In this document: in pieces, positions 1-64,000 of the stretch
How the letters are laid out: every line of letters begins with the position of its first letter
Numbering within the stretch: the stretch's first letter is position 1
Assembly (NCBI RefSeq): GCF_030297555.1
Contig: NZ_AP028136.1
Span: forward strand, 1,612,001-1,676,000
Origin: Polynucleobacter sp. HIN5
GTDB lineage: Bacteria; Pseudomonadota; Gammaproteobacteria; Burkholderiales; Burkholderiaceae
DNA length: 64,000 nt
Direction of reading: 5' to 3'
Translations under genes and position numbers: made by a program
The notes under the pieces: generated by a model
Database searches by the model: none
What the model was told of the DNA's origin: nothing
Seen by the model: the letters and a program-made list of their open reading frames with translations, nothing else

Positions 1-1
1 T

Positions 2-517
2 AAGGTTAACTTTGGATCCTCTGGTACTGGAACACCTTTACATTTAGGGGGTGAATTATTTAATGTTCAAGCTGGCATTAACCTAGTACATGTCCCTTAT
101 AAAGGTGCAGCGCCAGCCCTTACAGATGTTCTGGGTGGCCAAATCCAGACGGCAATGGTGGGGACTCCAGCCGCTTTACCTTATGTAAAAAGCGGAAAAC
201 TTACAGCGATCGGCGTTACCAGCTTGAAGCGGTCATCAAATGCTCCTGAAATTCCAGCAATTTCGGAAACGCTTCCTAAATTTGAAGTTGAACTTGTTTA
301 TGCCATGGTAGCCCCTGCTGGCACTCCGAAAGATATCGTCAATAAGTTAAATTCAAGTTTGATTTCGGTATTAAACAATCCTGAAATTAAGTCTCAACTT
401 AACTCAAAAGGATTTGACGTTATTACTAGTACACCAGATCAACTAGGCGATTACATAAAATCTGAAATTGCCAAATGGGCGCCGATTGTTAAGAAGTCTG
501 GTGCTACAGCTGATTAA
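2..517 (+). CDS. Bug/TctC family tripartite tricarboxylate transporter substrate-binding protein (5' truncated)
   Basis: C-terminal 171 residues of a periplasmic solute-binding protein; the start lies left of the window. The open frame runs from base 2. The family-typical stretch VPYKGAAPALTDVLGGQ is at residues 31-47 of the fragment and is preceded by the NFGSSGTGTPLHL segment that lines the ligand cleft in Bug proteins. The C-terminal part has the usual PAGTPKDIVNKLN segment of the second lobe. Members bind carboxylates or sugar acids and are abundant in Burkholderiales, often without TctAB partners. The next gene starts 24 bp downstream on the same strand and is a sugar-acid dehydratase, so the likely ligand is a sugar acid (inference). 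Confidence 0.9.
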   Translation, partial: KVNFGSSGTGTPLHLGGELFNVQAGINLVHVPYKGAAPALTDVLGGQIQTAMVGTPAALPYVKSGKLTAIGVTSLKRSSNAPEIPAISETLPKFEVELVYAMVAPAGTPKDIVNKLNSSLISVLNNPEIKSQLNSKGFDVITSTPDQLGDYIKSEIAKWAPIVKKSGATAD

Positions 518-541
518 TTTAGAGATTATTAGGATTGCACC

Positions 542-2089
542 ATGATTGAACTCTCAAATAAAAGGGTGATTGGGCCCGTTATTCGACTTCACCCAAGTGA
601 CAACGTCGTTGTTGCGAGAATTGATGCCTCAATTGGCATGAGCGTTCCTGATGAACAATTTACTATTCGCAGTCAAGTACCTGCGGGTTATAAAATTGCG
701 GCTCGTAAGATATCTAAGGGCGAACCTATTCTTAAATACAACGTAATTGTCGGGTTCGCAGCTTCGGATATCGAGGCTGGTTCAATGGTGCACTCACATA
801 ATACTGAGTTTAAAGAGTTTGATAGAGACTATGCTCATGCAAGTGCATACAAGCCGGTTGACTTTATTCCAGATGGAGAAAGAGCAACTTTTAAAGGAAT
901 CGTCCGAGAAGATGGAAAAGTTGGTACCCGAAATTACATTGGCATCCTCTCTACAGTAAATTGCTCGGCTACAGTTGTTAAAAAGATTGCAGAGTACTTC
1001 ACCCCGGAGAAGCTGGCCGAATATCCAAATGTAGATGGTGTGGTTGCGTTTTCTCACTCCATTGGATGCGGCATGGAAATGACTGGCGAACCAATGCAAC
1101 TGTTGAGAAGAACCATGGCTGGTTATGCGCGACATCCAAACCTTGCGGCAGCTCTAATCATTGGTCTAGGCTGTGAACGCAATCAACTAAAAGGTCTCTT
1201 GGAGCAAGAAGGTCTAAATCCAAACTCGCGTTTACATACGCTCATCATGCAAGAGACTGGCGGGACTCGAAAAACGATTGAGGCAGGAATCTCAGCGGTC
1301 AAAGATCTACTTCCGGTAGCGAATTTATCTACACGATCAGCCGTTTCAGCAAGTCATTTATGTGTTGGCTTGCAGTGTGGCGGCTCTGATGGATTCTCGT
1401 CCATTACTGCAAATCCTGCTTTGGGCGCTGCAGTTGATATTTTAGTTAGACATGGAGGCACTGGAATTCTTTCAGAAACACCCGAAATATATGGGGTTGA
1501 GCATACGTTAACACGTAGAGCAGTATCAAAAGAAGTTGGTGAAAAACTAATTGAACGTATTCGTTGGTGGAAAGATGAGTACTCAGTTAATCGAGATGTC
1601 CAAATTAATGGCAATGTCAGTCCAGGCAACCAAATTGGTGGGTTAGCTAATATTTTTGAAAAATCTCTTGGATCTTCTATGAAAGGTGGAACGGGCCCGT
1701 TAATGAACGTTTATAAATATGCTGAGCCCGTCATTACCAAAGGTTTTGTTTTTATGGATACACCAGGTTTTGATCCCGTTTCAGCAACAGGTCAAATAGC
1801 TGGCGGGGCAAATCTAATTGCCTTTACAACTGGAAGAGGTTCTATGTTTGGATCCAAGCCAGCGCCTTGCATCAAGTTGGCGACTAACTCACCTATGTTC
1901 AACCGTCTGGAAGAGGATATGGATATCAATTGTGGCGAAATTTTAGATGGCAATATTTCGGTACAAGAAATGGGGCAACAAATTTTCCAGCTATTCCTTA
2001 AGATTGCCTCTGGCGAAAAAACAAAGAGCGAGAAACTAGGATTAGGTGACCATGAATTCGTGCCCTGGCAAATTGGAATCATGAGTTAA
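542..2089 (+). CDS. UxaA/GarD family altronate/galactarate-type dehydratase
   Basis: 515-residue protein of the size of GarD and UxaA, which remove water from sugar acids such as galactarate or altronate using Fe2+. An N-terminal SAF-like domain (about residues 1-90) is followed by the large UxaA domain with GTRNYIGILSTVNCS at about 129-143 and HSIGCG at about 171-176, the conserved Cys/His segments of the family. The protein ends normally. It follows the Bug binding-protein gene by 24 bp, suggesting an uptake and catabolism pair. The exact substrate cannot be told from sequence alone. A bidirectional terminator separates it from convergent groEL. Confidence 0.88.
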   Translation: MIELSNKRVIGPVIRLHPSDNVVVARIDASIGMSVPDEQFTIRSQVPAGYKIAARKISKGEPILKYNVIVGFAASDIEAGSMVHSHNTEFKEFDRDYAHASAYKPVDFIPDGERATFKGIVREDGKVGTRNYIGILSTVNCSATVVKKIAEYFTPEKLAEYPNVDGVVAFSHSIGCGMEMTGEPMQLLRRTMAGYARHPNLAAALIIGLGCERNQLKGLLEQEGLNPNSRLHTLIMQETGGTRKTIEAGISAVKDLLPVANLSTRSAVSASHLCVGLQCGGSDGFSSITANPALGAAVDILVRHGGTGILSETPEIYGVEHTLTRRAVSKEVGEKLIERIRWWKDEYSVNRDVQINGNVSPGNQIGGLANIFEKSLGSSMKGGTGPLMNVYKYAEPVITKGFVFMDTPGFDPVSATGQIAGGANLIAFTTGRGSMFGSKPAPCIKLATNSPMFNRLEEDMDINCGEILDGNISVQEMGQQIFQLFLKIASGEKTKSEKLGLGDHEFVPWQIGIMS

Positions 2090-2105
2090 CTGCTCCTCAG
2101 ATTAA

Positions 2106-2134
2106 AAAGGGCAGCCTTGGCTGCCCTTTGTTTT
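2106..2134. terminator. Bidirectional rho-independent terminator between the dehydratase gene and groEL
   Basis: Perfect 11-bp inverted repeat AAAGGGCAGCC / GGCTGCCCTTT with a 2-nt centre, followed by TGTTTT on the + strand and preceded by an A-rich run that gives a U-tract on the - strand. It lies between two convergent genes. Confidence 0.85.
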
Positions 2135-2149
2135 GGACCGAAATCTGAA

Positions 2150-4122
<1,973 letters not shown>

Positions 4123-4245
4123 TCCCTCTCCTATGTTAGTAAGTATTAACTAATAAAATATACTGCCTCATTATCTCTGCACATTGCGCTAAATGTTTGA
4201 TTTATATAAATATTTTCAATTAAATGAAATAATTTATAATCGCTA

Positions 4246-4272
4246 TTAGCACTCTCGTGTAGTGAGTGCTGA
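4246..4272. promoter_or_regulatory. CIRCE operator (HrcA binding site)
   Basis: TTAGCACTC, nine bases, GAGTGCTGA: the CIRCE inverted repeat with one mismatch in the last arm (GAGTGCTAA is the consensus). It lies between groES (-) and the divergent EAL-like gene (+). It is about 125 bp from the groES start, somewhat farther than usual. A + strand TATAAT (4235-4240) sits just upstream, so the element could also overlap the start of a rightward transcript. Confidence 0.9.
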
Positions 4273-4305
4273 TTATATAGGTCTTCATTCGCTGTTTTCA
4301 AGAGC

Positions 4306-4359
4306 CTGCCCGCTCAACCCCAAAATGGGTTTTGGATGATGCATACCATCGTCGGGCAG
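4306..4359 (+). other. Possible structured leader upstream of the EAL-like gene
   Basis: Complementary arms CTGCCCG (4306-4312) and CGGGCAG (4353-4359) enclose two smaller hairpins: AACCC/GGGTT (4316-4320 with 4327-4331) and GATG/CATC (4335-4338 with 4347-4350). Together they could form a three-way junction in the untranslated region before the gene at 4393. I recognise no known riboswitch family. The pairing was found by eye and could be chance. Confidence 0.35.
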
Positions 4360-4392
4360 CCGTAGGAAATTTCTTACACATAAATCATCTTT

Positions 4393-5289
4393 ATGCCCTT
4401 ACTTAAAACAGTTGGCATGCATAGACTCGTTGATATTCAATTGGAGAAAAGCATGAGCCCTAAATCACGGCTTTATAACTTGGTGATGGCATGGAAGAAC
4501 AAGCCCTTCCGTGAATTGCGTGACATTGAACAGCCATATTGGGAAAGCCCGAGAGATCAAGAACAATTTACTGATCGTCTCCCAAGAAACTCCGTTGATG
4601 AATTCACATATCGGGGGATTGATTTTGAACCAATCTTCAATCGCTCGGGAAGCGCCCTTAAGGGGGTTTTATTTCGGCCCCTATTAACAGCCAGATCATC
4701 CGAGGTATTGCGCCTCTGCATGGAAGGAATTGATGCTATTCATTACTGGCAATGCAGCAATCGCATCATCCCTCTCATTCTTCCAATCAATGTATCTGAT
4801 CTAAAGATTGCATCATGTGTTGATGGACTATGCGATCTGATCTTAAATTCAAGGCTACCCATTGGCCTGATTAATATCGGCTTTACACATCATCAAGAGA
4901 TCGATAACGAATTAATTTCGGCCATCACAAAGCTAAGGCGCTTGGGAGTGTTATTTCATGCTCTTCAGTTTGATGGAAATCCCAATACCATCAAATTAAT
5001 TAGCCAATTTCAGTTTGAGGCTGTTCATTTTGATGTGTCGCACATCCGCGAGACGAACTCGTCGACTGGCGCGCAACTGATTGACCAAATCCACTTATTT
5101 AAGAAGTGGTCTTGCAAAACCTATTTCAGTAACGTAACTTTTGTCCGTGATAACGAACTTGCTTATCAACTCGGTATCGATTATTGCTATGGCAGCCTCA
5201 TGCTCTCACCCGTAAATCGGCATCAAATTATTCATATTCAAGATAGTCGAATTGGTAAGGCACTTTTTTCTATTCAAACATCAAAATAA
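4393..5289 (+). CDS. Degenerate EAL-like protein, BvgR-like
   Basis: 298 residues. The C-terminal half resembles an EAL (c-di-GMP phosphodiesterase) fold: LILPINVSDL (about 136-145), GLINIGFTH (about 158-166), the EAVHFDVS strand (about 217-224) and a GxDYCYGSLML ending (about 268-278). The EAL signature itself and most metal-binding acids are missing, so it is probably not a phosphodiesterase. It begins a same-strand operon with a LuxR-type response regulator and a hybrid sensor kinase. In Bordetella the EAL protein BvgR lies next to bvgAS and modulates that pathway, so a BvgR-like role is the best guess. The start could instead be the ATG at 4423 or 4453. Confidence 0.6.
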   Translation: MPLLKTVGMHRLVDIQLEKSMSPKSRLYNLVMAWKNKPFRELRDIEQPYWESPRDQEQFTDRLPRNSVDEFTYRGIDFEPIFNRSGSALKGVLFRPLLTARSSEVLRLCMEGIDAIHYWQCSNRIIPLILPINVSDLKIASCVDGLCDLILNSRLPIGLINIGFTHHQEIDNELISAITKLRRLGVLFHALQFDGNPNTIKLISQFQFEAVHFDVSHIRETNSSTGAQLIDQIHLFKKWSCKTYFSNVTFVRDNELAYQLGIDYCYGSLMLSPVNRHQIIHIQDSRIGKALFSIQTSK

Positions 5290-5312
5290 CTTTAACCACA
5301 AGGAGACCTGTA

Positions 5313-5936
5313 ATGCGTAATAAAGTGATGTTGATTGATGATCATCCCGCCATGTTGATGGCACTGAAATCCATGCTGTTAAACCAAGTGCCGTTTGAAG
5401 TGGTGGCCCAAGCCCAAAGCGGCGAAGAGTGCCTCAGTGTTTTAAAAAATGTCCAACCCGACATTGTGATTCTTGATTTGGATATGCCCAAAACCGATGG
5501 CTTTGATGTCATCCGAAAAATTGGAATCTCTTACCCCAACATTCGGATCCTAATCCTATCGAGCCTCGACGAGCAAGTGTATGGAGGACGAGTACGCTCT
5601 TTAGGTGCCCATGGCTTTGTGAACAAAACAGCTAGCGCCAATATTATTTTGGCAGCTTGCGTTGCCGTTTCACAAGGTTACACCTTCTTTTCAACAGGAC
5701 GCAATGGCCATGCAGCCCTATCCGATAGCGAAAAGATGGCGTCTATTTCTGACCGAGAATTACAAGTCATGAAATACCTGGGTAAAGGAAAATCCAATGC
5801 AGAAATATCGGACCACCTCAATATCAGCAGCAAAACGGTTGCAACTTACAAGCATCGTTTATTTGATAAGTTAGGGATTTCCAATATCGCTGATCTAGTT
5901 CTGTTTTGCCGTAATAACCACATTATTGAAGGCTAA
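5313..5936 (+). CDS. NarL/LuxR-family response regulator (BvgA/EvgA-like)
   Basis: 207 residues. An N-terminal receiver domain (1-120) has acidic residues in MLIDDHPAM, the phospho-acceptor Asp in VILDLDMPK (about residue 54) and the conserved Lys near NKTAS. A C-terminal LuxR helix-turn-helix (about 142-205) reads SDRELQVMKYLGKGKSNAEI then SSKTVATYKHRLFDKLG. Its start has a good ribosome site (AAGGAGA). It lies 23 bp after the EAL-like gene and 2 bp before the hybrid kinase gene, so it is very likely that kinase's partner. Expected to bind DNA after phosphotransfer; the target genes are unknown. Confidence 0.93.
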   Translation: MRNKVMLIDDHPAMLMALKSMLLNQVPFEVVAQAQSGEECLSVLKNVQPDIVILDLDMPKTDGFDVIRKIGISYPNIRILILSSLDEQVYGGRVRSLGAHGFVNKTASANIILAACVAVSQGYTFFSTGRNGHAALSDSEKMASISDRELQVMKYLGKGKSNAEISDHLNISSKTVATYKHRLFDKLGISNIADLVLFCRNNHIIEG

Positions 5937-5938
5937 GA

Positions 5939-8296
5939 TTGGGGCGAAGCGCGATGCATTCTTTGTTAGGGTGGCTATTCGGTCTAAGCATCGCGCTTTG
6001 CTTCCAATGCGCTCACGCCCAAGGAGGCTTTCCCCAATTTACCCAAGCAGAACAAGAATGGATCAAAGCCCATCCAATCGTTCAATTTAGCATTCATGAG
6101 AAGTATCGCCCCTACTGGGATGGCGGCATTTATCCCAAACTACTATCAAAGTTAAAAGATTGTTCAGGCCTCGAATTTTCACCAAAGTGGCGCAGCTCTG
6201 ATGAGGCTGGCATTCATCAAATTCGTAATGGCGAAGTAAGCCTTGTGATTGATCCCAATCGGCAACTAGAATCAGCAGTTCTTGGCCGACTTACAGAACC
6301 AATTTTTTGGGGACACGATGTGATGATAGCAATGCAATCTAACATCACATCCTCAACGAACCCCAGGATTGAAAAGACCATCTTTTTTGATCGTGGCTAT
6401 GACTTCTCGGAGCCAATAAAAGAAGCGCGCCTTATCAATTCACCAGAATTGATCGCTCAACAGTTATTGGCTGGGGAGGCGCACTTTGCAGTGATGCCAC
6501 TACGCATGGCGATGCATCTTAGCGAACAACTCAATCTTCAAAAAATACAAATTCGGCCTTTAGGCCACCAACCATTTGCTTATCGCTGGCTGATTGCAGA
6601 GCAAGATCGCATCCTAAACTCAATTGTTCAAAAATCACTACATGAAGCGGATCCTTTTTTCATGGGTGAACTATTAGCGATGCCATCCTTAACATCCAAT
6701 CGATCGGGGTATCGATCAAACTGGCTCTGGTTTGGTATTGCTAGCTCTTTTGCATTCATTGCATTTCTGGTTGGCCACCATATTTGGCAACGTAAGAGGC
6801 AATTCCGAACAGAATCCGACCTATTAAGCATTGCTCAAGAAGCAAAAGATGCCAGTGATGCTAAATCTGCATTTTTGGCAACGGTTAGCCATGAAATTCG
6901 TACACCGATGAATGCGGTCATTGGTGCTCAGGAACTGTTACTAAAAAATAGTTCATTAAATCAGCATCAACGCGAGTTATTGCAAAGTGCCCACGTGTCG
7001 GCGGCTTCGTTATTAGGAATGCTCAATCAAGTACTCGACATGGCAAAAATTGAAGCGGGTAAATTTACCGTTGAGCATGAGCCAGTCGATTTAAAGCAAA
7101 TTCTTTCTGAAATTAATCAAACTTTCTTTGGATATGCCAAGAATAAAGGGCTTCATCTAGCGAGCTTTATTGATCCGAATATTGCCGATGTATTACTGCT
7201 TGATCCCTTGCGTATTCGTCAAATTCTTCACAATCTCCTGAGTAATGCGATTAAATTTACCGAGCACGGCCTCGTATTTTTTGAAGTTCGGATATTGGCC
7301 AATGACCATGCAGGCCAATTGTTGGAGTTTCGGGTGATTGACCAAGGCATTGGAATGACGAAAGAGGACATTGAGCGGGTACAGATGCCCTTTGAGCAAG
7401 CTCGTTCCCACCTGTCAACGAACAGCGAGTCTGGCTCGGGCACTGGGCTTGGACTGAGCATTACCAATCATCTCATTGGATTAATGCAGAGCCAATTGAT
7501 CATAGAGAGCGCACCCAATTTGGGAACGAGTATTCATTTTGTCGTGGCGTTTTCTAGAACCTGTCACCCGATTGAAAACGTGCAACGCTCCCAGAATTTA
7601 TCAGGCCACCCTTTGCTTAAAAATCGTCGTGCGCTGATTGTTGAGGATCATCCAGCTAGCCGACATATCCTTTATTTGCAATTGCAAACTCTTGGTATTC
7701 AAGTTGATCAGTGCGCCAATGCTACCGAAGCGCTCGAATGTCTGCATGAGGATTCCTATGACATGATCCTCACAGATCACTCAATGCCTGGAATGCATGG
7801 TACGGATTTAGCTCGCACCATTCGATCGATGGGTTATCACGATATTGTGATTATTGGTATTACAGCGGATATTTATGCTCAGACCTCGCAGGACAAACTG
7901 ATGCAATCAGGTATGAATGGCGTTCTGATTAAACCAATCCGCTTAGAGTGCCTTGAGTCTGCACTATTAAAACATTTACATCAACGTCCCACCAGAACAC
8001 CGATTAACCTATCAGACGCGTCTCTACCAATGAATCACTTGATTCTGGAGGAGATATATAAAGTTCAACTCGAATCACTGCAGTTGCTTCAAGAGAAGGT
8101 TGATCGTAGCTCACTAATGAGCTTGATTCATAAAATCAAAGGGGGAGCATTACTCAGTGAAGATCAATTACTTTATGACCAATGCGTTCATTTAGAAAAA
8201 TCAGAGGCTGAGCTATCGGTACTTCTGCAATCCTTCCAAGAAAGTCTTACTGCTAGCAATCATCGCCTAGACAAACAGATCAACGCGCCTCGATAA
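5939..8296 (+). CDS. BvgS/EvgS-like hybrid sensor histidine kinase
   Basis: 785 residues. Order of parts: signal peptide (1-28, ending AHAQG); one periplasmic solute-binding-like sensor domain (about 30-240); a membrane span (about 260-282); HisKA with phospho-acceptor His in ATVSHEIRTPMN (about 317); HATPase with LSNAIKFTE and GLGLSIT; a receiver domain (about 560-680) with Asp in MILTDHSMPG; and a C-terminal Hpt-like segment with HKIKG (about 725). Bordetella BvgS has two periplasmic modules and a PAS domain; here there is one module and no PAS. The first start is TTG at 5939, 2 bp after the regulator's stop; ATG at 5954 is an alternative. The layout implies an unorthodox His-Asp-His-Asp phosphorelay. 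Confidence 0.93.
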   Translation: MGRSAMHSLLGWLFGLSIALCFQCAHAQGGFPQFTQAEQEWIKAHPIVQFSIHEKYRPYWDGGIYPKLLSKLKDCSGLEFSPKWRSSDEAGIHQIRNGEVSLVIDPNRQLESAVLGRLTEPIFWGHDVMIAMQSNITSSTNPRIEKTIFFDRGYDFSEPIKEARLINSPELIAQQLLAGEAHFAVMPLRMAMHLSEQLNLQKIQIRPLGHQPFAYRWLIAEQDRILNSIVQKSLHEADPFFMGELLAMPSLTSNRSGYRSNWLWFGIASSFAFIAFLVGHHIWQRKRQFRTESDLLSIAQEAKDASDAKSAFLATVSHEIRTPMNAVIGAQELLLKNSSLNQHQRELLQSAHVSAASLLGMLNQVLDMAKIEAGKFTVEHEPVDLKQILSEINQTFFGYAKNKGLHLASFIDPNIADVLLLDPLRIRQILHNLLSNAIKFTEHGLVFFEVRILANDHAGQLLEFRVIDQGIGMTKEDIERVQMPFEQARSHLSTNSESGSGTGLGLSITNHLIGLMQSQLIIESAPNLGTSIHFVVAFSRTCHPIENVQRSQNLSGHPLLKNRRALIVEDHPASRHILYLQLQTLGIQVDQCANATEALECLHEDSYDMILTDHSMPGMHGTDLARTIRSMGYHDIVIIGITADIYAQTSQDKLMQSGMNGVLIKPIRLECLESALLKHLHQRPTRTPINLSDASLPMNHLILEEIYKVQLESLQLLQEKVDRSSLMSLIHKIKGGALLSEDQLLYDQCVHLEKSEAELSVLLQSFQESLTASNHRLDKQINAPR

Positions 8297-8340
8297 TCCA
8301 AACAAGCTCATCCGTTGATCTAGGTCTTTTAGCATCAGGG

Positions 8341-8619
8341 TTAGCGTTTATTCACTGCGTCTTTAAAGGACTTGCCAGCAGAAAATTTGACCGTCTTAGA
8401 GGCTGCAATCTTGATTGGTTCGCCGGTCTTTGGGTTACGCCCCATTCGGGCTGCGCGTGAACCCAAGGAAAAGCTTCCAAAGCCCACCAATTGCATCGTA
8501 TTTCCTTTGGCAACGCTCGCCTTGATCGCATCGAGAGCTAAATTAAGAACCTCCTCTGCTTTGGTTTTACTTAAATCCGCTCCATCTGCAATCACATCCA
8601 CTAAGTCTGCTTTTGTCAT
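8341..8619 (-). CDS. hupB: HU family DNA-binding protein
   Basis: 92-residue nucleoid protein that bends DNA as a dimer. It has the bacterial histone-like signature GFGSFSLGSRAARMGRNP (about 46-63) with the flexible arm GRNPKTGEPIKI. I chose the ATG at 8619 with GGAAA upstream; the frame also opens at TTG 8625. It is monocistronic and divergent from the PBP4 gene. Confidence 0.96.
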   Translation of the reverse strand: MTKADLVDVIADGADLSKTKAEEVLNLALDAIKASVAKGNTMQLVGFGSFSLGSRAARMGRNPKTGEPIKIAASKTVKFSAGKSFKDAVNKR

Positions 8620-8753
8620 GATCAATTTCCTTTAATTGGGTGTTATTTGTCGAGAAGCGGATTGCCATGAATTGGCTAAACTGGATCTCCACGTTTATCC
8701 TAGCAAAGATATGTAGAAAATCTGTAAATACTTTTAGACAAAGTAAAAAAATA

Positions 8754-10331
8754 ATGGGATTTATGAACTTTAGTCGGCTAAGTCGTATTTTTTTAACTCG
8801 GGATCTAGGGTTAGTACTAGCACTTTTTTGCCTCACCCCATTATTTGGTCATAGTGCTGCAGCGCAATCATCACTGCCCATGGGCATTGAACAGGCCATT
8901 AAACGCAGTGGGATCCCAAAAGATTCGATCAGCATTGCGGTCAGCGAAATCCCCTCGTCAGCCAATCCAAAACCCGAGTCCCGCACGATCTTGAACTGGC
9001 GGGATGAAGTGGCCATGAACCCAGCCTCGACTATTAAATTACTCACCACCTTGGTTGCCCTCGATATTTTGGGGCCAAAGTACCGATGGAAAACCGAACT
9101 TCTCACCGATGGTGCGATCAAAAATGGAACCTTAAAAGGAAACATCTATTTTGTAGGCCATGGCGATCCCAAATGGATTCCGGAGGAGCTTGATCGTTTA
9201 ACGAAACAATTGCGTGCTCTTGGTATCCAACGCATTGATGGCAATTTAGTCTTTGACCGAAGCGCGTATGCCAAGCAAGTGATGGAAGAGGTCACGATTG
9301 ATGGCGAAACCTTACGTGCCTATAACGTTCCACCAGATCCGTTGTTGTATGCCTTTCGCACCCTCTCCTTTCAAATTAATCCAAATAAAAATGGTGATGG
9401 CTTTCAGATTAGTTATACCCCGAAGTTAGCCCGCCTTTCGATCCAAAATGATATTTTGATGAGCTCGGCTCCATGCGATGGGGCAAAGCGTAATCTCCGC
9501 CTTGAGATGGTTCCCAACCCATTGGAGCTTGCAAGTTCCCAAGTAAAGAATAAATCGGCAATCCAGTGGCAAGCTATTTTTACTGGCGAGCTAGCTCAGA
9601 ACTGTCAAGGCGTTACATTCAATGTTGTCAAGTTTGATCCCGATACCTTTTTAACCCTGGGATTTACAGCGGCGTGGGAAGAAGCGGGGGGGCTTTGGGT
9701 TCGACCACCTCGCGGCCAAGCTGGATCGGTTCCTGTGTATGCCCGCCCCCTATTAAGTGTTGAAGGTTTAAGCCTTTTGGAGGCTGCGAAAGATATTAAT
9801 AAGTTCTCAAACAATGTAATGGCCCGACAGGTTTTTTTGACGCTCGCCCTTGAAAAAATTGGTAAGCCTGCTGATATTGAATCGGCCAAAGGTGTGGTGC
9901 AAGCTTGGCTGAACCAGCGCGGATTGGATTTTCCGGAGCTCGTGATTGAGAATGGTTCGGGCCTATCCCGTAACGAAGCCATCTCCGCACGAAATCTGAA
10001 TAGCCTCTTGATTTCGGCCCAAAACTTACCAATCGCTGAGACCTTTACCGCTACCTTACCGGCCGCAGGATCCGAGGGAACCATGCGAAATCGCTTGATT
10101 ACTCAACTGCGTAAATTTTTACACCTCAAGAAAAAACCAGAGGCCCGCATCAAAACAGGCTCTCTAAACAATGTGCGCACTATCTCTGGCTATGTCTTCA
10201 GTAAATCGGGTCGAATCTATGCGGTAACCTCGTTCATCAATGACCCCAAAGCCAATCGAGGGCAAGAGGTGCATGATCAACTGCTCACGTGGTTGCTAGA
10301 GGACGGTCCAGATCCAAAAGATGCGCGCTGA
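8754..10331 (+). CDS. dacB: D-alanyl-D-alanine carboxypeptidase/endopeptidase PBP4 (DacB, peptidase S13)
   Basis: About 525 residues. A signal peptide (ending near HSAAAQS) targets it to the periplasm, where S13 enzymes trim or cleave peptidoglycan cross-links. All three active-site motifs are visible: SxxK as STIK in NPASTIKLL, SxN as SNN in KFSNNVMARQ, and KTG in RIKTGSLNNVRT near the C-terminus. The start is uncertain between ATG 8754 and ATG 8763; upstream in-frame starts would overlap the HU promoter region. The 3' end overlaps the convergent sua5 gene by 55 bp. Confidence 0.95.
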   Translation: MGFMNFSRLSRIFLTRDLGLVLALFCLTPLFGHSAAAQSSLPMGIEQAIKRSGIPKDSISIAVSEIPSSANPKPESRTILNWRDEVAMNPASTIKLLTTLVALDILGPKYRWKTELLTDGAIKNGTLKGNIYFVGHGDPKWIPEELDRLTKQLRALGIQRIDGNLVFDRSAYAKQVMEEVTIDGETLRAYNVPPDPLLYAFRTLSFQINPNKNGDGFQISYTPKLARLSIQNDILMSSAPCDGAKRNLRLEMVPNPLELASSQVKNKSAIQWQAIFTGELAQNCQGVTFNVVKFDPDTFLTLGFTAAWEEAGGLWVRPPRGQAGSVPVYARPLLSVEGLSLLEAAKDINKFSNNVMARQVFLTLALEKIGKPADIESAKGVVQAWLNQRGLDFPELVIENGSGLSRNEAISARNLNSLLISAQNLPIAETFTATLPAAGSEGTMRNRLITQLRKFLHLKKKPEARIKTGSLNNVRTISGYVFSKSGRIYAVTSFINDPKANRGQEVHDQLLTWLLEDGPDPKDAR

Positions 10332-11353
10332 AGCCGATCGCGTACCGCATCCCACGCCTCGGTCTTTGGGAGGCTTGGGATAAAAATGGCTTGGTATTGG
10401 CCTTGATCAAGATCTCTTAAGAGGCGATAGAGTTGCTTTGCAAGTAATGTGGGATCCATCGCAAGCGCTATAAACGTTAGATGATTCAAATAGGCTTTGA
10501 GTAGAGCCTCATGGTGTGAATGCTCTTGTTCCCAAACAAGCACAGCAAATTTAGCTTCAGGTGCTTCACGAATCAAGGAATCGAGTTGCGATGCAATGCC
10601 AGATTCTGAATAGAGATAGAGTGCAGTATGGGGGGCGTAGTGAGCCAAATGAGTACCTGATACTCGGGGCTGACTCGCTGCACTTCTGCCACTCACCACA
10701 TCAATTCCGGTGCTTGCCCTAATCATGGATGGACTAATTGATCCTGGACGAAGTAATTGAGGCGGTCCTTCGCCAGAGACATCCAAAATGGTTGACTCAA
10801 TTCCATGCTCACAAGACCCGCCATCTAAAATCAATAGATCTGGATTATTTGGAAACTCAGCAGCAACGTCGCCAGCCGACGTTGGTGAGATGCGCCCATA
10901 ACGATTAGCAGATGGTGCGGCAATACCGCCCCCAAAACGACGCAATAGCTCTTGGGTTAGTGGGTGAGCCGGTGAACGGATGGCCACGGTAGCCTGTCCT
11001 CCAGTTACAGAATCCAAAACCGATTTACTTTTTTCAAAGACCAAAGTTAGAGGTCCGGGCCAAAAGTGCTTGATCAAAATAAGTGCGCTCTCCGGAATGT
11101 GCCGAGTCCAGGGGCTTAAGATGGTTAGCCACTCTTTTTCAAGGTCTTCGCTGTTAGTCGGTGGCGCCTGAACATGAACAATCAAGGGGTGATTGGTGGG
11201 CCTGCCCTTGAGTTGGTAAATTTTTTGGATTGCATCACGATTAGTCGCATCAGCACCTAAACCATATACGGTCTCAGTAGGGATGGCTACGAGCTTCCCG
11301 GTCCGAATTGCATCAAGAGCACAATCGATTAAGGACGAATTCGGCTTGGTCAT
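10277..11353 (-). CDS. sua5: L-threonylcarbamoyladenylate synthase, full-length Sua5/YrdC type
   Basis: 358 residues. It makes threonylcarbamoyl-AMP for the t6A modification of ANN-decoding tRNAs. The N-terminal YrdC domain has GKLVAIPTETVYGLGADA and KGRPTNHPLIVHV, and the SPTSAGDVAAEF region. A C-terminal Sua5 domain (about 225-345) makes it the long form; the short TsaC lacks this. The ATG at 11353 is preferred to TTG 11359. It is last in the pgk-pyk-purC-purE-purK cluster, 8 bp after purK. It overlaps dacB convergently. Confidence 0.95.
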   Translation of the reverse strand: MTKPNSSLIDCALDAIRTGKLVAIPTETVYGLGADATNRDAIQKIYQLKGRPTNHPLIVHVQAPPTNSEDLEKEWLTILSPWTRHIPESALILIKHFWPGPLTLVFEKSKSVLDSVTGGQATVAIRSPAHPLTQELLRRFGGGIAAPSANRYGRISPTSAGDVAAEFPNNPDLLILDGGSCEHGIESTILDVSGEGPPQLLRPGSISPSMIRASTGIDVVSGRSAASQPRVSGTHLAHYAPHTALYLYSESGIASQLDSLIREAPEAKFAVLVWEQEHSHHEALLKAYLNHLTFIALAMDPTLLAKQLYRLLRDLDQGQYQAIFIPSLPKTEAWDAVRDRLQRASFGSGPSSSNHVSS

Positions 11354-11361
11354 TACCAAAT

Positions 11362-12564
11362 TTAAGGATCAATCCCTAAATGGTTGGCAACCTCAGCACA
11401 GGCCTGCTTTGCTTCCTCAATGGTATGACCTAAGCAATTAATATGACCCATCTTGCGCCCATGCTTGGGACTTGCCTTGCCATACAAATGCAATTTAGCA
11501 CTGGGGTGATCGAGCACTTGATTCCAGGCGGGTTCTTGCGCCGTCCCAGAACTAAACCACGCATCGCCCAAAATATTCAGCATGGAAACATTCGTTAACA
11601 GACGCACATCCCCTAAGGGTAGGCGCGCCATGGCTCGTACTTGTTGCTCAAATTGACTGGTTACACAAGCATCCATGGTGTAATGCCCTGAATTGTGGGG
11701 CCTTGGTGCAATCTCGTTAACGATCACTGTTTGATCATCTAACACAAAATATTCCACACACAAAACGCCGACGTAACCCATTCTTTCTGCAATCAACTGA
11801 CTAGCGCGAATGATTTTAGGTACTAAGCTCGTTTGAAGGGATGGGGATGGAACAGTGCTAGTGTGCAAAATCCCGTTTCGATGCACGTTCTCCGAAATCG
11901 GATACGCAACAGATTGTCCATCGTGACCGCGCACCACCAATGCTGAAACTTCAAGTGCCAGTGGCATCCGTTTTTCAAGTACGCAAGCCACGCTCCCTAA
12001 ATCCTGCCAAGCCTTCGCTAAATCATGATGTTGATGAACAGTGACCTGTCCCTTGCCGTCATAACCCAAGCGCGATGTCTTTAAGATCCCTGGAAATAAA
12101 TGATCGGGTAGCTGGGCAAGATCACTTTCTGAACGAATCACTGCATAAGGAGCTGGACCAATCCCGGAGAGACCTTGGCATTGTTCCAAAAACTGCTTTT
12201 CTACAATTCGGTCTTGCGCAATCGAAACACAAGCGCCACGGGGCGCCACAAAGATTCCTTGTTCTTCAAAATAATCCAGGGTCTTAGCGGGAACGTTTTC
12301 AAACTCAGTACTAATGGTTGCGCAAAGTGCAGCCATTTCTTGCAATGCATTTGCATCATCGTAATTAGCGCAAAAATGCTTTTCAGCAACAGCGCCTCCC
12401 GGGCTCAAGGGATCAGGATCCAAAACACAGACCTTATAGCCCAGGGATTGCGCCTCGTGCACAAACATGCGACCCAACTGACCGCCACCCAAAATACCAA
12501 GCCATGCCGGTGGAAGAATTGCCGATTGATGCTTCAAATTAGAACTATGCGATGAACTCATCAT
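11362..12564 (-). CDS. purK: N5-carboxyaminoimidazole ribonucleotide synthase PurK
   Basis: 400 residues, ATP-grasp enzyme that carboxylates AIR to N5-CAIR in purine synthesis. It has LGILGGGQLGRMF at about 22-34, the ATP-grasp stretch LKTSRLGYDGKGQ, and NEIAPRPHNSGHYTMDAC in the C-terminal third. Located 18 bp after purE and 8 bp before sua5 in one transcription direction. The start may be either of two tandem ATGs. Confidence 0.98.
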   Translation of the reverse strand: MMSSSHSSNLKHQSAILPPAWLGILGGGQLGRMFVHEAQSLGYKVCVLDPDPLSPGGAVAEKHFCANYDDANALQEMAALCATISTEFENVPAKTLDYFEEQGIFVAPRGACVSIAQDRIVEKQFLEQCQGLSGIGPAPYAVIRSESDLAQLPDHLFPGILKTSRLGYDGKGQVTVHQHHDLAKAWQDLGSVACVLEKRMPLALEVSALVVRGHDGQSVAYPISENVHRNGILHTSTVPSPSLQTSLVPKIIRASQLIAERMGYVGVLCVEYFVLDDQTVIVNEIAPRPHNSGHYTMDACVTSQFEQQVRAMARLPLGDVRLLTNVSMLNILGDAWFSSGTAQEPAWNQVLDHPSAKLHLYGKASPKHGRKMGHINCLGHTIEEAKQACAEVANHLGIDP

Positions 12565-12582
12565 GCGTTTGGATTGCGCAAC

Positions 12583-13071
12583 TTAAGGTAACTTCATTGC
12601 GCGGGCAGCTTGGGTTTGCTCCGCACGAAACGCGAGCAATTTTTTTGCTAGCTCCGGATCCGAATGCGCTAGCATGCCAACGATATGCAAGGCTGCGTTT
12701 GCTGCACCTGCCTCACCAATCGCAAACGTTGCTACTGGAATGCCTTTGGGCATCTGCGCGATCGAATACAAGGAATCCTCTCCTCGCAAATATTTGCTGG
12801 GAACGGGCACGCCCCACACCGGCACAATCGTTTTGGATGCCAGCATGCCGGGTAAATGAGCCGCCCCGCCTGCTCCAGCAATGATGGCGCGCAAGCCCCG
12901 CGCCTGCGCAGATTCAGCGTAGGCAAACATTTCATCGGGCATGCGATGGGCGGACAGCACTTGTTTTTCATAAGCAATCCCAAAATGCTCAAGCATTTGG
13001 ACTGCGTGCTGCATCGTATCCCAATCGGAATTAGATCCCATTACTACGCCTACGATGACCGGACTCGTCAT
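12583..13071 (-). CDS. purE: N5-carboxyaminoimidazole ribonucleotide mutase PurE (class I)
   Basis: 162 residues. It converts N5-CAIR, the PurK product, to CAIR. The substrate-binding motifs GVVMGSNSDWDTM (about 8-20), SAHRMPD (about 40-46) and IAGAGGAAHLPGM (about 64-76) are intact. It sits directly upstream of purK with an 18-bp gap. Confidence 0.99.
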   Translation of the reverse strand: MTSPVIVGVVMGSNSDWDTMQHAVQMLEHFGIAYEKQVLSAHRMPDEMFAYAESAQARGLRAIIAGAGGAAHLPGMLASKTIVPVWGVPVPSKYLRGEDSLYSIAQMPKGIPVATFAIGEAGAANAALHIVGMLAHSDPELAKKLLAFRAEQTQAARAMKLP

Positions 13072-13131
13072 GAATACTCCAAGAATCTTAAAGTTGTATT
13101 ATCGCAGTCTTTATGGGGATCTAGGTACCCA

Positions 13132-14025
13132 TTACTGGGTTAGGCGTTGCCAGGCCTCACGATATTTTTCTGCGGTTTTACCAATAATCGCATCGGGTAA
13201 ATGAGGGGCAGGCGCAGCTTTATTCCAAGGCTGGCCTTCAATCCTGACCGACTCGAGCCAATCGCGCAAAAATTGCTTATCAAACGAGGGTGGATTGGAG
13301 CCGACTTGATAGGTGTCGGCGGGCCAAAACCGTGAAGAGTCAGCCGTTAGGATCTCATCCATTAACACCAACTGTCCTTCTGCATCTAAACCAAACTCAA
13401 ATTTTGTATCCGCAATAATGATTCCGCGCCGACGCGCGTAGTCTGCCGCTTCGGTATACAACCGAATACTGGTGTCTTTGATCTTTTTGGCTAACTCAAC
13501 CCCAATGCGGCGCTCAACCTCCGCATAAGAAATGTTTTCGTCGTGATGACCCATCTCCGCTTTGGCGGCAGGAGTAAAAATAGGCTCTGGTAGAGCTTGC
13601 GCATTTTGCATGCCTTTTGGTAAGGCAATACCACAAACTGAACCCGTCTCTTGATAGTCTTTCCAGCCACTACCTGCCAAATACCCTCTAACAACCGCTT
13701 CAACCAAGATGGGCGTCAAACGCTTGGCAACCACAGCCCGAGCCCGCACTTGATCCACCTCGGCTGCACTCACAACAGTGGCAGGATCAATACCAGTCAA
13801 GTGATTGGGGATGACATGGGCTAAATGAGCAAACCAAAAATTACTCATTTGATTGAGCACAACACCCTTCTCAGGAATGGCTTCTTGCATCACCACGTCG
13901 AATGCGGAGATACGATCAGTCGTAATCATTAATAAACGATCCTGATCGATTGCATAAACGTCGCGCACTTTACCTCGCGAAACTAATGGCAGCGAGGAAA
14001 TCGAAGTGGTATGTAAGGCATTCAT
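13132..14025 (-). CDS. purC: Phosphoribosylaminoimidazole-succinocarboxamide synthase (SAICAR synthetase)
   Basis: 297 residues, long form of PurC. It joins aspartate to [15 protein letters not shown] (about 17-27) is the nucleotide-binding segment, DRISAFDVV (about 37-45) follows, and IADTKFEFG with [15 protein letters not shown] holds the metal and substrate acids. It begins 2 bp after the pyk stop. In Burkholderia and Cupriavidus an fba gene usually lies between pyk and purC; here there is none. Confidence 0.98.
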
Positions 14026-14027
14026 GA

Positions 14028-15464
14028 TTAACGTACTTTAATAATTTTCAAAGTATTCGTGCCGCCAGGCTGATCCATTGGCTCACCAATCGTTAAAACA
14101 ATTGTGTCACCTGACTTCACAACCCCCAACTTCTTTAAGCGCTCCTCAACCTGAAGCAAGGCAGCTTCTCGATCAGCTCCTTTGCCGATACTATAAGGCC
14201 TGACGTTGCGATAGGTACTTAAGGCGCGCTGCGTTTCCACGCGACTGGTCAGGGCAAATATGGGCACTCGAATGTTATGTCGACTCATCCAAATTGGCGT
14301 TGAGCCAGAGTCAGTCAAAGCGGCGATAGCAGTGGCATTGAGATGGTGCGCCGTAAAGAGTGCACCCAGGGCAATCGCTTGATCAATCCGTTCAAAGCGC
14401 TGGTCCAAGAAGTCCGTATCCAAGTGAACCACTTCGGATTTTTCTGCTTCGATGCAAATAGCGGCCATCTGCTCAATGGTTTTCACTGGGAACTGACCGG
14501 TGGCTGATTCTGCTGAGAGCATCACAGCATCAGTACCATCCAACACTGCATTCGCTACGTCGCTCACCTCGGCACGAGTGGGTACTGGAGCACTAATCAT
14601 CGACTCCATCATTTGGGTCGCAGTGATCGTAAATTTATTGGAATCCAAGGCCATCCGAATCATGCGCTTTTGCAATGCAGGTACTGCTGGATTACCAACT
14701 TCGATTGCCAAATCACCCCGCGCCACCATAATGCCGTCGCTCTCATCAATAATGCTTTGCAGGGCTTCAGTAACGATTGCCTCGGCACGCTCAACTTTTG
14801 CAATCAGGCGGGCTTTGCCTTTGCCATGTTTCGTACTTGCGGCATCGGCTAACTTGCGAGCGTAAGCCATATCGGCCCCATCCTTGGGAAAACTAATGGC
14901 TAAGAAATCAATTCCCATGGAAATCGCAGCATCTAAATCAGCAATATCTTTCTCGGTGAGAGCAGGTGCTGTCAAGCCACCGCCAGCACGGTTAATGCCT
15001 TTGTTATTTGATAGGGGGCCGCCACTCTCAACACGGGTGTAAATTTCTCCGCCCTTGACTTGGTCGACTACCAAGACAATCAAACCGTCATTGAGTAAAA
15101 GTCGATCGCCCGCCTCTACATCATTCGGTAAATTTTTATAGTCCAACCCCACTCGCTCTTCATTGCCAAGCTCACAATTGATATCCAGGATGAAGCGAGC
15201 ACCTTCTTTTAGAATGACTTTTCCGTTCTCGAACTTGCCCACCCGAATCTTCGGGCCCTGCAAATCGGCCATAATGCCCACTTCACGATCAAGCTCTTTG
15301 GATATCTGACGTACGAGGTCATAGCGCGCCTGATGATCGGCGACGGTTCCGTGTGAGAAATTAAGACGAACCACATTGAGCCCCGCACGAATCATGTCGC
15401 GCAAGACCTCAGGCTTCTCGGACGCCGGCCCCAGCGTGGCAATAATTTTGGTAGCTCGTTGCAT
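14028..15464 (-). CDS. pyk: Pyruvate kinase
   Basis: 478 residues. Last step of glycolysis, PEP + ADP to pyruvate + ATP. Clear motifs: [12 protein letters not shown] (about 5-16), [12 protein letters not shown] (about 28-39), the catalytic Lys segment [10 protein letters not shown] (about 219-228), and [10 protein letters not shown] (about 245-254). It lies between pgk and purC with 2-bp gaps on both sides, so the three are almost certainly cotranscribed. Confidence 0.99.
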
Positions 15465-15466
15465 GA

Positions 15467-16678
15467 TTACTCCTTCGCGCGCTCTGCAAGCACGGCAAAT
15501 GCAGGCAGGGTTTTGCCCTCAAGAAACTCTAAGAACGCCCCGCCTCCGGTTGAAATGTAGTCCACTTGATTCTCGATGCCGTACTTCGCAATGGCGGCCA
15601 AGGTATCCCCGCCACCAGCAATCGAGAATGCTGGCGAGTGGGCAATGGCTGCTGCAATCATTTTGGTACCACCTCCAAACTGATCGATTTCAAAAACACC
15701 TAGAGGTCCATTCCAAACAATCGTGCCGGCATGCGCCAACATCATCGATAGTTGTGCGGCTGTTTTGGGACCAACATCCAAAATCATGTCGTCTGGCGCC
15801 ACTTCATCAACTGGCACCCGATTAGCCCTAGCCAGTGGGGATAACTCGTTGGCAACTACCACGTCTTCAGGAATTGGGACGCGCGCCCCACGCTTTTCCA
15901 TCAGCGCAATAATTTCTTTAGCTTCATTCACTAAATCTGGCTCAGCCAGTGACTTACCAATATTGATGCCTTTAGCTAATAAAAAGGTGTTGGCAATGCC
16001 ACCGCCAACAATTAATTCATCGACTTTCTCGGCAAGCGACTTCAGAATGGTTAATTTAGTCGATACCTTGGAGCCCGCCACAATGGCAACCAGGGGCCTT
16101 CTAGGTTCTGCTAAAGCCCGACTCAAGGCATCGAGCTCAGCAGCCATCAGAGGTCCGGCGCATGCGACTTTGGCAAACCGGGCAATGCCATGCGTCGTGG
16201 CTTCCGCACGATGCGCCGTGCCAAAAGCGTCGTTAACATAGACATCGCACAAGGCAGCCATTTTTTTGGCTAAATCATCCGCATTCTTTTTCTCGCCGAC
16301 ATTGACCCGACAGTTTTCCAAAAGGACCAGGTCACCCGGGTTTAATTCAAACCCACCGTCAACCCAATTGCTAATTAATGGAACCTTGCGATTTAGGATC
16401 TCCGCAATGCGATGGGCAATTGGCGCCAAACTATCTTCCGCCTTAAATACCCCCTCGCTAGGCCGACCCAAATGAGAGGTCACCATCACTGCCGCCCCGC
16501 CATCCAAACACATCTGAATCGCTGGGATCGATGCCCGAATTCGCGTATCTTCGGTAATGTTGCCAGCCTCGTCTTGAGGCACGTTCAAATCCGCACGGAT
16601 GAATACCCGCTTACCTTTAAGCAGACCAGATGTTGCGAGATCACTAAGGCGCTTTACATGAAGTAAGGTGGTGGACAT
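15467..16678 (-). CDS. pgk: Phosphoglycerate kinase
   Basis: 403 residues. It interconverts 1,3-bisphosphoglycerate and 3-phosphoglycerate with ADP/ATP. It has [13 protein letters not shown] near residue 20, SHLGRPSEG (about 69-77), [12 protein letters not shown] (about 207-218) and the C-terminal [13 protein letters not shown]. It is the first gene of the six-gene cluster, so the promoter should lie upstream of 16678; I could not define it. Confidence 0.99.
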
Positions 16679-16727
16679 AGACTGTTGAATTTGGAGAAAT
16701 TAGAGTATTTGAAGTGAGACTTCCATT

Positions 16728-17075
16728 TTAGAGCCAGTAACGTGCCAAACTAAACACGGTCATACCCAAAATAAGGGTTGGTAGCATCTGACGAGTCCAG
16801 AAATAGGCTGTGAAGCCTGCTAATCCACCCCAAAGATTGGGGGATTTCCAGTCCATTTGACTAATTTCGACAGCTCCTGGGGGTAAAAGCAGCTCAGGCG
16901 CAACAATACCCACAATCGCCGCTAAGGGTGCATAGCGAATCGCTCGCAGAACTAACTCGGGCACCTGAACGCGCGCCCCCAAGAACACAAAGAAAGCCCG
17001 GGTTAAAAGGGTCACGAGGGCCATGCCCCCAATCAGTAAGGCGATCTCAAAAGAGCCTAAGGAGTCTGGCCTCAT
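16728..17075 (-). CDS. azlD: AzlD family branched-chain amino acid exporter subunit
   Basis: 115-residue hydrophobic protein with about four membrane segments (LLIGGMALVTLLTRAFFVFLG; AIRYAPLAAIVGIVAPELLL; near-C-terminal spans). AzlD is the small partner of AzlC. Its ATG overlaps the azlC stop (ATGA arrangement at 17072-17075), implying translational coupling. Confidence 0.9.
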   Translation of the reverse strand: MRPDSLGSFEIALLIGGMALVTLLTRAFFVFLGARVQVPELVLRAIRYAPLAAIVGIVAPELLLPPGAVEISQMDWKSPNLWGGLAGFTAYFWTRQMLPTLILGMTVFSLARYWL

Positions 17076-17833
17076 CGCATTGCCTTGGGTGAGCGGTCGG
17101 CCAAGATCCCAACCACGATCGCTGCCAAAATGGCAACGGTCAAATTCAGCTTGAGCGGCAAGCTATAAGTCAGGATGGCAACCATCGCGGCAACAATCCC
17201 CGCCCAGCGGGCTGCCCGGTGATCCAGCATTGGGACAATCACCGCAATTAAGGCCAAGGTCCCGGCAAACTCCAGCCCCCAATCATCCGGGATTTGACTC
17301 GCGCCTAAGATACCTAGAATCGAACCAGCTTGCCAAATGCCCCAATTGCCGGTGGCAAGCCCGTACATGAAGTAAGTGCGGTAATAGGAATCGTTCTTAC
17401 GCTCGGTCACCGCTTGCACTTCGGGAAAACGGCTGGTGTACATCAAATACCCAAAATCCGCTGTGAAATACCCCAAGATGGCTCTGCGCCAAGCGGGTAA
17501 ATGAGAAAAGTGGGCTTGCACGCCGATGCTAAAAATCACAAAACGCAAGTTCACGATGAATGCAGTAATCAAAATCGTAAAGACAGAAAAACCAGCCCCA
17601 ATGAGCGGAAGGGCGGCGAGCTGAGCAGAGCCCGCAAAGACAAATAAACTCATCGCCAGTGCCTGCTCGGTTGTCAGGGCCGATTTACCCATCGCGAGAC
17701 CGGTCACCAAGGCCCAACTAAAAATGGCAAGAGCCGAGCGTGACATGGTTTTCAATCCGTCACGCCAAGCGGATTGCTGTTGCTGGCTCCAACCCGAGTA
17801 AGGTAATTTAGCAGTCAGGCGAGCGAAATCCAT
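17072..17833 (-). CDS. azlC: AzlC family branched-chain amino acid permease
   Basis: 253 residues with several membrane spans. With AzlD, AzlC-type proteins export branched-chain amino acids (family knowledge; the substrate is not shown by sequence). The typical VFAGSAQLAALPLI segment is at about 65-78 and NLRFVIFSIGVQAHF at about 95-109. Start ATG 17833. Divergently next to ilvE, a branched-chain aminotransferase, which supports the substrate class. Confidence 0.92.
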   Translation of the reverse strand: MDFARLTAKLPYSGWSQQQQSAWRDGLKTMSRSALAIFSWALVTGLAMGKSALTTEQALAMSLFVFAGSAQLAALPLIGAGFSVFTILITAFIVNLRFVIFSIGVQAHFSHLPAWRRAILGYFTADFGYLMYTSRFPEVQAVTERKNDSYYRTYFMYGLATGNWGIWQAGSILGILGASQIPDDWGLEFAGTLALIAVIVPMLDHRAARWAGIVAAMVAILTYSLPLKLNLTVAILAAIVVGILADRSPKAMR

Positions 17834-17963
17834 AGTTGAGCTGATTATAGAAAGCCCGGCTAATTGGGCGGCAGACCAAGCGATTCCTCTGCTCTACAAT
17901 AAGGCTTTAGGGCTAAATTGCATAAATAATCCGCAAGCCCGCCACAACATAAAGGTGCTAATG

Positions 17964-18884
17964 ATGTCGATGTCTGACCGCGATGGAGTTATTTGGTTCG
18001 ATGGCAAGATGGTCCCCTGGCGGGATGCCAATATTCATGTACTAACGCATAGCCTTCACTACGGCATGGGCATCTTTGAGGGTATTCGTGCCTACAAGAC
18101 CGAAAATGGCACGGCAGTATTTCGCTTGGCCGAGCATGTCAAGCGCCTCTTTAACGGCCTAAAGATTTTTCAGATGAAAATCGATTACAGCGAAGAGCAA
18201 ATTGCACAGGCCATTCTTCAAGTCGTGCGCGATAACAAATTAGCCTCATGCTATATCCGCCCCATTATTTTTATTGGCTCAGAAAAATTAGGTATTTCGC
18301 CAACCGGCAATAAAGTACATACGGCAATTGCAGCATGGCAATGGGGTGCTTACCTTGGCGAAGATGGCATTAACAAAGGGATTCGGGTCAAAACCTCATC
18401 CTTTACCCGCCACTTCGTAAATTCCTCTCTGGTTCGTGCAAAGGCCTCGGGTTACTACATTAATTCAATCCTGGCACATCAAGAGGTGGCTGCCAATGGC
18501 TACGATGAGGCCCTTCTATTGGATACCGAAGGCTACGTCTCTGAGGGTTCAGGCGAGAACATGTTCATGGTACGCAATGGCATCGTCTTCACCCCTGATC
18601 TCGCATCCTGTCTTGATGGCATTACCCGAGACTCGATCATCCGCATTGCCAAAGACTTAGGGTTGGAGGTTCGAGAAAAACGCATCACCCGTGACGAGGT
18701 GTACTCAGCAGATGAAGCCTTCTTCACCGGCACCGCCGCTGAAGTTACTCCCATTCGGGAGTTGGATGACCGAACCATTGGCGATGGCAAACGCGGTCCG
18801 ATCACCAAACAAATTCAGGATGTATTTTTCGATACGGTATATGGTCGTAACGACCGTTATCGCGCTTGGTTAACCACTGTCTAA
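17964..18884 (+). CDS. ilvE: Branched-chain amino acid aminotransferase
   Basis: About 306 residues, PLP-dependent fold-IV transaminase for Leu, Ile and Val. It has IWFDGKMVPWRDANIHVLTH near the start, LHYGMGIFEGIRAYKT, the PLP-Lys region SLVRAKASGYYINSILA (about 155-171) and EGSGENMF (about 196-203). Several in-frame starts exist (GTG 17955; ATG 17961, 17964, 17970). I prefer 17964, giving MSMSDRDG as in relatives, with AAAGG upstream. The zinc-finger gene follows after 11 bp. Confidence 0.97.
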   Translation: MSMSDRDGVIWFDGKMVPWRDANIHVLTHSLHYGMGIFEGIRAYKTENGTAVFRLAEHVKRLFNGLKIFQMKIDYSEEQIAQAILQVVRDNKLASCYIRPIIFIGSEKLGISPTGNKVHTAIAAWQWGAYLGEDGINKGIRVKTSSFTRHFVNSSLVRAKASGYYINSILAHQEVAANGYDEALLLDTEGYVSEGSGENMFMVRNGIVFTPDLASCLDGITRDSIIRIAKDLGLEVREKRITRDEVYSADEAFFTGTAAEVTPIRELDDRTIGDGKRGPITKQIQDVFFDTVYGRNDRYRAWLTTV

Positions 18885-18895
18885 TTTAGATTGCT

Positions 18896-19093
18896 ATGAG
18901 TGATTTAAACGAATTAAATGCGGTTATGGTTCACGGCAATGACTTACCACTGCATTGCCCAACGAAAGATACCCCAGCCTGGAACTATCACCCGCGCGTT
19001 TTCCTGGATATTCTGGCTACCGGTCAGGTGAAATGCCCCTATTGCGGCACTGAATACCACTTGATTCCTGGCACCGAACCCCACGGCCACTAA
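18896..19093 (+). CDS. Zinc-finger domain protein (zf-CHCC type)
   Basis: 65 residues. It contains a Cys/His metal site: LHCPTKD at about 19-25, YHPRVFLDI (about 31-39), and KCPYCGTEYHL (about 46-56). This small domain resembles the NDUFS6/complex I zinc-finger family and is commonly found beside ilvE in Burkholderiales. It lies 11 bp after ilvE and 25 bp before waaF on the same strand. Its function is unknown. Confidence 0.85.
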   Translation: MSDLNELNAVMVHGNDLPLHCPTKDTPAWNYHPRVFLDILATGQVKCPYCGTEYHLIPGTEPHGH

Positions 19094-19118
19094 TATCGCT
19101 CCGAAACGGGGCTTCGCT

Positions 19119-20153
19119 ATGCCACGCATCCTCGTTATCGCCCCCCATTGGATTGGGGATGCGGTTATGTCTTTGCCGCTCATCACGCTCATTCATACCA
19201 AGTTTCCCAATTGCAGCATTGATGTCCTGTGCACCCCATGGGTAGGGCCTATCTATCGCGCCTGTCCTGTAGTTGAAACAATCATCGAGCGTGATTTTCA
19301 GCATGGTGCCCTGCAGTGGAGTTTACGACGATCAATCGCCCGTGAACTAAAGAAGCAAGGTTATGAGATGGCATTTGTATTACCAAATAGCATGAAGTCG
19401 GCACTCATCCCATGGCTTGCAGGCATCCCAAAACGGATTGGCTACCAGGGCGAATTTCGGTTTGGATTAATCAATCACTCTTTACCCAACCCATCACGTC
19501 AAGCGCGTACGCCCATGATGGAACACTATGCAAGATTATTGGGTGGCGCGCTAGACCAAACAAGCAATCCTCAAAATCTACCATTACCAAAATTAAGCAT
19601 TGATCCAACTCTTGCGCAATGGGCAAGAGAAAAAATCGATCAGATCGGTGGCGCGCCTCTTTATGGTTTTGCCCCTGGCGCCGAATACGGCTCGGCAAAA
19701 CGCTGGCCAACAAGTCACTTTGCGCAATTAGCGAATCAGATCTTGGAAGGCAATCTAGATGCGAAAATTATCATTCTTGGCAGCCAAGCCGATCATGCGC
19801 TTGGGCAAGAAATTCTGCAAGCTGCCAATCGATCTGATCGCATCCATAATTGGTGCGGTGCGATTCGCTTAGACCAATCGATGGCACTCATTGCACAGTG
19901 CACATTCCTCATTAGCAACGACTCGGGTCTCATGCATATTGGCGCAGCCCTTTCGATTCCACAAATTGCTATTTTTGGTTCAAGTAATCCCGAGCATACG
20001 CCGCCCTTATCCCAAAATGCCCAAATCATTTGGCTCGGATTAGACTGCAGCCCCTGCTATCAACGCACCTGCCCACTGGAGCATCTCAATTGCCTCAATC
20101 AGATCGATTCGCAACGCGTCTACAGTATGCTTACACCATTAAAGACCCAATAA
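19119..20153 (+). CDS. waaF: Lipopolysaccharide heptosyltransferase II
   Basis: 344-residue GT9 glycosyltransferase adding the second heptose to the LPS inner core at the cytoplasmic face. Features: N-terminal ILVIAPHWIGDAVMSLPL; FVLPNSMKSALIPWLAGIP; the second Rossmann domain with GFAPGAEYGSAKRWP (about 186-200); and ISNDSGLMHIGAALSIP near the C-terminus. It has normal length. It is followed 7 bp later by a SnoaL-like gene. Confidence 0.96.
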   Translation: MPRILVIAPHWIGDAVMSLPLITLIHTKFPNCSIDVLCTPWVGPIYRACPVVETIIERDFQHGALQWSLRRSIARELKKQGYEMAFVLPNSMKSALIPWLAGIPKRIGYQGEFRFGLINHSLPNPSRQARTPMMEHYARLLGGALDQTSNPQNLPLPKLSIDPTLAQWAREKIDQIGGAPLYGFAPGAEYGSAKRWPTSHFAQLANQILEGNLDAKIIILGSQADHALGQEILQAANRSDRIHNWCGAIRLDQSMALIAQCTFLISNDSGLMHIGAALSIPQIAIFGSSNPEHTPPLSQNAQIIWLGLDCSPCYQRTCPLEHLNCLNQIDSQRVYSMLTPLKTQ

Positions 20154-20160
20154 ATAACTT

Positions 20161-20592
20161 ATGCCGCGCTTTGCACAACTTTTTCAGAATCCCGATGAGG
20201 TGATTGATGCCTGGCGTGAGACCCTGCGGCAAGGGGATGTCGAAGGAGCACTTGCCTTATGGCTCGATGACGACTCGATTACGTGCGTGCTACCAGAGGG
20301 CAACCGCTTAAGCGGTCATGCGGAGATTCGTGCAGGGCTGGAGCGCATGCTCGCAAGGCCCCTCTATTTAGAACCGATCGCTTGTATTGAACACATTACT
20401 GTGAGCGCTGCAGTGTTTGATTCAACGGAAGCAGTCTATTTTAAAAATAACCAAATTGAAGCCGACTTTATGATCAATATCACCTTGGTCCTCATGCAAG
20501 ACGGCAAAGGCTGGCGCATTGCCCATTTACATGCCAGTCGTTCCCACGATGATGACTTTGAGTTTCCGAGCGATCAGCACGAACTGCACTAG
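20161..20592 (+). CDS. SnoaL/NTF2-like protein
   Basis: 143 residues with a cone-shaped NTF2-like fold signature: an N-terminal helix with EVIDAWRETLRQGDVEGALALW, then strands DDSITCVLPEGNRLSGHAEIR and a C-terminal GWRIAHLHAS. Proteins of this type include small enzymes and non-catalytic binders; the role cannot be assigned. It follows waaF by 7 bp and ends overlapping the convergent protease gene by 4 bp. Confidence 0.8.
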   Translation: MPRFAQLFQNPDEVIDAWRETLRQGDVEGALALWLDDDSITCVLPEGNRLSGHAEIRAGLERMLARPLYLEPIACIEHITVSAAVFDSTEAVYFKNNQIEADFMINITLVLMQDGKGWRIAHLHASRSHDDDFEFPSDQHELH

Positions 20593-22241
20593 CTCTTTTT
20601 TTGCTCTTTTTGTTCTTCGCGATACTGATTCTGAAACACGCGCAATCGCGCATCAATCACGGACCCCAGATAAAAATCATTGCCGGCGGCCGAGCGTGCA
20701 ATCTTGAGCTGTTCAATCGCCGATGGCCAAGCTCCTTCAGTTGCAAATTTTTCGGCAAGGGCGTAATGCCGCAAACCAATCTTTTTGTCTTGGTCATACG
20801 CACGCGCTAATAAATCCCACCAGATCGTCTCGTTCGGCTGTGCTTTGGTCTTCGCGCGCAACAAGGTGATGGCCTCATTAACCCGCCCCAAACGTAGTTC
20901 CGCGTTGACTGTCGCCACGGCTGCAGAGAATGAGAAGGGATCCATCTTGGCCGCATTTTGGGCATACTGCAAAGCCTCCTCTGGCTTACCTCGAGCAAGC
21001 GCTAACTCAGATGCCGTGTAATCAAACGATAAACTCTGACGCTGAACTGGTGAGCCAGGAGCTAAGACATTTTGTGCCACAGCCCGAGCCTTTTGTAAAA
21101 AACCTTCAGCCTGATCAAAGCGCCCCTGGCGCTGGGCAACCAAAGCTAAACCATAGAAACCTTCCATTTGCTTTTCGGGGGCGGCTTGTTTGCTCAAACT
21201 CTCAAATAAATTACGCAGATCAAATAAGCCGCTGGTACTCCCACTTTGCTCGACGCGAGCGCGAGCTTTAATGAGATAAAACTCGAGCGCACTGGGCACT
21301 CGATTTTGTGCGACGGTCCTTGCCCGATCTTGCATATCGGCAATTCGGTCGGTGGTTAAGGGATGGGTGCGCAAATATCCTGGCACACCACTATCCATGA
21401 TTCCGTAAGCCTTTTGTAAACGCTGAAAGAATGCGGGTGCGCCATTCACATCGTAACCACTTGCTTGTAAGATCTGAAAACCAATACGATCAGCCTCGCG
21501 CTCCGCATCCCGCGAGTACGAGAGTTGATTCTGAATCGCAAGCGCTTGGCCACCCGTAATTAGGCCGGCAGCAGCACCGGGATTACTAGCCGCGGCCAAT
21601 GCTCCAAGCACAATGCCAGCCAACGCGATGATGGAGTTCGTACCCTGACGTTCTAGAGAGCGCGCCAAGTGGCGTTGCAATACATGACCAATCTCATGAC
21701 CCATCACCGAGGCGACCTCTGAATCGGTTTCCGCAGTAATTAAAAGCCCTGTATGAAATCCAATAAATCCACCGGGTAATGCAAATGCATTAATCGATGG
21801 ATCCTTCACTGCAAATACCTCATAGTCATATGCGGCACTACCTTGCGCATTCGCTCCACCGAGTTGCAAGCGTTTTGCAGCTTGCATGAGACGCCGCTCC
21901 ATCGAATTGAGGTAATCATAAATGGGCCAATCATTGGAAAAATCCCGATCCCTACGAATCTCTCGCATGATCTGCTCGCCGATCTTACGCTCATCAAGCG
22001 GACTGAGGGCATCACCGCCAGGATCACCCATATCTGGTAAGACCAAAGTGGGTTGCGATTGCAAAGTATTTCGGGAGGGTAAATTGGCTGAGCGCGCTTC
22101 CGGTGACTGAATTACGCGCCCAAGGTTCTCCTTTGCTGCATTGTCTTGGGTGACCGATACCCCAGATTGTTGGGCGAAGGAAGAGACGCTTAAGACCCCG
22201 CTTAAGAACAAAGCAATGATTCGTTTTGTTTGCTTCCTCAT
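20589..22241 (-). CDS. bepA: Periplasmic M48 metalloprotease with TPR domain (BepA/YfgC-like)
   Basis: 550 residues. A signal peptide (1-23) is followed by the M48 domain with zinc motif HEIGH in [13 protein letters not shown] (about 180-192) and a downstream EADRIG that gives the third ligand. The C-terminal half (about 330-530) has TPR-like repeats. BepA proteins assist assembly of outer-membrane proteins such as LptD and degrade stalled intermediates. It is divergent from moaC with only 23 bp between the starts. Confidence 0.93.
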
Positions 22242-22264
22242 GCCTATATGGTAAAACCTCTTAT

Positions 22265-22741
22265 ATGAACAAACTGACGCATTTTGATTCCAGTGGCCAA
22301 GCGCATATGGTCGATATTGGCGATAAAGCCTCTACCCACCGGGTAGCGATCGCGACTGGCCGGATTCAAATGAATCCTAACACCTATCAACTCATTGAGT
22401 CGGGCGGTCATAAAAAGGGAGATGTCCTTGGCATTGCCCGAATCGCTGGAATACAGGCGGCCAAGAAAACCGCTGATCTGATCCCCCTCTGCCACCCCAT
22501 AGCACTCACCCACGTCAGTATTGAGTTTCAATCTGATCCATCCAGCCACACGATTTATTGTCAAGCTAGAGCCGAGACCACCGGACCCACCGGCGTTGAA
22601 ATGGAAGCGCTCACCGCCACCCAAATTGCCCTCCTCACTATCTATGACATGTGTAAAGCCGTAGACCGTGGCATGGTCATGAGCGACATTAAGTTACTTG
22701 AAAAAAGCGGTGGTAAATCGGGGGATTGGAAGGCGAGCTAA
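22265..22741 (+). CDS. moaC: Cyclic pyranopterin monophosphate synthase MoaC
   Basis: 158 residues. Second step of molybdenum cofactor synthesis after MoaA. It has [17 protein letters not shown] (about 15-31), [13 protein letters not shown] (about 74-86) and [23 protein letters not shown] near the C-terminus (MEALTA is the family signature). I chose ATG 22265 because the longer frame back to 22226 runs into the divergent gene and relatives are about 158 residues. A ModA-like gene lies much further right. Confidence 0.97.
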
Positions 22742-22842
22742 GCAGCTGCTTTAGTAAAGAGCATGATGCTTTTACTAGATAGTAAGTATTTCTCCAATTA
22801 AAATCTTTTCTACTAAATTAATTTTCTGAGTCTTGTGGACCA

Positions 22843-23547
22843 TTAAGCCGGATTCGCTTTTTTATGCCATCGCTTAACAAATTCTCCAGACCCCATCACA
22901 ATAATTGCTGAAATAATTTCGGCGATAATTTCATAATTAGCAATGCCTTCACCAAAATACTTAATCAAACCAGGATCTGTAACGATCATTCCTCCCGCAA
23001 TCCAGCCCAATAAACCAGCACCGGCAGTAACGATAAATGGAAAGCGGTCAATTAAAAATAAAACCATTTTGCTGCCTGCAATAATGATAGGCACAGACAC
23101 AACTAGGCCAAAAATGACATATCCAACTTGATGAGACGGATTATTAACCTGTCCAGCAGCCCCAGCAATAGCCAGAACGTTATCAAGACTCATCACAATA
23201 TCGGCCACGATAATCGTTTTGATTGCCGCAAATAGTTGATTGGGCCCTTGTAAAGTATGTTGATTTTCATCTTGCTGAGCAATGAGTTTGTAGCCAATCC
23301 AGATTAGCAAAATAGCGCCAACTAGTTTTAGAAAAGGAATTTGTAATAACGTAACTGCAAATGCAACCAAAATCACGCGAAGAATGATAGCCCCAGCGGT
23401 ACCATAAATAATTCCTTTTTTGCGCTGGTCAGGATGTAGATTGCGACATGCTAAGGCAATAATTAGCGCATTATCTCCCCCCAAAAGAAGGTCAATAATG
23501 ATAATTTGAATAACAATAGACCAATCAATTAGTGTTAAGAATTCCAT
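22843..23547 (-). CDS. TerC family integral membrane protein (first of three)
   Basis: 234 residues, about seven membrane spans. TerC proteins are tied to manganese efflux or metal loading of exported proteins, and to tellurite resistance. Conserved acidic motifs are IDLLLGGDNALIIALACRNL (about 18-37) and DIVMSLDNVLAIAGAAG (about 115-131). It stands alone, with no riboswitch upstream on its strand that I can see. It is similar in size and arrangement to the TerC at 26984. Confidence 0.92.
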   Translation of the reverse strand: MEFLTLIDWSIVIQIIIIDLLLGGDNALIIALACRNLHPDQRKKGIIYGTAGAIILRVILVAFAVTLLQIPFLKLVGAILLIWIGYKLIAQQDENQHTLQGPNQLFAAIKTIIVADIVMSLDNVLAIAGAAGQVNNPSHQVGYVIFGLVVSVPIIIAGSKMVLFLIDRFPFIVTAGAGLLGWIAGGMIVTDPGLIKYFGEGIANYEIIAEIISAIIVMGSGEFVKRWHKKANPA

Positions 23548-23748
23548 ATTTGCTCTTTTAGCTTTAAGTTTTTATGTCAACAAATTAAGCAACGATAAGG
23601 TTCATTCGCGATAATATCTGCAAACTAATTAGGTGAAAAAATATTGACTACGAATTTTTTTAGTTTATTTAATTTACGTCGAACTTTAACAGATTTTTCA
23701 CCGCAACGATTTAAAAGTATCGCCTCAAAATTGATTGAGTAACCATCC

Positions 23749-23777
23749 AAAAAAAAATGGCCCTAACAAGTAGGGCC
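23749..23777 (-). terminator. Rho-independent terminator after the TerC-UspA gene
   Basis: On the - strand, GGCCCTA, 5-nt loop, TAGGGCC, then A and eight or more T. It lies 26 bp beyond the stop of the TerC-UspA fusion gene. Confidence 0.88.
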
Positions 23778-23802
23778 ACTTATATACCGCATTTAAAACA
23801 AT

Positions 23803-25071
23803 CTAGTCGAGAATAACCCCAAGCAAAGTAGCGATAATTCCAGCTCCAGCAGTGGGAATTCCCCACCGCTCAAAGGGTGATACTGACTCTCCAGACACTA
23901 CCTCAATTGGAATATTTGTAATTTCAATCAATTTGTTAGTGGTTGAATTTTCTAACATTCGTGTAAACGAGTTCTTCCGAGCAGTACCCAACACAATTTG
24001 GTCACAACGCAATCGACGAGCTTCATCGGCAATAATCTTAGCGCGGTCGCCAGTTTTACTGATGACACTATGTGGAATAGCGTGTGATTCAAGAATCCTG
24101 CGGACATTTGCAAGCGCAAGATTTGACTTTTGTTGGTTCCATTCTTGAACATTCTGTTTACTTAAAAAACGACCGATATGACGTGGCAGTTTTGGTTGAA
24201 TATTAATTAAATGAATTTCCATCGCTGAATTCTGAATAAACTGATTCACAACGTGACGGACTGCAAATTCAGAATTTTTACTTCCGTCAACTGGCAAAAG
24301 AATACGTTTCATTGATGAGCCTCCATGACTTGAAGTGTTTTGAGGCGAAGAAATTAAAAACGCCTCTTTGTCTTGTACTGCACGCTCTTGTATTTTTGCT
24401 TCTAAATGCATTTGATTTTTGATAAATCCGGCGGTCAAGACTCCCCCAATAACCAGCAAATAAACTAAATATGTAAACAAGTTATTTGCAAAAACAGGTA
24501 GATCTTTAATTAATGGCTCACTCATCATCATTTTTGCTGCAGTAAATGCAAGGACTGCGGCGCCAATGTAGATGATTGATTGATAGCGCTCTAGTAATCG
24601 CAAAATAAACGTTGAACCCCAAATGACGATTGGAATACTAATGAGTAGGCCCAAAACAACTAACAAATAGCTGCCATGCGAGGCACCGGCAACAGCTAAA
24701 ACGTTATCTACACCCATTACTGCATCGGCAATAATGATTGTTTTCATAGCACCCCAAAAAGATGAGGAACCCTCTCCATGGTTCTCATCCTCGTCTTTTG
24801 GCTTTAGTAGTCCATATGCAATCCAAACGAGTAAAGCTCCGCCAATCAGTAAGAGTCCCGGTATTTTTAGTAACCAAACAACAACCAGTGTCATCGCACT
24901 ACGAACCACAATCGCTCCAACAGCACCCCAAACAACTGCTTTCTTTTGTAAATGAGCCGGCAGGTTACGCGCAGCCATCGCGATCACAATCGCATTGTCT
25001 CCAGCCAGAACCAAATCAATGACTATGATTGCCAGTAGGGCCGAAAAAAACTCAGCTGAAAATAGTTCCAC
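23803..25071 (-). CDS. TerC membrane protein fused to a UspA (universal stress) domain
   Basis: 422 residues. Residues 1-225 are a TerC domain with IDLVLAGDNAIVIAMAARNL and ADAVMGVDNVLAVAGASHG. A linker leads to a UspA-like domain (about 253-395) beginning MKRILLPVDGSKNSEFAVRH and containing CDQIVLGTARKNS; the Gly-rich ATP loop is only partly conserved. A final hydrophobic stretch (GIPTAGAGIIATLLGVIL) is a likely extra span or anchor. Stand-alone TerC is about 230 residues, so this is a real fusion in one open frame, although an internal ATG at 24311 could also start a separate UspA product. The rare layout suggests stress or nucleotide control of metal export (inference). Confidence 0.9.
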   Translation of the reverse strand: MELFSAEFFSALLAIIVIDLVLAGDNAIVIAMAARNLPAHLQKKAVVWGAVGAIVVRSAMTLVVVWLLKIPGLLLIGGALLVWIAYGLLKPKDEDENHGEGSSSFWGAMKTIIIADAVMGVDNVLAVAGASHGSYLLVVLGLLISIPIVIWGSTFILRLLERYQSIIYIGAAVLAFTAAKMMMSEPLIKDLPVFANNLFTYLVYLLVIGGVLTAGFIKNQMHLEAKIQERAVQDKEAFLISSPQNTSSHGGSSMKRILLPVDGSKNSEFAVRHVVNQFIQNSAMEIHLINIQPKLPRHIGRFLSKQNVQEWNQQKSNLALANVRRILESHAIPHSVISKTGDRAKIIADEARRLRCDQIVLGTARKNSFTRMLENSTTNKLIEITNIPIEVVSGESVSPFERWGIPTAGAGIIATLLGVILD

Positions 25072-25262
25072 AAATTACCCTTTCATTTTTAATTTCTCTC
25101 AACATTATTACGAGCCTCTTTCTATTTGAATAATGGTTTTTAATAATGTTCATGATTACAATTAATGATTTATTAAATCAAAAAGGAATGGTTACCATTA
25201 TGTTTATAAATGAACTATTCCTTGTAAATACTAAAAATTTGTGATTTAATAACAACTTATCG

Positions 25263-25387
25263 CAAAGTGGGAGTAGCTCCTGGACATTCTGTCCTTTGTC
25301 TTTAGGTCGTCATTTCGGGTATTTTGTACCCCGGCCTACTGAGGGTATTTTTTAGATAGCCTATCTAATACCAGAGCAAGACCTTTG
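25263..25387 (+). ncRNA. yybP-ykoY manganese riboswitch
   Basis: P1 arms CAAAG (25263-25267) and CTTTG (25383-25387) enclose hallmark elements in the right order: GGGAGTAGC just after P1, GTCGTCATTTCG, CCGGCCTACTGAGG, and AGCAAGACCTTTG closing the structure. These match the conserved Mn2+-binding loops I recall of yybP-ykoY aptamers (for example L. lactis yybP and E. coli alx/mntP leaders). The aptamer is on the + strand and ends 25 bp before the LysR start, so it should control that gene rather than the divergent TerC-UspA gene. Confidence 0.88.
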
Positions 25388-25412
25388 TTTACCCTGAAAA
25401 GGTACAGAGGTT

Positions 25413-26366
25413 ATGCTCAATTCATCGATTAAACGCTATCTCCGCCATGGAATGCTTCCTCAATTGGCCGTTTTTGAAGCGGTGGCCAGACTTTCAAGCT
25501 TCACAAAAGCAGCAGATGAGCTGCATTTAGCTCAACCCACCGTATCTGCCCAGATAAAAAAACTAGCTGACAACCTGCAAATCCCTCTTTTTGAGCAAAT
25601 TGGTAAAAGAATTTACCTTACACCAGCTGGAGAAAACCTCTATAACGGCTGTCAATTGCTTTTTACAACCCTAAGTAATATTGAGGAGTCCCTCTCTGAT
25701 CTGCGTGGTTTAGAGCATGGACGTCTTCGTTTAGCGGTAAGCACAACTGGTAAGTATTTTGTACCCCGTTTATTAGCCGAATTTGTAAAACTTCATCCCG
25801 CAATTGAAGTTAGCCTTCAAATTCATAATCGCAATACCTTAATTGATCGGCTCTCGCGAAATGAGGATGATCTCTATGTATTCTCAAATCCGCCTGATGA
25901 TTTTGAAATTGTCACACAACCGATTCTTCCGAATCCAATGGTTGTTTTTGCTCGCGAAGATCACCCCCTAGCTCACGAGAAAAAAATTTCTATTGAGCAA
26001 TTAAAAAATGAGAAATTTATTATGCGTGAGCCGGGTTCTGGAACTCGAATGGTGGCTTATGAAGCGTTTGATCATCATGGACTAGAGCCTCATGTTCAAA
26101 TGGAACTATCAACCAATGAGGCCATCAAACAAGCTATTCTTGCAGGGCTCGGTATTTCCATTTTGTCCCAATACACGCTAGGACTAGACACCTTTGAGCC
26201 ACGACTCTCCATCCTTAATGTTCAAGGCTTCCCTATCGAAAAACAGTGGCAATTCGTATACCCCGTCGGCAAACAAACCTCGTCAGTCTCTAGGGCATTT
26301 ATGGATTTTGTACGAAAAGAGGCGCCCACATTAATCGAAGATCATGTGGGCAAAATTGAAAGATGA
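25413..26366 (+). CDS. LysR family transcriptional regulator (CbbR-like)
   Basis: 317 residues. The N-terminal winged helix-turn-helix reads FEAVARLSSFTKAADELHLA then PTVSAQIKKLADNL; the C-terminal periplasmic-binding-like effector domain is about 105-310. It resembles the CbbR/CysB-like group. Start ATG 25413 has AGAGG only 2 bases upstream; ATG 25449 (giving MLPQLAVFEAV) is a good alternative. It is preceded by a manganese riboswitch, unusual for a LysR gene. It is convergent with the pilin gene. Confidence 0.92.
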   Translation: MLNSSIKRYLRHGMLPQLAVFEAVARLSSFTKAADELHLAQPTVSAQIKKLADNLQIPLFEQIGKRIYLTPAGENLYNGCQLLFTTLSNIEESLSDLRGLEHGRLRLAVSTTGKYFVPRLLAEFVKLHPAIEVSLQIHNRNTLIDRLSRNEDDLYVFSNPPDDFEIVTQPILPNPMVVFAREDHPLAHEKKISIEQLKNEKFIMREPGSGTRMVAYEAFDHHGLEPHVQMELSTNEAIKQAILAGLGISILSQYTLGLDTFEPRLSILNVQGFPIEKQWQFVYPVGKQTSSVSRAFMDFVRKEAPTLIEDHVGKIER

Positions 26367-26371
26367 AATTC

Positions 26372-26875
26372 TTAAGGTTTTGCCAAGCGGCATTCTGCAG
26401 GCAGAAGTTTTGCAGCTAAGGTAGTCTTGTCAGATCGACAAGACCAGCCACCTGACCAAGTTTGACTGATGCCGGATTGGGATAAATCGATACTTCTAGG
26501 GTTGCCGATATCAGGCTCGTTAGTTGGAATTAAATATAAGGTATTTTTTCCATTGGCGGCAACAGAACTCTGATAATCAATTGCGATAGTGCCATCAGGC
26601 AGAATCTCGATTTCTTTAACGCTTTGGGTGGGATTAAAAATAAACGCCTCTCTGGTTGACTGATCCATCAAATTTGGACCTTTCGTGGCATAACTTTCTG
26701 TAACGGCTAATTTAGCTGCCGATGCAAGATTCAATCCTTCTACCACTCTCCCACGCGCAATATAATCCTGGTATTGAGGAACTGCCACAGCCACTAAAAT
26801 ACCAACGATTGCAACCACAACCATCACTTCAATTAATGTAAACCCTGCTTGATCATTATGCTGTTCGTTCATCAT
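26372..26875 (-). CDS. Type IV pilin-like protein (prepilin cleavage/methylation motif)
   Basis: About 167 residues. It has a short basic leader, then the prepilin peptidase site [38 protein letters not shown] (Gly-Phe cleavage, Glu at +5). The globular part has a C-terminal Cys pair (GWSCRSDK and PAECRL) typical of PilA disulfide loops. I chose the ATG at 26875 with AGAGG upstream; the open frame extends to 26899. It lies downstream of the terC gene, an order seen in other Burkholderiales. It could be the major pilin PilA or a minor one. Confidence 0.88.
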
Positions 26876-26938
26876 CTTCCTCTCTAAAAGAGTAATCATC
26901 GCAGGATTTTTTTATAAAGCTCTATGCTCATCCGTAAG

Positions 26939-26965
26939 AAAAGCTGGTTTTTGATGCCAGCTTTT
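26939..26965. terminator. Rho-independent terminator between terC and the pilin gene
   Basis: AAAGCTGG and CCAGCTTT arms with about 9 nt between them, flanked by T-runs on both strands (CTTTTTAAG on +, CTTTTTC on -). It would end the sucCD-terC transcript. Confidence 0.8.
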
Positions 26966-26983
26966 TAAGATAAGTGAAGCAGC

Positions 26984-27688
26984 TTATTCAGATTGATGAC
27001 TGTTTTTTCTTTTAAGATATATTCCAAGCGCAATCACAATAGTAACGCCGATAATTTCAGCAAGCAATCGAATATCACCAAACATTGCTTGCAAACTTTC
27101 AGTGATGGCAGGATCATCCACAATCATGCCCCCTGCAAGCCATCCAAGTAGGCCCGCACCAAAGGTAATGATGATCGGAAAACGATCCATCAACTTTAAA
27201 AGCATACTGCTGCCAAAAATAATTAATGGTATGGATAAGGCTAGTCCGATGATCAACAAGAGCATCCTCGTTTCTTCTGGGCCACTCTGAGCAGCAGCGG
27301 CAACGGCAAGTACATTATCAAGACTCATTACCAGGTCGGCAATCAAAATAGTTCGAATTGCTGACCAAATACTAGACTCAGCCTTCATGTCCTCATCGCC
27401 ATCACTATCTGCGAGCAATTGCACGCCGATATAAACCAATAAGATACCGCCTACTAATTTTAAGTACGGTAGAGTTAGCAATTTAACTGCGGTAATCGTT
27501 AATACAACGCGCATAATGATTGCAGCAGCACTCCCCCAAAAAATGGCTTTCTTTTGTTGATGGGGGGGCAAATTTCGTGATGCAAGTGCAATAACCACTG
27601 CATTGTCACCTGAGAGCAAAATATTGACGATCATGATTGATCCTAGGGCCGCCCAAAAACTTGCATCAGTGAATGCTGTGAAATCCAT
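26984..27688 (-). CDS. TerC family integral membrane protein (downstream of sucCD)
   Basis: 234 residues, about seven spans. Motifs: NILLSGDNAVVIALASRNLP (about 22-41) and ADLVMSLDNVLAVAAAAQSG (about 115-134). It starts 25 bp after sucD and is probably in the same transcript; sucC-sucD-terC is a recurring Burkholderiales order. It is likely the ancestral TerC of this genome, with the other two as additions (inference). Confidence 0.92.
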   Translation of the reverse strand: MDFTAFTDASFWAALGSIMIVNILLSGDNAVVIALASRNLPPHQQKKAIFWGSAAAIIMRVVLTITAVKLLTLPYLKLVGGILLVYIGVQLLADSDGDEDMKAESSIWSAIRTILIADLVMSLDNVLAVAAAAQSGPEETRMLLLIIGLALSIPLIIFGSSMLLKLMDRFPIIITFGAGLLGWLAGGMIVDDPAITESLQAMFGDIRLLAEIIGVTIVIALGIYLKRKNSHQSE

Positions 27689-27713
27689 ATGAAATCCTCT
27701 TTATAGTATTAAA

Positions 27714-28607
27714 TTACAACATTCCTTTTAATAGGACGGCCATCTCAGAGGGGTTTTTGGTGACCTTAAAGCCACACTCTTCCATCACCGCTAATTTGGC
27801 ATCCGCGGTATCGGCACCACCGGAAATCAACGCACCAGCATGACCCATACGCTTACCTGGAGGCGCTGTCACGCCCGCAATAAAGCCAACAACTGGCTTT
27901 TTCATATTGGTCTTGCACCAACGTGCTGCCTCAACCTCATCAGGACCACCAATTTCACCGATCATAATGACCGCATCTGTCTCGGGGTCTTCATTAAACA
28001 ATTTCATTACATCGATGTGCTTTAAGCCATTGATGGGATCTCCACCAATGCCAACCGCACTTGACTGGCCAAGACCAATCGCAGATAACTGCCCCACGGC
28101 TTCATACGTCAGGGTACCGGAACGACTGACAACGCCAATCCGGCCTTTACGGTGAATATGACCGGGCATGATGCCGATCTTGATTTCCTCGGGAGTAATC
28201 AAACCGGGGCAATTAGGGCCTAACAACAAAGTCTTTTTGCCGCCCTTGGCTTCTTTTTGCAGCATCTTGTTGCGAACCTCAAGCATGTCGCGAACCGGAA
28301 TTCCCTCGGTGATGCAAATGACTAAATCGAGATCTGCTTCAACAGCTTCCCAAATCGCTGCGGCAGCCCCTGGGGGTGGAACATAGATCACCGAGACAGT
28401 GGCACCGGTTTCTTTGGCTGCATCCTTAACCGTTCCGAAAATTGGAATCCCGAAAATTGACTCACCAGCTTTTTTGGGATTGACGCCAGCCACAAAACAA
28501 TTCTTACCATTGGCGTATTCCTGGCACTTCTCCGTATGAAACTGACCGGTCTTACCGGTAATCCCCTGAGTGATAACGCGTGTGTTTTTATTAATCAAGA
28601 TTGACAT
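27714..28607 (-). CDS. sucD: Succinyl-CoA synthetase alpha subunit
   Basis: 297 residues. TCA cycle, succinyl-CoA + ADP/GDP + Pi to succinate + ATP/GTP. It has TRVITQGITGKTGQFHTEKC near the start, GPNCPGLI (about 131-138) and the phospho-His region RMGHAGALISGG (about 248-259). Located 27 bp after sucC. Confidence 0.99.
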   Translation of the reverse strand: MSILINKNTRVITQGITGKTGQFHTEKCQEYANGKNCFVAGVNPKKAGESIFGIPIFGTVKDAAKETGATVSVIYVPPPGAAAAIWEAVEADLDLVICITEGIPVRDMLEVRNKMLQKEAKGGKKTLLLGPNCPGLITPEEIKIGIMPGHIHRKGRIGVVSRSGTLTYEAVGQLSAIGLGQSSAVGIGGDPINGLKHIDVMKLFNEDPETDAVIMIGEIGGPDEVEAARWCKTNMKKPVVGFIAGVTAPPGKRMGHAGALISGGADTADAKLAVMEECGFKVTKNPSEMAVLLKGML

Positions 28608-28634
28608 AGTGATTTCCTCAAATTAGATGGTCGC

Positions 28635-29801
28635 TTACTTGCCTTGAACGGCCGCCACAACTTTCGTTGCCGCTTCGGCCATGGAATCAGCACTGATGAT
28701 GGGCAATCCCGAGTCGGCCAAGATTTTCTTGCCTAACTCTTCATTGGTACCCTTCATCCGAACCACCAAAGGAACAGATAAATTCACTGCCTTACACGCA
28801 GTTACTACGCCATCGGCAATCACATCGCAACGCATGATGCCACCAAAAATATTGACCAAAATCGCTTTCACGCTCTTGTTCTTGAGCATGATCTTGAAGG
28901 CTTCGGTCACTTTCTCTGCAGTTGCGCCACCGCCCACATCCAAAAAGTTGGCTGGCTGACCACCAAATAGTTTGATCGTATCCATCGTAGCCATTGCCAA
29001 ACCTGCGCCATTGACCAAGCAACCAATATTGCCATCTAAGGAAATATAGGCAAGATCAAATTTAGATGCTTCAATTTCTGCAGCATCCTCTTCATCCACA
29101 TCACGATAGGCCACGATTTCAGGATGGCGATACAGCGCATTTGAATCAAAATTAAATTTTGCATCGAGAGCCTTAATCTTGCCGTTGCCCTCCAAAATGA
29201 GTGGATTAATTTCCACCAGAGATGCGTCCGTATCCCAGTAGGTTTTGTAGAGATTCTTCAATACCTCACGCGCTTGGGCTTGCGAACCTTCCGGAACCCC
29301 AATACCTTTACTCAGCTGATCGCACTGCGCATCGGTTAAACCAGTTAAGGGATCAACAAATACTTTAATGATTTTCTCAGGAGTCTTTGCAGCTACCTCT
29401 TCGATATCCATGCCACCCTCGCTCGAGGCCATAACAACCACCTTCTGGGTGGCACGGTCGGTCAAAATTCCGAGGTAGTACTCTTTTTTAATGTCAGCGC
29501 CATCCTCGACTAAGAGGCGCCGCACTTTTTGTCCTTCGGGGCCAGTCTGATGGGTTTTTAGTTGCATGCCCAAGATTGCACTGGCGTATTGCTTGACCTC
29601 ATCCATGCTCTTGGCTACTTTCACGCCACCACCTTTACCACGACCGCCCGCATGAATCTGCGCCTTCACCACCCAAACTGGTCCACCTAATTTTTTCGCT
29701 GCTTCGATGGCCTCATCAACACTAAACGCTGGAATACCATTGGGTACCGGTACATTAAATTGGCGCAGAATCTCCTTGCCTTGGTACTCATGAATTTTCA
29801 T
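28635..29801 (-). CDS. sucC: Succinyl-CoA synthetase beta subunit
   Basis: 388 residues, ATP-grasp subunit that gives nucleotide specificity. It begins [20 protein letters not shown] and has [18 protein letters not shown] (about 43-60), LVEINPLI (about 195-202) and the C-terminal [15 protein letters not shown]. First gene of sucC-sucD-terC. Confidence 0.99.
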
Positions 29802-29953
29802 AGCAACTCCTGGAATGATTAAATTTCAACGCCAGCGTCAAAAGCTATTTTCCTTGATAGGGCCCTTGGGTCATTGACCCAAATCAAGGCAAAAAAGGCT
29901 TAATACGCCCTCAAAAGACCCATAAGTCTAACATTTTCACTGCACCAAATTAG

Positions 29954-30451
29954 CTATTTCGAGGGGGTCCGACCGCTAATCAGTCGGCCGACAAGCTCTG
30001 GATGAAAGCCTTTTGAAACCAAGAATCGGTACTGCTTGGCGCGCTCCTTTGGGTCGGAGGAAATTTCACCAAATTTACGAGCCCATAAGGCCTGAGCACG
30101 CTCAAATTCAGAGGAGCTAAGCTCATGACTCAGCTCTGAAATCATACCCGGCGCAATTCCAGCCCGCTGCAATTCATCGGCTACGCGGCGCAAACCGTAG
30201 CGCTGACTGCGCCGTCGCACGAGGGCCTGCGCATACCGTTCATCGGATAACCAGCCCTGAACCTCAAAGTCATTCAAAACCTGGTTAATTTGTTCTTCAA
30301 GGTCAGCAGGTGGATTCTCTTCTGCTTGACCGTATGAACGCAGTAACTTTTGGGCAAGTTCATGACGGCTGTATTCACGTCGGGATAAAAGACGCAAAGC
30401 CCGAGCTTTGAGACTCGGGCTTTGTTTAGAAGCATGATTCAATCCTGGCAT
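29954..30451 (-). CDS. recX: Regulatory protein RecX
   Basis: 165 residues, three-helix-repeat protein that modulates RecA filaments. Typical segments: RALRLLSRREYSRHELAQKLL (about 16-36), WLSDERYAQALVRRRSQRYG and KQYRFLVSKGF near the end. Its ATG overlaps the recA stop (TAATG), so it is translationally coupled to recA. Confidence 0.95.
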   Translation of the reverse strand: MPGLNHASKQSPSLKARALRLLSRREYSRHELAQKLLRSYGQAEENPPADLEEQINQVLNDFEVQGWLSDERYAQALVRRRSQRYGLRRVADELQRAGIAPGMISELSHELSSSEFERAQALWARKFGEISSDPKERAKQYRFLVSKGFHPELVGRLISGRTPSK

Positions 30452-31551
30452 TACGCGCTCGCGGATTCAATCTCCTCATCATCCAAGGTCTCGCTAATGA
30501 GGGTACCGCCGCTCTTTACGCCAAGCTTTTGTCGAATCTTAGCTTCGATCTCTTTTGCAATCTCAGGATTCTCTTTTAAGAACTCGCGCACATTATCTTT
30601 ACCTTGGCCGATGCGATCGCCGTTATAGCTATACCAAGCACCTGACTTTTCAACAATCTCAGCCTCAACGCCCATATCGATAATTTCGCCTTCACGGGAG
30701 ATGCCTGAACCATACATGATGTCAAAGATCGCTTCGCGGAATGGTGGCGAGACTTTATTCTTTACCACCTTCACACGGGTCTCGTTACCGATCACATCAT
30801 CCCCCTTCTTGATGCTACCAATCCTACGAATATCAAGACGCATTGAGGCATAGAACTTGAGTGCATTACCGCCAGTCGTAGTTTCTGGCGAGCCAAACAT
30901 CACACCAATCTTCATCCGAATTTGGTTAATGAATATCACCATGGAATTAGTACGCTTAATGGTGCCAGTTAACTTACGCAAGGCTTGGCTCATCAGTCGT
31001 GCCTGCAGGCCTGGCAATGAATCACCCATGTCGCCCTCAATCTCGGCCTTTGGAACTAAGGCTGCCACCGAATCAATCACGATTAAATCAATCGAGCCTG
31101 AACGCACCAACGCATCGGCAATTTCCAATGCCTGCTCACCGGTGTCGGGTTGAGAAATTAGTAGATTATTGACATCCACACCCAATTTAGCGGCGTACTG
31201 GACATCAAGCGCATGTTCGGCATCGATGAATGCGCACGTACCACCGAGCTTTTGCATTTCGGCCACAGCATGCAAAGTTAATGTCGTTTTACCGGAGGAC
31301 TCTGGACCATAGATTTCAATCACACGGCCACGGGCGAGACCACCGACGCCTAGGGCGATATCGAGGCCCAATGAGCCACTCGACACCACTTGAATATCTT
31401 GATTAATTTCAGCATCGCCAAGACGCATGATCGAGCCTTTACCAAACTGCTTTTCAATTTGGGCCAAGGCAGCCGTTAGTGCTTTTTGCTTCTCGCCACT
31501 CATCCCTGCAAACTCTGATGAGGCTGATTTTTTCTTGTCGTCCATGGCCAT
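30451..31551 (-). CDS. recA: Recombinase RecA
   Basis: 366 residues. DNA-dependent ATPase for homologous recombination and SOS induction. Walker [11 protein letters not shown] (about 75-84), [10 protein letters not shown] and the L1/L2 DNA-binding loops are intact. It has the usual acidic C-terminus. Two starts are possible; the second ATG (31545, MDDKKK) is better spaced from AAAGG. A LexA box lies 62 bp upstream. Confidence 0.99.
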
Positions 31552-31613
31552 CCTTTTCTAGATATCGGTTCGGTTTTACTTGCTTAATTGCTGAAATTCA
31601 TACTGTACGGTTA

Positions 31614-31629
31614 CTGTATATAAAAACAG
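31614..31629. promoter_or_regulatory. LexA (SOS) box upstream of recA
   Basis: CTGTATATAAAAACAG fits the CTGT-N8-ACAG consensus and extends to TACTG...CAGTA. On the - strand it overlaps a TTGCAA-N17-TACAGT promoter-like arrangement, so LexA would block recA transcription. Confidence 0.88.
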
Positions 31630-31732
31630 TATTGTTTGCAAGTAGGCATTTCTGATTTATTTGCATGATTAGCTTGATGTTGAGTTAAGTAAGTACTTAT
31701 TTACTTATAAAGTATTGATTTATATACAAATA

Positions 31733-32269
31733 TTATTTTTCTTTGGCAAAATATAGAAATACTGGCATTGCAATCGCCCAAACCACCGCCAAGTAAATCA
31801 ATGCAAAAACCCGATCCTCTGGGCTTGGCCAGTTGGCGGCGCCGAGGCGCACCCCCGCTTCGTAACATAGCGGTCCCGCAATAGCCCCCAAAATCGCAGC
31901 TAAACCGTTTTTACCTTGTAGCCAAGACATCGACTCTTTCAGGGTGGTAGCAAAGACCAGCCATAGCGCCCACATCCAGACCGGTGAAATGGCCGCGAAT
32001 GGAACATCGGATTCAAACCGAATCCACCCGAGCTGAACCAAAATTGTGTCCGCAATCAGGCCATAAATGAAGACTTTGAGAAGCAACTCATGCTCGCTGC
32101 GTGCATTCTGATGCAACCAGAGATAAACCCCGATGCAAATGAGTGCAATCGTAATCGCCAAACTAAGTTGCTGATGTGCAGCGCCTAGGATGCAAGCAAA
32201 CCAACCAATCTGGAATAAAACAAAATTCCAGATCTTGCGCCAAGTAGTCCTTGTAATTGCCAGATTCAC
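31733..32269 (-). CDS. DUF2878 family membrane protein
   Basis: 178 residues with about six hydrophobic segments. It resembles DUF2878, with FQIGWFACILGA near residue 20 and GPLCYEAGVRLGAANWP around 135-151. First seen in a compact set with a DUF3833 lipoprotein and a chalcone-isomerase-like secreted protein, 10 bp apart on the same strand. The function is unknown; such sets often accompany fatty-acid-modifying enzymes in proteobacteria, but none is visible here. Confidence 0.78.
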   Translation of the reverse strand: MNLAITRTTWRKIWNFVLFQIGWFACILGAAHQQLSLAITIALICIGVYLWLHQNARSEHELLLKVFIYGLIADTILVQLGWIRFESDVPFAAISPVWMWALWLVFATTLKESMSWLQGKNGLAAILGAIAGPLCYEAGVRLGAANWPSPEDRVFALIYLAVVWAIAMPVFLYFAKEK

Positions 32270-32279
32270 ACTAATTAAT

Positions 32280-32837
32280 CTAGCGTTTATAGAAAGCTAA
32301 AGTGACTTCACCCAAATAAATTCCGAACTTACTCATTTCGGCTTTATTGAGCATGACCTTATCATCCATCAGGTACATCCAATCATTAAATTGCACATGG
32401 TAAATTTTCCCATCCACTGGCAAAGCCAAGGTGTAGCGCCAGTTGAGCGCATTACCCGCTAATTCACCCACTGCTTCACCAATCACGTCGCTGGCCGTGC
32501 CACTGTAACGGCCGGGGGCCACCTCGGTGAGCGTCCAAATCCGTTTTTGCTTGGTGCCATCCGAGTAAACAAAATCTTCGTCCAAGGTACCGACGCGCTT
32601 CCCATCTTTCATTTCCCATTTCGCTTTAATCAGAACCTTAAAGCGCTTAACGACTTCGCCACTTCGATCGGTAAAGATGCCATACGCATCAATTTCACCG
32701 TTAAAGTAAGTCGCTAAATCGAGCTTTGGCTGCTCCTTGCTATAGATTTGCACGCTTGGACTGGAGCACGACATTACCCCTATCGATAGGAGAGAAACCA
32801 AAAAAATGGTTGTTAGACGCTTGAGTCTAGTGAACAT
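32280..32837 (-). CDS. DUF3833 family lipoprotein
   Basis: About 185 residues. Signal peptide with a lipobox ending VMSC (Cys near residue 24), so probably an outer-membrane lipoprotein. The DUF3833 core follows: LDLATYFNGEIDAYGIFTDR, then RYSGTASDVIGEA and VDGKIYHVQFNDWMYLMDD. I chose ATG 32837; the open frame also reaches GTG 32849. It lies between the DUF2878 and chalcone-isomerase-like genes. Confidence 0.82.
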   Translation of the reverse strand: MFTRLKRLTTIFLVSLLSIGVMSCSSPSVQIYSKEQPKLDLATYFNGEIDAYGIFTDRSGEVVKRFKVLIKAKWEMKDGKRVGTLDEDFVYSDGTKQKRIWTLTEVAPGRYSGTASDVIGEAVGELAGNALNWRYTLALPVDGKIYHVQFNDWMYLMDDKVMLNKAEMSKFGIYLGEVTLAFYKR

Positions 32838-32857
32838 AGTGGGCACCAAAGGAAGAA

Positions 32858-33427
32858 TTAAGGATTAGGGCAGTTTGCAGCAATTAAAGCGGGTGGACAA
32901 CGACTGGCAATCAGTGCAGAACGTAACTTTGGCACACTAGTTCGTTCATCAAGCCAGATGCCAAAAAAGGCTTTCGCAAATGCGTCGCCAGGAACATCGC
33001 CAACGGGTTTGCCGTTGTGTAAAAACATAGTACCCCGATCGGGCAAGTGAATACCAATTAAGGTGTCCCCCGAAGCAATGTCAGGAAAAATTTTCTCAAG
33101 ACTTTGCAACCAAATCATTCGCTGCTTTTCAGAAACGCCCAAGCGAGTCATTTCATCGATCGTGCGCTTAGCGAGATCAGCGCCCTTAAACGATCGAATG
33201 TAATGAATTTCCAAGGCAAACCCGTTTTGACCCTTGGGATCAGCTACGTAATAGCGAGCATCGTAGACATCAAAACCCCAAAATGTGAGTCTTCCCTGAC
33301 CTTGCAGGCTGGCAGTCTCAATATAGCGATAAACCGGTGATTTTCCGCTAGTGGTACTCGCAAATAGCCAGCCTGGCCCCAAGAGGGTCAGCACCAGGCA
33401 AAAGATACGAATAGGAGTCCAATTCAT
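32858..33427 (-). CDS. Chalcone isomerase-like secreted protein
   Basis: About 189 residues with a signal peptide ending near WLFASTTSG. The body has the chalcone-isomerase-like layout: LQGQGRLTFWGFDVYDARYYV, FALEIHYIRSFKGADLAKRTIDEM and FAKAFFGIWLDERTS. These bacterial proteins are not known to isomerise chalcones and may bind fatty acids. The start ATG 33427 is preferred to GTG 33463 for its signal peptide. Upstream member of the three-gene set. Confidence 0.8.
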   Translation of the reverse strand: MNWTPIRIFCLVLTLLGPGWLFASTTSGKSPVYRYIETASLQGQGRLTFWGFDVYDARYYVADPKGQNGFALEIHYIRSFKGADLAKRTIDEMTRLGVSEKQRMIWLQSLEKIFPDIASGDTLIGIHLPDRGTMFLHNGKPVGDVPGDAFAKAFFGIWLDERTSVPKLRSALIASRCPPALIAANCPNP

Positions 33428-33488
33428 GCCACTTAGCATAGAGGAGTTTTGTGACCCTTGCACAAACCCAATTTTTCACAAAGAGGAA

Positions 33489-33517
33489 TAAAAAAACCCG
33501 CTCCGAGGAGCGGGTTT
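33489..33517 (-). terminator. Rho-independent terminator after the sodium:solute symporter gene
   Basis: On the - strand, AACCCGCTCC and GGAGCGGGTT arms followed by seven T. It lies 20 bp beyond the symporter stop. Confidence 0.9.
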
Positions 33518-33536
33518 CTGACTCCAGCAAGCTAAA

Positions 33537-35681
33537 TTAGTTTGCCTGTGTATTGAGCGTATCACCACGCAGCGTTGGGTAACGCACGTGATCGACTAAC
33601 TCCTGAATATCTTTACGTGGAGCTGGGGTTACCAAGCTCACCAAGATAATCACTGCAAAGCCAAGGGGTACGCCAAAAATACCTGCAGAAATTGGCTGAA
33701 TACCCCACCACAGCTCTACCGGCGAGGTGACGCCAAAGACTCCGCGTAACCAAGGCTGAGTAGTAGCCATGTAATAGAACGTGACACCTAGGCCCAAAAT
33801 GATTCCAAGGCATGCGCCCGCCTTAGTCGCACGCTTCCAGAAAATACCCAGAGTTAAGGCTGGGAAGAACGCAGCAGCGGCAAAGGAGAATGCTGCACCG
33901 ACTAAGAACAAAATATCAGCCGGTTTTTGGGAGGCTACGTAAGCAGCAGCCAAGGCCACAACTAATAGCAAGATCTTAGAAATCATCACGCGACGAGCGG
34001 TCGGAGCGTTAGGATCAATCATCTTGTAGTACAAGTCATGAGACAAAGCATTGGCAATCGTCAAGAGCAATCCATCAGCAGTTGACAGCGCTGCAGCTAA
34101 ACCGCCCGCTGCCACCATGCCGGAGATTACGTAAGGTAAGCCACCAATAGCTGGGGTTGCCAGCACAATAATGTCTCCACCAATCTTCATCTCGCCAAGC
34201 TGCAAAATGCCATCTTTGTTCACATCTACCACTGACAATAATGCAGGATCAACCTTATTCCAAGCATCAATCCAAACTGGTAGGTTGGAGAATGGTGTCC
34301 CAACCACCGCAGTAAAGATTTCATATTTCACCAAGACTGCGAGAGCTGGAGCAGTGAAGTACAGCAAGAAGATGAAGAAAAGTGACCAGGTAACCGATTG
34401 ACGTGCCTGCCTCACCGATGGTGTGGTGTAAAAACGCATCAGAATGTGTGGCAAGGCAGCTGTACCCACCATCAAGCAGAAGATCAGTGCTAAGAAGTTA
34501 CGGCGCGATGTATCAAATGCAGCACGAGCTTTCTCATCTCCATTTGGATCGCCAGCAAACTGCGCAGCATGTCTGGGCATTCCATTCAACGGTCCGGCCA
34601 AACGATCGTTTGCTGCCTTTCCAGCTGTCCATGCTTTTTTGGCTGCTGCATCATCTTTTGGAACAGCAGCGAGAGCTTTTTCAGCAGCAGCAATATCAGC
34701 CGCAGGTGCATTTGCTGCTTTGAGATCAGCCACTTTCTTCTCAGCAGCTGCTTTATCGGCAGCCAATGCAGCAGGAACATCCTTCAGTTTCTCAGCGAGA
34801 GCATCAGCACGAGCCTTATAAATTGCTCGAACCTCAAGCTCCTTAGGATCCTTAATTAACTCAGACTCTTTGGCTGTGACTTTTTCAAGTTGGTAACCAT
34901 AGACTAGCTGCGGTATGGGGAAGTTAGTTTGCTTCACTGATAACCAAACCACAGGAATCATGTAAGTAATAATCAAGATGATGTACTGAGCAACCTGTGT
35001 CCAAGTCACCGCACGCATACCACCTAAGAATGAGCAAACCAAAATACCGGCTAGACCCATGAAAATACCAATCTCAAAAGGTACACCAGCCAGACGGGTT
35101 GTAATTAGTCCTACACCGTAAATTTGAGCTACTACATAGGTAAAGGAACACAAAATGGCAGCAAAAATTCCTAAAAAGCGAGGTAGATTACCATCATAGC
35201 GCGCGCCCAAGAAATCAGGGATCGTAAATTGACCAAACTTACGTAAGTAGGGCGCAAGGAACAATGCCACTAAGCAATATCCACCGGTCCAACCCATGAT
35301 GAACGCAAGACCACCATAGCCTGTGAGGTACAGAGTACCAGCCATACCGATAAACGACGCCGCCGACATCCAGTCTGCGCCAGTTGCCATACCGTTATAA
35401 ACAGCTGGCACGCGTCGACCAGCGACATAGTATTCTGCAGCATCATTGGTACGACTCATTACACCAATGCCCGCATACAGCAAAACGGTTGCGCCTAAAA
35501 AGAGATATCCAACCCACTCTCTCGTCAGGCCCATTTGCTCCAAAATTGCGACGATTACGCAGAAAGCAACAAAACCGCCAGCGTACCAAGCGTAGACTTT
35601 ATTGAGTTGTTTCTTAAAAGCGGCACTACTTCCACCGCCACCAAAAACACTTCCGCCTGTATCAGGTGTCATTCCGGCCAT
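33537..35681 (-). CDS. Sodium:solute symporter large subunit (VC_2705/ActP-like) with a charged insertion
   Basis: 714 residues. The membrane core resembles the SSS acetate/monocarboxylate symporters: EYYVAGRRVPAVYNGMATGADWMSAASFIG (about 64-93) and the sodium-site region near PYVISGMVAAGGLAAALSTADG. Between spans (about 270-400) is an unusual 120-130-residue Ala/Lys/Asp-rich, probably coiled-coil insertion, which explains the length beyond about 550. It starts 2 bp after its small subunit gene (DUF4212). The substrate, perhaps acetate or another short carboxylate, is inferred. Confidence 0.9.
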   Translation of the reverse strand: MAGMTPDTGGSVFGGGGSSAAFKKQLNKVYAWYAGGFVAFCVIVAILEQMGLTREWVGYLFLGATVLLYAGIGVMSRTNDAAEYYVAGRRVPAVYNGMATGADWMSAASFIGMAGTLYLTGYGGLAFIMGWTGGYCLVALFLAPYLRKFGQFTIPDFLGARYDGNLPRFLGIFAAILCSFTYVVAQIYGVGLITTRLAGVPFEIGIFMGLAGILVCSFLGGMRAVTWTQVAQYIILIITYMIPVVWLSVKQTNFPIPQLVYGYQLEKVTAKESELIKDPKELEVRAIYKARADALAEKLKDVPAALAADKAAAEKKVADLKAANAPAADIAAAEKALAAVPKDDAAAKKAWTAGKAANDRLAGPLNGMPRHAAQFAGDPNGDEKARAAFDTSRRNFLALIFCLMVGTAALPHILMRFYTTPSVRQARQSVTWSLFFIFLLYFTAPALAVLVKYEIFTAVVGTPFSNLPVWIDAWNKVDPALLSVVDVNKDGILQLGEMKIGGDIIVLATPAIGGLPYVISGMVAAGGLAAALSTADGLLLTIANALSHDLYYKMIDPNAPTARRVMISKILLLVVALAAAYVASQKPADILFLVGAAFSFAAAAFFPALTLGIFWKRATKAGACLGIILGLGVTFYYMATTQPWLRGVFGVTSPVELWWGIQPISAGIFGVPLGFAVIILVSLVTPAPRKDIQELVDHVRYPTLRGDTLNTQAN

Positions 35682-35683
35682 GA

Positions 35684-35947
35684 TTAGTCTTCCTCCACTT
35701 CAGCGCAATCATATTCATGATCGAGATTATTCATGTAATGTGCATAGTAGCCAATGATCGCAACATAAATGACCAATGCGCCCTGCGCTCCTACCCAAAA
35801 ACTAAATGGCCACCCAAAAAAATTAAAGTCGAGTGAACGTGCGTTATAGCCAACAACATAAGTCACTACGAACCATATGAATAGCAGGATAGCTGTTATT
35901 CGTAGGTTCTTAGACCAATATTGTTTGTGCGATTCTGTTAATTGCAT
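35684..35947 (-). CDS. DUF4212 sodium:solute symporter small subunit
   Basis: 87 residues with two membrane spans (ITAILLFIWFVVTYVVGY; FSFWVGAQGALVIYVAIIGYY) and the HKQYWSKNLR start. It matches the small subunit that accompanies VC_2705-type symporters. It lies 2 bp before the large subunit, with a good ribosome site (AAGGAGAAAC). Confidence 0.93.
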   Translation of the reverse strand: MQLTESHKQYWSKNLRITAILLFIWFVVTYVVGYNARSLDFNFFGWPFSFWVGAQGALVIYVAIIGYYAHYMNNLDHEYDCAEVEED

Positions 35948-36007
35948 AACAGTTTCTCCTTAGGTTATCAAAAACATCTTTAAACTTCAAACAACTACTT
36001 CATTAGG

Positions 36008-36580
36008 CTAAGCAGTCAAACCAGTCTCCCGTTCCAACTGCTTAGCAAATTTCGGTTCAAATTCTTTTAAATGCTTGATGATTTTTACTGCTTCTTCGGG
36101 CTCTTGGCGATCCACGTAAACCCTTGCTAATTGATACCATCCATAGGGGCTCATGGGTTGAAGCTGGGTATTTTTCTTCAAAGCTTTGATGGCTTCATCA
36201 AAACGATGTTGCTGAATTAGGGTAAGTCCTAATCCATACCAGGCAAGATCCATGGATTCGTCAAGGGCTAAGGCCTTGCGAAAACTAAATTCGGCATCTT
36301 CAATTTGACCGACTTCCTCTTGCAAATAAGCAAGGTTGTACCAAGAATAGGCGGGAGCATCAGATCGCTGTACTACTTTTTTGTACATTTCAATTGCACC
36401 AAACTTGTCTCCATCTTGAGTCTTCAAGTAAGCCAAACTAGAGAGTACGTAAGGATCGTTCGGATACTGGGATAACATCTCCTCAAACGTATCGATTGCC
36501 TTACGCTTTAAGCCCAACACAAGAAAAGAGGCCGCATAAAAACGAAGCAAATACCAACGAAAATCACGTTTCACTGACAT
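36008..36580 (-). CDS. TPR repeat protein
   Basis: About 190 residues with tandem 34-residue tetratricopeptide units from about 25 to 180 (for example NDPYVLSSLAYLKTQDGDKFGAIEMYKK and PAYSWYNLAYLQEEVGQIEDAEFSFRKALAL). Likely a scaffold; partner unknown. ATG 36580 is chosen over an upstream frame that overlaps the next gene. It precedes the symporter genes on the same strand. Confidence 0.85.
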   Translation of the reverse strand: MSVKRDFRWYLLRFYAASFLVLGLKRKAIDTFEEMLSQYPNDPYVLSSLAYLKTQDGDKFGAIEMYKKVVQRSDAPAYSWYNLAYLQEEVGQIEDAEFSFRKALALDESMDLAWYGLGLTLIQQHRFDEAIKALKKNTQLQPMSPYGWYQLARVYVDRQEPEEAVKIIKHLKEFEPKFAKQLERETGLTA

Positions 36581-36927
36581 AACTGGACGCCTATGCTTAC
36601 ACAATGCTCAATCTTTGCTAATGTCACCGCTATGTACAGAACTCCAATAATGCAAAAAGCTACAAAAGGAATTTGATGATCTGCAATTTGCTTTGGGGCT
36701 ACAAAACGAGCCATCGCTGTCCATGGCTTATTGATAATCTGAAAAAGTTGATAAAACAGATTTGAATCACGTTTTTGGCCAGAAAGAACAAATAGCAATC
36801 CTTGCCCAATTAAGGCAAGGCCACCAATGTAAAGAAGTAGTTGAGCAATGTTCAGAAATAACAGCACGAAAACCTTATAAAACTTAGTCAAAAACAAGAA
36901 TGGATTATGGTTGGGGTACCCAAACAC
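36571..36927 (-). CDS. Small membrane protein, unrecognised
   Basis: 118 residues with hydrophobic segments at about 17-48 and 88-108 separated by a basic loop (KPWTAMARFVAPKQIAD). I do not recognise a family. The frame opens at GTG 36927 without a good ribosome site, and TTG codons a little downstream are alternatives, so the start is uncertain. Its end overlaps the TPR gene start by 10 bp, suggesting they are coupled. Confidence 0.6.
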   Translation of the reverse strand: MFGYPNHNPFLFLTKFYKVFVLLFLNIAQLLLYIGGLALIGQGLLFVLSGQKRDSNLFYQLFQIINKPWTAMARFVAPKQIADHQIPFVAFCIIGVLYIAVTLAKIEHCVSIGVQLCQ

Positions 36928-37006
36928 CCAAATTGGTGCTTACCCTAATTTGCGCAAACTAGAGTTCTTGTTACTTAGGGTTAACTCTATGTATGTCAAC
37001 TTTTCT

Positions 37007-37654
37007 TTACGACCTAGGAATCCAAGTGCCATTCTTCGCAAGGGCTTTCAGTTCTGTTAGGTTATCAGCCTCTCGCTTAATCGAATTCCAGAGACATAAA
37101 AGTAATTCACATGTGGCAAGTGTGTCCGCCGCAGCCTGATGGCGAACGCTGCATTCAATACCAAAAAACTGCAACCAGTCATCTAAGGCTCGTGCTTTCG
37201 GATGAATGCCTGATACCGCAGCCAACGGTTCAATATCAATCCAATCATTTATCAGCGGTGATAAACCAAATCGCTTGTAGGCGCGGGTTATCATGCCCTC
37301 ATCAAACGGAGCATGAAATGCAAGCAAGGGGGAGCTTCCCACCCATTGTCGAAACTCCTCCAATACTTCAACCGGTGGTCTTCCAGCTGTTTGTGCGCCT
37401 ACGCCAATATGGTGAACCAAAATATTGTCTTTATTGGACGCTAAATCTTGTTTTAAGACTGCTTCAAAACTATCCCCAATCACAATCGTGGGCTTTGTGA
37501 AGCCCGGTCCAACCTGAATTGCAATAGCCGCGATCGCAAGCAAGCGATCACGACTGGGATCCAAACCCGTCGTCTCAACATCCAACACCACCCAACGACT
37601 GGGTTCAATTCTGGATTGGCCAATTCCAAAACGGGCTAATAGATTAGCGAACAT
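37007..37654 (-). CDS. 3'-5' exonuclease, DnaQ/PolC-epsilon type (DEDDh)
   Basis: About 215 residues. DEDDh catalytic motifs are visible: DVETTG (about 23-28), HAPFDEGM, and HQAAAD for the final His/Asp. The ATG (37654) overlaps the end of the preceding gene by 11 bp, so I reject the longer frame starting at 37729. In several proteobacteria a similar exonuclease sits next to a DUF294/CBS protein and a VC_2705-type symporter, as here. Confidence 0.9.
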   Translation of the reverse strand: MFANLLARFGIGQSRIEPSRWVVLDVETTGLDPSRDRLLAIAAIAIQVGPGFTKPTIVIGDSFEAVLKQDLASNKDNILVHHIGVGAQTAGRPPVEVLEEFRQWVGSSPLLAFHAPFDEGMITRAYKRFGLSPLINDWIDIEPLAAVSGIHPKARALDDWLQFFGIECSVRHQAAADTLATCELLLCLWNSIKREADNLTELKALAKNGTWIPRS

Positions 37655-39551
37655 AATCGAGTTCGAGTCGTTGCTGTAGATTACGGACCTCGGAGAGAGA
37701 CTCCCGTAAAATTGTTTTATCGACTGCATTCAATTTGTCAACATCGACCGCGTTGGGATTGCCACCAATCGCATGACCATCAATTTGTGCAGCAAGCCGT
37801 AAGGTCTGTAAATACTCAAACGCAGCAATCCATGCAAGGCTTTCGGCCTCATCCAGATTTAATGCACGGCCAATCGCCGCTAATCGCTCGCGTGTATTCA
37901 CAGCACTAATACCATTGGCTAGCGAATAAATACGGGCACAATCAACTACGATTGCGGTGCCTTGCATCTTGATATCGATGATTTGCTTACCATCCAGGTC
38001 TTTGGTTTCTAAACTACCAAACCAATTGAATGGCACTTTCCATTGCAATGAGTTTTCAACTAATAATTTGATAAATCGTGGCGTACCCTCGGCACGCCTC
38101 ATAACGTAGTCGCGTAATGGCTCTAGCAAAGACTCATTCCCAGCAAGCGCCCTAAAGTCAAAAAAGATACTGGCATTAAGAAGATCCTGAGGATTACCCT
38201 GCTCAATCCAGCGTGCAAAACGCTCCAGCCACTCGTGTTGACTAATGCAAAGTTCTGGATTACTCGCCATGATATTTCCCTTGCACAAGGGGTAGCCGCA
38301 TGCGTCAAGCGCTTGATTGACATCCTTCGCAAAAGATAAATAGTGGCCCTTATGAGAACCTTCACTGTCCATAAAAATCAATGCATTGTCTTGATCAGTG
38401 GCAATCGTTTGCTCACTGCGCCCCTCAGAGCCCAGTGAGATCCAGGCAAAACTCTCTAAATTCAAATGATGCCGTTTAGCAAAGATAGCAATAAGTTGTG
38501 CGGTCAGCACATCATTCAAATGACTAATGAGAGCAGTTAATTGTCTTGCCTGCACTCCCTGACCCAAAAGATTACGAGCAAATTTACGAATATTGCTTGC
38601 ACATTCTTTTAAGGTGTCTACATCCTCAGCCGACCGAATCGCGCTGCTAATGTTATTAAGCGATAAACGTTGTAAAGAGAATAAATCGCGTTCAGAAATG
38701 ATTCCGACCAGTTCCTTGCCCCGTAACACTGGTAAATGGCGAATGTGATAACGCGACATCGTAAGACCAGCAGTCTCCGCGGTATCGTCAATCGACAAAG
38801 TTTTAACGGATCGCGACATGACCTGTTCAATAGGCGTGTTTAGAGGAACTTGAGCGAGGGTTACGCGACTTAAGACATCGTATCGGGTCAAGATACCAAC
38901 AATACCCCCGTCTTCGTCGACCACCAAAACGGAGCCTACCTTTTTGTCATGAATCAACTGCAACGCATCTTGCAACAAAGTATTTGGACGAACAGAGATT
39001 GGCTTCTTTAAAGGAAGATCCCGTAATGGACTCTCGAGGGATTGCTCGGTTAATGCTTGAGATGCAAAACTATTACGCAAAGCCGTTCTTGATTCCTCGA
39101 GAAGCTTCAAGATGCGGTTATTTAAGAAGTCGCTGAAAGACTTGGAACGCTTAGCAAGCTCATGCATGCGCTCTAATGGCAAGGCTAAACAAAAACAATC
39201 ATCGATAGCAAAGTACTTCACCGTGCTTGGAAGCCCTGCGTAACAGGCACTCACTGCCAGCAGATCACCAGGATCTAACTCAAATCCAGTTTCTTCAAAG
39301 CCAGGTATCAAACGCCGACCGGATACCCGTCCTTGCCGTATTAAATACAAGGCTTTCGGAACGCCATCAGCAGGTGAAAGAATAACTTCTTGTGGAGCAA
39401 AGTACGATTCCACTGAGTAGCGAAGAAAAAAATCAACGTCTTCCTCTGCCATTTGTGAAAAAGGCAAAATACGCATCAACTGCTGACGCAAATTTTGTAC
39501 TAGGCTATACGAAATCGAAGGCTTTTTTGAACGATTACCAGATTCCATCAT
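37644..39551 (-). CDS. cNMP-binding / CBS / DUF294 nucleotidyltransferase-like protein
   Basis: 635 residues. Order: cyclic-nucleotide-binding-like domain (about 15-145; FAPQEVILSPADGVPKALYLI), a CBS pair (about 175-290; VGSVLVVDEDGGIVGILTRYD and LPVLRGKELVGIISERDL), DUF294 nucleotidyltransferase domain (about 330-450; SLGSEGRSEQTIATDQDNAL) and DUF294 C-terminal domain (about 490-620). The Gly-Ser...Asp-x-Asp motif implies nucleotidyl transfer, perhaps to a protein partner (inference). It overlaps the exonuclease gene and may control the nearby symporter. Confidence 0.9.
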   Translation of the reverse strand: MMESGNRSKKPSISYSLVQNLRQQLMRILPFSQMAEEDVDFFLRYSVESYFAPQEVILSPADGVPKALYLIRQGRVSGRRLIPGFEETGFELDPGDLLAVSACYAGLPSTVKYFAIDDCFCLALPLERMHELAKRSKSFSDFLNNRILKLLEESRTALRNSFASQALTEQSLESPLRDLPLKKPISVRPNTLLQDALQLIHDKKVGSVLVVDEDGGIVGILTRYDVLSRVTLAQVPLNTPIEQVMSRSVKTLSIDDTAETAGLTMSRYHIRHLPVLRGKELVGIISERDLFSLQRLSLNNISSAIRSAEDVDTLKECASNIRKFARNLLGQGVQARQLTALISHLNDVLTAQLIAIFAKRHHLNLESFAWISLGSEGRSEQTIATDQDNALIFMDSEGSHKGHYLSFAKDVNQALDACGYPLCKGNIMASNPELCISQHEWLERFARWIEQGNPQDLLNASIFFDFRALAGNESLLEPLRDYVMRRAEGTPRFIKLLVENSLQWKVPFNWFGSLETKDLDGKQIIDIKMQGTAIVVDCARIYSLANGISAVNTRERLAAIGRALNLDEAESLAWIAAFEYLQTLRLAAQIDGHAIGGNPNAVDVDKLNAVDKTILRESLSEVRNLQQRLELDYVR

Positions 39552-39678
39552 CTCGATTCCTCGATGTAAATCAACGATAAAGAGTTATTTCATTATGATG
39601 ACTATAGATTTCGATATCAATACAATGATGGTATTGCGGATATTACTGATTGTTTTAGTCAACTACTAGGAAACAACT

Positions 39679-40944
39679 ATGTCGACGGCGCCAACCCTAA
39701 TCAATATTGTTAGTACAGCAATTTTTGCTTTGGCAGTCATCCACACCTTCTCAACAAAATTTTTTGAGCATCTTGCACATAAGCAACCGAATCATGCGGG
39801 GGTTTGGCATTTGTTGGGCGAAGTGGAGGCAGTCTTTGGTTTTTGGGCCATGGTACTGGTCACTTTCTTTTTCTTCTATAGCGGCAATCAGGCAACCATT
39901 CAATACTTAGAGAGTTTGAACTTTACCGAGCCTTTGTTTGTCTTTGTGATCATGGTAATTGCTGCCAGTAAACCGGTCTTGGAATTTTGCTTGTTTCTAG
40001 TAACGCACGTTGCGGCACTAATCCCAATCAAAAAATCAGTTTCTTTCTTTTGGGTCACCCTGTCTCTCGTTCCTCTCTTGGGCTCTTTTATTACTGAACC
40101 AGCAGCCATGACGGTTGCTGCTTTATTACTGAGGGATCACTATTTCTCTAAGAAGATATCCCCAAAATTAATGTATGCCGCATTAGGGGTTTTATTTGTC
40201 AATATTTCGATTGGCGGCACCTTAACTCCCTATGCCGCCCCTCCAATCTTGATGGTTGCTGCCAAATGGAATTGGGATATTGTTTTTATGCTTCACGAAT
40301 TTGGATGGCGTTCTTCTCTAGCCGTTGCTGTCAATTCAACGATTGTTTGCCTCCTGTTTTATCGTCAGCTAGAACAAATCGAGACTAATCCCACCGGCAA
40401 GGGGGTTGATCAGATTCCGTTTAGCGTCATTCTGATCCATCTTCTCTTTTTACTGGGTGTGGTTGTCTTTGTACACCATTCAGTTATTTTCATGGGTCTT
40501 TTCCTCTTCTTTATTGGCTACACCACAGCGTACGCGCGCTATCAAAACAAACTTATTTTCAGAGAGAGTTTGATGGTGGCGTTTTTCTTGGCAGGCCTCG
40601 TGGTTCTTGGGGGGCAGCAAAAATGGTGGTTACAGCCCCTGCTAGCTAATTTAGATGCTGATACGGTCTACTACGGCGCAACCGCTCTCACGGCCATTAC
40701 GGATAATGCAGCCCTGACCTATCTTGGATCATTGGTAGATGGTTTATCCGATGAGTTTAAATATGCCTTGGTAGCTGGCGCAGTTACAGGCGGCGGCTTA
40801 ACCGTGATCGCAAACGCGCCCAATCCTGCTGGGTACTCCATTTTGCGACCCAGTTTTGAAGATGGCGCAATTAGTGCTCTCTACCTCTTTGTTGCAGCAC
40901 TACCGCCAACCCTCGTTGCGATTATTGCCTTCCGCTTTATTTAA
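39679..40944 (+). CDS. Putative Na+/H+ antiporter (DUF1504-like)
   Basis: 421 residues, about eleven membrane spans. Segments LGEVEAVFGFWAMVLVTFFF (about 46-65) and the later ALTAITDNAALTYLGSLVDGL and TVIANAPNPAGYSIL motifs resemble ArsB/NhaD-type ion transporters and the putative Na+/H+ antiporter family. The haloacid dehalogenase gene starts 1 bp after its stop. Confidence 0.88.
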   Translation: MSTAPTLINIVSTAIFALAVIHTFSTKFFEHLAHKQPNHAGVWHLLGEVEAVFGFWAMVLVTFFFFYSGNQATIQYLESLNFTEPLFVFVIMVIAASKPVLEFCLFLVTHVAALIPIKKSVSFFWVTLSLVPLLGSFITEPAAMTVAALLLRDHYFSKKISPKLMYAALGVLFVNISIGGTLTPYAAPPILMVAAKWNWDIVFMLHEFGWRSSLAVAVNSTIVCLLFYRQLEQIETNPTGKGVDQIPFSVILIHLLFLLGVVVFVHHSVIFMGLFLFFIGYTTAYARYQNKLIFRESLMVAFFLAGLVVLGGQQKWWLQPLLANLDADTVYYGATALTAITDNAALTYLGSLVDGLSDEFKYALVAGAVTGGGLTVIANAPNPAGYSILRPSFEDGAISALYLFVAALPPTLVAIIAFRFI

Positions 40945-40945
40945 G

Positions 40946-41656
40946 ATGCGATATCAGCTAATTGCGTTTGATGCCTATGGAACCTTATTTGATGTGTATT
41001 CCATCGGCATACTTGCTGAAAAGCTATTTCCTGGTCAAGGTAAAGCGCTTTCACTGCTGTGGCGCGATAAACAACTTGAATATACGCGCCTCATTTCATT
41101 GGCAGACCCCAATCCGTTAGGTAGTCAACATTACCAATCCTTTTGGGATCTGACAATTGCAGCCTTGCATTTTTCTTGTGCCCAATTAAAACTTGACCTG
41201 AGCCCAGAGAACGAATCAGCTCTTCTTAAGCAATACGCTCAACTTGATTCCTTTCCAGAGTCTGCTGCGGTTCTTGAAAAGATAAAAACAACGGGTATTA
41301 AAACGTGCATTCTCTCAAACGGTAATCCTCAAATGCTGTCTTGGGCAAACCAGTCAAGCGGCTTGGATCAATTCCTTGACCGAGTGATATCGATTGAAGA
41401 GGCCCGTCAATTCAAAATTACACCCAGTAGTTACCAACTGGTTCTGAATCATTACCCAATCCCAAAAGATCAAATCTTATTTGTGTCGTGCAATGCCTGG
41501 GACATCATTGGCGCCAATTGGTTTGGCTTCGATACCTATTGGGTCAATCGCTACCAATTGCCGTTTGAGAAGATTGGCCATGCGCCTACTTATATTGGCT
41601 TCGATCTTGATGGTCTGATACCGTACCTTGGTTCTACTCCATTAGCATCGCAATAA
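40946..41656 (+). CDS. Haloacid dehalogenase type II (HAD superfamily)
   Basis: 236 residues. The nucleophile Asp is in FDAYGTLFD (about 7-15), motif II in ILSNGNPQML, and the L-2-haloacid dehalogenase-like C-terminus SCNAWDIIGANWFGFDTYWV is present. These enzymes hydrolyse L-2-haloacids, but close relatives act on other substrates. I use ATG 40946, 1 bp after the antiporter stop; a longer frame back to 40856 overlaps the antiporter. Confidence 0.92.
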   Translation: MRYQLIAFDAYGTLFDVYSIGILAEKLFPGQGKALSLLWRDKQLEYTRLISLADPNPLGSQHYQSFWDLTIAALHFSCAQLKLDLSPENESALLKQYAQLDSFPESAAVLEKIKTTGIKTCILSNGNPQMLSWANQSSGLDQFLDRVISIEEARQFKITPSSYQLVLNHYPIPKDQILFVSCNAWDIIGANWFGFDTYWVNRYQLPFEKIGHAPTYIGFDLDGLIPYLGSTPLASQ

Positions 41657-41879
41657 ATTCATAAATTAAGTAGCCCGCCCCAATTGCGAGTGTGGTGTAC
41701 ACAAAAGCCTGGACAAAGGAATTCCCCAGGGCACCAAGGCGTTCGAGCAAAAAGGCTAAAAATGTGTAATCGGGGTTGGGATCATTTCGCCAATCACGAT
41801 AAGCAACCCCAAACTGATAAACGTTAAAAATCAACCAAAGCGCGAGAGCGACTTGGATGGCGATGACAATATATTGCAT
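41634..41879 (-). CDS. Small membrane protein, unrecognised
   Basis: 81 residues with two spans (QYIVIAIQVALALWLIFNVYQFGVA; FVQAFVYTTLAIGAGYLIYEFI) and a charged loop between them (YRDWRNDPNPDYTF). No family recognised. It overlaps the dehalogenase gene tail-to-tail by 23 bp. Confidence 0.7.
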   Translation of the reverse strand: MQYIVIAIQVALALWLIFNVYQFGVAYRDWRNDPNPDYTFLAFLLERLGALGNSFVQAFVYTTLAIGAGYLIYEFIAMLME

Positions 41880-41949
41880 GCCGACATTCTAGAGCTTTTT
41901 AAGCTACTACCAATATCATTACAATCCCAGCAATACTTAAAGGCTGATC

Positions 41950-42597
41950 TTGGACTTTTCCTACCTCATCGATTTATTTCTCAATCTAGATAAAAACCTT
42001 GCGCTGATTGCCAGTGAGTGGGGTACCTGGATTTATGTTCTCCTTTTTGCAATTATTTTCATCGAGACTGGTTTGGTGGTCATGCCATTCCTCCCCGGTG
42101 ACTCCCTATTATTTGTTGCTGGAGCACTGACCGCTGCAGGTGATTTGAGTTTGCCGGTACTCATGATCTTACTCACCAGTGCCGCTATTTTGGGCGATGC
42201 GGTCAATTACTCGGTTGGTCGGTTTGTGGGTCATAAAGTCTTCTCGTGGGAAAACTCTCGTTGGTTTAATAAGAAAGCGTTCAATGAAGCGCATGCCTTT
42301 TATGAAAAATATGGACCCATCACGATCGTGATCGGTCGCTTCCTACCGTTTGTCAGAACGTTTGCACCTTTTGTAGCAGGTGTTGCTCAGATGCGCTACC
42401 CCGTATTTATCTTCTATAACATCATTGGGGGCATCATTTGGGTCTGTGGCTTAACGGGACTAGGTTATTTGATTGGCGAGCATCCGTGGGTGAAGAGTAA
42501 TTTTTCGATCGTGGCACTAGCGATGATCATTATTCCTGGCTTACCCGCTCTATGGATTTTTCTAAAAGAGCTCTTTAAGAAATTTAAATCTAAGTAA
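41950..42597 (+). CDS. DedA family membrane protein
   Basis: 215 residues. VTT/DedA domain with FIETGLVVMPFLPGDSLLFVAGALTA (about 37-62) and GRFLPFVRTFAPFVAGVAQM (about 131-150). DedA proteins act as lipid flippases/undecaprenyl-phosphate recyclers and in proton-dependent membrane homeostasis. The start is a TTG at 41950 with AAAGG 6 bases upstream; the first in-frame ATG is far inside the conserved domain, so TTG is very likely real. Confidence 0.92.
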   Translation: MDFSYLIDLFLNLDKNLALIASEWGTWIYVLLFAIIFIETGLVVMPFLPGDSLLFVAGALTAAGDLSLPVLMILLTSAAILGDAVNYSVGRFVGHKVFSWENSRWFNKKAFNEAHAFYEKYGPITIVIGRFLPFVRTFAPFVAGVAQMRYPVFIFYNIIGGIIWVCGLTGLGYLIGEHPWVKSNFSIVALAMIIIPGLPALWIFLKELFKKFKSK

Positions 42598-42699
42598 ATT
42601 CATTTACTTAGCAATACATTCTGGATTTTAATCCGCGGTCAAGCGTAATTGACAACAGATGTCGGTATACTGTCTTTCCAAAAATCAGCAGGAGAAAAT

Positions 42700-44211
42700 A
42701 TGTTTATTTTCTTAACGCGACTATGGAGACAATTCAAGCACTACCTTCGCGTTCAAAGCGAACGTCTGTTTCCAGCAAAACTGAGCCAGTCTGACCATAA
42801 GAAAGAGTCGAGCAAACCCAATACATTTTCATTGAGTGTCATTATTCCTGCACTCAATGAAGAGAGACAAATTTCTTCAGTCATTACTTTTGCTCTTAAA
42901 GATAAGTTAACCAAAGAGGTCATTGTGGTTGACGATAGCTCCATTGATCAAACTGCTGAACTAGCGAAGCGGTCTGGAGCCCAAGTGATTCGTAGTTCCA
43001 TGCTAGGTAAAGGTGCATCAATGCATGATGGCCTGATGCTTGCCCAGCATGAATACATTCTTTATCTTGATGGTGACTTAAAAGATCTGAATGACAATCT
43101 AATTTCTGCAATGCTCGAACCGCTGCAAAAAGATCGGGCCGATTTTGTAAAAGCCAAGTTCGGTAGGGGTGGGGGGCGGGTCACCGAGCTAACAGCAAAA
43201 CCCATGTTAAAAGTTTTCTTTCCAGAACTTGCCCACATTAACCAACCGCTCGGTGGCATTATTGCTGCTAAGGCAAGTCTACTAAAGAACTTGCACTTTG
43301 AAAATGGCTACGGAGTTGACATTGGCCTTCTATTGGGAGCCTTTCAGAAAGGGGCGCGTATCACGGAGGTGGATATTGGATCCCTAGAGCATGAGAGTCA
43401 GCCGTTACATGATTTAACGTATATGGCCAATGAAGTTGCTAGGGTCATTCATTACTATTCAAAAGAGGCTGGGCGTCTACATGTCGAGCAAATTAGTGAA
43501 ATGTATGAAATACAACGGCAAGCATCGGCTTCCTTTGATTTCATCATCTCGCGTCAAAAAAATCGTGACAAGGTGCTACTTCTGGATATGGATGGCACGA
43601 TTACTCCCAATCGCTTTGTCGTAGATTTGGCAAAATTTACTAACACCCTTGAAACCCTTAATGCTTTGTTGGATAACCCCCGAGATGATTCGGAGACGCG
43701 CAGTCAAAAAATAGCGGAGATTTTCAAGTTCACGCACCGTAATCAATTTGAAAAAGTGGCGATGGGATTACCCATTCGTCAGGGGGTCATTGAATTAGTC
43801 AATGAAATGAAACGTCAAGGATTCATGGTGGGGATTGTTTCTGATAGCTATTTCATTGCCGCTGAAATTATGAGGCGCCGCATCTTTGCTGACTTTGCAA
43901 TCGCCCATGTCCTCCACTTCCAAAACGACATTTGTACTGGCCAATTACGCATCAACTCCGATTTTCTTCCAGATTCCAGTGGTGACCGATCCCTGGCATG
44001 CAAGAGTCATGTGGCCAATCGTTTCCTAACCAAGAAATCCAAGCCTAGTTTTAAAGAGGTTTGGGCTATTGGTGACAATCTCAACGATCTAAATATGTTG
44101 AAGTTGGTTGATAGAGCTTTTGTGATTGATCCCAAATCACCACAGCTAACTCAGATCAAAGGTATTACGACCATTCAATCATTTCAGGAATTACTTCACA
44201 GTAATGTATGA
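42700..44211 (+). CDS. Glucosyl-3-phosphoglycerate synthase-like glycosyltransferase fused to a HAD phosphatase
   Basis: About 503 residues. N-terminal GT-A domain: LSVIIPALNEERQI (about 43-56), VIVVDDSSIDQTAELA, a DGD metal motif, and the GpgS-like series GGRVTELTAKPML, PELAHINQPLGGIIAA and ENGYGVDIGLLLGAF, plus EHESQPL. C-terminal HAD domain (about 300-500): LLDMDGTITPNRF, GIVSDSYF and AIGDNLNDLNML. GpgS makes glucosyl-3-phosphoglycerate, which GpgP dephosphorylates to the compatible solute glucosylglycerate. The fusion suggests one protein does both. ATG 42700 with AGGAGA is preferred over 42649. Confidence 0.8.
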   Translation: MFIFLTRLWRQFKHYLRVQSERLFPAKLSQSDHKKESSKPNTFSLSVIIPALNEERQISSVITFALKDKLTKEVIVVDDSSIDQTAELAKRSGAQVIRSSMLGKGASMHDGLMLAQHEYILYLDGDLKDLNDNLISAMLEPLQKDRADFVKAKFGRGGGRVTELTAKPMLKVFFPELAHINQPLGGIIAAKASLLKNLHFENGYGVDIGLLLGAFQKGARITEVDIGSLEHESQPLHDLTYMANEVARVIHYYSKEAGRLHVEQISEMYEIQRQASASFDFIISRQKNRDKVLLLDMDGTITPNRFVVDLAKFTNTLETLNALLDNPRDDSETRSQKIAEIFKFTHRNQFEKVAMGLPIRQGVIELVNEMKRQGFMVGIVSDSYFIAAEIMRRRIFADFAIAHVLHFQNDICTGQLRINSDFLPDSSGDRSLACKSHVANRFLTKKSKPSFKEVWAIGDNLNDLNMLKLVDRAFVIDPKSPQLTQIKGITTIQSFQELLHSNV

Positions 44212-44285
44212 CTAGCTTTTGATGGCCATGCAGTTGTGATTCACAATACTTTTTTCTAACAGAACATAAGAAAAGTCTAGATCGT

Positions 44286-45455
44286 ATGATAAAACCCATC
44301 ATTATTATTGGTAGTGGCCTAGCAGCCTACACGCTGATTCGTGAGTATCGCAAGATCAATGCGGAGCACCCCATCACTCTAGTGACCCAAGAGGCTGGTG
44401 ATTTTTATTCGAAGCCGATGTTATCCACTGCGATCGCTAGTCAAAAATCTGCCGAGCAACTCGTCACGAGCTCGGCAGCCAAAATGGCCGAGCAATTGAA
44501 TCTTGTTATTCATACCCATGCAACGGTTAAGCAGATTGATCCGGCGCATCAAAAAATTTCTGTAGCGCTTAAGGATGGTCAATTAGTTGATATTGGCTAT
44601 AGCCAATTAGTCCTTACGCTTGGTGCTGATCAGATCCGCGTTCCGATCGATGGGGACGCTAGTGAAGCCATTTTGTCGGTCAATGATTTATATGAATATG
44701 CAGAATTTCGCAAAAGGCTCGATGGCAAGAAAAAAGTTGTGATTCTTGGCGCAGGATTAATTGGCTGTGAGTTTGCGAACGATTTAGCAGTGGGTGGTTA
44801 TCAGGTCGAATTAGTTGATCTTGCGGATCAGGCTTTGAGTCGTCTATTACCTAAGCTGATCGCGCAAGCGTTAGAACAAAAATTATCTGATCTTAATGTT
44901 ATTTGGCATTTAGGAACTAGTATTCAATCGGTATCTCACGATGGTGATCAACTTCAAGTCATGTTGACGAATGGTCAAATAATCCATGCAGACTTAGTGT
45001 TATCAGCTTTAGGACTGGTCCCCAGGATTCAATTAGCTAAAGAAGCGGGAATTCTTGTTCATCGTGGAATTGTTGTGAATCGTCAGCTAGAAACTAGCAT
45101 CCAGAATATCTATAGCTTGGGTGATTGCGCAGAAGTTGAGGGGCAGGTTCTTCCTTACGTGATGCCAATCATGCAAGCTGCGCGTACCTTGGCAATGGTT
45201 TTGGCCAGACAAGACGCATCCTTAGTCTATCCAGCAATGCCGGTGATGATCAAAACGCCTGCATTACCTTTAATCGTTTCCCCTCCTCCGATAGGAAGTT
45301 CTGGCTCATGGTCGATCAACGAGTTAGAGAATGGAATGGAGGGGCTCTTTCATAACGATCAATCTGAGCTTATCGGCTTTGCCCTAGCGGGATCAGCCAC
45401 GAGTCAGCGGGCCACCCTCACTAAACTCCTTCCCCCAATTTTAGGGGCGACTTAA
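44286..45455 (+). CDS. FAD/NAD(P)-dependent oxidoreductase, rubredoxin reductase-like
   Basis: 389 residues with two Rossmann folds: IIIIGSGLAAYTLIREYRK (about 5-23; FAD) and KVVILGAGLIGCEFANDLA (about 149-167; NAD(P)H). IYSLGDCAEV (about 276-285) closes the FAD site. Layout is closest to rubredoxin/flavorubredoxin reductases. No rubredoxin gene is next to it. Ends tail-to-tail with the following gene, overlapping by 4 bp. Confidence 0.88.
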   Translation: MIKPIIIIGSGLAAYTLIREYRKINAEHPITLVTQEAGDFYSKPMLSTAIASQKSAEQLVTSSAAKMAEQLNLVIHTHATVKQIDPAHQKISVALKDGQLVDIGYSQLVLTLGADQIRVPIDGDASEAILSVNDLYEYAEFRKRLDGKKKVVILGAGLIGCEFANDLAVGGYQVELVDLADQALSRLLPKLIAQALEQKLSDLNVIWHLGTSIQSVSHDGDQLQVMLTNGQIIHADLVLSALGLVPRIQLAKEAGILVHRGIVVNRQLETSIQNIYSLGDCAEVEGQVLPYVMPIMQAARTLAMVLARQDASLVYPAMPVMIKTPALPLIVSPPPIGSSGSWSINELENGMEGLFHNDQSELIGFALAGSATSQRATLTKLLPPILGAT

Positions 45456-45871
45456 GGACGCCAGAATAAGGTTAGCTTTTGTGAGTCACCTTCTTTGAGG
45501 ACCACACTGCGCTTCAGTAATTTACCTTGATAACTTGCTTCAATGGTGTATTGCCCTGGTAGGGCATTGAGAAGCATTAAGGGCCCATCGCATACGGTCT
45601 CTAAGATGGTTTGTTGTTTCGAGTTGAGCACACGGATATTAATACCCGCAATCCAAACGCCGCGCCCACTACCATCTATCTCCGACATTTCGATGAGTAG
45701 TGACCACTTTTTGGCAGCGGCAAACATTGCGCTTGACTCATCACTGCCAATACCGCCTGTGATGAAGGTCGCATCCCCTTGCGTCTTACTGGGTGGTAGT
45801 TGAGCAAGGCTTGCACCGGATAGAAATCCGGTGCAAACAATCAAACATTGAATGATGAAAGGACGCATCAA
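45452..45871 (-). CDS. Secreted protein with a carboxypeptidase-regulatory-like fold, unrecognised
   Basis: 139 residues. Signal peptide ending near GASLAQ, then an Ig-like beta-rich region with GPLMLLNALPGQYTIEASYQGKLLKR, the pattern of carboxypeptidase-regulatory or transthyretin-like domains. The function is unknown. It follows the DUF3313 gene by 11 bp on the same strand. Confidence 0.65.
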   Translation of the reverse strand: MMRPFIIQCLIVCTGFLSGASLAQLPPSKTQGDATFITGGIGSDESSAMFAAAKKWSLLIEMSEIDGSGRGVWIAGINIRVLNSKQQTILETVCDGPLMLLNALPGQYTIEASYQGKLLKRSVVLKEGDSQKLTLFWRP

Positions 45872-45882
45872 TGATCTCCCGA

Positions 45883-46572
45883 CTACTTCATTGCAGAGCC
45901 AGGCAATGGTTTTAAGGGTGACTCCATTGCAAACACGACGATACGCCGCGTCATATCCTGAAAGGCACCAACTGAGCTTGAGCCGAGACGGAATGGCTCA
46001 CCCTGCACTGCAACCATACCGCCTGCAATAAATTCTTTGGTTTGGCTATCGGTCACTCGATTTTCAACCACCAAAGCAGGCGTTTTTGAATTATTCCCCG
46101 TTGCAAATGCAGCTGCATTTGCAGCCAATCCAATCGGGGTAAAGTTCCAAGGCTTAAGACCATCGGCAGATAACTCAGCGCCAGTGATACCAACGGCTAC
46201 GCGCGCTACCCCCGGTCCAGGCTTATCCACTAACTTAATATCGGAGCGTCTTTGTACAGCTTGACGCATCGCCTCTTCTAAAATTTTCTTGGTTTGCGCA
46301 ATCACCTCAGGAGTAATCTCTTTGGTGTAGTCGGTTTGATTTAAGTAAACCGGATCAATCATCACGGCGGTATAACTCGAAGCTTGAATACCTGGCTTGA
46401 TATAGCGCCAAGCACGTATATCTTTAGGTGTATTACCAACCACCTGTAGCACGTTGTAGTTTGGCAAAAATCCAGACTCGGGCATACGCTCGGTCATTAC
46501 CTTTGGGCCACCGCCACATGCAGTCAATCCTAGAAGGACTGCGCTTACACCCATTGCTAATTTAATCTTCAT
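45883..46572 (-). CDS. DUF3313-like lipoprotein
   Basis: About 229 residues. Lipobox LTAC (Cys near 19) after a hydrophobic signal; mature body with GFLPNYNVLQVV, WRYIKPGI and EAMRQAVQRRSDIKLVDKPGPGVARVAVGITG, typical of DUF3313 outer-membrane lipoproteins. ATG 46572 has AGGAAAG upstream and gives a correct signal peptide; the frame extends to 46623 without support. Confidence 0.82.
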   Translation of the reverse strand: MKIKLAMGVSAVLLGLTACGGGPKVMTERMPESGFLPNYNVLQVVGNTPKDIRAWRYIKPGIQASSYTAVMIDPVYLNQTDYTKEITPEVIAQTKKILEEAMRQAVQRRSDIKLVDKPGPGVARVAVGITGAELSADGLKPWNFTPIGLAANAAAFATGNNSKTPALVVENRVTDSQTKEFIAGGMVAVQGEPFRLGSSSVGAFQDMTRRIVVFAMESPLKPLPGSAMK

Positions 46573-46592
46573 ATTCTTTCCTAAGAGGTTGA

Positions 46593-46766
46593 TTACGAAC
46601 GCAGTGAATTCAAGCACTTGCATTTGATGCTTGAGGATAAAGCAATCAGGAAGTAACTAATGATCCCGATGGTAAATACAGTCGCATCTTGAGAATCAAA
46701 ATATATTAATAAGCCAATAATGGTGATTCCGACGGTAACGCAACTGAGTATGGTTTTTAAAAACAT
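46593..46766 (-). CDS. Small membrane protein (57 aa)
   Basis: 57 residues, ATG 46766 preceded by the strong site GGAGGAGCC. Two hydrophobic segments (ILSCVTVGITIIGLLIYF; FTIGIISYFLIALSSSI) and a short basic tail. No family recognised. It lies upstream of the DUF3313 gene on the same strand. The longer open frame to 46886 overlaps the DMT gene and is rejected. Confidence 0.65.
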   Translation of the reverse strand: MFLKTILSCVTVGITIIGLLIYFDSQDATVFTIGIISYFLIALSSSIKCKCLNSLRS

Positions 46767-46834
46767 GGCTCCTCCAGTAATCGATAAATAAGTATAAGAG
46801 TGATTTAGGAATTGGAATAGTACCCAACGACCCC

Positions 46835-47194
46835 TTAAGCCCGGAACATGAAATACACGGCGCCCAGTAAACACAGCCCCGCCCACAGGTAATCGGTCTT
46901 AAATGGCTCCCCCATATAAAAAATCGCAAAGGGTATGAATACGCTCAGGGTAATCACTTCTTGGGCTATTTTTAATTGGCCCAAAGAGAAATACTCGTAG
47001 CCGATTCGATTGGCAGGGACTTGCAAAACGTACTCAAAAAATGCGATTCCCCAACTAACAAAGACAGCAATCCACCAGGGTTTGGCACTTAAGTCTTTCA
47101 AGTGGGCATACCACGCAAAGGTCATGAATACATTCGATAGAATCAGTAGCCCAATAAATGAAAAGGGGCCGGTTAGGGAGCTTAATGTTGGCAT
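46835..47194 (-). CDS. DMT family protein (DUF486-like)
   Basis: 119 residues, four membrane spans. IGYEYFSLGQLKIAQEVITL (about 64-83) and FFEYVLQVPANRIGY are the hallmarks of the DUF486 DMT-like family. The role is unknown, perhaps small-molecule transport. Confidence 0.85.
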   Translation of the reverse strand: MPTLSSLTGPFSFIGLLILSNVFMTFAWYAHLKDLSAKPWWIAVFVSWGIAFFEYVLQVPANRIGYEYFSLGQLKIAQEVITLSVFIPFAIFYMGEPFKTDYLWAGLCLLGAVYFMFRA

Positions 47195-47308
47195 TGGAGA
47201 GATCTCAATGTTATAAAACCTTCACTTTACTAAAACCATCTGACTTTTTGATCTAGCGCAAAGTGGCCTGTTCATCTCTTGCTAGACTGAGATCAACTCG
47301 AGGTAAAG

Positions 47309-47485
47309 ATGCGACTTATATTATTTTGTGAGCAAACGGGTGCTCGTTTAGATCCCAGGCAATCGGCTACCGTTTGCGCTGCCCAAAACCGCTGTGACTT
47401 GGATACGAACTGCCCTTTGATGTCCAAGCCATCAGAACCGAATCAATCGGCAAGGGTTTTACTTCCCGTCGACAATTCATCTTAA
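47309..47485 (+). CDS. Possible small Cys-containing protein (58 aa)
   Basis: 58-residue open frame with a good ribosome site (GAGGTAAAG directly before ATG). Cysteines at about residues 7, 23, 29 and 35 (spaced TVCAAQNRCDLDTNC) could bind a metal or form disulfides. It is not similar to anything I recognise. It occupies most of an otherwise empty 330-bp gap before the gene at 47527. A competing - strand frame (47367-47567) has no ribosome site. Confidence 0.45.
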   Translation: MRLILFCEQTGARLDPRQSATVCAAQNRCDLDTNCPLMSKPSEPNQSARVLLPVDNSS

Positions 47486-47526
47486 GAAAAAACTGTTTAC
47501 ACTCTTCCCAACAGGAGAGGTCGCCC

Positions 47527-47790
47527 ATGCGAATGGTTTTGTATCTTTTGATTGCCTTAATACCCATTGGGATGGTTTATTCACGCCTTTTGGATCAATC
47601 AAAATTGCGGGATTTTTTTATTGCCATCTCGTACCTAAGCATGATGGCATGGGCACTTTTCTTGGCGCTGGTTTTGGAGATGTTATTTCGGATTCCCCTG
47701 AAGTACTCCGTTGCAATTTTGGCAATTGTGATGGCCTATGCCCACTTTCGGACCATCTCCTACCTGCATAAAAAGCGTCAAGGGAACTAA
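47527..47790 (+). CDS. Small membrane protein, unrecognised
   Basis: 87 residues with three hydrophobic segments (VLYLLIALIPIGMVYS; FFIAISYLSMMAWALFLALVLEML; YSVAILAIVMAYAHF). It follows an AGGAGAGG ribosome site at 47514. No family recognised. It is separated by 41 bp from the small Cys gene on the same strand. Confidence 0.65.
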   Translation: MRMVLYLLIALIPIGMVYSRLLDQSKLRDFFIAISYLSMMAWALFLALVLEMLFRIPLKYSVAILAIVMAYAHFRTISYLHKKRQGN

Positions 47791-47970
47791 TTAAGCCTGA
47801 TCGTTTTTACTCGCAAGCTTGACTTGCATGGCCTCGTCTTGAGGCTCATCAAGATTTAATGGCATATGTACCATTTTTTCGCCATCCCACTTTTGGCCAC
47901 ACCAGCACTCTCCAGCGTCATTAATAATGCAAACACCGGATCCGCAACAACGGCTATCCGACTTTTTCAT
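47791..47970 (-). CDS. Small Cys-rich protein (59 aa)
   Basis: 59-residue frame with a Cys cluster near the N-terminus: CCGSGVC at residues 8-14 and GECWCGQKW at about 20-28, likely a metal-binding knuckle. The tail is acidic. The ATG at 47970 is preceded by GGGGTGAG. Cysteines are placed too regularly for chance, so I consider it a real gene although very short. It abuts the convergent gene ending at 47790 and follows the DUF2452-like gene by 16 bp. Confidence 0.65.
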   Translation of the reverse strand: MKKSDSRCCGSGVCIINDAGECWCGQKWDGEKMVHMPLNLDEPQDEAMQVKLASKNDQA

Positions 47971-47986
47971 ATCTCACCCCGTTGAT

Positions 47987-48406
47987 TTAGTCTTCCACTA
48001 CTTCCCAAGTGCTGTCGCCCAACTTACGAACGACCTGGCAAAAGGACCAGCCTGCTGGGACACCACAACTCCACTCGCTTGGAGCGTTTTGAACCAAACG
48101 ATAAGAGCCGACGCTTTCATCCTGATACAAATAATATTTTTTGCCATAGACCGGGCTGAAACTAAACTTAGCCGCATGAACCATTTCGGTTGCATCTAAA
48201 CGCGCTTGTAGCGCTTTCGCTTGACGCATCAAAACGGCTGCTTGCTCCATGATGCGTTCATATTCTTGATTAGCATGCGCCCGAGCGATATTGATGGCCT
48301 TATCTTTTTCCTCGCGAATGGGAACCGGCGCAAATTTAGGTGCACCCACCTCCATGGGGTACTCAATAGCGTTATGACGGGCTGGATCGGTATCTTCAAT
48401 GCGCAT
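47987..48406 (-). CDS. DUF2452-like protein
   Basis: About 139 residues. N-terminal half is helical with EKDKAINIARAHANQEYERIMEQAAVL; the second half has FSPVYGKKYYLYQD, SEWSCGVPAGWSFCQVVRKLGDSTWEV. This matches the DUF2452 family, of unknown function and found across bacteria and eukaryotes. ATG 48406 is preferred over GTG 48412. It is followed closely by the small Cys-rich gene on the same strand. Confidence 0.75.
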   Translation of the reverse strand: MRIEDTDPARHNAIEYPMEVGAPKFAPVPIREEKDKAINIARAHANQEYERIMEQAAVLMRQAKALQARLDATEMVHAAKFSFSPVYGKKYYLYQDESVGSYRLVQNAPSEWSCGVPAGWSFCQVVRKLGDSTWEVVED

Positions 48407-48492
48407 AATCACTGAATTTTAGTGGTTTATCACCAAAATCACAGAGCCCAACTTAGGGTTTTTAATTACTGATAAATCTGTATAGTGAAATT

Positions 48493-48563
48493 GACAGCCT
48501 TGCTCTTAAATGGAGGCTGATTTATTTCCTTTGAATTTAAGCCCCGCAAGGGGCTTCTTTTTT
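48493..48563 (+). ncRNA. Candidate small RNA with intrinsic terminator
   Basis: A rightward intrinsic terminator AAGCCCC-GCAA-GGGGCTT then CTTTTTT (48539-48563) has no gene upstream on its strand. Upstream are a TATAGT box (48481-48486), a hairpin CAGCCT...AGGCTG (48495-48519) and a single-stranded pyrimidine-rich stretch (TTTATTTCCTTT, 48521-48532) that could pair with ribosome sites. The layout is that of a roughly 70-nt sRNA. The promoter's -35 box is weak. Not a known family to me. Confidence 0.45.
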
Positions 48564-48566
48564 GGA

Positions 48567-49343
48567 CTACTTCTCGACAAAAGCCCGCTCGAAGACATAG
48601 TCGCCCAACTCTCCAGAGGATGGAGAGACCTTAAAGCCCCGTTGATCCAATAACTCACTGGTTTCTTTCAGCATTCCCGGGCTGCCACAGATCATGGCGC
48701 GATCCACTGCGGGATCCAATGGGGGCAATCCAATATCGGTAAATAGTTTTCCAGATTCAATCGCGGTAGTTAATCGACCCGTATGCGAATAGGCCTCGCG
48801 TGTCACGGTGGGGTAGTAAATCAGTTGATTGCGGACCAACTCGCCCAAAAACTCATCATTGGGTAATTCGTTTGTGAGGTACTCTTGATAGGCAAGCTCA
48901 CTCACTACGCGTACGCCATGAACTAAAACAATTTTCTCAAACCGCTCATAGGTATCTGGATCGCGAATAATGCTCAAAAACGGAGCCAAGCCGGTTCCCG
49001 TACTAAATAAATACAAATGCTTTCCCGGGTTAAGATCATCAATCACCAAGGTACCAACCGATTTCTCACTCACAAGAATAGGGTCACCTACCTGAATGTG
49101 CTGTAGTCGCGAAGTTAATGGGCCATTGGGTACTTTGATACTAAAGAACTCCAAATGCTCCTCATAGTTCGGACTCACCACACTATAGGCGCGAGCCAAT
49201 GGCTTGCCATCCACCTCAAGGCCGATCATTAAGAAATGGCCGTTTCGAAAGCGTAGTCCACGATTTCGGGTGGTTGTAAAACTAAATAAACTTTCGTTCC
49301 AGTGTTTGACAGAGAGTACGCGCTCTGTTTGATAGGTAGCCAT
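48567..49343 (-). CDS. fpr: Ferredoxin-NADP+ reductase (FPR type)
   Basis: 258 residues. FAD-binding beta-barrel with RAYSVVSPNYEEHLEFFSIKV (about 50-70), NADP domain with LYLFSTGTGLAPFLSIIRD (about 110-128) and CGSPGML (about 217-223). The C-terminus ends in EK, typical of the bacterial FprA/FprB subclass. It transfers electrons between NADPH and ferredoxin or flavodoxin. Confidence 0.94.
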   Translation of the reverse strand: MATYQTERVLSVKHWNESLFSFTTTRNRGLRFRNGHFLMIGLEVDGKPLARAYSVVSPNYEEHLEFFSIKVPNGPLTSRLQHIQVGDPILVSEKSVGTLVIDDLNPGKHLYLFSTGTGLAPFLSIIRDPDTYERFEKIVLVHGVRVVSELAYQEYLTNELPNDEFLGELVRNQLIYYPTVTREAYSHTGRLTTAIESGKLFTDIGLPPLDPAVDRAMICGSPGMLKETSELLDQRGFKVSPSSGELGDYVFERAFVEK

Positions 49344-49397
49344 AACTATTCGGGTGTTCGCATATAAGAATCAATCCATCCATTGTAATGAATGGAC

Positions 49398-50486
49398 TTA
49401 TAGCGCTGGATAATCGGTATAACCCTTTTCATTGCCACCATAGAACGTGGCGCGCTGATAGGGATTTAATGGAGCGTTTAACTCAAAGCGTTTTGGTAAA
49501 TCTGGGTTCGCAATAAATAGTCTGCCAAATGCAATCGCATCAGCCTCGCCATCGGCAATCGCTTTCTCAGCACTAGCTTGGTCAAAGCCGCCAGCCAATA
49601 CTACCTTCCCGGTAAATAAAGAACGAAATAGTTGACCTGTGCGAGGCGCATCAGCCACCAGCTGATCATTGCCGCCTGCAGTCGTTGCGCGCGGTTCAAT
49701 CAAATGCAGATACGACAGATTGAATGGATTGAGTGCGTTAATCAAATAGGCAAATAAACCTTTCGGATCGGAATCAGCAATATCGTTGAATGTGCCATAA
49801 GGCGATAAACGAATTCCGACACGACCACTACCCCAAATAGGAATGATGGCCTCTAGTATTTCCAACACTAACTTGCAGCGATTGGCAATCGAGCCACCGT
49901 ACACATCGGTACGCCGATTGGTACGATCTTGTAAAAACTGGTCTAACAAATAACCATTGGCTGCATGCAATTCCACACCATCAAATCCAGCGGCTTTAGC
50001 CTGCTGGGCAGCGTGCACATAGTCAGCTTTTAGTTTCTCAATTTCATCAAGCGTTAAGGCTCTTGGTTTTTCATACTCGGCCAAGGACCAAGATGCGGTA
50101 TAGACCTTGCCTGCTGGCTGTATTGCTGAGGGAGCGACTGGCAAGCCTTCATCCGGATGAAGTGAGGAGTGAGAGATGCGTCCAACATGCCATAACTGCA
50201 AAACGATTTTGCCGCCCCGCGCATGCACTGCATCGGTCACAGTCCGCCATGCAGCCACTTGCGCATCACTATAAATTCCAGGGGTTGCTGGATAGCCTTT
50301 ACCCAATGGCGAAATCTGCGTTGCTTCACTAATGATGAGGCCAGCAGAGGCACGCTGCGCATAGTACTCGGCTGCCAATGGTCCTGGTACCCCATCATCG
50401 CTCGCGCGCATCCGGGTTAGGGGTGCCATCAGGATTCGGTTTTCAAGAGAGAGTAAGCCAAGCGTGACGGGGGTGAATAAATTCAT
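49398..50486 (-). CDS. nemA: Old yellow enzyme family alkene reductase (NemA-like)
   Basis: About 362 residues. FMN-dependent flavoprotein reducing activated alkenes such as N-ethylmaleimide. It has NRILMAPLTRMRA (about 16-28), the FMN/substrate segment LQLWHVGRISH (about 97-107), FDGVELHAANGYLLDQFLQD (about 167-186) and IAFGRLFIANPDLPKR. I use ATG 50486; TTG 50492 is also open. Confidence 0.95.
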   Translation of the reverse strand: MNLFTPVTLGLLSLENRILMAPLTRMRASDDGVPGPLAAEYYAQRASAGLIISEATQISPLGKGYPATPGIYSDAQVAAWRTVTDAVHARGGKIVLQLWHVGRISHSSLHPDEGLPVAPSAIQPAGKVYTASWSLAEYEKPRALTLDEIEKLKADYVHAAQQAKAAGFDGVELHAANGYLLDQFLQDRTNRRTDVYGGSIANRCKLVLEILEAIIPIWGSGRVGIRLSPYGTFNDIADSDPKGLFAYLINALNPFNLSYLHLIEPRATTAGGNDQLVADAPRTGQLFRSLFTGKVVLAGGFDQASAEKAIADGEADAIAFGRLFIANPDLPKRFELNAPLNPYQRATFYGGNEKGYTDYPAL

Positions 50487-50549
50487 TGCCAACCTTTATT
50501 AAGTTCCATGTAAAGTGTGGATTTTATAGGCTATCCATATAATTTTCTG

Positions 50550-50750
50550 ATGAACACCACAGCGAAATTTCAGGCGGGCGATCAATTAATCCATTTGAAA
50601 TCAGGTGGACTCTATCGTGTGATTGGTCTGGGTAAGATTGAAGCTAATCTCGAAGATGTATATATCTATGAGGCGATGCGCAACCAAACGCTATGGGTCA
50701 GACCCAAGGCAGAGATGGAAGATGGTCGCTTTGTAAAGCAACTCGGATGA
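50550..50750 (+). CDS. DUF1653 family protein
   Basis: 66 residues: FQAGDQLIHLKSGGLYRVIGLG... then VYIYEAMRNQTLWVRPKAEM, the full DUF1653 domain. Function unknown. It starts at ATG 50550; the GTG frame to 50517 adds residues outside the domain. It precedes the gene at 50758 by 7 bp. Confidence 0.85.
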   Translation: MNTTAKFQAGDQLIHLKSGGLYRVIGLGKIEANLEDVYIYEAMRNQTLWVRPKAEMEDGRFVKQLG

Positions 50751-50757
50751 CGATTCG

Positions 50758-51198
50758 ATGTTTTTAGAAGAACATGATTTACAAACTTCCACCAAGATCG
50801 ACACCTTGGAAGCAAAGTACCGCGAGATTGACGCATTTACGCGTCAACTGTTTGCCGATATGGATGAGGCAGAACGGACCCAGCATGAAGCCATCAAGCG
50901 TCGCTTTGGGGACCTCAAAATGACTCTGTTTCAAAACTCAGACCACATCTTGAGTCAGGCCAACCATCCTGATTCAGGGTCTGCCCAAAAGGCACTTCGC
51001 GAAGCACAACTCAATATGATGTTCGATTGGGAACAATTTGGGCTTACAGAGGATATGTTTTTCAAGTTATATCAATGCCACCGTAATCAACTGATTGGTG
51101 ATGCCGATCTGAAAGCCCGAGCTACTTTAATCGAACAGATATTGACTATTGAAATCAATCTCACCTTGCTCTTCAAAATCCGTCAGCTGACTCCATGA
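50758..51198 (+). CDS. Hypothetical helical protein
   Basis: 146 residues, highly charged and mostly helical (KYREIDAFTRQLFADMDEAE; LIEQILTIEINLTLLFKIRQ). No family recognised. It lies between DUF1653 and the ModA-like gene; its end overlaps the latter's ATG (ATGA), so the three form one transcription unit. Confidence 0.7.
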   Translation: MFLEEHDLQTSTKIDTLEAKYREIDAFTRQLFADMDEAERTQHEAIKRRFGDLKMTLFQNSDHILSQANHPDSGSAQKALREAQLNMMFDWEQFGLTEDMFFKLYQCHRNQLIGDADLKARATLIEQILTIEINLTLLFKIRQLTP

Positions 51199-51950
51199 GC
51201 CTTCGTAAAATCCTACTAATCCTTTCTTGTTCTCTCTTTGCTGGGCTTACACACGCTCAGGCGACATTTGTCGTCGTCGCTGCCAATATGAAAGATGCGT
51301 TCTCTGAGATTCAGAATCAGTTCCAGAAAGAAAACAAGGGTGAATTAAAGGTCATCTATGGCTCCTCCGGAAACTTTGCCTCACAAATCATGAACGGCGC
51401 TCCGTTTCATTTGTTTATCTCCGCGGACGAGCAATACCCCCTTGAATTATTCAAAAAAGGTAAAACGATAAACGAAGGGACCGTCTATGCCATCGGAAAA
51501 TTAGCGCTGATTACAAATAAAGGTAAAGGAATTGCTCTAGATGGCTCCAGAGGAAAAATGGCAGATGCCATTAAGAAAGCAAACAAGATTGCTCTGGCAA
51601 AGCCTGAACTCGCACCGTATGGTCGGGCTAGTGTTGAGTATTTAAAAGCCAATAATCTTTGGGAGCTGGCGAACTCGAAGATTGTGTATGCCGACAATAT
51701 TGCGATGGCAGCAATGTTTGTAACGACAGGCTCTGCTGACATCGGCTTTACAGCCCTCTCTATCGCCAAATCATCAGCCCTTGCCAGACAGATCTCCTCT
51801 GTTGAACTAAACGATGGCTATCAACCAATTAAACAAAGGATGGTATTAATTAAAAATCCTACTCCAGATGCAATACGGCTCTACGAGTTTATGCAAGCGC
51901 CCAAAGCAAAAGAGATATTGATGGCCCACGGTTATCAAATTGCACAGTAA
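51195..51950 (+). CDS. modA: ModA-like molybdate ABC transporter substrate-binding protein
   Basis: 251 residues with signal peptide (ending GLTHAQ). Periplasmic oxyanion-binding fold: VVAANMKDAFSEIQNQF (about 27-43), YGSSGNFASQIMNGAPFHLFISADEQYP (about 55-82) and GSADIGFTALSIA (about 177-189). Members bind molybdate or tungstate. No modB/modC follows; the island begins instead. It is the last intact chromosomal gene left of the tRNA-bounded island. Confidence 0.9.
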   Translation: MSLRKILLILSCSLFAGLTHAQATFVVVAANMKDAFSEIQNQFQKENKGELKVIYGSSGNFASQIMNGAPFHLFISADEQYPLELFKKGKTINEGTVYAIGKLALITNKGKGIALDGSRGKMADAIKKANKIALAKPELAPYGRASVEYLKANNLWELANSKIVYADNIAMAAMFVTTGSADIGFTALSIAKSSALARQISSVELNDGYQPIKQRMVLIKNPTPDAIRLYEFMQAPKAKEILMAHGYQIAQ

Positions 51951-51980
51951 TCGCAATAATTGGCTTGTTTTGCTACAATT

Positions 51981-52027
51981 CTCAGTTCGGCGAATTAGCT
52001 CAGCTGGTTAGAGCGACGGAATCATAA
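51981..52027 (+). repeat. Left 47-bp direct repeat (island boundary)
   Basis: CTCAGTTC plus the first 39 bases of tRNA-Met, identical to 60974-61020. The homology stops exactly in the anticodon loop. Confidence 0.93.
51989..52027 (+). pseudogene. Truncated tRNA-Met (5' half only)
   Basis: 39 bases identical to the first half of the tRNA-Met(CAT) at 60982, from the acceptor 5' strand through the D-arm, anticodon 5' strand and anticodon loop (GACGGAATCATAA). The 3' half is missing: after ATAA the sequence continues GCTCGAAGTTTC instead of TCCGCAGG. A TACAAT box (51974-51979) just upstream is probably the original tRNA promoter, so the fragment may still be transcribed into the element that follows. 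Confidence 0.93.
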
Positions 52028-52051
52028 GCTCGAAGTTTCTGAAAAATCCTC

Positions 52052-52242
52052 AATCGTTTCAAAGACATAACGAAACCACAAAAGTTGGTGTGTGCACATT
52101 GTGCGACACACTAGACTACACACACCTTGGAGGCCTTATGAATAAAGGCTGGCCAGTTAGACACACGGAGTCCACGAGAAAATGTGCGGTGATTATAAAA
52201 AAATAGATAACTTGAATTTGAAAGTGTCGTTTTAAACGACAC
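52052..52242 (+). repeat. Element A: conserved ~190-bp non-coding repeat, copy 1
   Basis: Starts AATCGTTTCAAAGACATA and ends with TGTCGTTTTAAACGACA (52225-52241), a near-perfect inverted repeat (9-bp arms in this copy). It is collinear with 57500-57695 with almost no gaps; long blocks are shared, for example CTTGG.(G)GCCTTATG, ACGGAGTC and GAGAAAATGTGC. Hairpins are preserved by paired changes (GCCTTATGAATAAAGGC versus GCCTTATGGCTAAGGGC). No open frame is conserved. It sits 24 bp after the truncated tRNA. The terminal hairpin plus CATTTTT could end a transcript. Confidence 0.85.
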
Positions 52243-52560
52243 CATTTTTACTATGCCTCTCAGCTCATCAGCACTAAGCGCAATCCGTGGTCACTTAATC
52301 TCTAAAACCCATTGATTTTGAATCAAACGACGTATTTCTAGACCTGTAGTCAAAAATCACCAGGGGTTGGGAAAAAGTAGTTAAGGCTTGATTTTTTATT
52401 TACTGAGTTTTGTTGATGCCGAATTAATTTCAGCCGCTTATGATTATTCTGTTTGCGTTTCAAGTCTTGTAGCATCATCAACAATGCGATTTAGAGGCAT
52501 AATCTTTAATTATGCTAGCTTCATATGATTTATGGATTAAATGGAGTTGAATTTACTATT
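52243..52560. other. Non-coding stretch, no gene seen
   Basis: About 318 bp after element A without a convincing open frame on either strand. It contains several AT-rich patches but no recognisable integrase remnant. It includes the 3' end side of the leftward GGDEF gene. Confidence 0.5.
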
Positions 52561-53406
52561 TTAAGGAATGGGTTGGGCCTCTTTCCAAATGTAACTCTGA
52601 TTTCTTCCTAACTGTTTAGCTTGGTACATAGCCAAATCAGCTTGCTGAAAATATTTATTTGCTAAGTCCTTATGGATGAAATCAAGCTCTTGTTCGGGAT
52701 CGAAAATAGAAATTCCACTACTGATTGTGATTTTTATTGGCTCATGATTGACGCGTGCTATGTCGTGATCCTGTAATGCTTTACGAAGACGCTCAGTAAT
52801 TTCAAGAGCATCAGCTTCATTGGTAGCTGGCAGGATTACCAAAAACTCCTCACCACCAACCCGGCCTAAGATATCAACATCACGCAATCCCTTTTGATAG
52901 AAAGCGACTAAATTTTTTAGCACAACATCTCCAACCAAATGCCCATAGCGATCATTTACAAACTTGAAGTGGTCAATGTCAATCAGGACTAGCGCCAATG
53001 GCTGGTGATTACGAAAACTACGACTGATCTCTTGCTCCAAGCGATGAAAGGTTTCTTGGCGTCTTAAGGCACCTGTCATAGCATCTGTTTTGGCATCAAG
53101 CTCGAAAATATGACTTTGATCTACCAACGATGTGTAGCTCCGAATCATGTAATACATGCCGAGCATAATGAGTGCTGAAATCACTACTGCCTTTATGGCA
53201 TCAATCTCATTAAAAATCTTACCTTCTAAAGGCGACACCAAAGGATGTATTCGTGTTAACACCATCATCAAAAATCCCAACATTAAAAATAAACAGGGGA
53301 TTCGGTAAATGGTTGCTTTGCGAAAAAGCTGAAAAGAAAAATAAACCGCTATTATCTGAAACAATAAAGATATGACATACAAATTTACGACGATGTTATG
53401 TGTCAT
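52561..53406 (-). CDS. Membrane GGDEF diguanylate cyclase
   Basis: 281 residues. Three membrane spans in the first 95 residues, then a GGDEF domain (about 105-275) with active GGEEF in GRVGGEEFLVILP and the product-inhibition I-site RDVD five residues before it. It should make c-di-GMP from GTP at the membrane. Its ATG overlaps the stop of the HD-GYP gene (TAATG), so synthesis and breakdown enzymes are coupled. Confidence 0.95.
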   Translation of the reverse strand: MTHNIVVNLYVISLLFQIIAVYFSFQLFRKATIYRIPCLFLMLGFLMMVLTRIHPLVSPLEGKIFNEIDAIKAVVISALIMLGMYYMIRSYTSLVDQSHIFELDAKTDAMTGALRRQETFHRLEQEISRSFRNHQPLALVLIDIDHFKFVNDRYGHLVGDVVLKNLVAFYQKGLRDVDILGRVGGEEFLVILPATNEADALEITERLRKALQDHDIARVNHEPIKITISSGISIFDPEQELDFIHKDLANKYFQQADLAMYQAKQLGRNQSYIWKEAQPIP

Positions 53407-54587
53407 TAGGTTGATGCCATTATTTTTTGAAATTCATCTTGTTCAAGCAGTTGGCATGCCGCCTCACAGATAGCCGGATCTAAAGTTTTACCCGCCTCAG
53501 CCTTAACTTGAAGGATTGCTTTTTCCAATCCTAAACCAGGACGATATGGTCGATGAGAGGATATCGCCTCAATCGTGTCAGCAACAGCTAATATTTTCGC
53601 CTCCGGGATAATTGAGTCTCCAGATAATTTATTAGGGTAGCCACTTCCGTCAAGGCGCTCATGGTGCTGATAAACCGCTTGTGCAATCGGCCATGTAAAT
53701 GGAATATCTTTGAGTATGTTGTATCCGGTCTTTGGATGCTCTTTGATTAAAGTCATCTCTATCTCAGTGAGCATTGAGGGCTTTGTTAAAATTTCGGCAG
53801 GCGTAGCAATCTTCCCGATATCATGAACTAGTGCAGCAAGATATAGTCCTTTTATTCTCTTTTCCCCCCAACCCAATTTTCTTGCAATTGCTTGGGATAG
53901 TAAGGCGACCTTTTTTTGATGTCCTGCTGTATAGGGGTCTCGCCATTCCATTGTTTTTGAGATTGCCTCAATGGTTGCATTTAAGGAATCAACTAATTGA
54001 GTATTTAATTGTTCGCGCTTGGTGATTTCTTCATCAAGCAGGCGTTGCTTTTCAATAGCCGCGAGTCCAAAGCCAATCTCTTTAGCCAAACTCGCAAATA
54101 ATTGAACCTCAATCTCACTAAACGCATTTGGCAGATTGGCATAGACCGTAAGCGCACCAATTGCTTGGGGTTCATGGTTTTTAATTGGAACAGCAATCAC
54201 TGAGCGAATGCCATATAGTTTAGAGCGCTCTCGCCAAGGTAAAAAGCGAGGGTCATTCTCAGAATCCGCAATCAAAACAGGCAAACTGGTTTGAATACAA
54301 AGACCGGTGGGTCCCTGTCCTGCTGATGTGTCAGGCGACCATTTCACATCAATTCCCTTGGCGTAATCTGCTGCTGCGCCATGCGTACCGATTACCTGAA
54401 CGGTTTTTAGATCGTCATGCATAGCCAGACCAACCCAAGCCAGTATATAAGGTGATTGATTAACGATTGCGTTACAAACACCTTCGATGAGCTCATCCCG
54501 GTTGTTCGAGCGAACTAAAGCAGAGGATGCCTTCGCGTACGCAAGTAGCGCCCAGTTTTGCTTCTGCAGTTCATTAAGACTTTCCAA
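53406..54587 (-). CDS. GAF + HD-GYP domain c-di-GMP phosphodiesterase
   Basis: 393 residues. N-terminal GAF domain (about 10-180). HD-GYP domain (about 200-385) with YTAGHQKKV, HDIGK (HD pair), HHERLDGSGYP (GYP motif) and VADTIEAISSHRPYRPGLG, all key residues intact. HD-GYP enzymes hydrolyse c-di-GMP. The only upstream start is TTG 54587, with AGG about ten bases before. Divergent from the glycosyltransferase gene and coupled to the GGDEF gene. Confidence 0.93.
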   Translation of the reverse strand: MESLNELQKQNWALLAYAKASSALVRSNNRDELIEGVCNAIVNQSPYILAWVGLAMHDDLKTVQVIGTHGAAADYAKGIDVKWSPDTSAGQGPTGLCIQTSLPVLIADSENDPRFLPWRERSKLYGIRSVIAVPIKNHEPQAIGALTVYANLPNAFSEIEVQLFASLAKEIGFGLAAIEKQRLLDEEITKREQLNTQLVDSLNATIEAISKTMEWRDPYTAGHQKKVALLSQAIARKLGWGEKRIKGLYLAALVHDIGKIATPAEILTKPSMLTEIEMTLIKEHPKTGYNILKDIPFTWPIAQAVYQHHERLDGSGYPNKLSGDSIIPEAKILAVADTIEAISSHRPYRPGLGLEKAILQVKAEAGKTLDPAICEAACQLLEQDEFQKIMAST

Positions 54588-54734
54588 TGCTTGACTACCT
54601 ATTGATTGGATTAAAGGTCAATGATACGCCGGAAACTACTAATTTCGATGGATAAGTCAATCAAAATCGCCATACATGCGTAATTAAGTCAGGCTCTTGT
54701 ATAATGACCCAGAGCAGCGTGTTAACCTGAATTC

Positions 54735-56039
54735 ATGGCTTATCTAACAATCAAAGCCAAATACGTGATCTGCCTCATGGCGGCACTTGCCTGGATGGTA
54801 ATCTCGATTTGGTTATCACTACCGTGGTATCAAGATCTTTCTCAGGTTATTGGCTGGCCACTCGCTATTTTCTTTATCTCATTTATTGCCATTATTCCGG
54901 GCTATATGAATGCGTTTGTGATTAGCTCCTTGCTGCTTGATAAGCGCCCACCTATCTTACAGGAACAGCACTACCCTCCCATTACGATTTTGATTGCAGC
55001 CTATAACGAGGCTTCTGACATTGCAACGACACTGAATAGTATTTTTCAAGAGGACTATCCCAATGCGGTTCATGTCATTGTGATTAATGATGGCTCCCGA
55101 GATGATACGGCTACTATCGTGAGTCGGTTTAAGCCCGATCATCCCCAGCTCCAGTTGATTGATTTACAAAAAAATGGGGGGAAAGCCAATGCGCTCAATC
55201 GTGGGCTAAAGGAATGCACGACAGATATTGTGATCACAATTGATGCAGACTCCTACTTATTAAAAGATGCATTGCGTCACCTCGTGGGACGCTACTTGTC
55301 GGATCCTAGCAACACTCGCGCAGTTGCTGGCGAAATCTTGATTCGGAATTCACGGGAGAACTGGATTACTAAAGCACAGGAATGGGATTACTTTTTAGGG
55401 ATCGCTTCGATAAAGCGGGTTCAGTCACTATTTCAGGGAACCTTAGTCGCACAGGGCGCTTTTTCACTCTATGACCGTAAGACTGTTGAGGCCCTTGGAG
55501 GCTGGCCCGATAAGGTGGGCGAAGATATTGTGCTGACCTGGAAAATATTGCTTGCAGGCTACCGCGTAGGGCATGCCGAGAATGCCTGCGCATTCACAAC
55601 CTGTCCCAATACCTTAATGAAATTTGTGAATCAACGTCGACGCTGGTCGCGAGGTTTGATTGAGTCCTTTAAAGAAAATTGGCCCATTCTTTTTAAAGCA
55701 CAGAAAAATACGATTTACATTTGGTGGAACACCCTCTTCCCAATCATTGATGTGGCCTACACCTTTGGCTTTATTCCTGGATTAATCCTTGCTGGCTTCG
55801 GTATTTACTGGATTGTAGGTCCGATGACCATTGCCTTAATTCCGATGGCATTTCTACTCAATATTGTGATGTACAACCGTAGTAAAGCCATGTTTGTTCA
55901 AGAAAATCTTCATATCCGAAAAAACTATCTTGGTTTCATTTTCTATGTTTTGGCCTATGGCATGGTGTTGCAACCGGCCTGTGTTTGGGGATATGTCAGC
56001 GAGATTTTTAATCTTCGTAAGCACTGGGGCACCAAATGA
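54735..56039 (+). CDS. PgaC/IcaA-like processive GT2 glycosyltransferase
   Basis: 434 residues. Two N-terminal membrane spans, then a GT2 domain: ITILIAAYNEASDIATTLNS (about 83-102), VINDGSRDDT, metal motif TIDADSYL, GEDIVLTW (catalytic Asp), QRRRWSRG (QxxRW); three C-terminal spans. This is the layout of synthases for poly-N-acetylglucosamine and similar polymers. It overlaps the next gene, an outer-membrane beta-barrel, by 4 bp (ATGA). Part of island cargo 1. Confidence 0.9.
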   Translation: MAYLTIKAKYVICLMAALAWMVISIWLSLPWYQDLSQVIGWPLAIFFISFIAIIPGYMNAFVISSLLLDKRPPILQEQHYPPITILIAAYNEASDIATTLNSIFQEDYPNAVHVIVINDGSRDDTATIVSRFKPDHPQLQLIDLQKNGGKANALNRGLKECTTDIVITIDADSYLLKDALRHLVGRYLSDPSNTRAVAGEILIRNSRENWITKAQEWDYFLGIASIKRVQSLFQGTLVAQGAFSLYDRKTVEALGGWPDKVGEDIVLTWKILLAGYRVGHAENACAFTTCPNTLMKFVNQRRRWSRGLIESFKENWPILFKAQKNTIYIWWNTLFPIIDVAYTFGFIPGLILAGFGIYWIVGPMTIALIPMAFLLNIVMYNRSKAMFVQENLHIRKNYLGFIFYVLAYGMVLQPACVWGYVSEIFNLRKHWGTK

Positions 56040-56974
56040 TCAGACTGCTTGGCGGATTCATCCTATTGCTCCTAACAACGCAGGTTGGCGCTCAAGATGC
56101 AACTCTCAAGCCAAAACATGCCATATCAATTCCAGAAGTGTATGTATCGTCCGATAGTGAGGGCTTTTTAACTCATAAGTACAAAGCTAGCATCTATCCT
56201 CTATATCAGAATGCCGAAAACTACACTGGACTGCAATACCAACACAATTACTTTAGTCAAAGTAATTGGAACTCTACTGCCGAGCAATATACGTTAGTAA
56301 CCAAGAAAATTAATCCACGCAACGGTCTCGGTTATAACCTCAATCTTGGCTATAACTTGGAGGGTGGCTATAAATTGCTGACGACTGACAGCAATTACTC
56401 CACTATGCTTACCGACACCACACGGGCAGAAATCATGGTGTTTCGGGATCGGGTGGAAACCCAGAACTCTCTCACGAATGGGATTTACTACACCATGGGT
56501 GGAGCCAGTATTGAACAGCAAGTCATGGAACGGCTAAGTATTGTATTGTTCGGAGGCAATCTCTACTTCTCAGACACCAACACTCGCCCCACCCTGCGTG
56601 CCAGAATCATTTATGACCTCATTCCCGATTACGGCATTACAGCGCAGTTGCGCTACCGTCAGTATCGCGATACGAATACCAATGTCGCGAATAACTACTT
56701 CAACCCAGATAGTTATAACGAATCCATGTTGGCCTTAGGGATGCGTCAGCGTATCCAAGGCTGGATGATCAATGGCACTGCTGGTGTAGGGCAGCAAAGC
56801 ATTGATCAAGGCCCCAGTACAACTACACAACTCTATGAGTTAGCGCTCACGAGCCCTGTCAATGCGAATGATGTATTCTTACGAACAAAAGCAGGATATG
56901 GTAAATCAGCGGGCTTTTTGGGCCCCAATTATTTTTACCGCTACTTTATGGCTGAACTGATTTTCCCTTTTTAG
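56036..56974 (+). CDS. Outer-membrane beta-barrel, PgaA C-terminal-like
   Basis: 312 residues. Signal peptide (ending QVGAQD), then alternating amphipathic strands rich in Tyr/Asn and ending in a terminal Phe (LIFPF), as in outer-membrane barrels. It has no TPR part, unlike full PgaA. Coupled by overlap to the glycosyltransferase gene, so it is probably the exit pore for the polymer (inference). Confidence 0.78.
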   Translation: MIRLLGGFILLLLTTQVGAQDATLKPKHAISIPEVYVSSDSEGFLTHKYKASIYPLYQNAENYTGLQYQHNYFSQSNWNSTAEQYTLVTKKINPRNGLGYNLNLGYNLEGGYKLLTTDSNYSTMLTDTTRAEIMVFRDRVETQNSLTNGIYYTMGGASIEQQVMERLSIVLFGGNLYFSDTNTRPTLRARIIYDLIPDYGITAQLRYRQYRDTNTNVANNYFNPDSYNESMLALGMRQRIQGWMINGTAGVGQQSIDQGPSTTTQLYELALTSPVNANDVFLRTKAGYGKSAGFLGPNYFYRYFMAELIFPF

Positions 56975-56990
56975 GAATAGTAGCGAGACA

Positions 56991-57485
56991 ATGAACGACG
57001 ATATTGAAAAAATCTATGCCAAATTAGTGGCACATGAAACTGAGATCATTAACCTGCGCAAAGGCTACATGATCGTTAATGAGCGCTATACCAAAGCACT
57101 TGCCTCTCTGAAAGAACTGACCAGCAGTGCTGCTGAAGCTGCCAAGAAAGCTTGCTTAGCAGCTGAAAATGCCAGAGGCGCGACCGAGCGCTGTGCTAAT
57201 GCCGCTAGAGAGGCAGCCAGTCAATCGGTCATTGCTGCGGCTGAAGCGGCGGCCGAGGCTGCCAAGTTTTCGGCAGAGGCGGCTATTCAAGCAGCCGCTG
57301 CTGCATCTTCTGCCGCTGCTGCAGCGGCGGCAGCAGTCGCGCACCAGGCAGAGGCCTCATCACTTCAGGCATCCGCTGAGGCAGCCTCAGCAACAAAACG
57401 TGCGGCTGAAGCAGCAGCTGAGGCAGTCAAGCTGGCTAACCTGGCATCCGACTCTGCAAAATATGCCCACAACCAGAAACCTTGA
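56991..57485 (+). CDS. Ala-rich helical protein
   Basis: 164 residues. A helical N-terminal region (1-45) is followed by about 100 residues that are more than half Ala, with heptad-like Ala/Glu/Lys spacing (for example AAREAASQSVIAAAEAAAEAA), predicting a long helix or coiled coil. No signal peptide. It follows the barrel gene by 16 bp on the same strand. Its 3' end is only 15 bp from element A'. Function unknown; perhaps a structural or regulatory partner of the polysaccharide synthase. Confidence 0.7.
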   Translation: MNDDIEKIYAKLVAHETEIINLRKGYMIVNERYTKALASLKELTSSAAEAAKKACLAAENARGATERCANAAREAASQSVIAAAEAAAEAAKFSAEAAIQAAAAASSAAAAAAAAVAHQAEASSLQASAEAASATKRAAEAAAEAVKLANLASDSAKYAHNQKP

Positions 57486-57499
57486 GCGATCGTTTTTAA

Positions 57500-57695
57500 A
57501 ATCGTTTCAAAGACATAGCACCACCACCAGAATAGGTGCTTTACACACTGTGCATCACACTTGATTACACACAACTTGGAAGCCTTATGGCTAAGGGCTG
57601 ACGAGTTAATCTTACGGAGTCAATGAGAAAATGTGCTGCGATTGTATGCACAAAATTATCGATGACTCTACGAAGAATTGTCGTTTTAAACGACA
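57500..57695 (+). repeat. Element A': second copy of the ~190-bp non-coding repeat
   Basis: Begins AATCGTTTCAAAGACATA, as copy 1, and ends TGTCGTTTTAAACGACA (57679-57695), identical to the end of copy 1. The middle is about two-thirds identical by eye. An extra hairpin-like CGATCGTTTTTAAAATCG precedes it (57487-57504). The 5' hairpin (GCACC/GGTGC) differs in sequence from that of copy 1, which suggests folding matters more than sequence. No tRNA fragment lies upstream of this copy. Confidence 0.85.
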
Positions 57696-57769
57696 TTTAA
57701 TTACTTAAAAATTGGCCTTCAGTAGGAAAGGGCCTGTAACTAACTTTTCAATACTCAAACTACTAACTA

Positions 57770-58084
57770 TTAATCCACACCCCAAACAACTGGTTCATGA
57801 TCCTTGAGAGCTTGACGTAAAAGCATCAAAAATGGATATGCCCTTCGCCCTAACGGATCTTCAGAGGCTGGCTGAACTTCCTCGTCAGAATTAGAGGCCT
57901 CGGATGCGCTATTTTGTTCAGTGTCGATGACCGCTTCTAAGCGGGCGATATACGTTGGGATTTGCTCCGGAAGAAAAATACCTTTATTTTCAAATGGACG
58001 CTCAATCGCATTAAAAATAGATTGTGTTAAGTCATCTAGCATGATGACGGGGGCAGCATTTTTTGTCCGAAATTTGTGAATCAT
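57770..58084 (-). CDS. DUF1840 family protein
   Basis: 104 residues. It starts MIHKFRTKNAAPVIMLDD, includes KGIFLPEQIPTYIARLE (about 34-50) and ends RRAYPFLMLLRQALKDHEPVVWGVD, the full DUF1840 pattern common in Betaproteobacteria. Function unknown. It is the only gene between elements A' and B. Confidence 0.85.
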   Translation of the reverse strand: MIHKFRTKNAAPVIMLDDLTQSIFNAIERPFENKGIFLPEQIPTYIARLEAVIDTEQNSASEASNSDEEVQPASEDPLGRRAYPFLMLLRQALKDHEPVVWGVD

Positions 58085-58141
58085 ATACCTAGCTTACCAT
58101 TATTAATTAAAGTTGGTTCAGAATTTGGTAACCACAAATTG

Positions 58142-58206
58142 ATCGTTTGAAACGATATGGTGAAAAGCTCACGGATGGGATATTCCCTTGGTTGAGCTTG
58201 GCTTGG
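58142..58206 (+). repeat. Element B, copy 1 (near-palindrome plus conserved tail)
   Basis: A near-palindrome ATCGTTTGAAACGAT (58142-58156) is followed by CTCACGGATGGGATATTCC...GTTGAGCTTGGCTTGG. The tail is shared with 60910-60947, where the same order occurs next to the intact tRNA-Met. Confidence 0.8.
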
Positions 58207-58285
58207 ACGGAATAGGCTGAGGCCGAGGTTGCCCTATCGTTGACTGCCACAATATATTGAGTTTCGACTTAATAAGCACTTTCAT
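58169..58285 (-). CDS. Possible 38-aa peptide after the copper ATPase gene
   Basis: On the - strand an ATG near 58285, preceded by GAGGAGAAT, opens a 38-codon frame starting MKVLIKSKLN with a Pro/Ser-rich end. Its last third lies inside element B, so the frame may be accidental. The longer frame to 58378 overlaps the ATPase gene and is rejected. Confidence 0.25.
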   Translation of the reverse strand: MKVLIKSKLNILWQSTIGQPRPQPIPSKPSSTKGISHP

Positions 58286-58287
58286 GA

Positions 58288-60597
58288 TCATTCTCCTCTT
58301 AAACGCAATGCATTTCCAATTACTGAGGCTGAACTCATACTCATAGCAAAGGCCGCAATCATTGGTGATAGCAGCCAACCTGTCAAAGGGTAAAGAAGCC
58401 CAGCCGCTATTGGTATACCAAATGAGTTATATAGGAATGCAAAGCTTAAGTTCTGTTTCATGTTTCTAACAGTAGCTTCTGATAGGGAACGAGCAACTGC
58501 AATACCCCGTAAATCACCTTTGACCAATGTAATGTGGGCGCTATTAATGGCTACATCAGTACCGGTACCCATCGCAATACCAACATTTGCCTTAGCTAAA
58601 GCGGGAGCATCATTAATACCATCACCTGCCATTGCAACAATACAACCTTCATTCTGTAAACGTGTCACCAACTCCAGCTTATCCATGGGCTTCACTTCAC
58701 CATAGACCTCCTTGATTCCAAGGCGCCCCCCTACTGATTTTGCAGTGGTTAAACCATCACCGGTAGCCATCACAATATGTAGACCGGCATCTCTGAGACT
58801 CTGCAAGGCTTCTGCACTAGTTGCTTTAATCGGATCAGAAACCACTAGTAAGCCAGCCAGGTCCCCATTAATCGCTAGGTGCATTACGCTAGTGCCCTCA
58901 GATCGCAATTGTTCTGCCTGCATTGCTAAGCTAGTAACCGATACCCCTAACTTCTCCATTAAGCTTGCATTGCCAAGAGCTAAATTTAGTGTGCCAATGC
59001 TGCCCTTCACCCCAATGCCTGAAATCGATTCAAAGTGATCGGGCTTATCTAGCATCAGCTGGCGCTCTTTTGCCACACGCACAATGGCATTGGCAAGAGG
59101 ATGTTCGCTTCCTTGATCAAGACTGGCCGCCAATCTCAAAATCTCATCATTCTCAAATCCAGGATTAGCGACCACTTGTTCAAATATTGGCTTTCCTTCG
59201 GTTAGAGTGCCTGTTTTATCAATAATCAAGGTAGTGACCTTGCGCAAGTTTTCAATTGCGGCGGCATCACGAAATAAAATTCCTTTACTTGCCCCTTTAC
59301 CCGTGGCTACCATAATCGACATAGGCGTAGCTAGTCCCAAGGCGCACGGACAGGCAATAATCAAGACGGATACGGCGTTGATTAGTCCAAATACCCAGCT
59401 AGGATCTGGGCCAAAGAATCCCCATGCAAAAAATGAAATTAATGCGACCAACACCACTACAAAGACAAAATATCCGGCAACCACATCAGCCATTCTTTGC
59501 ATTGGAGCTCGGGATCGCTGTGCTTGAGTAACCATTTGAACAATTTGTGCCAAAACTGTAGAAGACCCAACCCGTTCTGCCTTAATAATTAGAGCTCCAT
59601 TAGTATTCATCGTGGCACCAATCACTTTATCACCCACTTTTTTGCTCACAGGCAATGGCTCGCCAGTGAGCATGGACTCGTCGATGGCGCTAGAGCCTTC
59701 CATAATGAGTCCATCAACTGGAACTTTTTCTCCCGGACGCACTCGTAAAGAATCGCCAATATGAACCCTTTCTAGGGGAATGTCTTCCTCGACTCCAGCG
59801 GCCCTAATTCTTCTAGCTGTCTTGGGCGCCAACCCCAATAAAGACTTAATTGCCGCAGAAGTTTGTGAGCGCGCTTTCAGTTCTAGTATTTGCCCAAGTA
59901 ATGTTAAGGAAATAATGACAGCAGACGCTTCAAAATACACACCTATTCTGCCCATCGACATAAATGATGCAGGAAATAATTGGGGTGCAATGGTTGCGAC
60001 GACGCTATACATAAAAGCGGCGCTGGTACCAAGCCCAATTAAGGTCCACATATTGGGACTACGATTCTTAATAGAATCGATGCCCCTCTGAAAAAAGGGC
60101 CAACCAGCCCAAAGTACGATCGGCAGAGTAAGAAATAACTCCGCCCACGTTTGGGTACGCATAACCATTAAATTGAGTTGATGCCCAAACATAGCCAAGG
60201 CGGTGACCGCGATTGTTAATGGCAAAGTCCACCAAAAGCGTCTTTGAAAACTGAAGAGCTCAGGATTATCGTCTTCCCCTAACTCTGGTATTAATGGCTC
60301 CAAGGACATGCCACAAAGAGAGCAACTGCCTGGATGATCCTGCTGAATCTCAGGATGCATTGGACAGGTGTATATGGCTCTGGCCACGGGCTTGGTAATT
60401 AGTAAGCCACCCAAACCCTTATCTAGATAATTATTTGGTAAACGAATGAATTTTTCTTTACAGCCATTGCTGCAAAAGTAATACATCAACTCGTTAAGGA
60501 AATAACTGTGTCTAGACTCACTTGTCACGGTCATGCCACAAACCGGGTCTTTTAAATTACTGAGCGCATCGGCATGTTGGCAATTGCTATCAACCAT
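58288..60597 (-). CDS. Copper/silver-type P1B ATPase with YHS domain
   Basis: 769 residues. N-terminal YHS domain (DPVCGMTV, about 17-24), then a heavy-metal-binding segment YTCPMHPEI...[10 protein letters not shown] (about 76-105), eight membrane spans, the CPC ion motif in [12 protein letters not shown], the phosphorylation site DKTGTLTEG and [11 protein letters not shown]. There is no HMA domain; YHS plus heavy-metal-binding domains match copper/silver exporters such as SilP-like proteins. A Met-rich small membrane protein gene lies upstream on the same strand. It is the main gene of island cargo 2. Confidence 0.93.
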
Positions 60598-60654
60598 GTA
60601 AATCCTTATTTTTCAATCTACGTGATACTTAATCACTACAACTACTTCGCCTGA

Positions 60655-60777
60655 TTACTTTTTACTGAAAAATATATATTTGCTCAAAGCAACAATTGAA
60701 AGGATTAGGGCAATCAAAACCAAAATACCAACAAACCCCATCCCGCCCATCATCGAACCATCCATCATCTGATACAT
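60655..60777 (-). CDS. Met-rich 40-aa membrane peptide
   Basis: MYQMMDGSMMGGMGF followed by one membrane span (VGILVLIALILSIVALS) and a basic tail (KYIFFSKK). The ATG at 60777 has a perfect GGAGG ribosome site. Met-rich segments bind Cu(I), and the gene is 57 bp upstream of the copper-type ATPase, so a copper-related accessory role is likely (inference). Confidence 0.75.
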   Translation of the reverse strand: MYQMMDGSMMGGMGFVGILVLIALILSIVALSKYIFFSKK

Positions 60778-60881
60778 TTAGACCTCCGATCAAAAGAACC
60801 ACCTCTTTCATCCTACGCCTATAAACAAAGAGGGTCTACATAAATCCTCCGAATTGCCAAATTAATGGTTTAGATGCTAAA

Positions 60882-60947
60882 TGTCGTTTTAAACGACAAA
60901 TTCCATAACCTCACGGATGAGATATTTCCCAGTTTGAGCTTGGCTGG
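60882..60947 (+). repeat. Element B', copy 2, next to the intact tRNA
   Basis: TGTCGTTTTAAACGACA (60882-60898), identical to the ends of A and A', is followed by CTCACGGATGAGATATTTCC...GTTTGAGCTTGGCTGG as in element B. A TATAAT box (60967-60972) downstream should be the present promoter of the tRNA. Confidence 0.82.
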
Positions 60948-60973
60948 CTCTTGAGGCCTTTTACCTTATAATC

Positions 60974-61020
60974 CTCAGTTCGGCGAATTAGCTCAGCTGG
61001 TTAGAGCGACGGAATCATAA
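60974..61020 (+). repeat. Right 47-bp direct repeat (island boundary)
   Basis: Identical to 51981-52027; includes the 5' half of the intact tRNA-Met. Confidence 0.93.
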
Positions 61021-61058
61021 TCCGCAGGTCCGGGGTTCAAATCCCTGATTCGCCACCA
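60982..61058 (+). tRNA. tRNA-Met (CAT anticodon)
   Basis: 77 bases with encoded CCA. The acceptor stem GGCGAAT/ATTCGCC pairs perfectly; D-arm GCTC/GAGC; anticodon stem CGGA/TCCG with an A-C mismatch at its outermost pair; loop ATCATAA with anticodon CAT; T-arm CGGGG TTCAAAT CCCTG with one G-T pair. Elongator Met is most likely; an Ile tRNA (lysidine-modified CAT) cannot be excluded from sequence. It marks the right end of the island and carries an island-side promoter. Confidence 0.95.
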
Positions 61059-61064
61059 AATTCT

Positions 61065-61094
61065 GCCCTCAGCTAGTCTGGGGGCTTTGTTTTT
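61065..61094 (+). terminator. Rho-independent terminator after tRNA-Met
   Basis: GCCCTCAG-CTAGT-CTGGGGGC followed by TTTGTTTTT, 6 bp after the tRNA. Confidence 0.85.
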
Positions 61095-61120
61095 GGATCG
61101 TTTATTGGTAAGGTATATCG

Positions 61121-61267
61121 ATGATTTCTAGAACGTGGTGGATGATCTTTGGATTTATTGCCCTAGGTTTGGGCTTTTATATGTACATTCGGGATAAAGA
61201 TCTCATTGGTATTGTGATTGCTGTCTTAATATTACTTGGTGCTTTTTCTACTAAACCCAAAAAATAG
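61121..61267 (+). CDS. Small membrane protein (48 aa)
   Basis: 48-residue frame starting MISRTWWMIFGFIALG, with two hydrophobic segments (WMIFGFIALGLGFYMYI; LIGIVIAVLILLGAF) and a basic tail. AAGG lies 7 bases before ATG. No family recognised. The following tiny gene starts 6 bp later. Confidence 0.6.
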   Translation: MISRTWWMIFGFIALGLGFYMYIRDKDLIGIVIAVLILLGAFSTKPKK

Positions 61268-61273
61268 TTTGTT

Positions 61274-61399
61274 ATGGATTCAAAAACACAACGAGAGCGC
61301 GATGAAGCGGTTAAACGCAAATATATTTACAAGCCCGTCTTCATTATTTTTGGCATCCTGAATCTCTTAATCATTGCCCTATTTGTTATTTCTCTTTAG
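61274..61399 (+). CDS. Small membrane protein (41 aa)
   Basis: 41-residue frame: a charged N-terminus (MDSKTQRERDEAVKRKYIYK) and one span (VFIIFGILNLLIIALFVISL). It follows the 48-aa gene by 6 bp and overlaps the end of the convergent reductase gene by 14 bp. Layout resembles small inner-membrane regulators, but no family is recognised. Confidence 0.5.
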   Translation: MDSKTQRERDEAVKRKYIYKPVFIIFGILNLLIIALFVISL

Positions 61400-62639
61400 T
61401 TGTATTCTTCACTTCATCTTTGATTTCACTGGTATTTGCGACTAGCCCGTAAGGTTTGACGAGTTGCCAAACATGATTGGGCACCATGTTTTTCATCTTC
61501 TTTGGCAACTCTCTGCGCAGGTGTAATACCGTTTCAATCGCTTTCATCTCAACCCGTGCTCTTGCAAACTCTAAGCCTCGAGGTCCAATCTTAGGCATGA
61601 GCCACCCGACGATCGGTCTTAACCAATTGGGCATCTGACGCAGTGGTAAACCACCAGCAGCTAACTCAACGTTTTTCATAAACCCTCTAACAGGGCTTGC
61701 ACGATTACCAGCACTTTCTGGTTCAGTAAGTTTTATTTGATTACCTAACAGCTTGAGTAACTCTTCTCCCTGGTGATTGCGCACAATTAACCATTGCTCC
61801 CCAGAGCCGCCCATGTAGCCAACTGTGATATCCGAAAGGGTATTGGTGTAATCCACGCAGGTTCTGCACGTCAATGGGAAAAAGTCGGGTCTGAGTTTGG
61901 ATAATGGCAACATCAAAAATGGAATTGTTTTATTTCGTCCATCTCGATAACGCAACTCCACATGGTAGTCGGCCCTGAACTCTAAATACGTGATTTCTTC
62001 TGGGCTCTCATCAATCAGTTGTAAAAACTCATGAAAGTTCTCCGTGCTGGTGTTGTCTGAACAGGGCGTACCGATCACATAGAGTTTCTTTAGGTTTAAT
62101 TCCTTTTCTAAAGCCCTCAAGGCATAGACCTGACATGGGATTCCAATGACTCCTAGCCGTTGGTAATTTCTCTCTTTGGCCACATCCAGAAGAGCCAGAA
62201 GCGGGGCGTATCCCATCCGCATACCCCGAGCTTGATGGAGCTCTTGAGGATCTGTAATTAGGACTGGCATTGGTCGCCAACGATCATCCGGATCCGGTGC
62301 CATGGTCAAAATGGCATCAACTAAATCATTTTTTAGGAGTTGATTAGCAATCGAAGTGGTAATTCCGGTCCACTGCGCTCCGGCTAGTGGCTCACGCATA
62401 CTTGCGCGGTACATCTTGCGATAGACTCCAAAGAAGAGTTGATCGCCGCTGAATACTCGCGTTTTTCCATGAATTGCTTGTTCAAGAGATTCGTATTGAG
62501 GGTCAATAAACTGACAAGCGCGACCACAACGTTTTGGGTCGGAGGAACGTGAAATTCCGCAATCGGTACAAAGCTCTCGCTCGGGCGCATCGCCCGAGTA
62601 TGAGAGTGATTCAATGCTAATTACTTTTTTACCATCCAA
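61386..62639 (-). CDS. F420 hydrogenase beta subunit family reductase, BciB (divinyl chlorophyllide 8-vinyl reductase)-like
   Basis: 417 residues. N-terminal Cys cluster (RELCTDCGISRSSDPKRCGR) and a second Cys segment LTCRTCVDYTNTLSDITVGYMG (about 272-293), likely iron-sulfur ligands. The whole reads like cyanobacterial BciB, for example EGAQWTGI/LAGAQWTGI, RPMPV, VIGTPC, and KIGPRGLEFAR near the end. BciB reduces the 8-vinyl group of chlorophyll precursors; paralogues in non-phototrophs have other unknown roles. No other bacteriochlorophyll gene is in the window. Start is TTG 62639, overlapping dctM by 11 bp; no in-frame ATG exists nearby. Confidence 0.75.
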   Translation of the reverse strand: MDGKKVISIESLSYSGDAPERELCTDCGISRSSDPKRCGRACQFIDPQYESLEQAIHGKTRVFSGDQLFFGVYRKMYRASMREPLAGAQWTGITTSIANQLLKNDLVDAILTMAPDPDDRWRPMPVLITDPQELHQARGMRMGYAPLLALLDVAKERNYQRLGVIGIPCQVYALRALEKELNLKKLYVIGTPCSDNTSTENFHEFLQLIDESPEEITYLEFRADYHVELRYRDGRNKTIPFLMLPLSKLRPDFFPLTCRTCVDYTNTLSDITVGYMGGSGEQWLIVRNHQGEELLKLLGNQIKLTEPESAGNRASPVRGFMKNVELAAGGLPLRQMPNWLRPIVGWLMPKIGPRGLEFARARVEMKAIETVLHLRRELPKKMKNMVPNHVWQLVKPYGLVANTSEIKDEVKNTTKEK

Positions 62640-63954
62640 TTAACTTAGGCAACCATAGCGAGATTTGAGGGAACTGGAACACTAAGTATAGTGTGACGCC
62701 CTGCATCGCAATGAACGGTATAGCTCCTTTATAAAGATGTTTAATTAATACCTCGGGTGGCGCAACTCCTTTGAGATAAAAGAGAGCCCAACCAAATGGA
62801 GGGGTTAAGAAGGAGGATTGCAAACACACCGTGATCATCATGGCTACCCAAACCGGATCAGCGCCTTGAGATAACAAAATTGGCATAAATAGTGGAACGG
62901 CAATATAACTAATCTCAATCCACTCTAAGAAAAATCCCAAGACAAAAATTAGCAACAGCATCAGCCAAATATCACTATTGAGTCCACCTGGTACAACATT
63001 AAATAGTTTGGCAATCAGCTCTTCGCCATTGAGACCCCTAAAGGCCAAAGAAAAGACTTGGGCACAAATCAAAATGAACATCATGAGAGCACTAATTTTG
63101 GTGGTATCGACCATCGTTGCCTTTAGGCGCTCCCACGTTAAACGTCCAGAGAATGCGGTCACAAGGATCGCACCAAATGAACCCATTGCGGCTGCTTCGG
63201 TGGGCGCAGCAACGCCACCAACGATGGAGCCCAATACAGCGACCACCAACATAATGGGCGGCACAACTACTTTCCAGAATCGAACCCAAAGCTCTTTGCC
63301 TGAAACTTTGCTACGTTCCTCAATCGGAATCGGCGGCATGAGCTCGGGCTGCATCCATCCACGAATAAGCAAATAAATAATGTAGACAACCGTTAATAAC
63401 AAACCGGGCATTACTGCTGCGGCAAATAAAGTACCAACCGATAACTGCAAAATGTCCGAGAGCAGAATGAGGATCAAACTGGGAGGAATAATTTGACCCA
63501 AGGTTCCGGACGCCATAATCGTGCCGCAAGCAATACCTTTGTCATAGCCTCGACGTAACAAGGTCGGCAAAGTTAGCAGGCCTAGCGTAATAATGGTAGC
63601 GCCCACAATTCCGGTGGTAGCACCCATCAAGGCCCCAAAGAGAATGATGCCAACGGCCATGCCGCCCTTTACGCCCCCAGCTAGATGGCCAATTACATCG
63701 AGCAAATCATCAGCAAGCCTTGATTTCTCAAGCATGATTCCCATAAAGATAAAAAGTGGGATCGCTAGCCATTGATAGCCACCGACCACTCCAAAGACGC
63801 GGGCTGGTAGCAGATTAAATAGGGTGTCACCAAAACCGATGAAACCAAATACGAATCCAACGGTTGCCAATGAAATTGCGACGGGCACCCCGATCATCAA
63901 CATGACAAAAAATCCGCCCAACATCAAAAAGGCAACAATTTCAGGATTAAACAT
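62629..63954 (-). CDS. dctM: TRAP transporter large permease subunit (DctM)
   Basis: 441 residues, about twelve spans. FLMLGGFFVMLMIGVPVAISLA near the start, FGALMGATTGIVGATIITLGLLTLP (about 107-131) and FVLGFFLEWIEISYIAVPLFMPI in the C-terminal half are typical. It drives ligand uptake with the small DctQ and periplasmic DctP proteins. ATG 63954 has GGAGGTC 5 bases upstream. Confidence 0.95.
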   Translation of the reverse strand: MFNPEIVAFLMLGGFFVMLMIGVPVAISLATVGFVFGFIGFGDTLFNLLPARVFGVVGGYQWLAIPLFIFMGIMLEKSRLADDLLDVIGHLAGGVKGGMAVGIILFGALMGATTGIVGATIITLGLLTLPTLLRRGYDKGIACGTIMASGTLGQIIPPSLILILLSDILQLSVGTLFAAAVMPGLLLTVVYIIYLLIRGWMQPELMPPIPIEERSKVSGKELWVRFWKVVVPPIMLVVAVLGSIVGGVAAPTEAAAMGSFGAILVTAFSGRLTWERLKATMVDTTKISALMMFILICAQVFSLAFRGLNGEELIAKLFNVVPGGLNSDIWLMLLLIFVLGFFLEWIEISYIAVPLFMPILLSQGADPVWVAMMITVCLQSSFLTPPFGWALFYLKGVAPPEVLIKHLYKGAIPFIAMQGVTLYLVFQFPQISLWLPKLIGW

Positions 63955-64000
63955 GCTGACCTCCACGATTGGCAGGCCGATTGAGATAAACCCGAATCGT
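63947..64000 (-). CDS. Partial upstream gene, probably dctQ 3' end
   Basis: On the - strand the frame TIRVYLNRPANRGGQHV ends at TAA 63949-63947, overlapping the dctM start by 8 bp. This is the usual coupling of dctQ to dctM. Only 17 residues are in the window, so identity is inferred from position. Confidence 0.4.
   Translation of the reverse strand, partial: TIRVYLNRPANRGGQHV

Follow-up and report, generated by a model that had tools for sequence, protein, structure and literature searches.

A tRNA-Met-bounded island in Polynucleobacter sp. HIN5 resembling a passenger element without its own recombinase

A segment of about 9 kb in Polynucleobacter sp. HIN5 lies between two copies of one half of a tRNA-Met gene, and raises the question of how such DNA reaches and leaves its site. 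The window, which is the whole stretch of 64,000 nucleotides that was analysed, contains the segment together with its flanks on both sides. The island looks like a passenger genomic island without a moving enzyme of its own.

Composition of the island and its borders

The direct repeat at the two borders is exact over 47 bp and terminates in the anticodon loop of tRNA-Met. Its right copy overlaps an intact tRNA-Met gene, the sole tRNA found by ARAGORN within the window. The left flank encodes a ModA-like protein, which is matched in G001, G055, G127, G128, and G058, and at 69% in G050. The FrhB/FdhB-type gene of the right flank is matched in G050, G055, G127, G001, and G128. The next ORF on that side is a putative TRAP-type permease, judged by eye from its translation. 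A preliminary description made from the letters alone had placed about 9 kb between repeats of the tRNA-Met 5' half, with ModA-like and BciB-like genes outside, and the exact repeat copies and the Pfam families of the flank genes agree with it.

The island comprises seven ORFs (Table 1), and five of them have a Pfam match: GGDEF, GAF with HD, family 2 glycosyltransferase, DUF1840, and metal P-type ATPase. The Pfam scan of all seven, including the two without a match, detects no recombinase, transposase, or replication gene, as had been described, and no integrase, transfer gene, relaxase, or conjugation family. The glycosyltransferase has a 69% identical counterpart within a tRNA-Phe array of G011, where a 66% identical relative of the 312-aa protein adjoins that glycosyltransferase. 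DNA 72% identical to the ATPase gene is located beside a longInt gene in G063. Of 143 ORFs of tRNA-Met islands, counting machinery, 59 are shared with tRNA-Phe arrays, compared with 1 among 281 ORFs of the flanks. A search of plasmids for near matches to the first cargo block gave none.

Table 1. Features of the island and its flanks (positions in the window)
Feature	Position	Strand	Remarks
ModA-like solute-binding protein, left flank, core side	51195..51950	+	PF13531, SBP_bac_11
TACAAT before attL	51974-51979		read as native tRNA promoter; same context at the empty site of G050
attL	51981..52027	+	47-bp copy of the 5' half of tRNA-Met, ending in the anticodon loop; exact repeat
Element A, long arm	52028..52241	+	ends in palindrome copy 1; putative attachment-site function
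Palindrome copy 1, TGTCGTTTTAAACGACA	52225..52241		centre +205 bp from repeat end
GGDEF protein, cargo	52561..53406	-	PF00990
GAF + HD-domain protein, cargo	53406..54587	-	PF13487/PF13185
Family 2 glycosyltransferase, cargo	54735..56039	+	PF00535
312-aa protein, cargo	56036..56974	+	no Pfam match
164-aa alanine-rich protein, cargo	56991..57485	+	no Pfam match
Element A', second long arm	57500..57695	+	no tRNA core; carries palindrome copy 2
Palindrome copy 2	57679-57695		inside A'
DUF1840 protein, cargo	57770..58084	-	PF08895
Element B, short arm	58142..58205	+	starts with degenerate palindrome, 58142-58156 (2 mismatches); tRNA core not found
P1-type metal (copper-type) ATPase, cargo	58288..60597	-	YHS + HMBD domains; PF00122, PF04945, PF19335
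Element B', short arm	60882..60973	+	begins with palindrome copy 3
Palindrome copy 3	60882-60898		start of B'
attR	60974..61020	+	second 47-bp repeat copy, mostly within intact tRNA
tRNA-Met (CAT), intact, target gene	60982..61058	+	ARAGORN; Rfam RF00005
FrhB/FdhB-type protein, right flank, core side	61386..62639	-	PF04432/PF04422

The arms A and B and the 17-bp palindrome

Two pairs of non-coding elements lie in the island, and both pairs are as first described, at about 190 bp and collinear for A and about 65 bp for B. A and A' align over 197 bp with 74.6% identity (E 8e-31), and B and B' align over 39 bp at 85%, or over 62 bp at 77% (E 1e-7). The same arms occur at the same tRNA in relatives. 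Among 186 genomes of the genus, four contain full-length A, in five copies; four of the copies directly follow a tRNA-Met half, and the fifth is A'. The copies in G055, G127, and G048 are 84%, 81%, and 77% identical to A, and A' is 78.7% identical to that of G048. Element B is found at eight places in the regions examined, including the two of the window, and six of the eight adjoin tRNA-Met or its half. B' carries a TATAAT box upstream of the tRNA, and is 97% identical to an island end in G001 and 89-94% identical to copies in G055 (three copies) and G058.

G055, G127, and G048 hold further units with A and/or B at their ends and different cargo, and the stretches examined there (in G048, a 12.8-kb contig) contain no detected recombinase relative. 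The island itself combines two or more units and is not a single one. The ends had also been called structured, and this is not borne out for either component. The five A copies, aligned and folded, give a covariation term of +0.76 kcal/mol with two-sided changes at 3 of 46 pairs, which gives no support to an RNA reading of A. The outer arms of the palindrome were compared with shuffles in 102 contexts, left from 170 after de-duplication, and pair no better; the exceptions are four contexts with at least 6 extra pairs where about 0.5 are expected. A hairpin is likewise not supported. Nor is a terminator role, with runs of at least 4 T adjoining 13 of the 102 contexts and 12 of 102 in a control stretch.

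Three identical copies of TGTCGTTTTAAACGACA lie in the island, as previously noted, and the window has no further copy. The motif had been called a near-palindrome; it is rather a palindrome of odd length with T or A at its centre (T in 51 and A in 51 of the 102 contexts). The 1.88-Mb genome has five places that match its 15-bp core, GTCGTTTTAAACGAC, without mismatch, and three of these are in the island. Among 398 genomes drawn from the family, the palindrome occurs only in this genus, and within the genus it marks many such islands. Its spacing from the crossover recurs in modules of both tRNA-Met and tRNA-Phe, across different arm families.

Empty site, recombinase-bearing relatives and the proposed explanation

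The congener G050 has an empty site, composed of the ModA-like gene, TACAAT, an intact tRNA-Met, and the same right flank, so that the empty locus sought in relatives exists. Elements with a recombinase occupy the same tRNA half. The longInt of the G001 type has 11 matches at 66% identity or more, and in all ten loci examined a tRNA-Met 5' half lies about 200 bp upstream of its gene. A G061-type longInt, 91-100% identical to that of G061, is located at tRNA-Met or its half in G061, G131, G063a, and G063b. Palindromes in the G061-type stretches are placed at +174/+186 or at -167 to -170 from the crossover, which is the same layout as that of A and B. The genome of the window has no close longInt of the G001 type, the best match reaching 46%, and a 35% relative of the G061-type longInt is present at G000:373023.

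The arms of these possible helpers differ from A and B, although both types share the tRNA half. Comparison of three A copies with four G001-type left arms gives similarity no closer than shuffled sequence in 11 of 12 cases, and the sole marginal pair is A of G055 against the G001 left arm (z 2.8). The left arms of the G061 type show weak similarity to A, with z from 1.9 to 5.3 in 12 comparisons against single-base shuffles. At the right ends of G001-type elements, B is present in one of eight examined (G001, 97%), while the other seven carry a different arm, and B' is thus rejected as their ordinary right end. G001 follows G128 until shortly after the DUF6641 gene, where other DNA and B take over; it therefore looks like a fusion or hybrid. 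No recombinase-bearing relative was found that encodes a longInt and is itself bounded by A and B, the kind of element that the preliminary description had proposed to look for.

The segment probably consists of tandemly accreted, partly decayed integrase-less elements at tRNA-Met that resemble cis-mobilizable elements (CIMEs), with A and B as attachment-site arms served in trans by a longInt-family tyrosine recombinase. A unit would comprise, in order, a tRNA-Met 5' half, long arm A, palindrome, cargo, palindrome, short arm B, and the next tRNA 5' half. A longInt from another element, of either branch, would act on A and B, and strand exchange is placed at the anticodon loop. Excision would produce a circle with the junction palindrome-B-core-A-palindrome; alternatively, the unit would be inserted upstream of the tRNA. 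The 5' half native to the chromosome would then remain, with its promoter, on the far side of the unit, and a new tRNA 5' half and a TATAAT box would come from arm B. In G055 the order palindrome-B-half tRNA-A-palindrome is found consecutively between two units, which matches the expected circle junction. The inner A' and B may be leftovers of another unit that have lost their tRNA cores. Of the earlier view of a non-autonomous mobile unit moved by an enzyme encoded elsewhere, the tRNA anchor, the dedicated ends, and the absence of an enzyme among the scanned ORFs stand, and the empty site and the recombinase-bearing elements at the same half are added. The single unit is replaced by a composite, the helper with A and B ends was not found, and movement, circle formation, and mobilisation in trans are read from sequence comparison.

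A history of decay, in which autonomous islands lost their integrases by deletion and their remains are fixed and immobile, is a real possibility, if the lesser one. A' and B without tRNA cores are in line with it, as are the genome's lack of a close G001-type longInt and the resemblance of G001 itself to a post-deletion fusion. Against this, attL and attR are exact over 47 bp, and the A/B-ended units with different cargo in G055, G127, and G048 recur without a recombinase relative in the stretches examined, which suggests a way of life and not decay alone. Replacement islands with recombination hotspots in their flanks are known in Polynucleobacter (PMC5644125), and homologous replacement between the flanks, or duplication of the tRNA neighbourhood, would make A and B ordinary untranslated regions. 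This is very improbable: A and B keep to tRNA-Met halves, the empty site has collinear flanks, and A lacks RNA covariation support in its five sequences.

The role of the palindrome is a separate matter. It is quite possible, at somewhat less than an even chance, that it is bound by a regulator, a silencer, or some other DNA-binding protein and takes no part in recombination. Its symmetry over 17 bp, the T or A at its centre, and outer arms that pair no better than shuffles make it look like a dimeric protein site; it is also present in 13 of 18 gaps between identified machinery genes of G097, G060, and G032, and G001-type longInt elements can have ends without it. Against this, divergent gaps hold 15 of 120 classified intergenic palindromes (12.5%, versus about 20% of random intergenic points). 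The share within 30 bp of a start is 4% for intergenic palindromes and 14% for random points, and the corresponding shares for stops are 38% and 13%. The recurrent crossover spacing in different arm families and two palindrome-bounded inserts also argue against a protein site alone.

These two inserts come from a scan of 87 large indels, of which 35 are away from tRNA fragments. In two of the 35, palindromes are present at the empty site and at both insert ends, and relatives have one copy; the palindrome is possibly a cassette joint there. Loss of DNA between 17-bp direct repeats could also account for the two inserts. Of the remaining 33, many fall in the flanks at a distance from any palindrome, but some are internal to elements; for example, relative to G058, both G001 and G128 have a 3-kb insert that separates longInt from shortInt. 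At the int341 gene (G060, G032, G097, G101, G184) homology continues through the palindrome, and an exchange seam is not supported there. It seems doubtful that TGTCGTTTNAAACGACA serves as the joint in a modular cassette system. Such a system would recombine palindrome-arm-tRNA core-arm-palindrome modules and palindrome-gene-palindrome cargo at the palindrome, fit the same cargo to tRNA-Met or tRNA-Phe ends, and then rely on a longInt for integration in trans.

Known systems and significance

CIMEs are cis-mobilizable elements that accrete in tandem beside ICEs and IMEs (PMC3146451). The island likewise keeps attL and attR, as a 47-bp repeat at a half also used by recombinase-bearing elements, shows no integrase or transfer genes in the Pfam scan of its seven ORFs, and is laid out in tandem with neighbours that use the same target. 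Unlike CIMEs, it has candidate helpers of the longInt/shortInt/DUF6641 type, and 10 ORFs scanned in recombinase-bearing relatives include no conjugation family; the tRNA 5' half and promoter would be replaced on integration, and palindromes stand at the arm ends. A literature search on DUF6641 returned no paper. Dehalococcoides has tandem ssrA islands at one RNA gene, 16 with an integration module and 15 without, the latter called possible cis-mobilizable elements; these differ in having a CcrB-like serine recombinase, a tmRNA target, and a 20-bp repeat of its 3' end (PMC3146451).

Tycheposons are tRNA-bounded cargo islands of aquatic bacteria with a tyrosine recombinase (PMC10872708). The island shares the tRNA gene at its border, but its seven ORFs include no tyrosine recombinase by Pfam, and it uses the tRNA 5' half; the available text on tycheposons shows no palindrome. 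The additive flexible island of Ca. Methylopumilus similarly has recurring 20-bp tRNA-Lys repeats, and the available text makes no mention of arms or a palindrome (PMC10872708). Integrons and CALINs include recombinase-less cassette arrays mobilisable in trans (PMC11389934). In contrast, the island has no integron integrase among its Pfam matches and its units hold tRNA halves; against TIGR02249, which has a cut-off of 265, the long and short recombinases elsewhere in G000 reach 22.6 and 39.6 bits. The seven ORFs also show none of the relaxase or conjugation genes of ICEs and IMEs. MITEs and insertion sequences differ as well, as the ends are direct tRNA-half repeats and no transposase is found among the scanned ORFs. 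For Polynucleobacter asymbioticus, islands are reported to be exchanged between species of the genus, which is attributed mainly to illegitimate recombination, perhaps phage-borne; the text of PMC5644125 nowhere mentions tRNA, integrase, palindrome, or direct repeat. Judged by titles and the start of abstracts, the Polynucleobacter papers found on integrases and gene cassettes include none on such islands.

If the proposed explanation is true, integrase-less units with a common palindrome are parked at tRNA-Met and tRNA-Phe, with an unusual geometry in which the tRNA 5' half and its promoter are replaced. It names two candidate helper types of longInt and a testable substrate, B-core-A, and some factor may recognise the 17-bp palindrome whichever arm family it stands beside. 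Should the palindrome prove to be a joint, cassette arrays would have another route of assembly beside integrons. Such units would help to explain the gain and swapping of niche genes in abundant freshwater bacteria with small genomes.

The tRNA-Met island and its empty counterpart

The 47-bp direct repeat at the island's ends is exact, and its 3' end lies in the anticodon loop of the tRNA. This repeat had been reported in the preliminary description and is borne out, as are the long arms A and A' and the short arms B and B' on sequence comparison, and the 17-bp palindrome, of which the window has exactly three copies. The earlier statement that the island holds no mobility gene also stands, with none among its seven ORFs in a Pfam scan. 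Five ORFs match Pfam families (GGDEF; GAF with HD; glycosyltransferase 2; DUF1840; metal P-type ATPase), and two have no Pfam match.

Among 186 genomes of the genus (G numbers; G000 is the window's own), the left flank is matched at 80-86% in G001, G127, G058, G128, G174, and G055, at 69-72% in G050 and G019, and more weakly elsewhere. A check of relatives for an empty tRNA-Met locus found one in G050, where the ModA-like gene is followed by an intact tRNA-Met and then by the right flank as in the window. The context 5' of the left repeat copy, TTGCTACAATTCTCAG, matches the G050 promoter context, TTGCTACAATTATCAG, and arm B' brings its own TATAAT before tRNA-Met in the window. The island therefore replaces the tRNA 5' half and the promoter. 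Integration at tRNA genes usually takes place at the 3' end, and replacement of the 5' half is the mirror image.

Coordinates of features in the window and in compared genomes
Feature	Location	Remarks
47-bp repeat, left copy (attL)	window 51981-52027	
47-bp repeat, right copy (attR)	window 60974-61020	
tRNA-Met, intact	window 60982-61058	takes in most of the right repeat copy
Stretch of 117 bp	window 8341-8457	78% identity to G092 tRNA-Phe array (C2:1660390-1660506)
Related element L029	G000:C1:1149580-1157129	long and short tyrosine recombinase, DUF6641, clamp-loader-like ATPase
Cargo beside L029	G000 1157229-1162635	also in G127 tRNA-Met island
Meeting point of two cargo blocks	G000:1161192	single palindrome
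tRNA-Phe 5'-half module L033	G127:C1:1585598-1585803	variant palindromes (GTCCTTT.. type); nested in tRNA-Met island
int341	G060:C1:1730374-1731399	third tyrosine recombinase in five tRNA-Met elements, also G032, G097, G101, G184
Arrays downstream of tRNA-Phe	G022:C1:250-13196; G009:C3:372835-388070; G084:C1:2054412-2071957; others (L083-L088)	many units of 0.5-4 kb, each with a tRNA-Phe 3' fragment

Arms and candidate helper recombinases

Arm A is found at full length in four of the 186 genomes, namely the window's own (twice, with A'), G055, G127, and G048, while six more match it solely over the palindrome and a few adjacent bases. Every full-length copy except A' has a tRNA-Met half directly 5' of it. 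Partial copies are present in G128, with 36 bp following a tRNA-Met half, and in G055, where 64-68 bp lie apart from any such half. Arm B has eight places in the fetched regions, including the window's two; six abut tRNA-Met or its half, the exceptions being the window's B and one G001 copy. A 43-bp piece of B abuts a tRNA-Met stretch in G048. The junction of two G055 units reads palindrome, B, half tRNA, A, palindrome, as expected of a circle junction. One G055 unit has little beyond a gene pair that looks RelE/YefM-like by eye.

The long tyrosine recombinases (longInt) at the tRNA-Met 5' half are of two types, each accompanied by a short recombinase and by a protein homologous to DUF6641 (Pfam name) of G000. 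The G001-type reference, P0001, has 403 aa and some homologue in 95/186 genomes (E 1e-20). Ten of the 11 G001-type matches at 66% identity or more were fetched, and in every one of them a tRNA-Met 5' half lies some 200 bp upstream of the gene. Among the 20 loci that follow (53-58%), nine have a tRNA-Phe 5' half, one has a diverged tRNA-Met copy, and ten match none of the seven tRNA sequences compared. The stretches that hold the G061 type (G061, G131, G063a, G063b) are at tRNA-Met or its half and have palindromes at the arm ends. Outside the genus, a genome scan lists relatives (41-62% identity) in Limnohabitans and in some MAGs not filed under Polynucleobacter. No close G001-type longInt was found in the window's genome, the best match being 46%.

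The recombinase element carrying both A and B at its ends that had been sought was not found among the elements compared. G001 ends in B, but its reading as an autonomous element was rejected. It matches G128 as far as a point shortly beyond the DUF6641 gene, from which it continues with other DNA and B, so that it looks like a fusion, and seven other G001-type right ends (G128, G060, G101, G097, G032, G184, G090) lack B. These seven share a right-arm sequence of their own that is unlike B, mostly with ..CACAGCACCAC.. before the tRNA. In 11 of 12 comparisons, G001-type left arms are no more like A than shuffled sequence is. G061-type left arms show a weak resemblance to A (z 1.9 to 5.3 against single-base shuffles), and by arm layout the G061 type is slightly favoured as a candidate helper in trans.

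Distribution and position of the palindrome

The palindrome, GTCGTTTNAAACGAC, is present in 122/186 genus genomes, at up to 19 copies each, against 21/186 for a reversed control pattern. The 17-mer occurs in 40/61 genomes of the genus and in none of 337 from 24 other genera of the family. In IMG/VR, nine of 2.9 million contigs match it; eight may be chance, and one, L246 (IMGVR_UViG_3300037863_000413), is filed as viral and consists of a longInt, shortInt, and DUF6641 element with tRNA-Phe fragments. Of 30 loci, taken as the first place listed in each of 30 other genomes, 21 lie within 1.5 kb of a gene or gene fragment for tRNA-Phe or tRNA-Met.

Distances from the crossover, with up to two mismatches counted, recur, though arms of one family share descent and the regions were picked for holding palindromes, so the counts are non-independent tests. 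Among 21 tRNA-Met genes or halves, nine have a downstream palindrome at +202 to +211 (4), +186 (4), or +174 (1), and nine an upstream one at -131 (4) or -160 to -170 (5). Among 104 tRNA-Phe matches, it lies at -201 or -202 in 13 and at +185 to +188 in 12, other distances being rarer. In tRNA-Phe modules of G084 and G102, another palindrome (GTCCTTTTAAAGGAC, with close variants) is repeatedly found some 46 bp away from the main palindrome.

In the fetched regions, 26/149 exact palindromes are inside ORFs versus 75% of random points. Divergent gaps hold 15/120 classified intergenic copies versus about 20% of random intergenic points, and 38% of 121 distinct intergenic copies have a gene end no more than 30 bp away, versus 13% of random intergenic points. 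A role as boundary of inserts is a lead rather than a finding. Two inserts lying outside attachment modules have a palindrome at each end where relatives have a single copy. In G074, compared with G105, the insert is a 4.5-kb operon that includes two genes judged by eye as likely DNA methyltransferases; in G032, compared with G060 and G097, it measures 1.4 kb, and one of its two palindromes has a mismatch. A looser third case is two G000 cargo blocks that meet at one palindrome; in G127 a tRNA-Phe half module, flanked by variant palindromes, stands between them. Against this role, the pattern is absent in 33/35 non-att indels, and homology continues across palindromes in the int341 comparison. 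Palindromes flank int341 on both sides in four of five elements, with none in G184.

Cargo shared with tRNA-Phe arrays

Arrays of small units, with a tRNA-Phe fragment in every unit, are present at tRNA-Phe loci. Among ORFs of 100 aa or more, machinery included, 59/143 from tRNA-Met islands have homologues (at least 40% identity) in other genomes' tRNA-Phe arrays versus 1/281 flank ORFs. In the same comparison, 28 also match ORFs filed as tRNA-Phe flank, a category that includes recombinase elements lying across tRNA-Phe from the array. With machinery excluded and looser limits, 32/110 ORFs match in 43 pairs, part of which are hypothetical proteins associated with the elements. The G011 tRNA-Phe array has counterparts of the window's glycosyltransferase pair, and a homologue of the window's ATPase adjoins a longInt in G063. 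In G022 and G011, longInt elements with tRNA-Phe 5' halves are on the 5' side of the array's tRNA-Phe.

The closest described case among those compared is that of the Dehalococcoides ssrA islands (PMC3146451). The window island is a composite without integrase, anchored at tRNA-Met and similar in kind to a cis-mobilizable element (CIME), in which att sites are kept and integrase and transfer genes are absent. Its distinguishing traits are the use of the tRNA 5' half as target, a shared palindrome, and a cargo pool that tRNA-Met and tRNA-Phe loci have in common.
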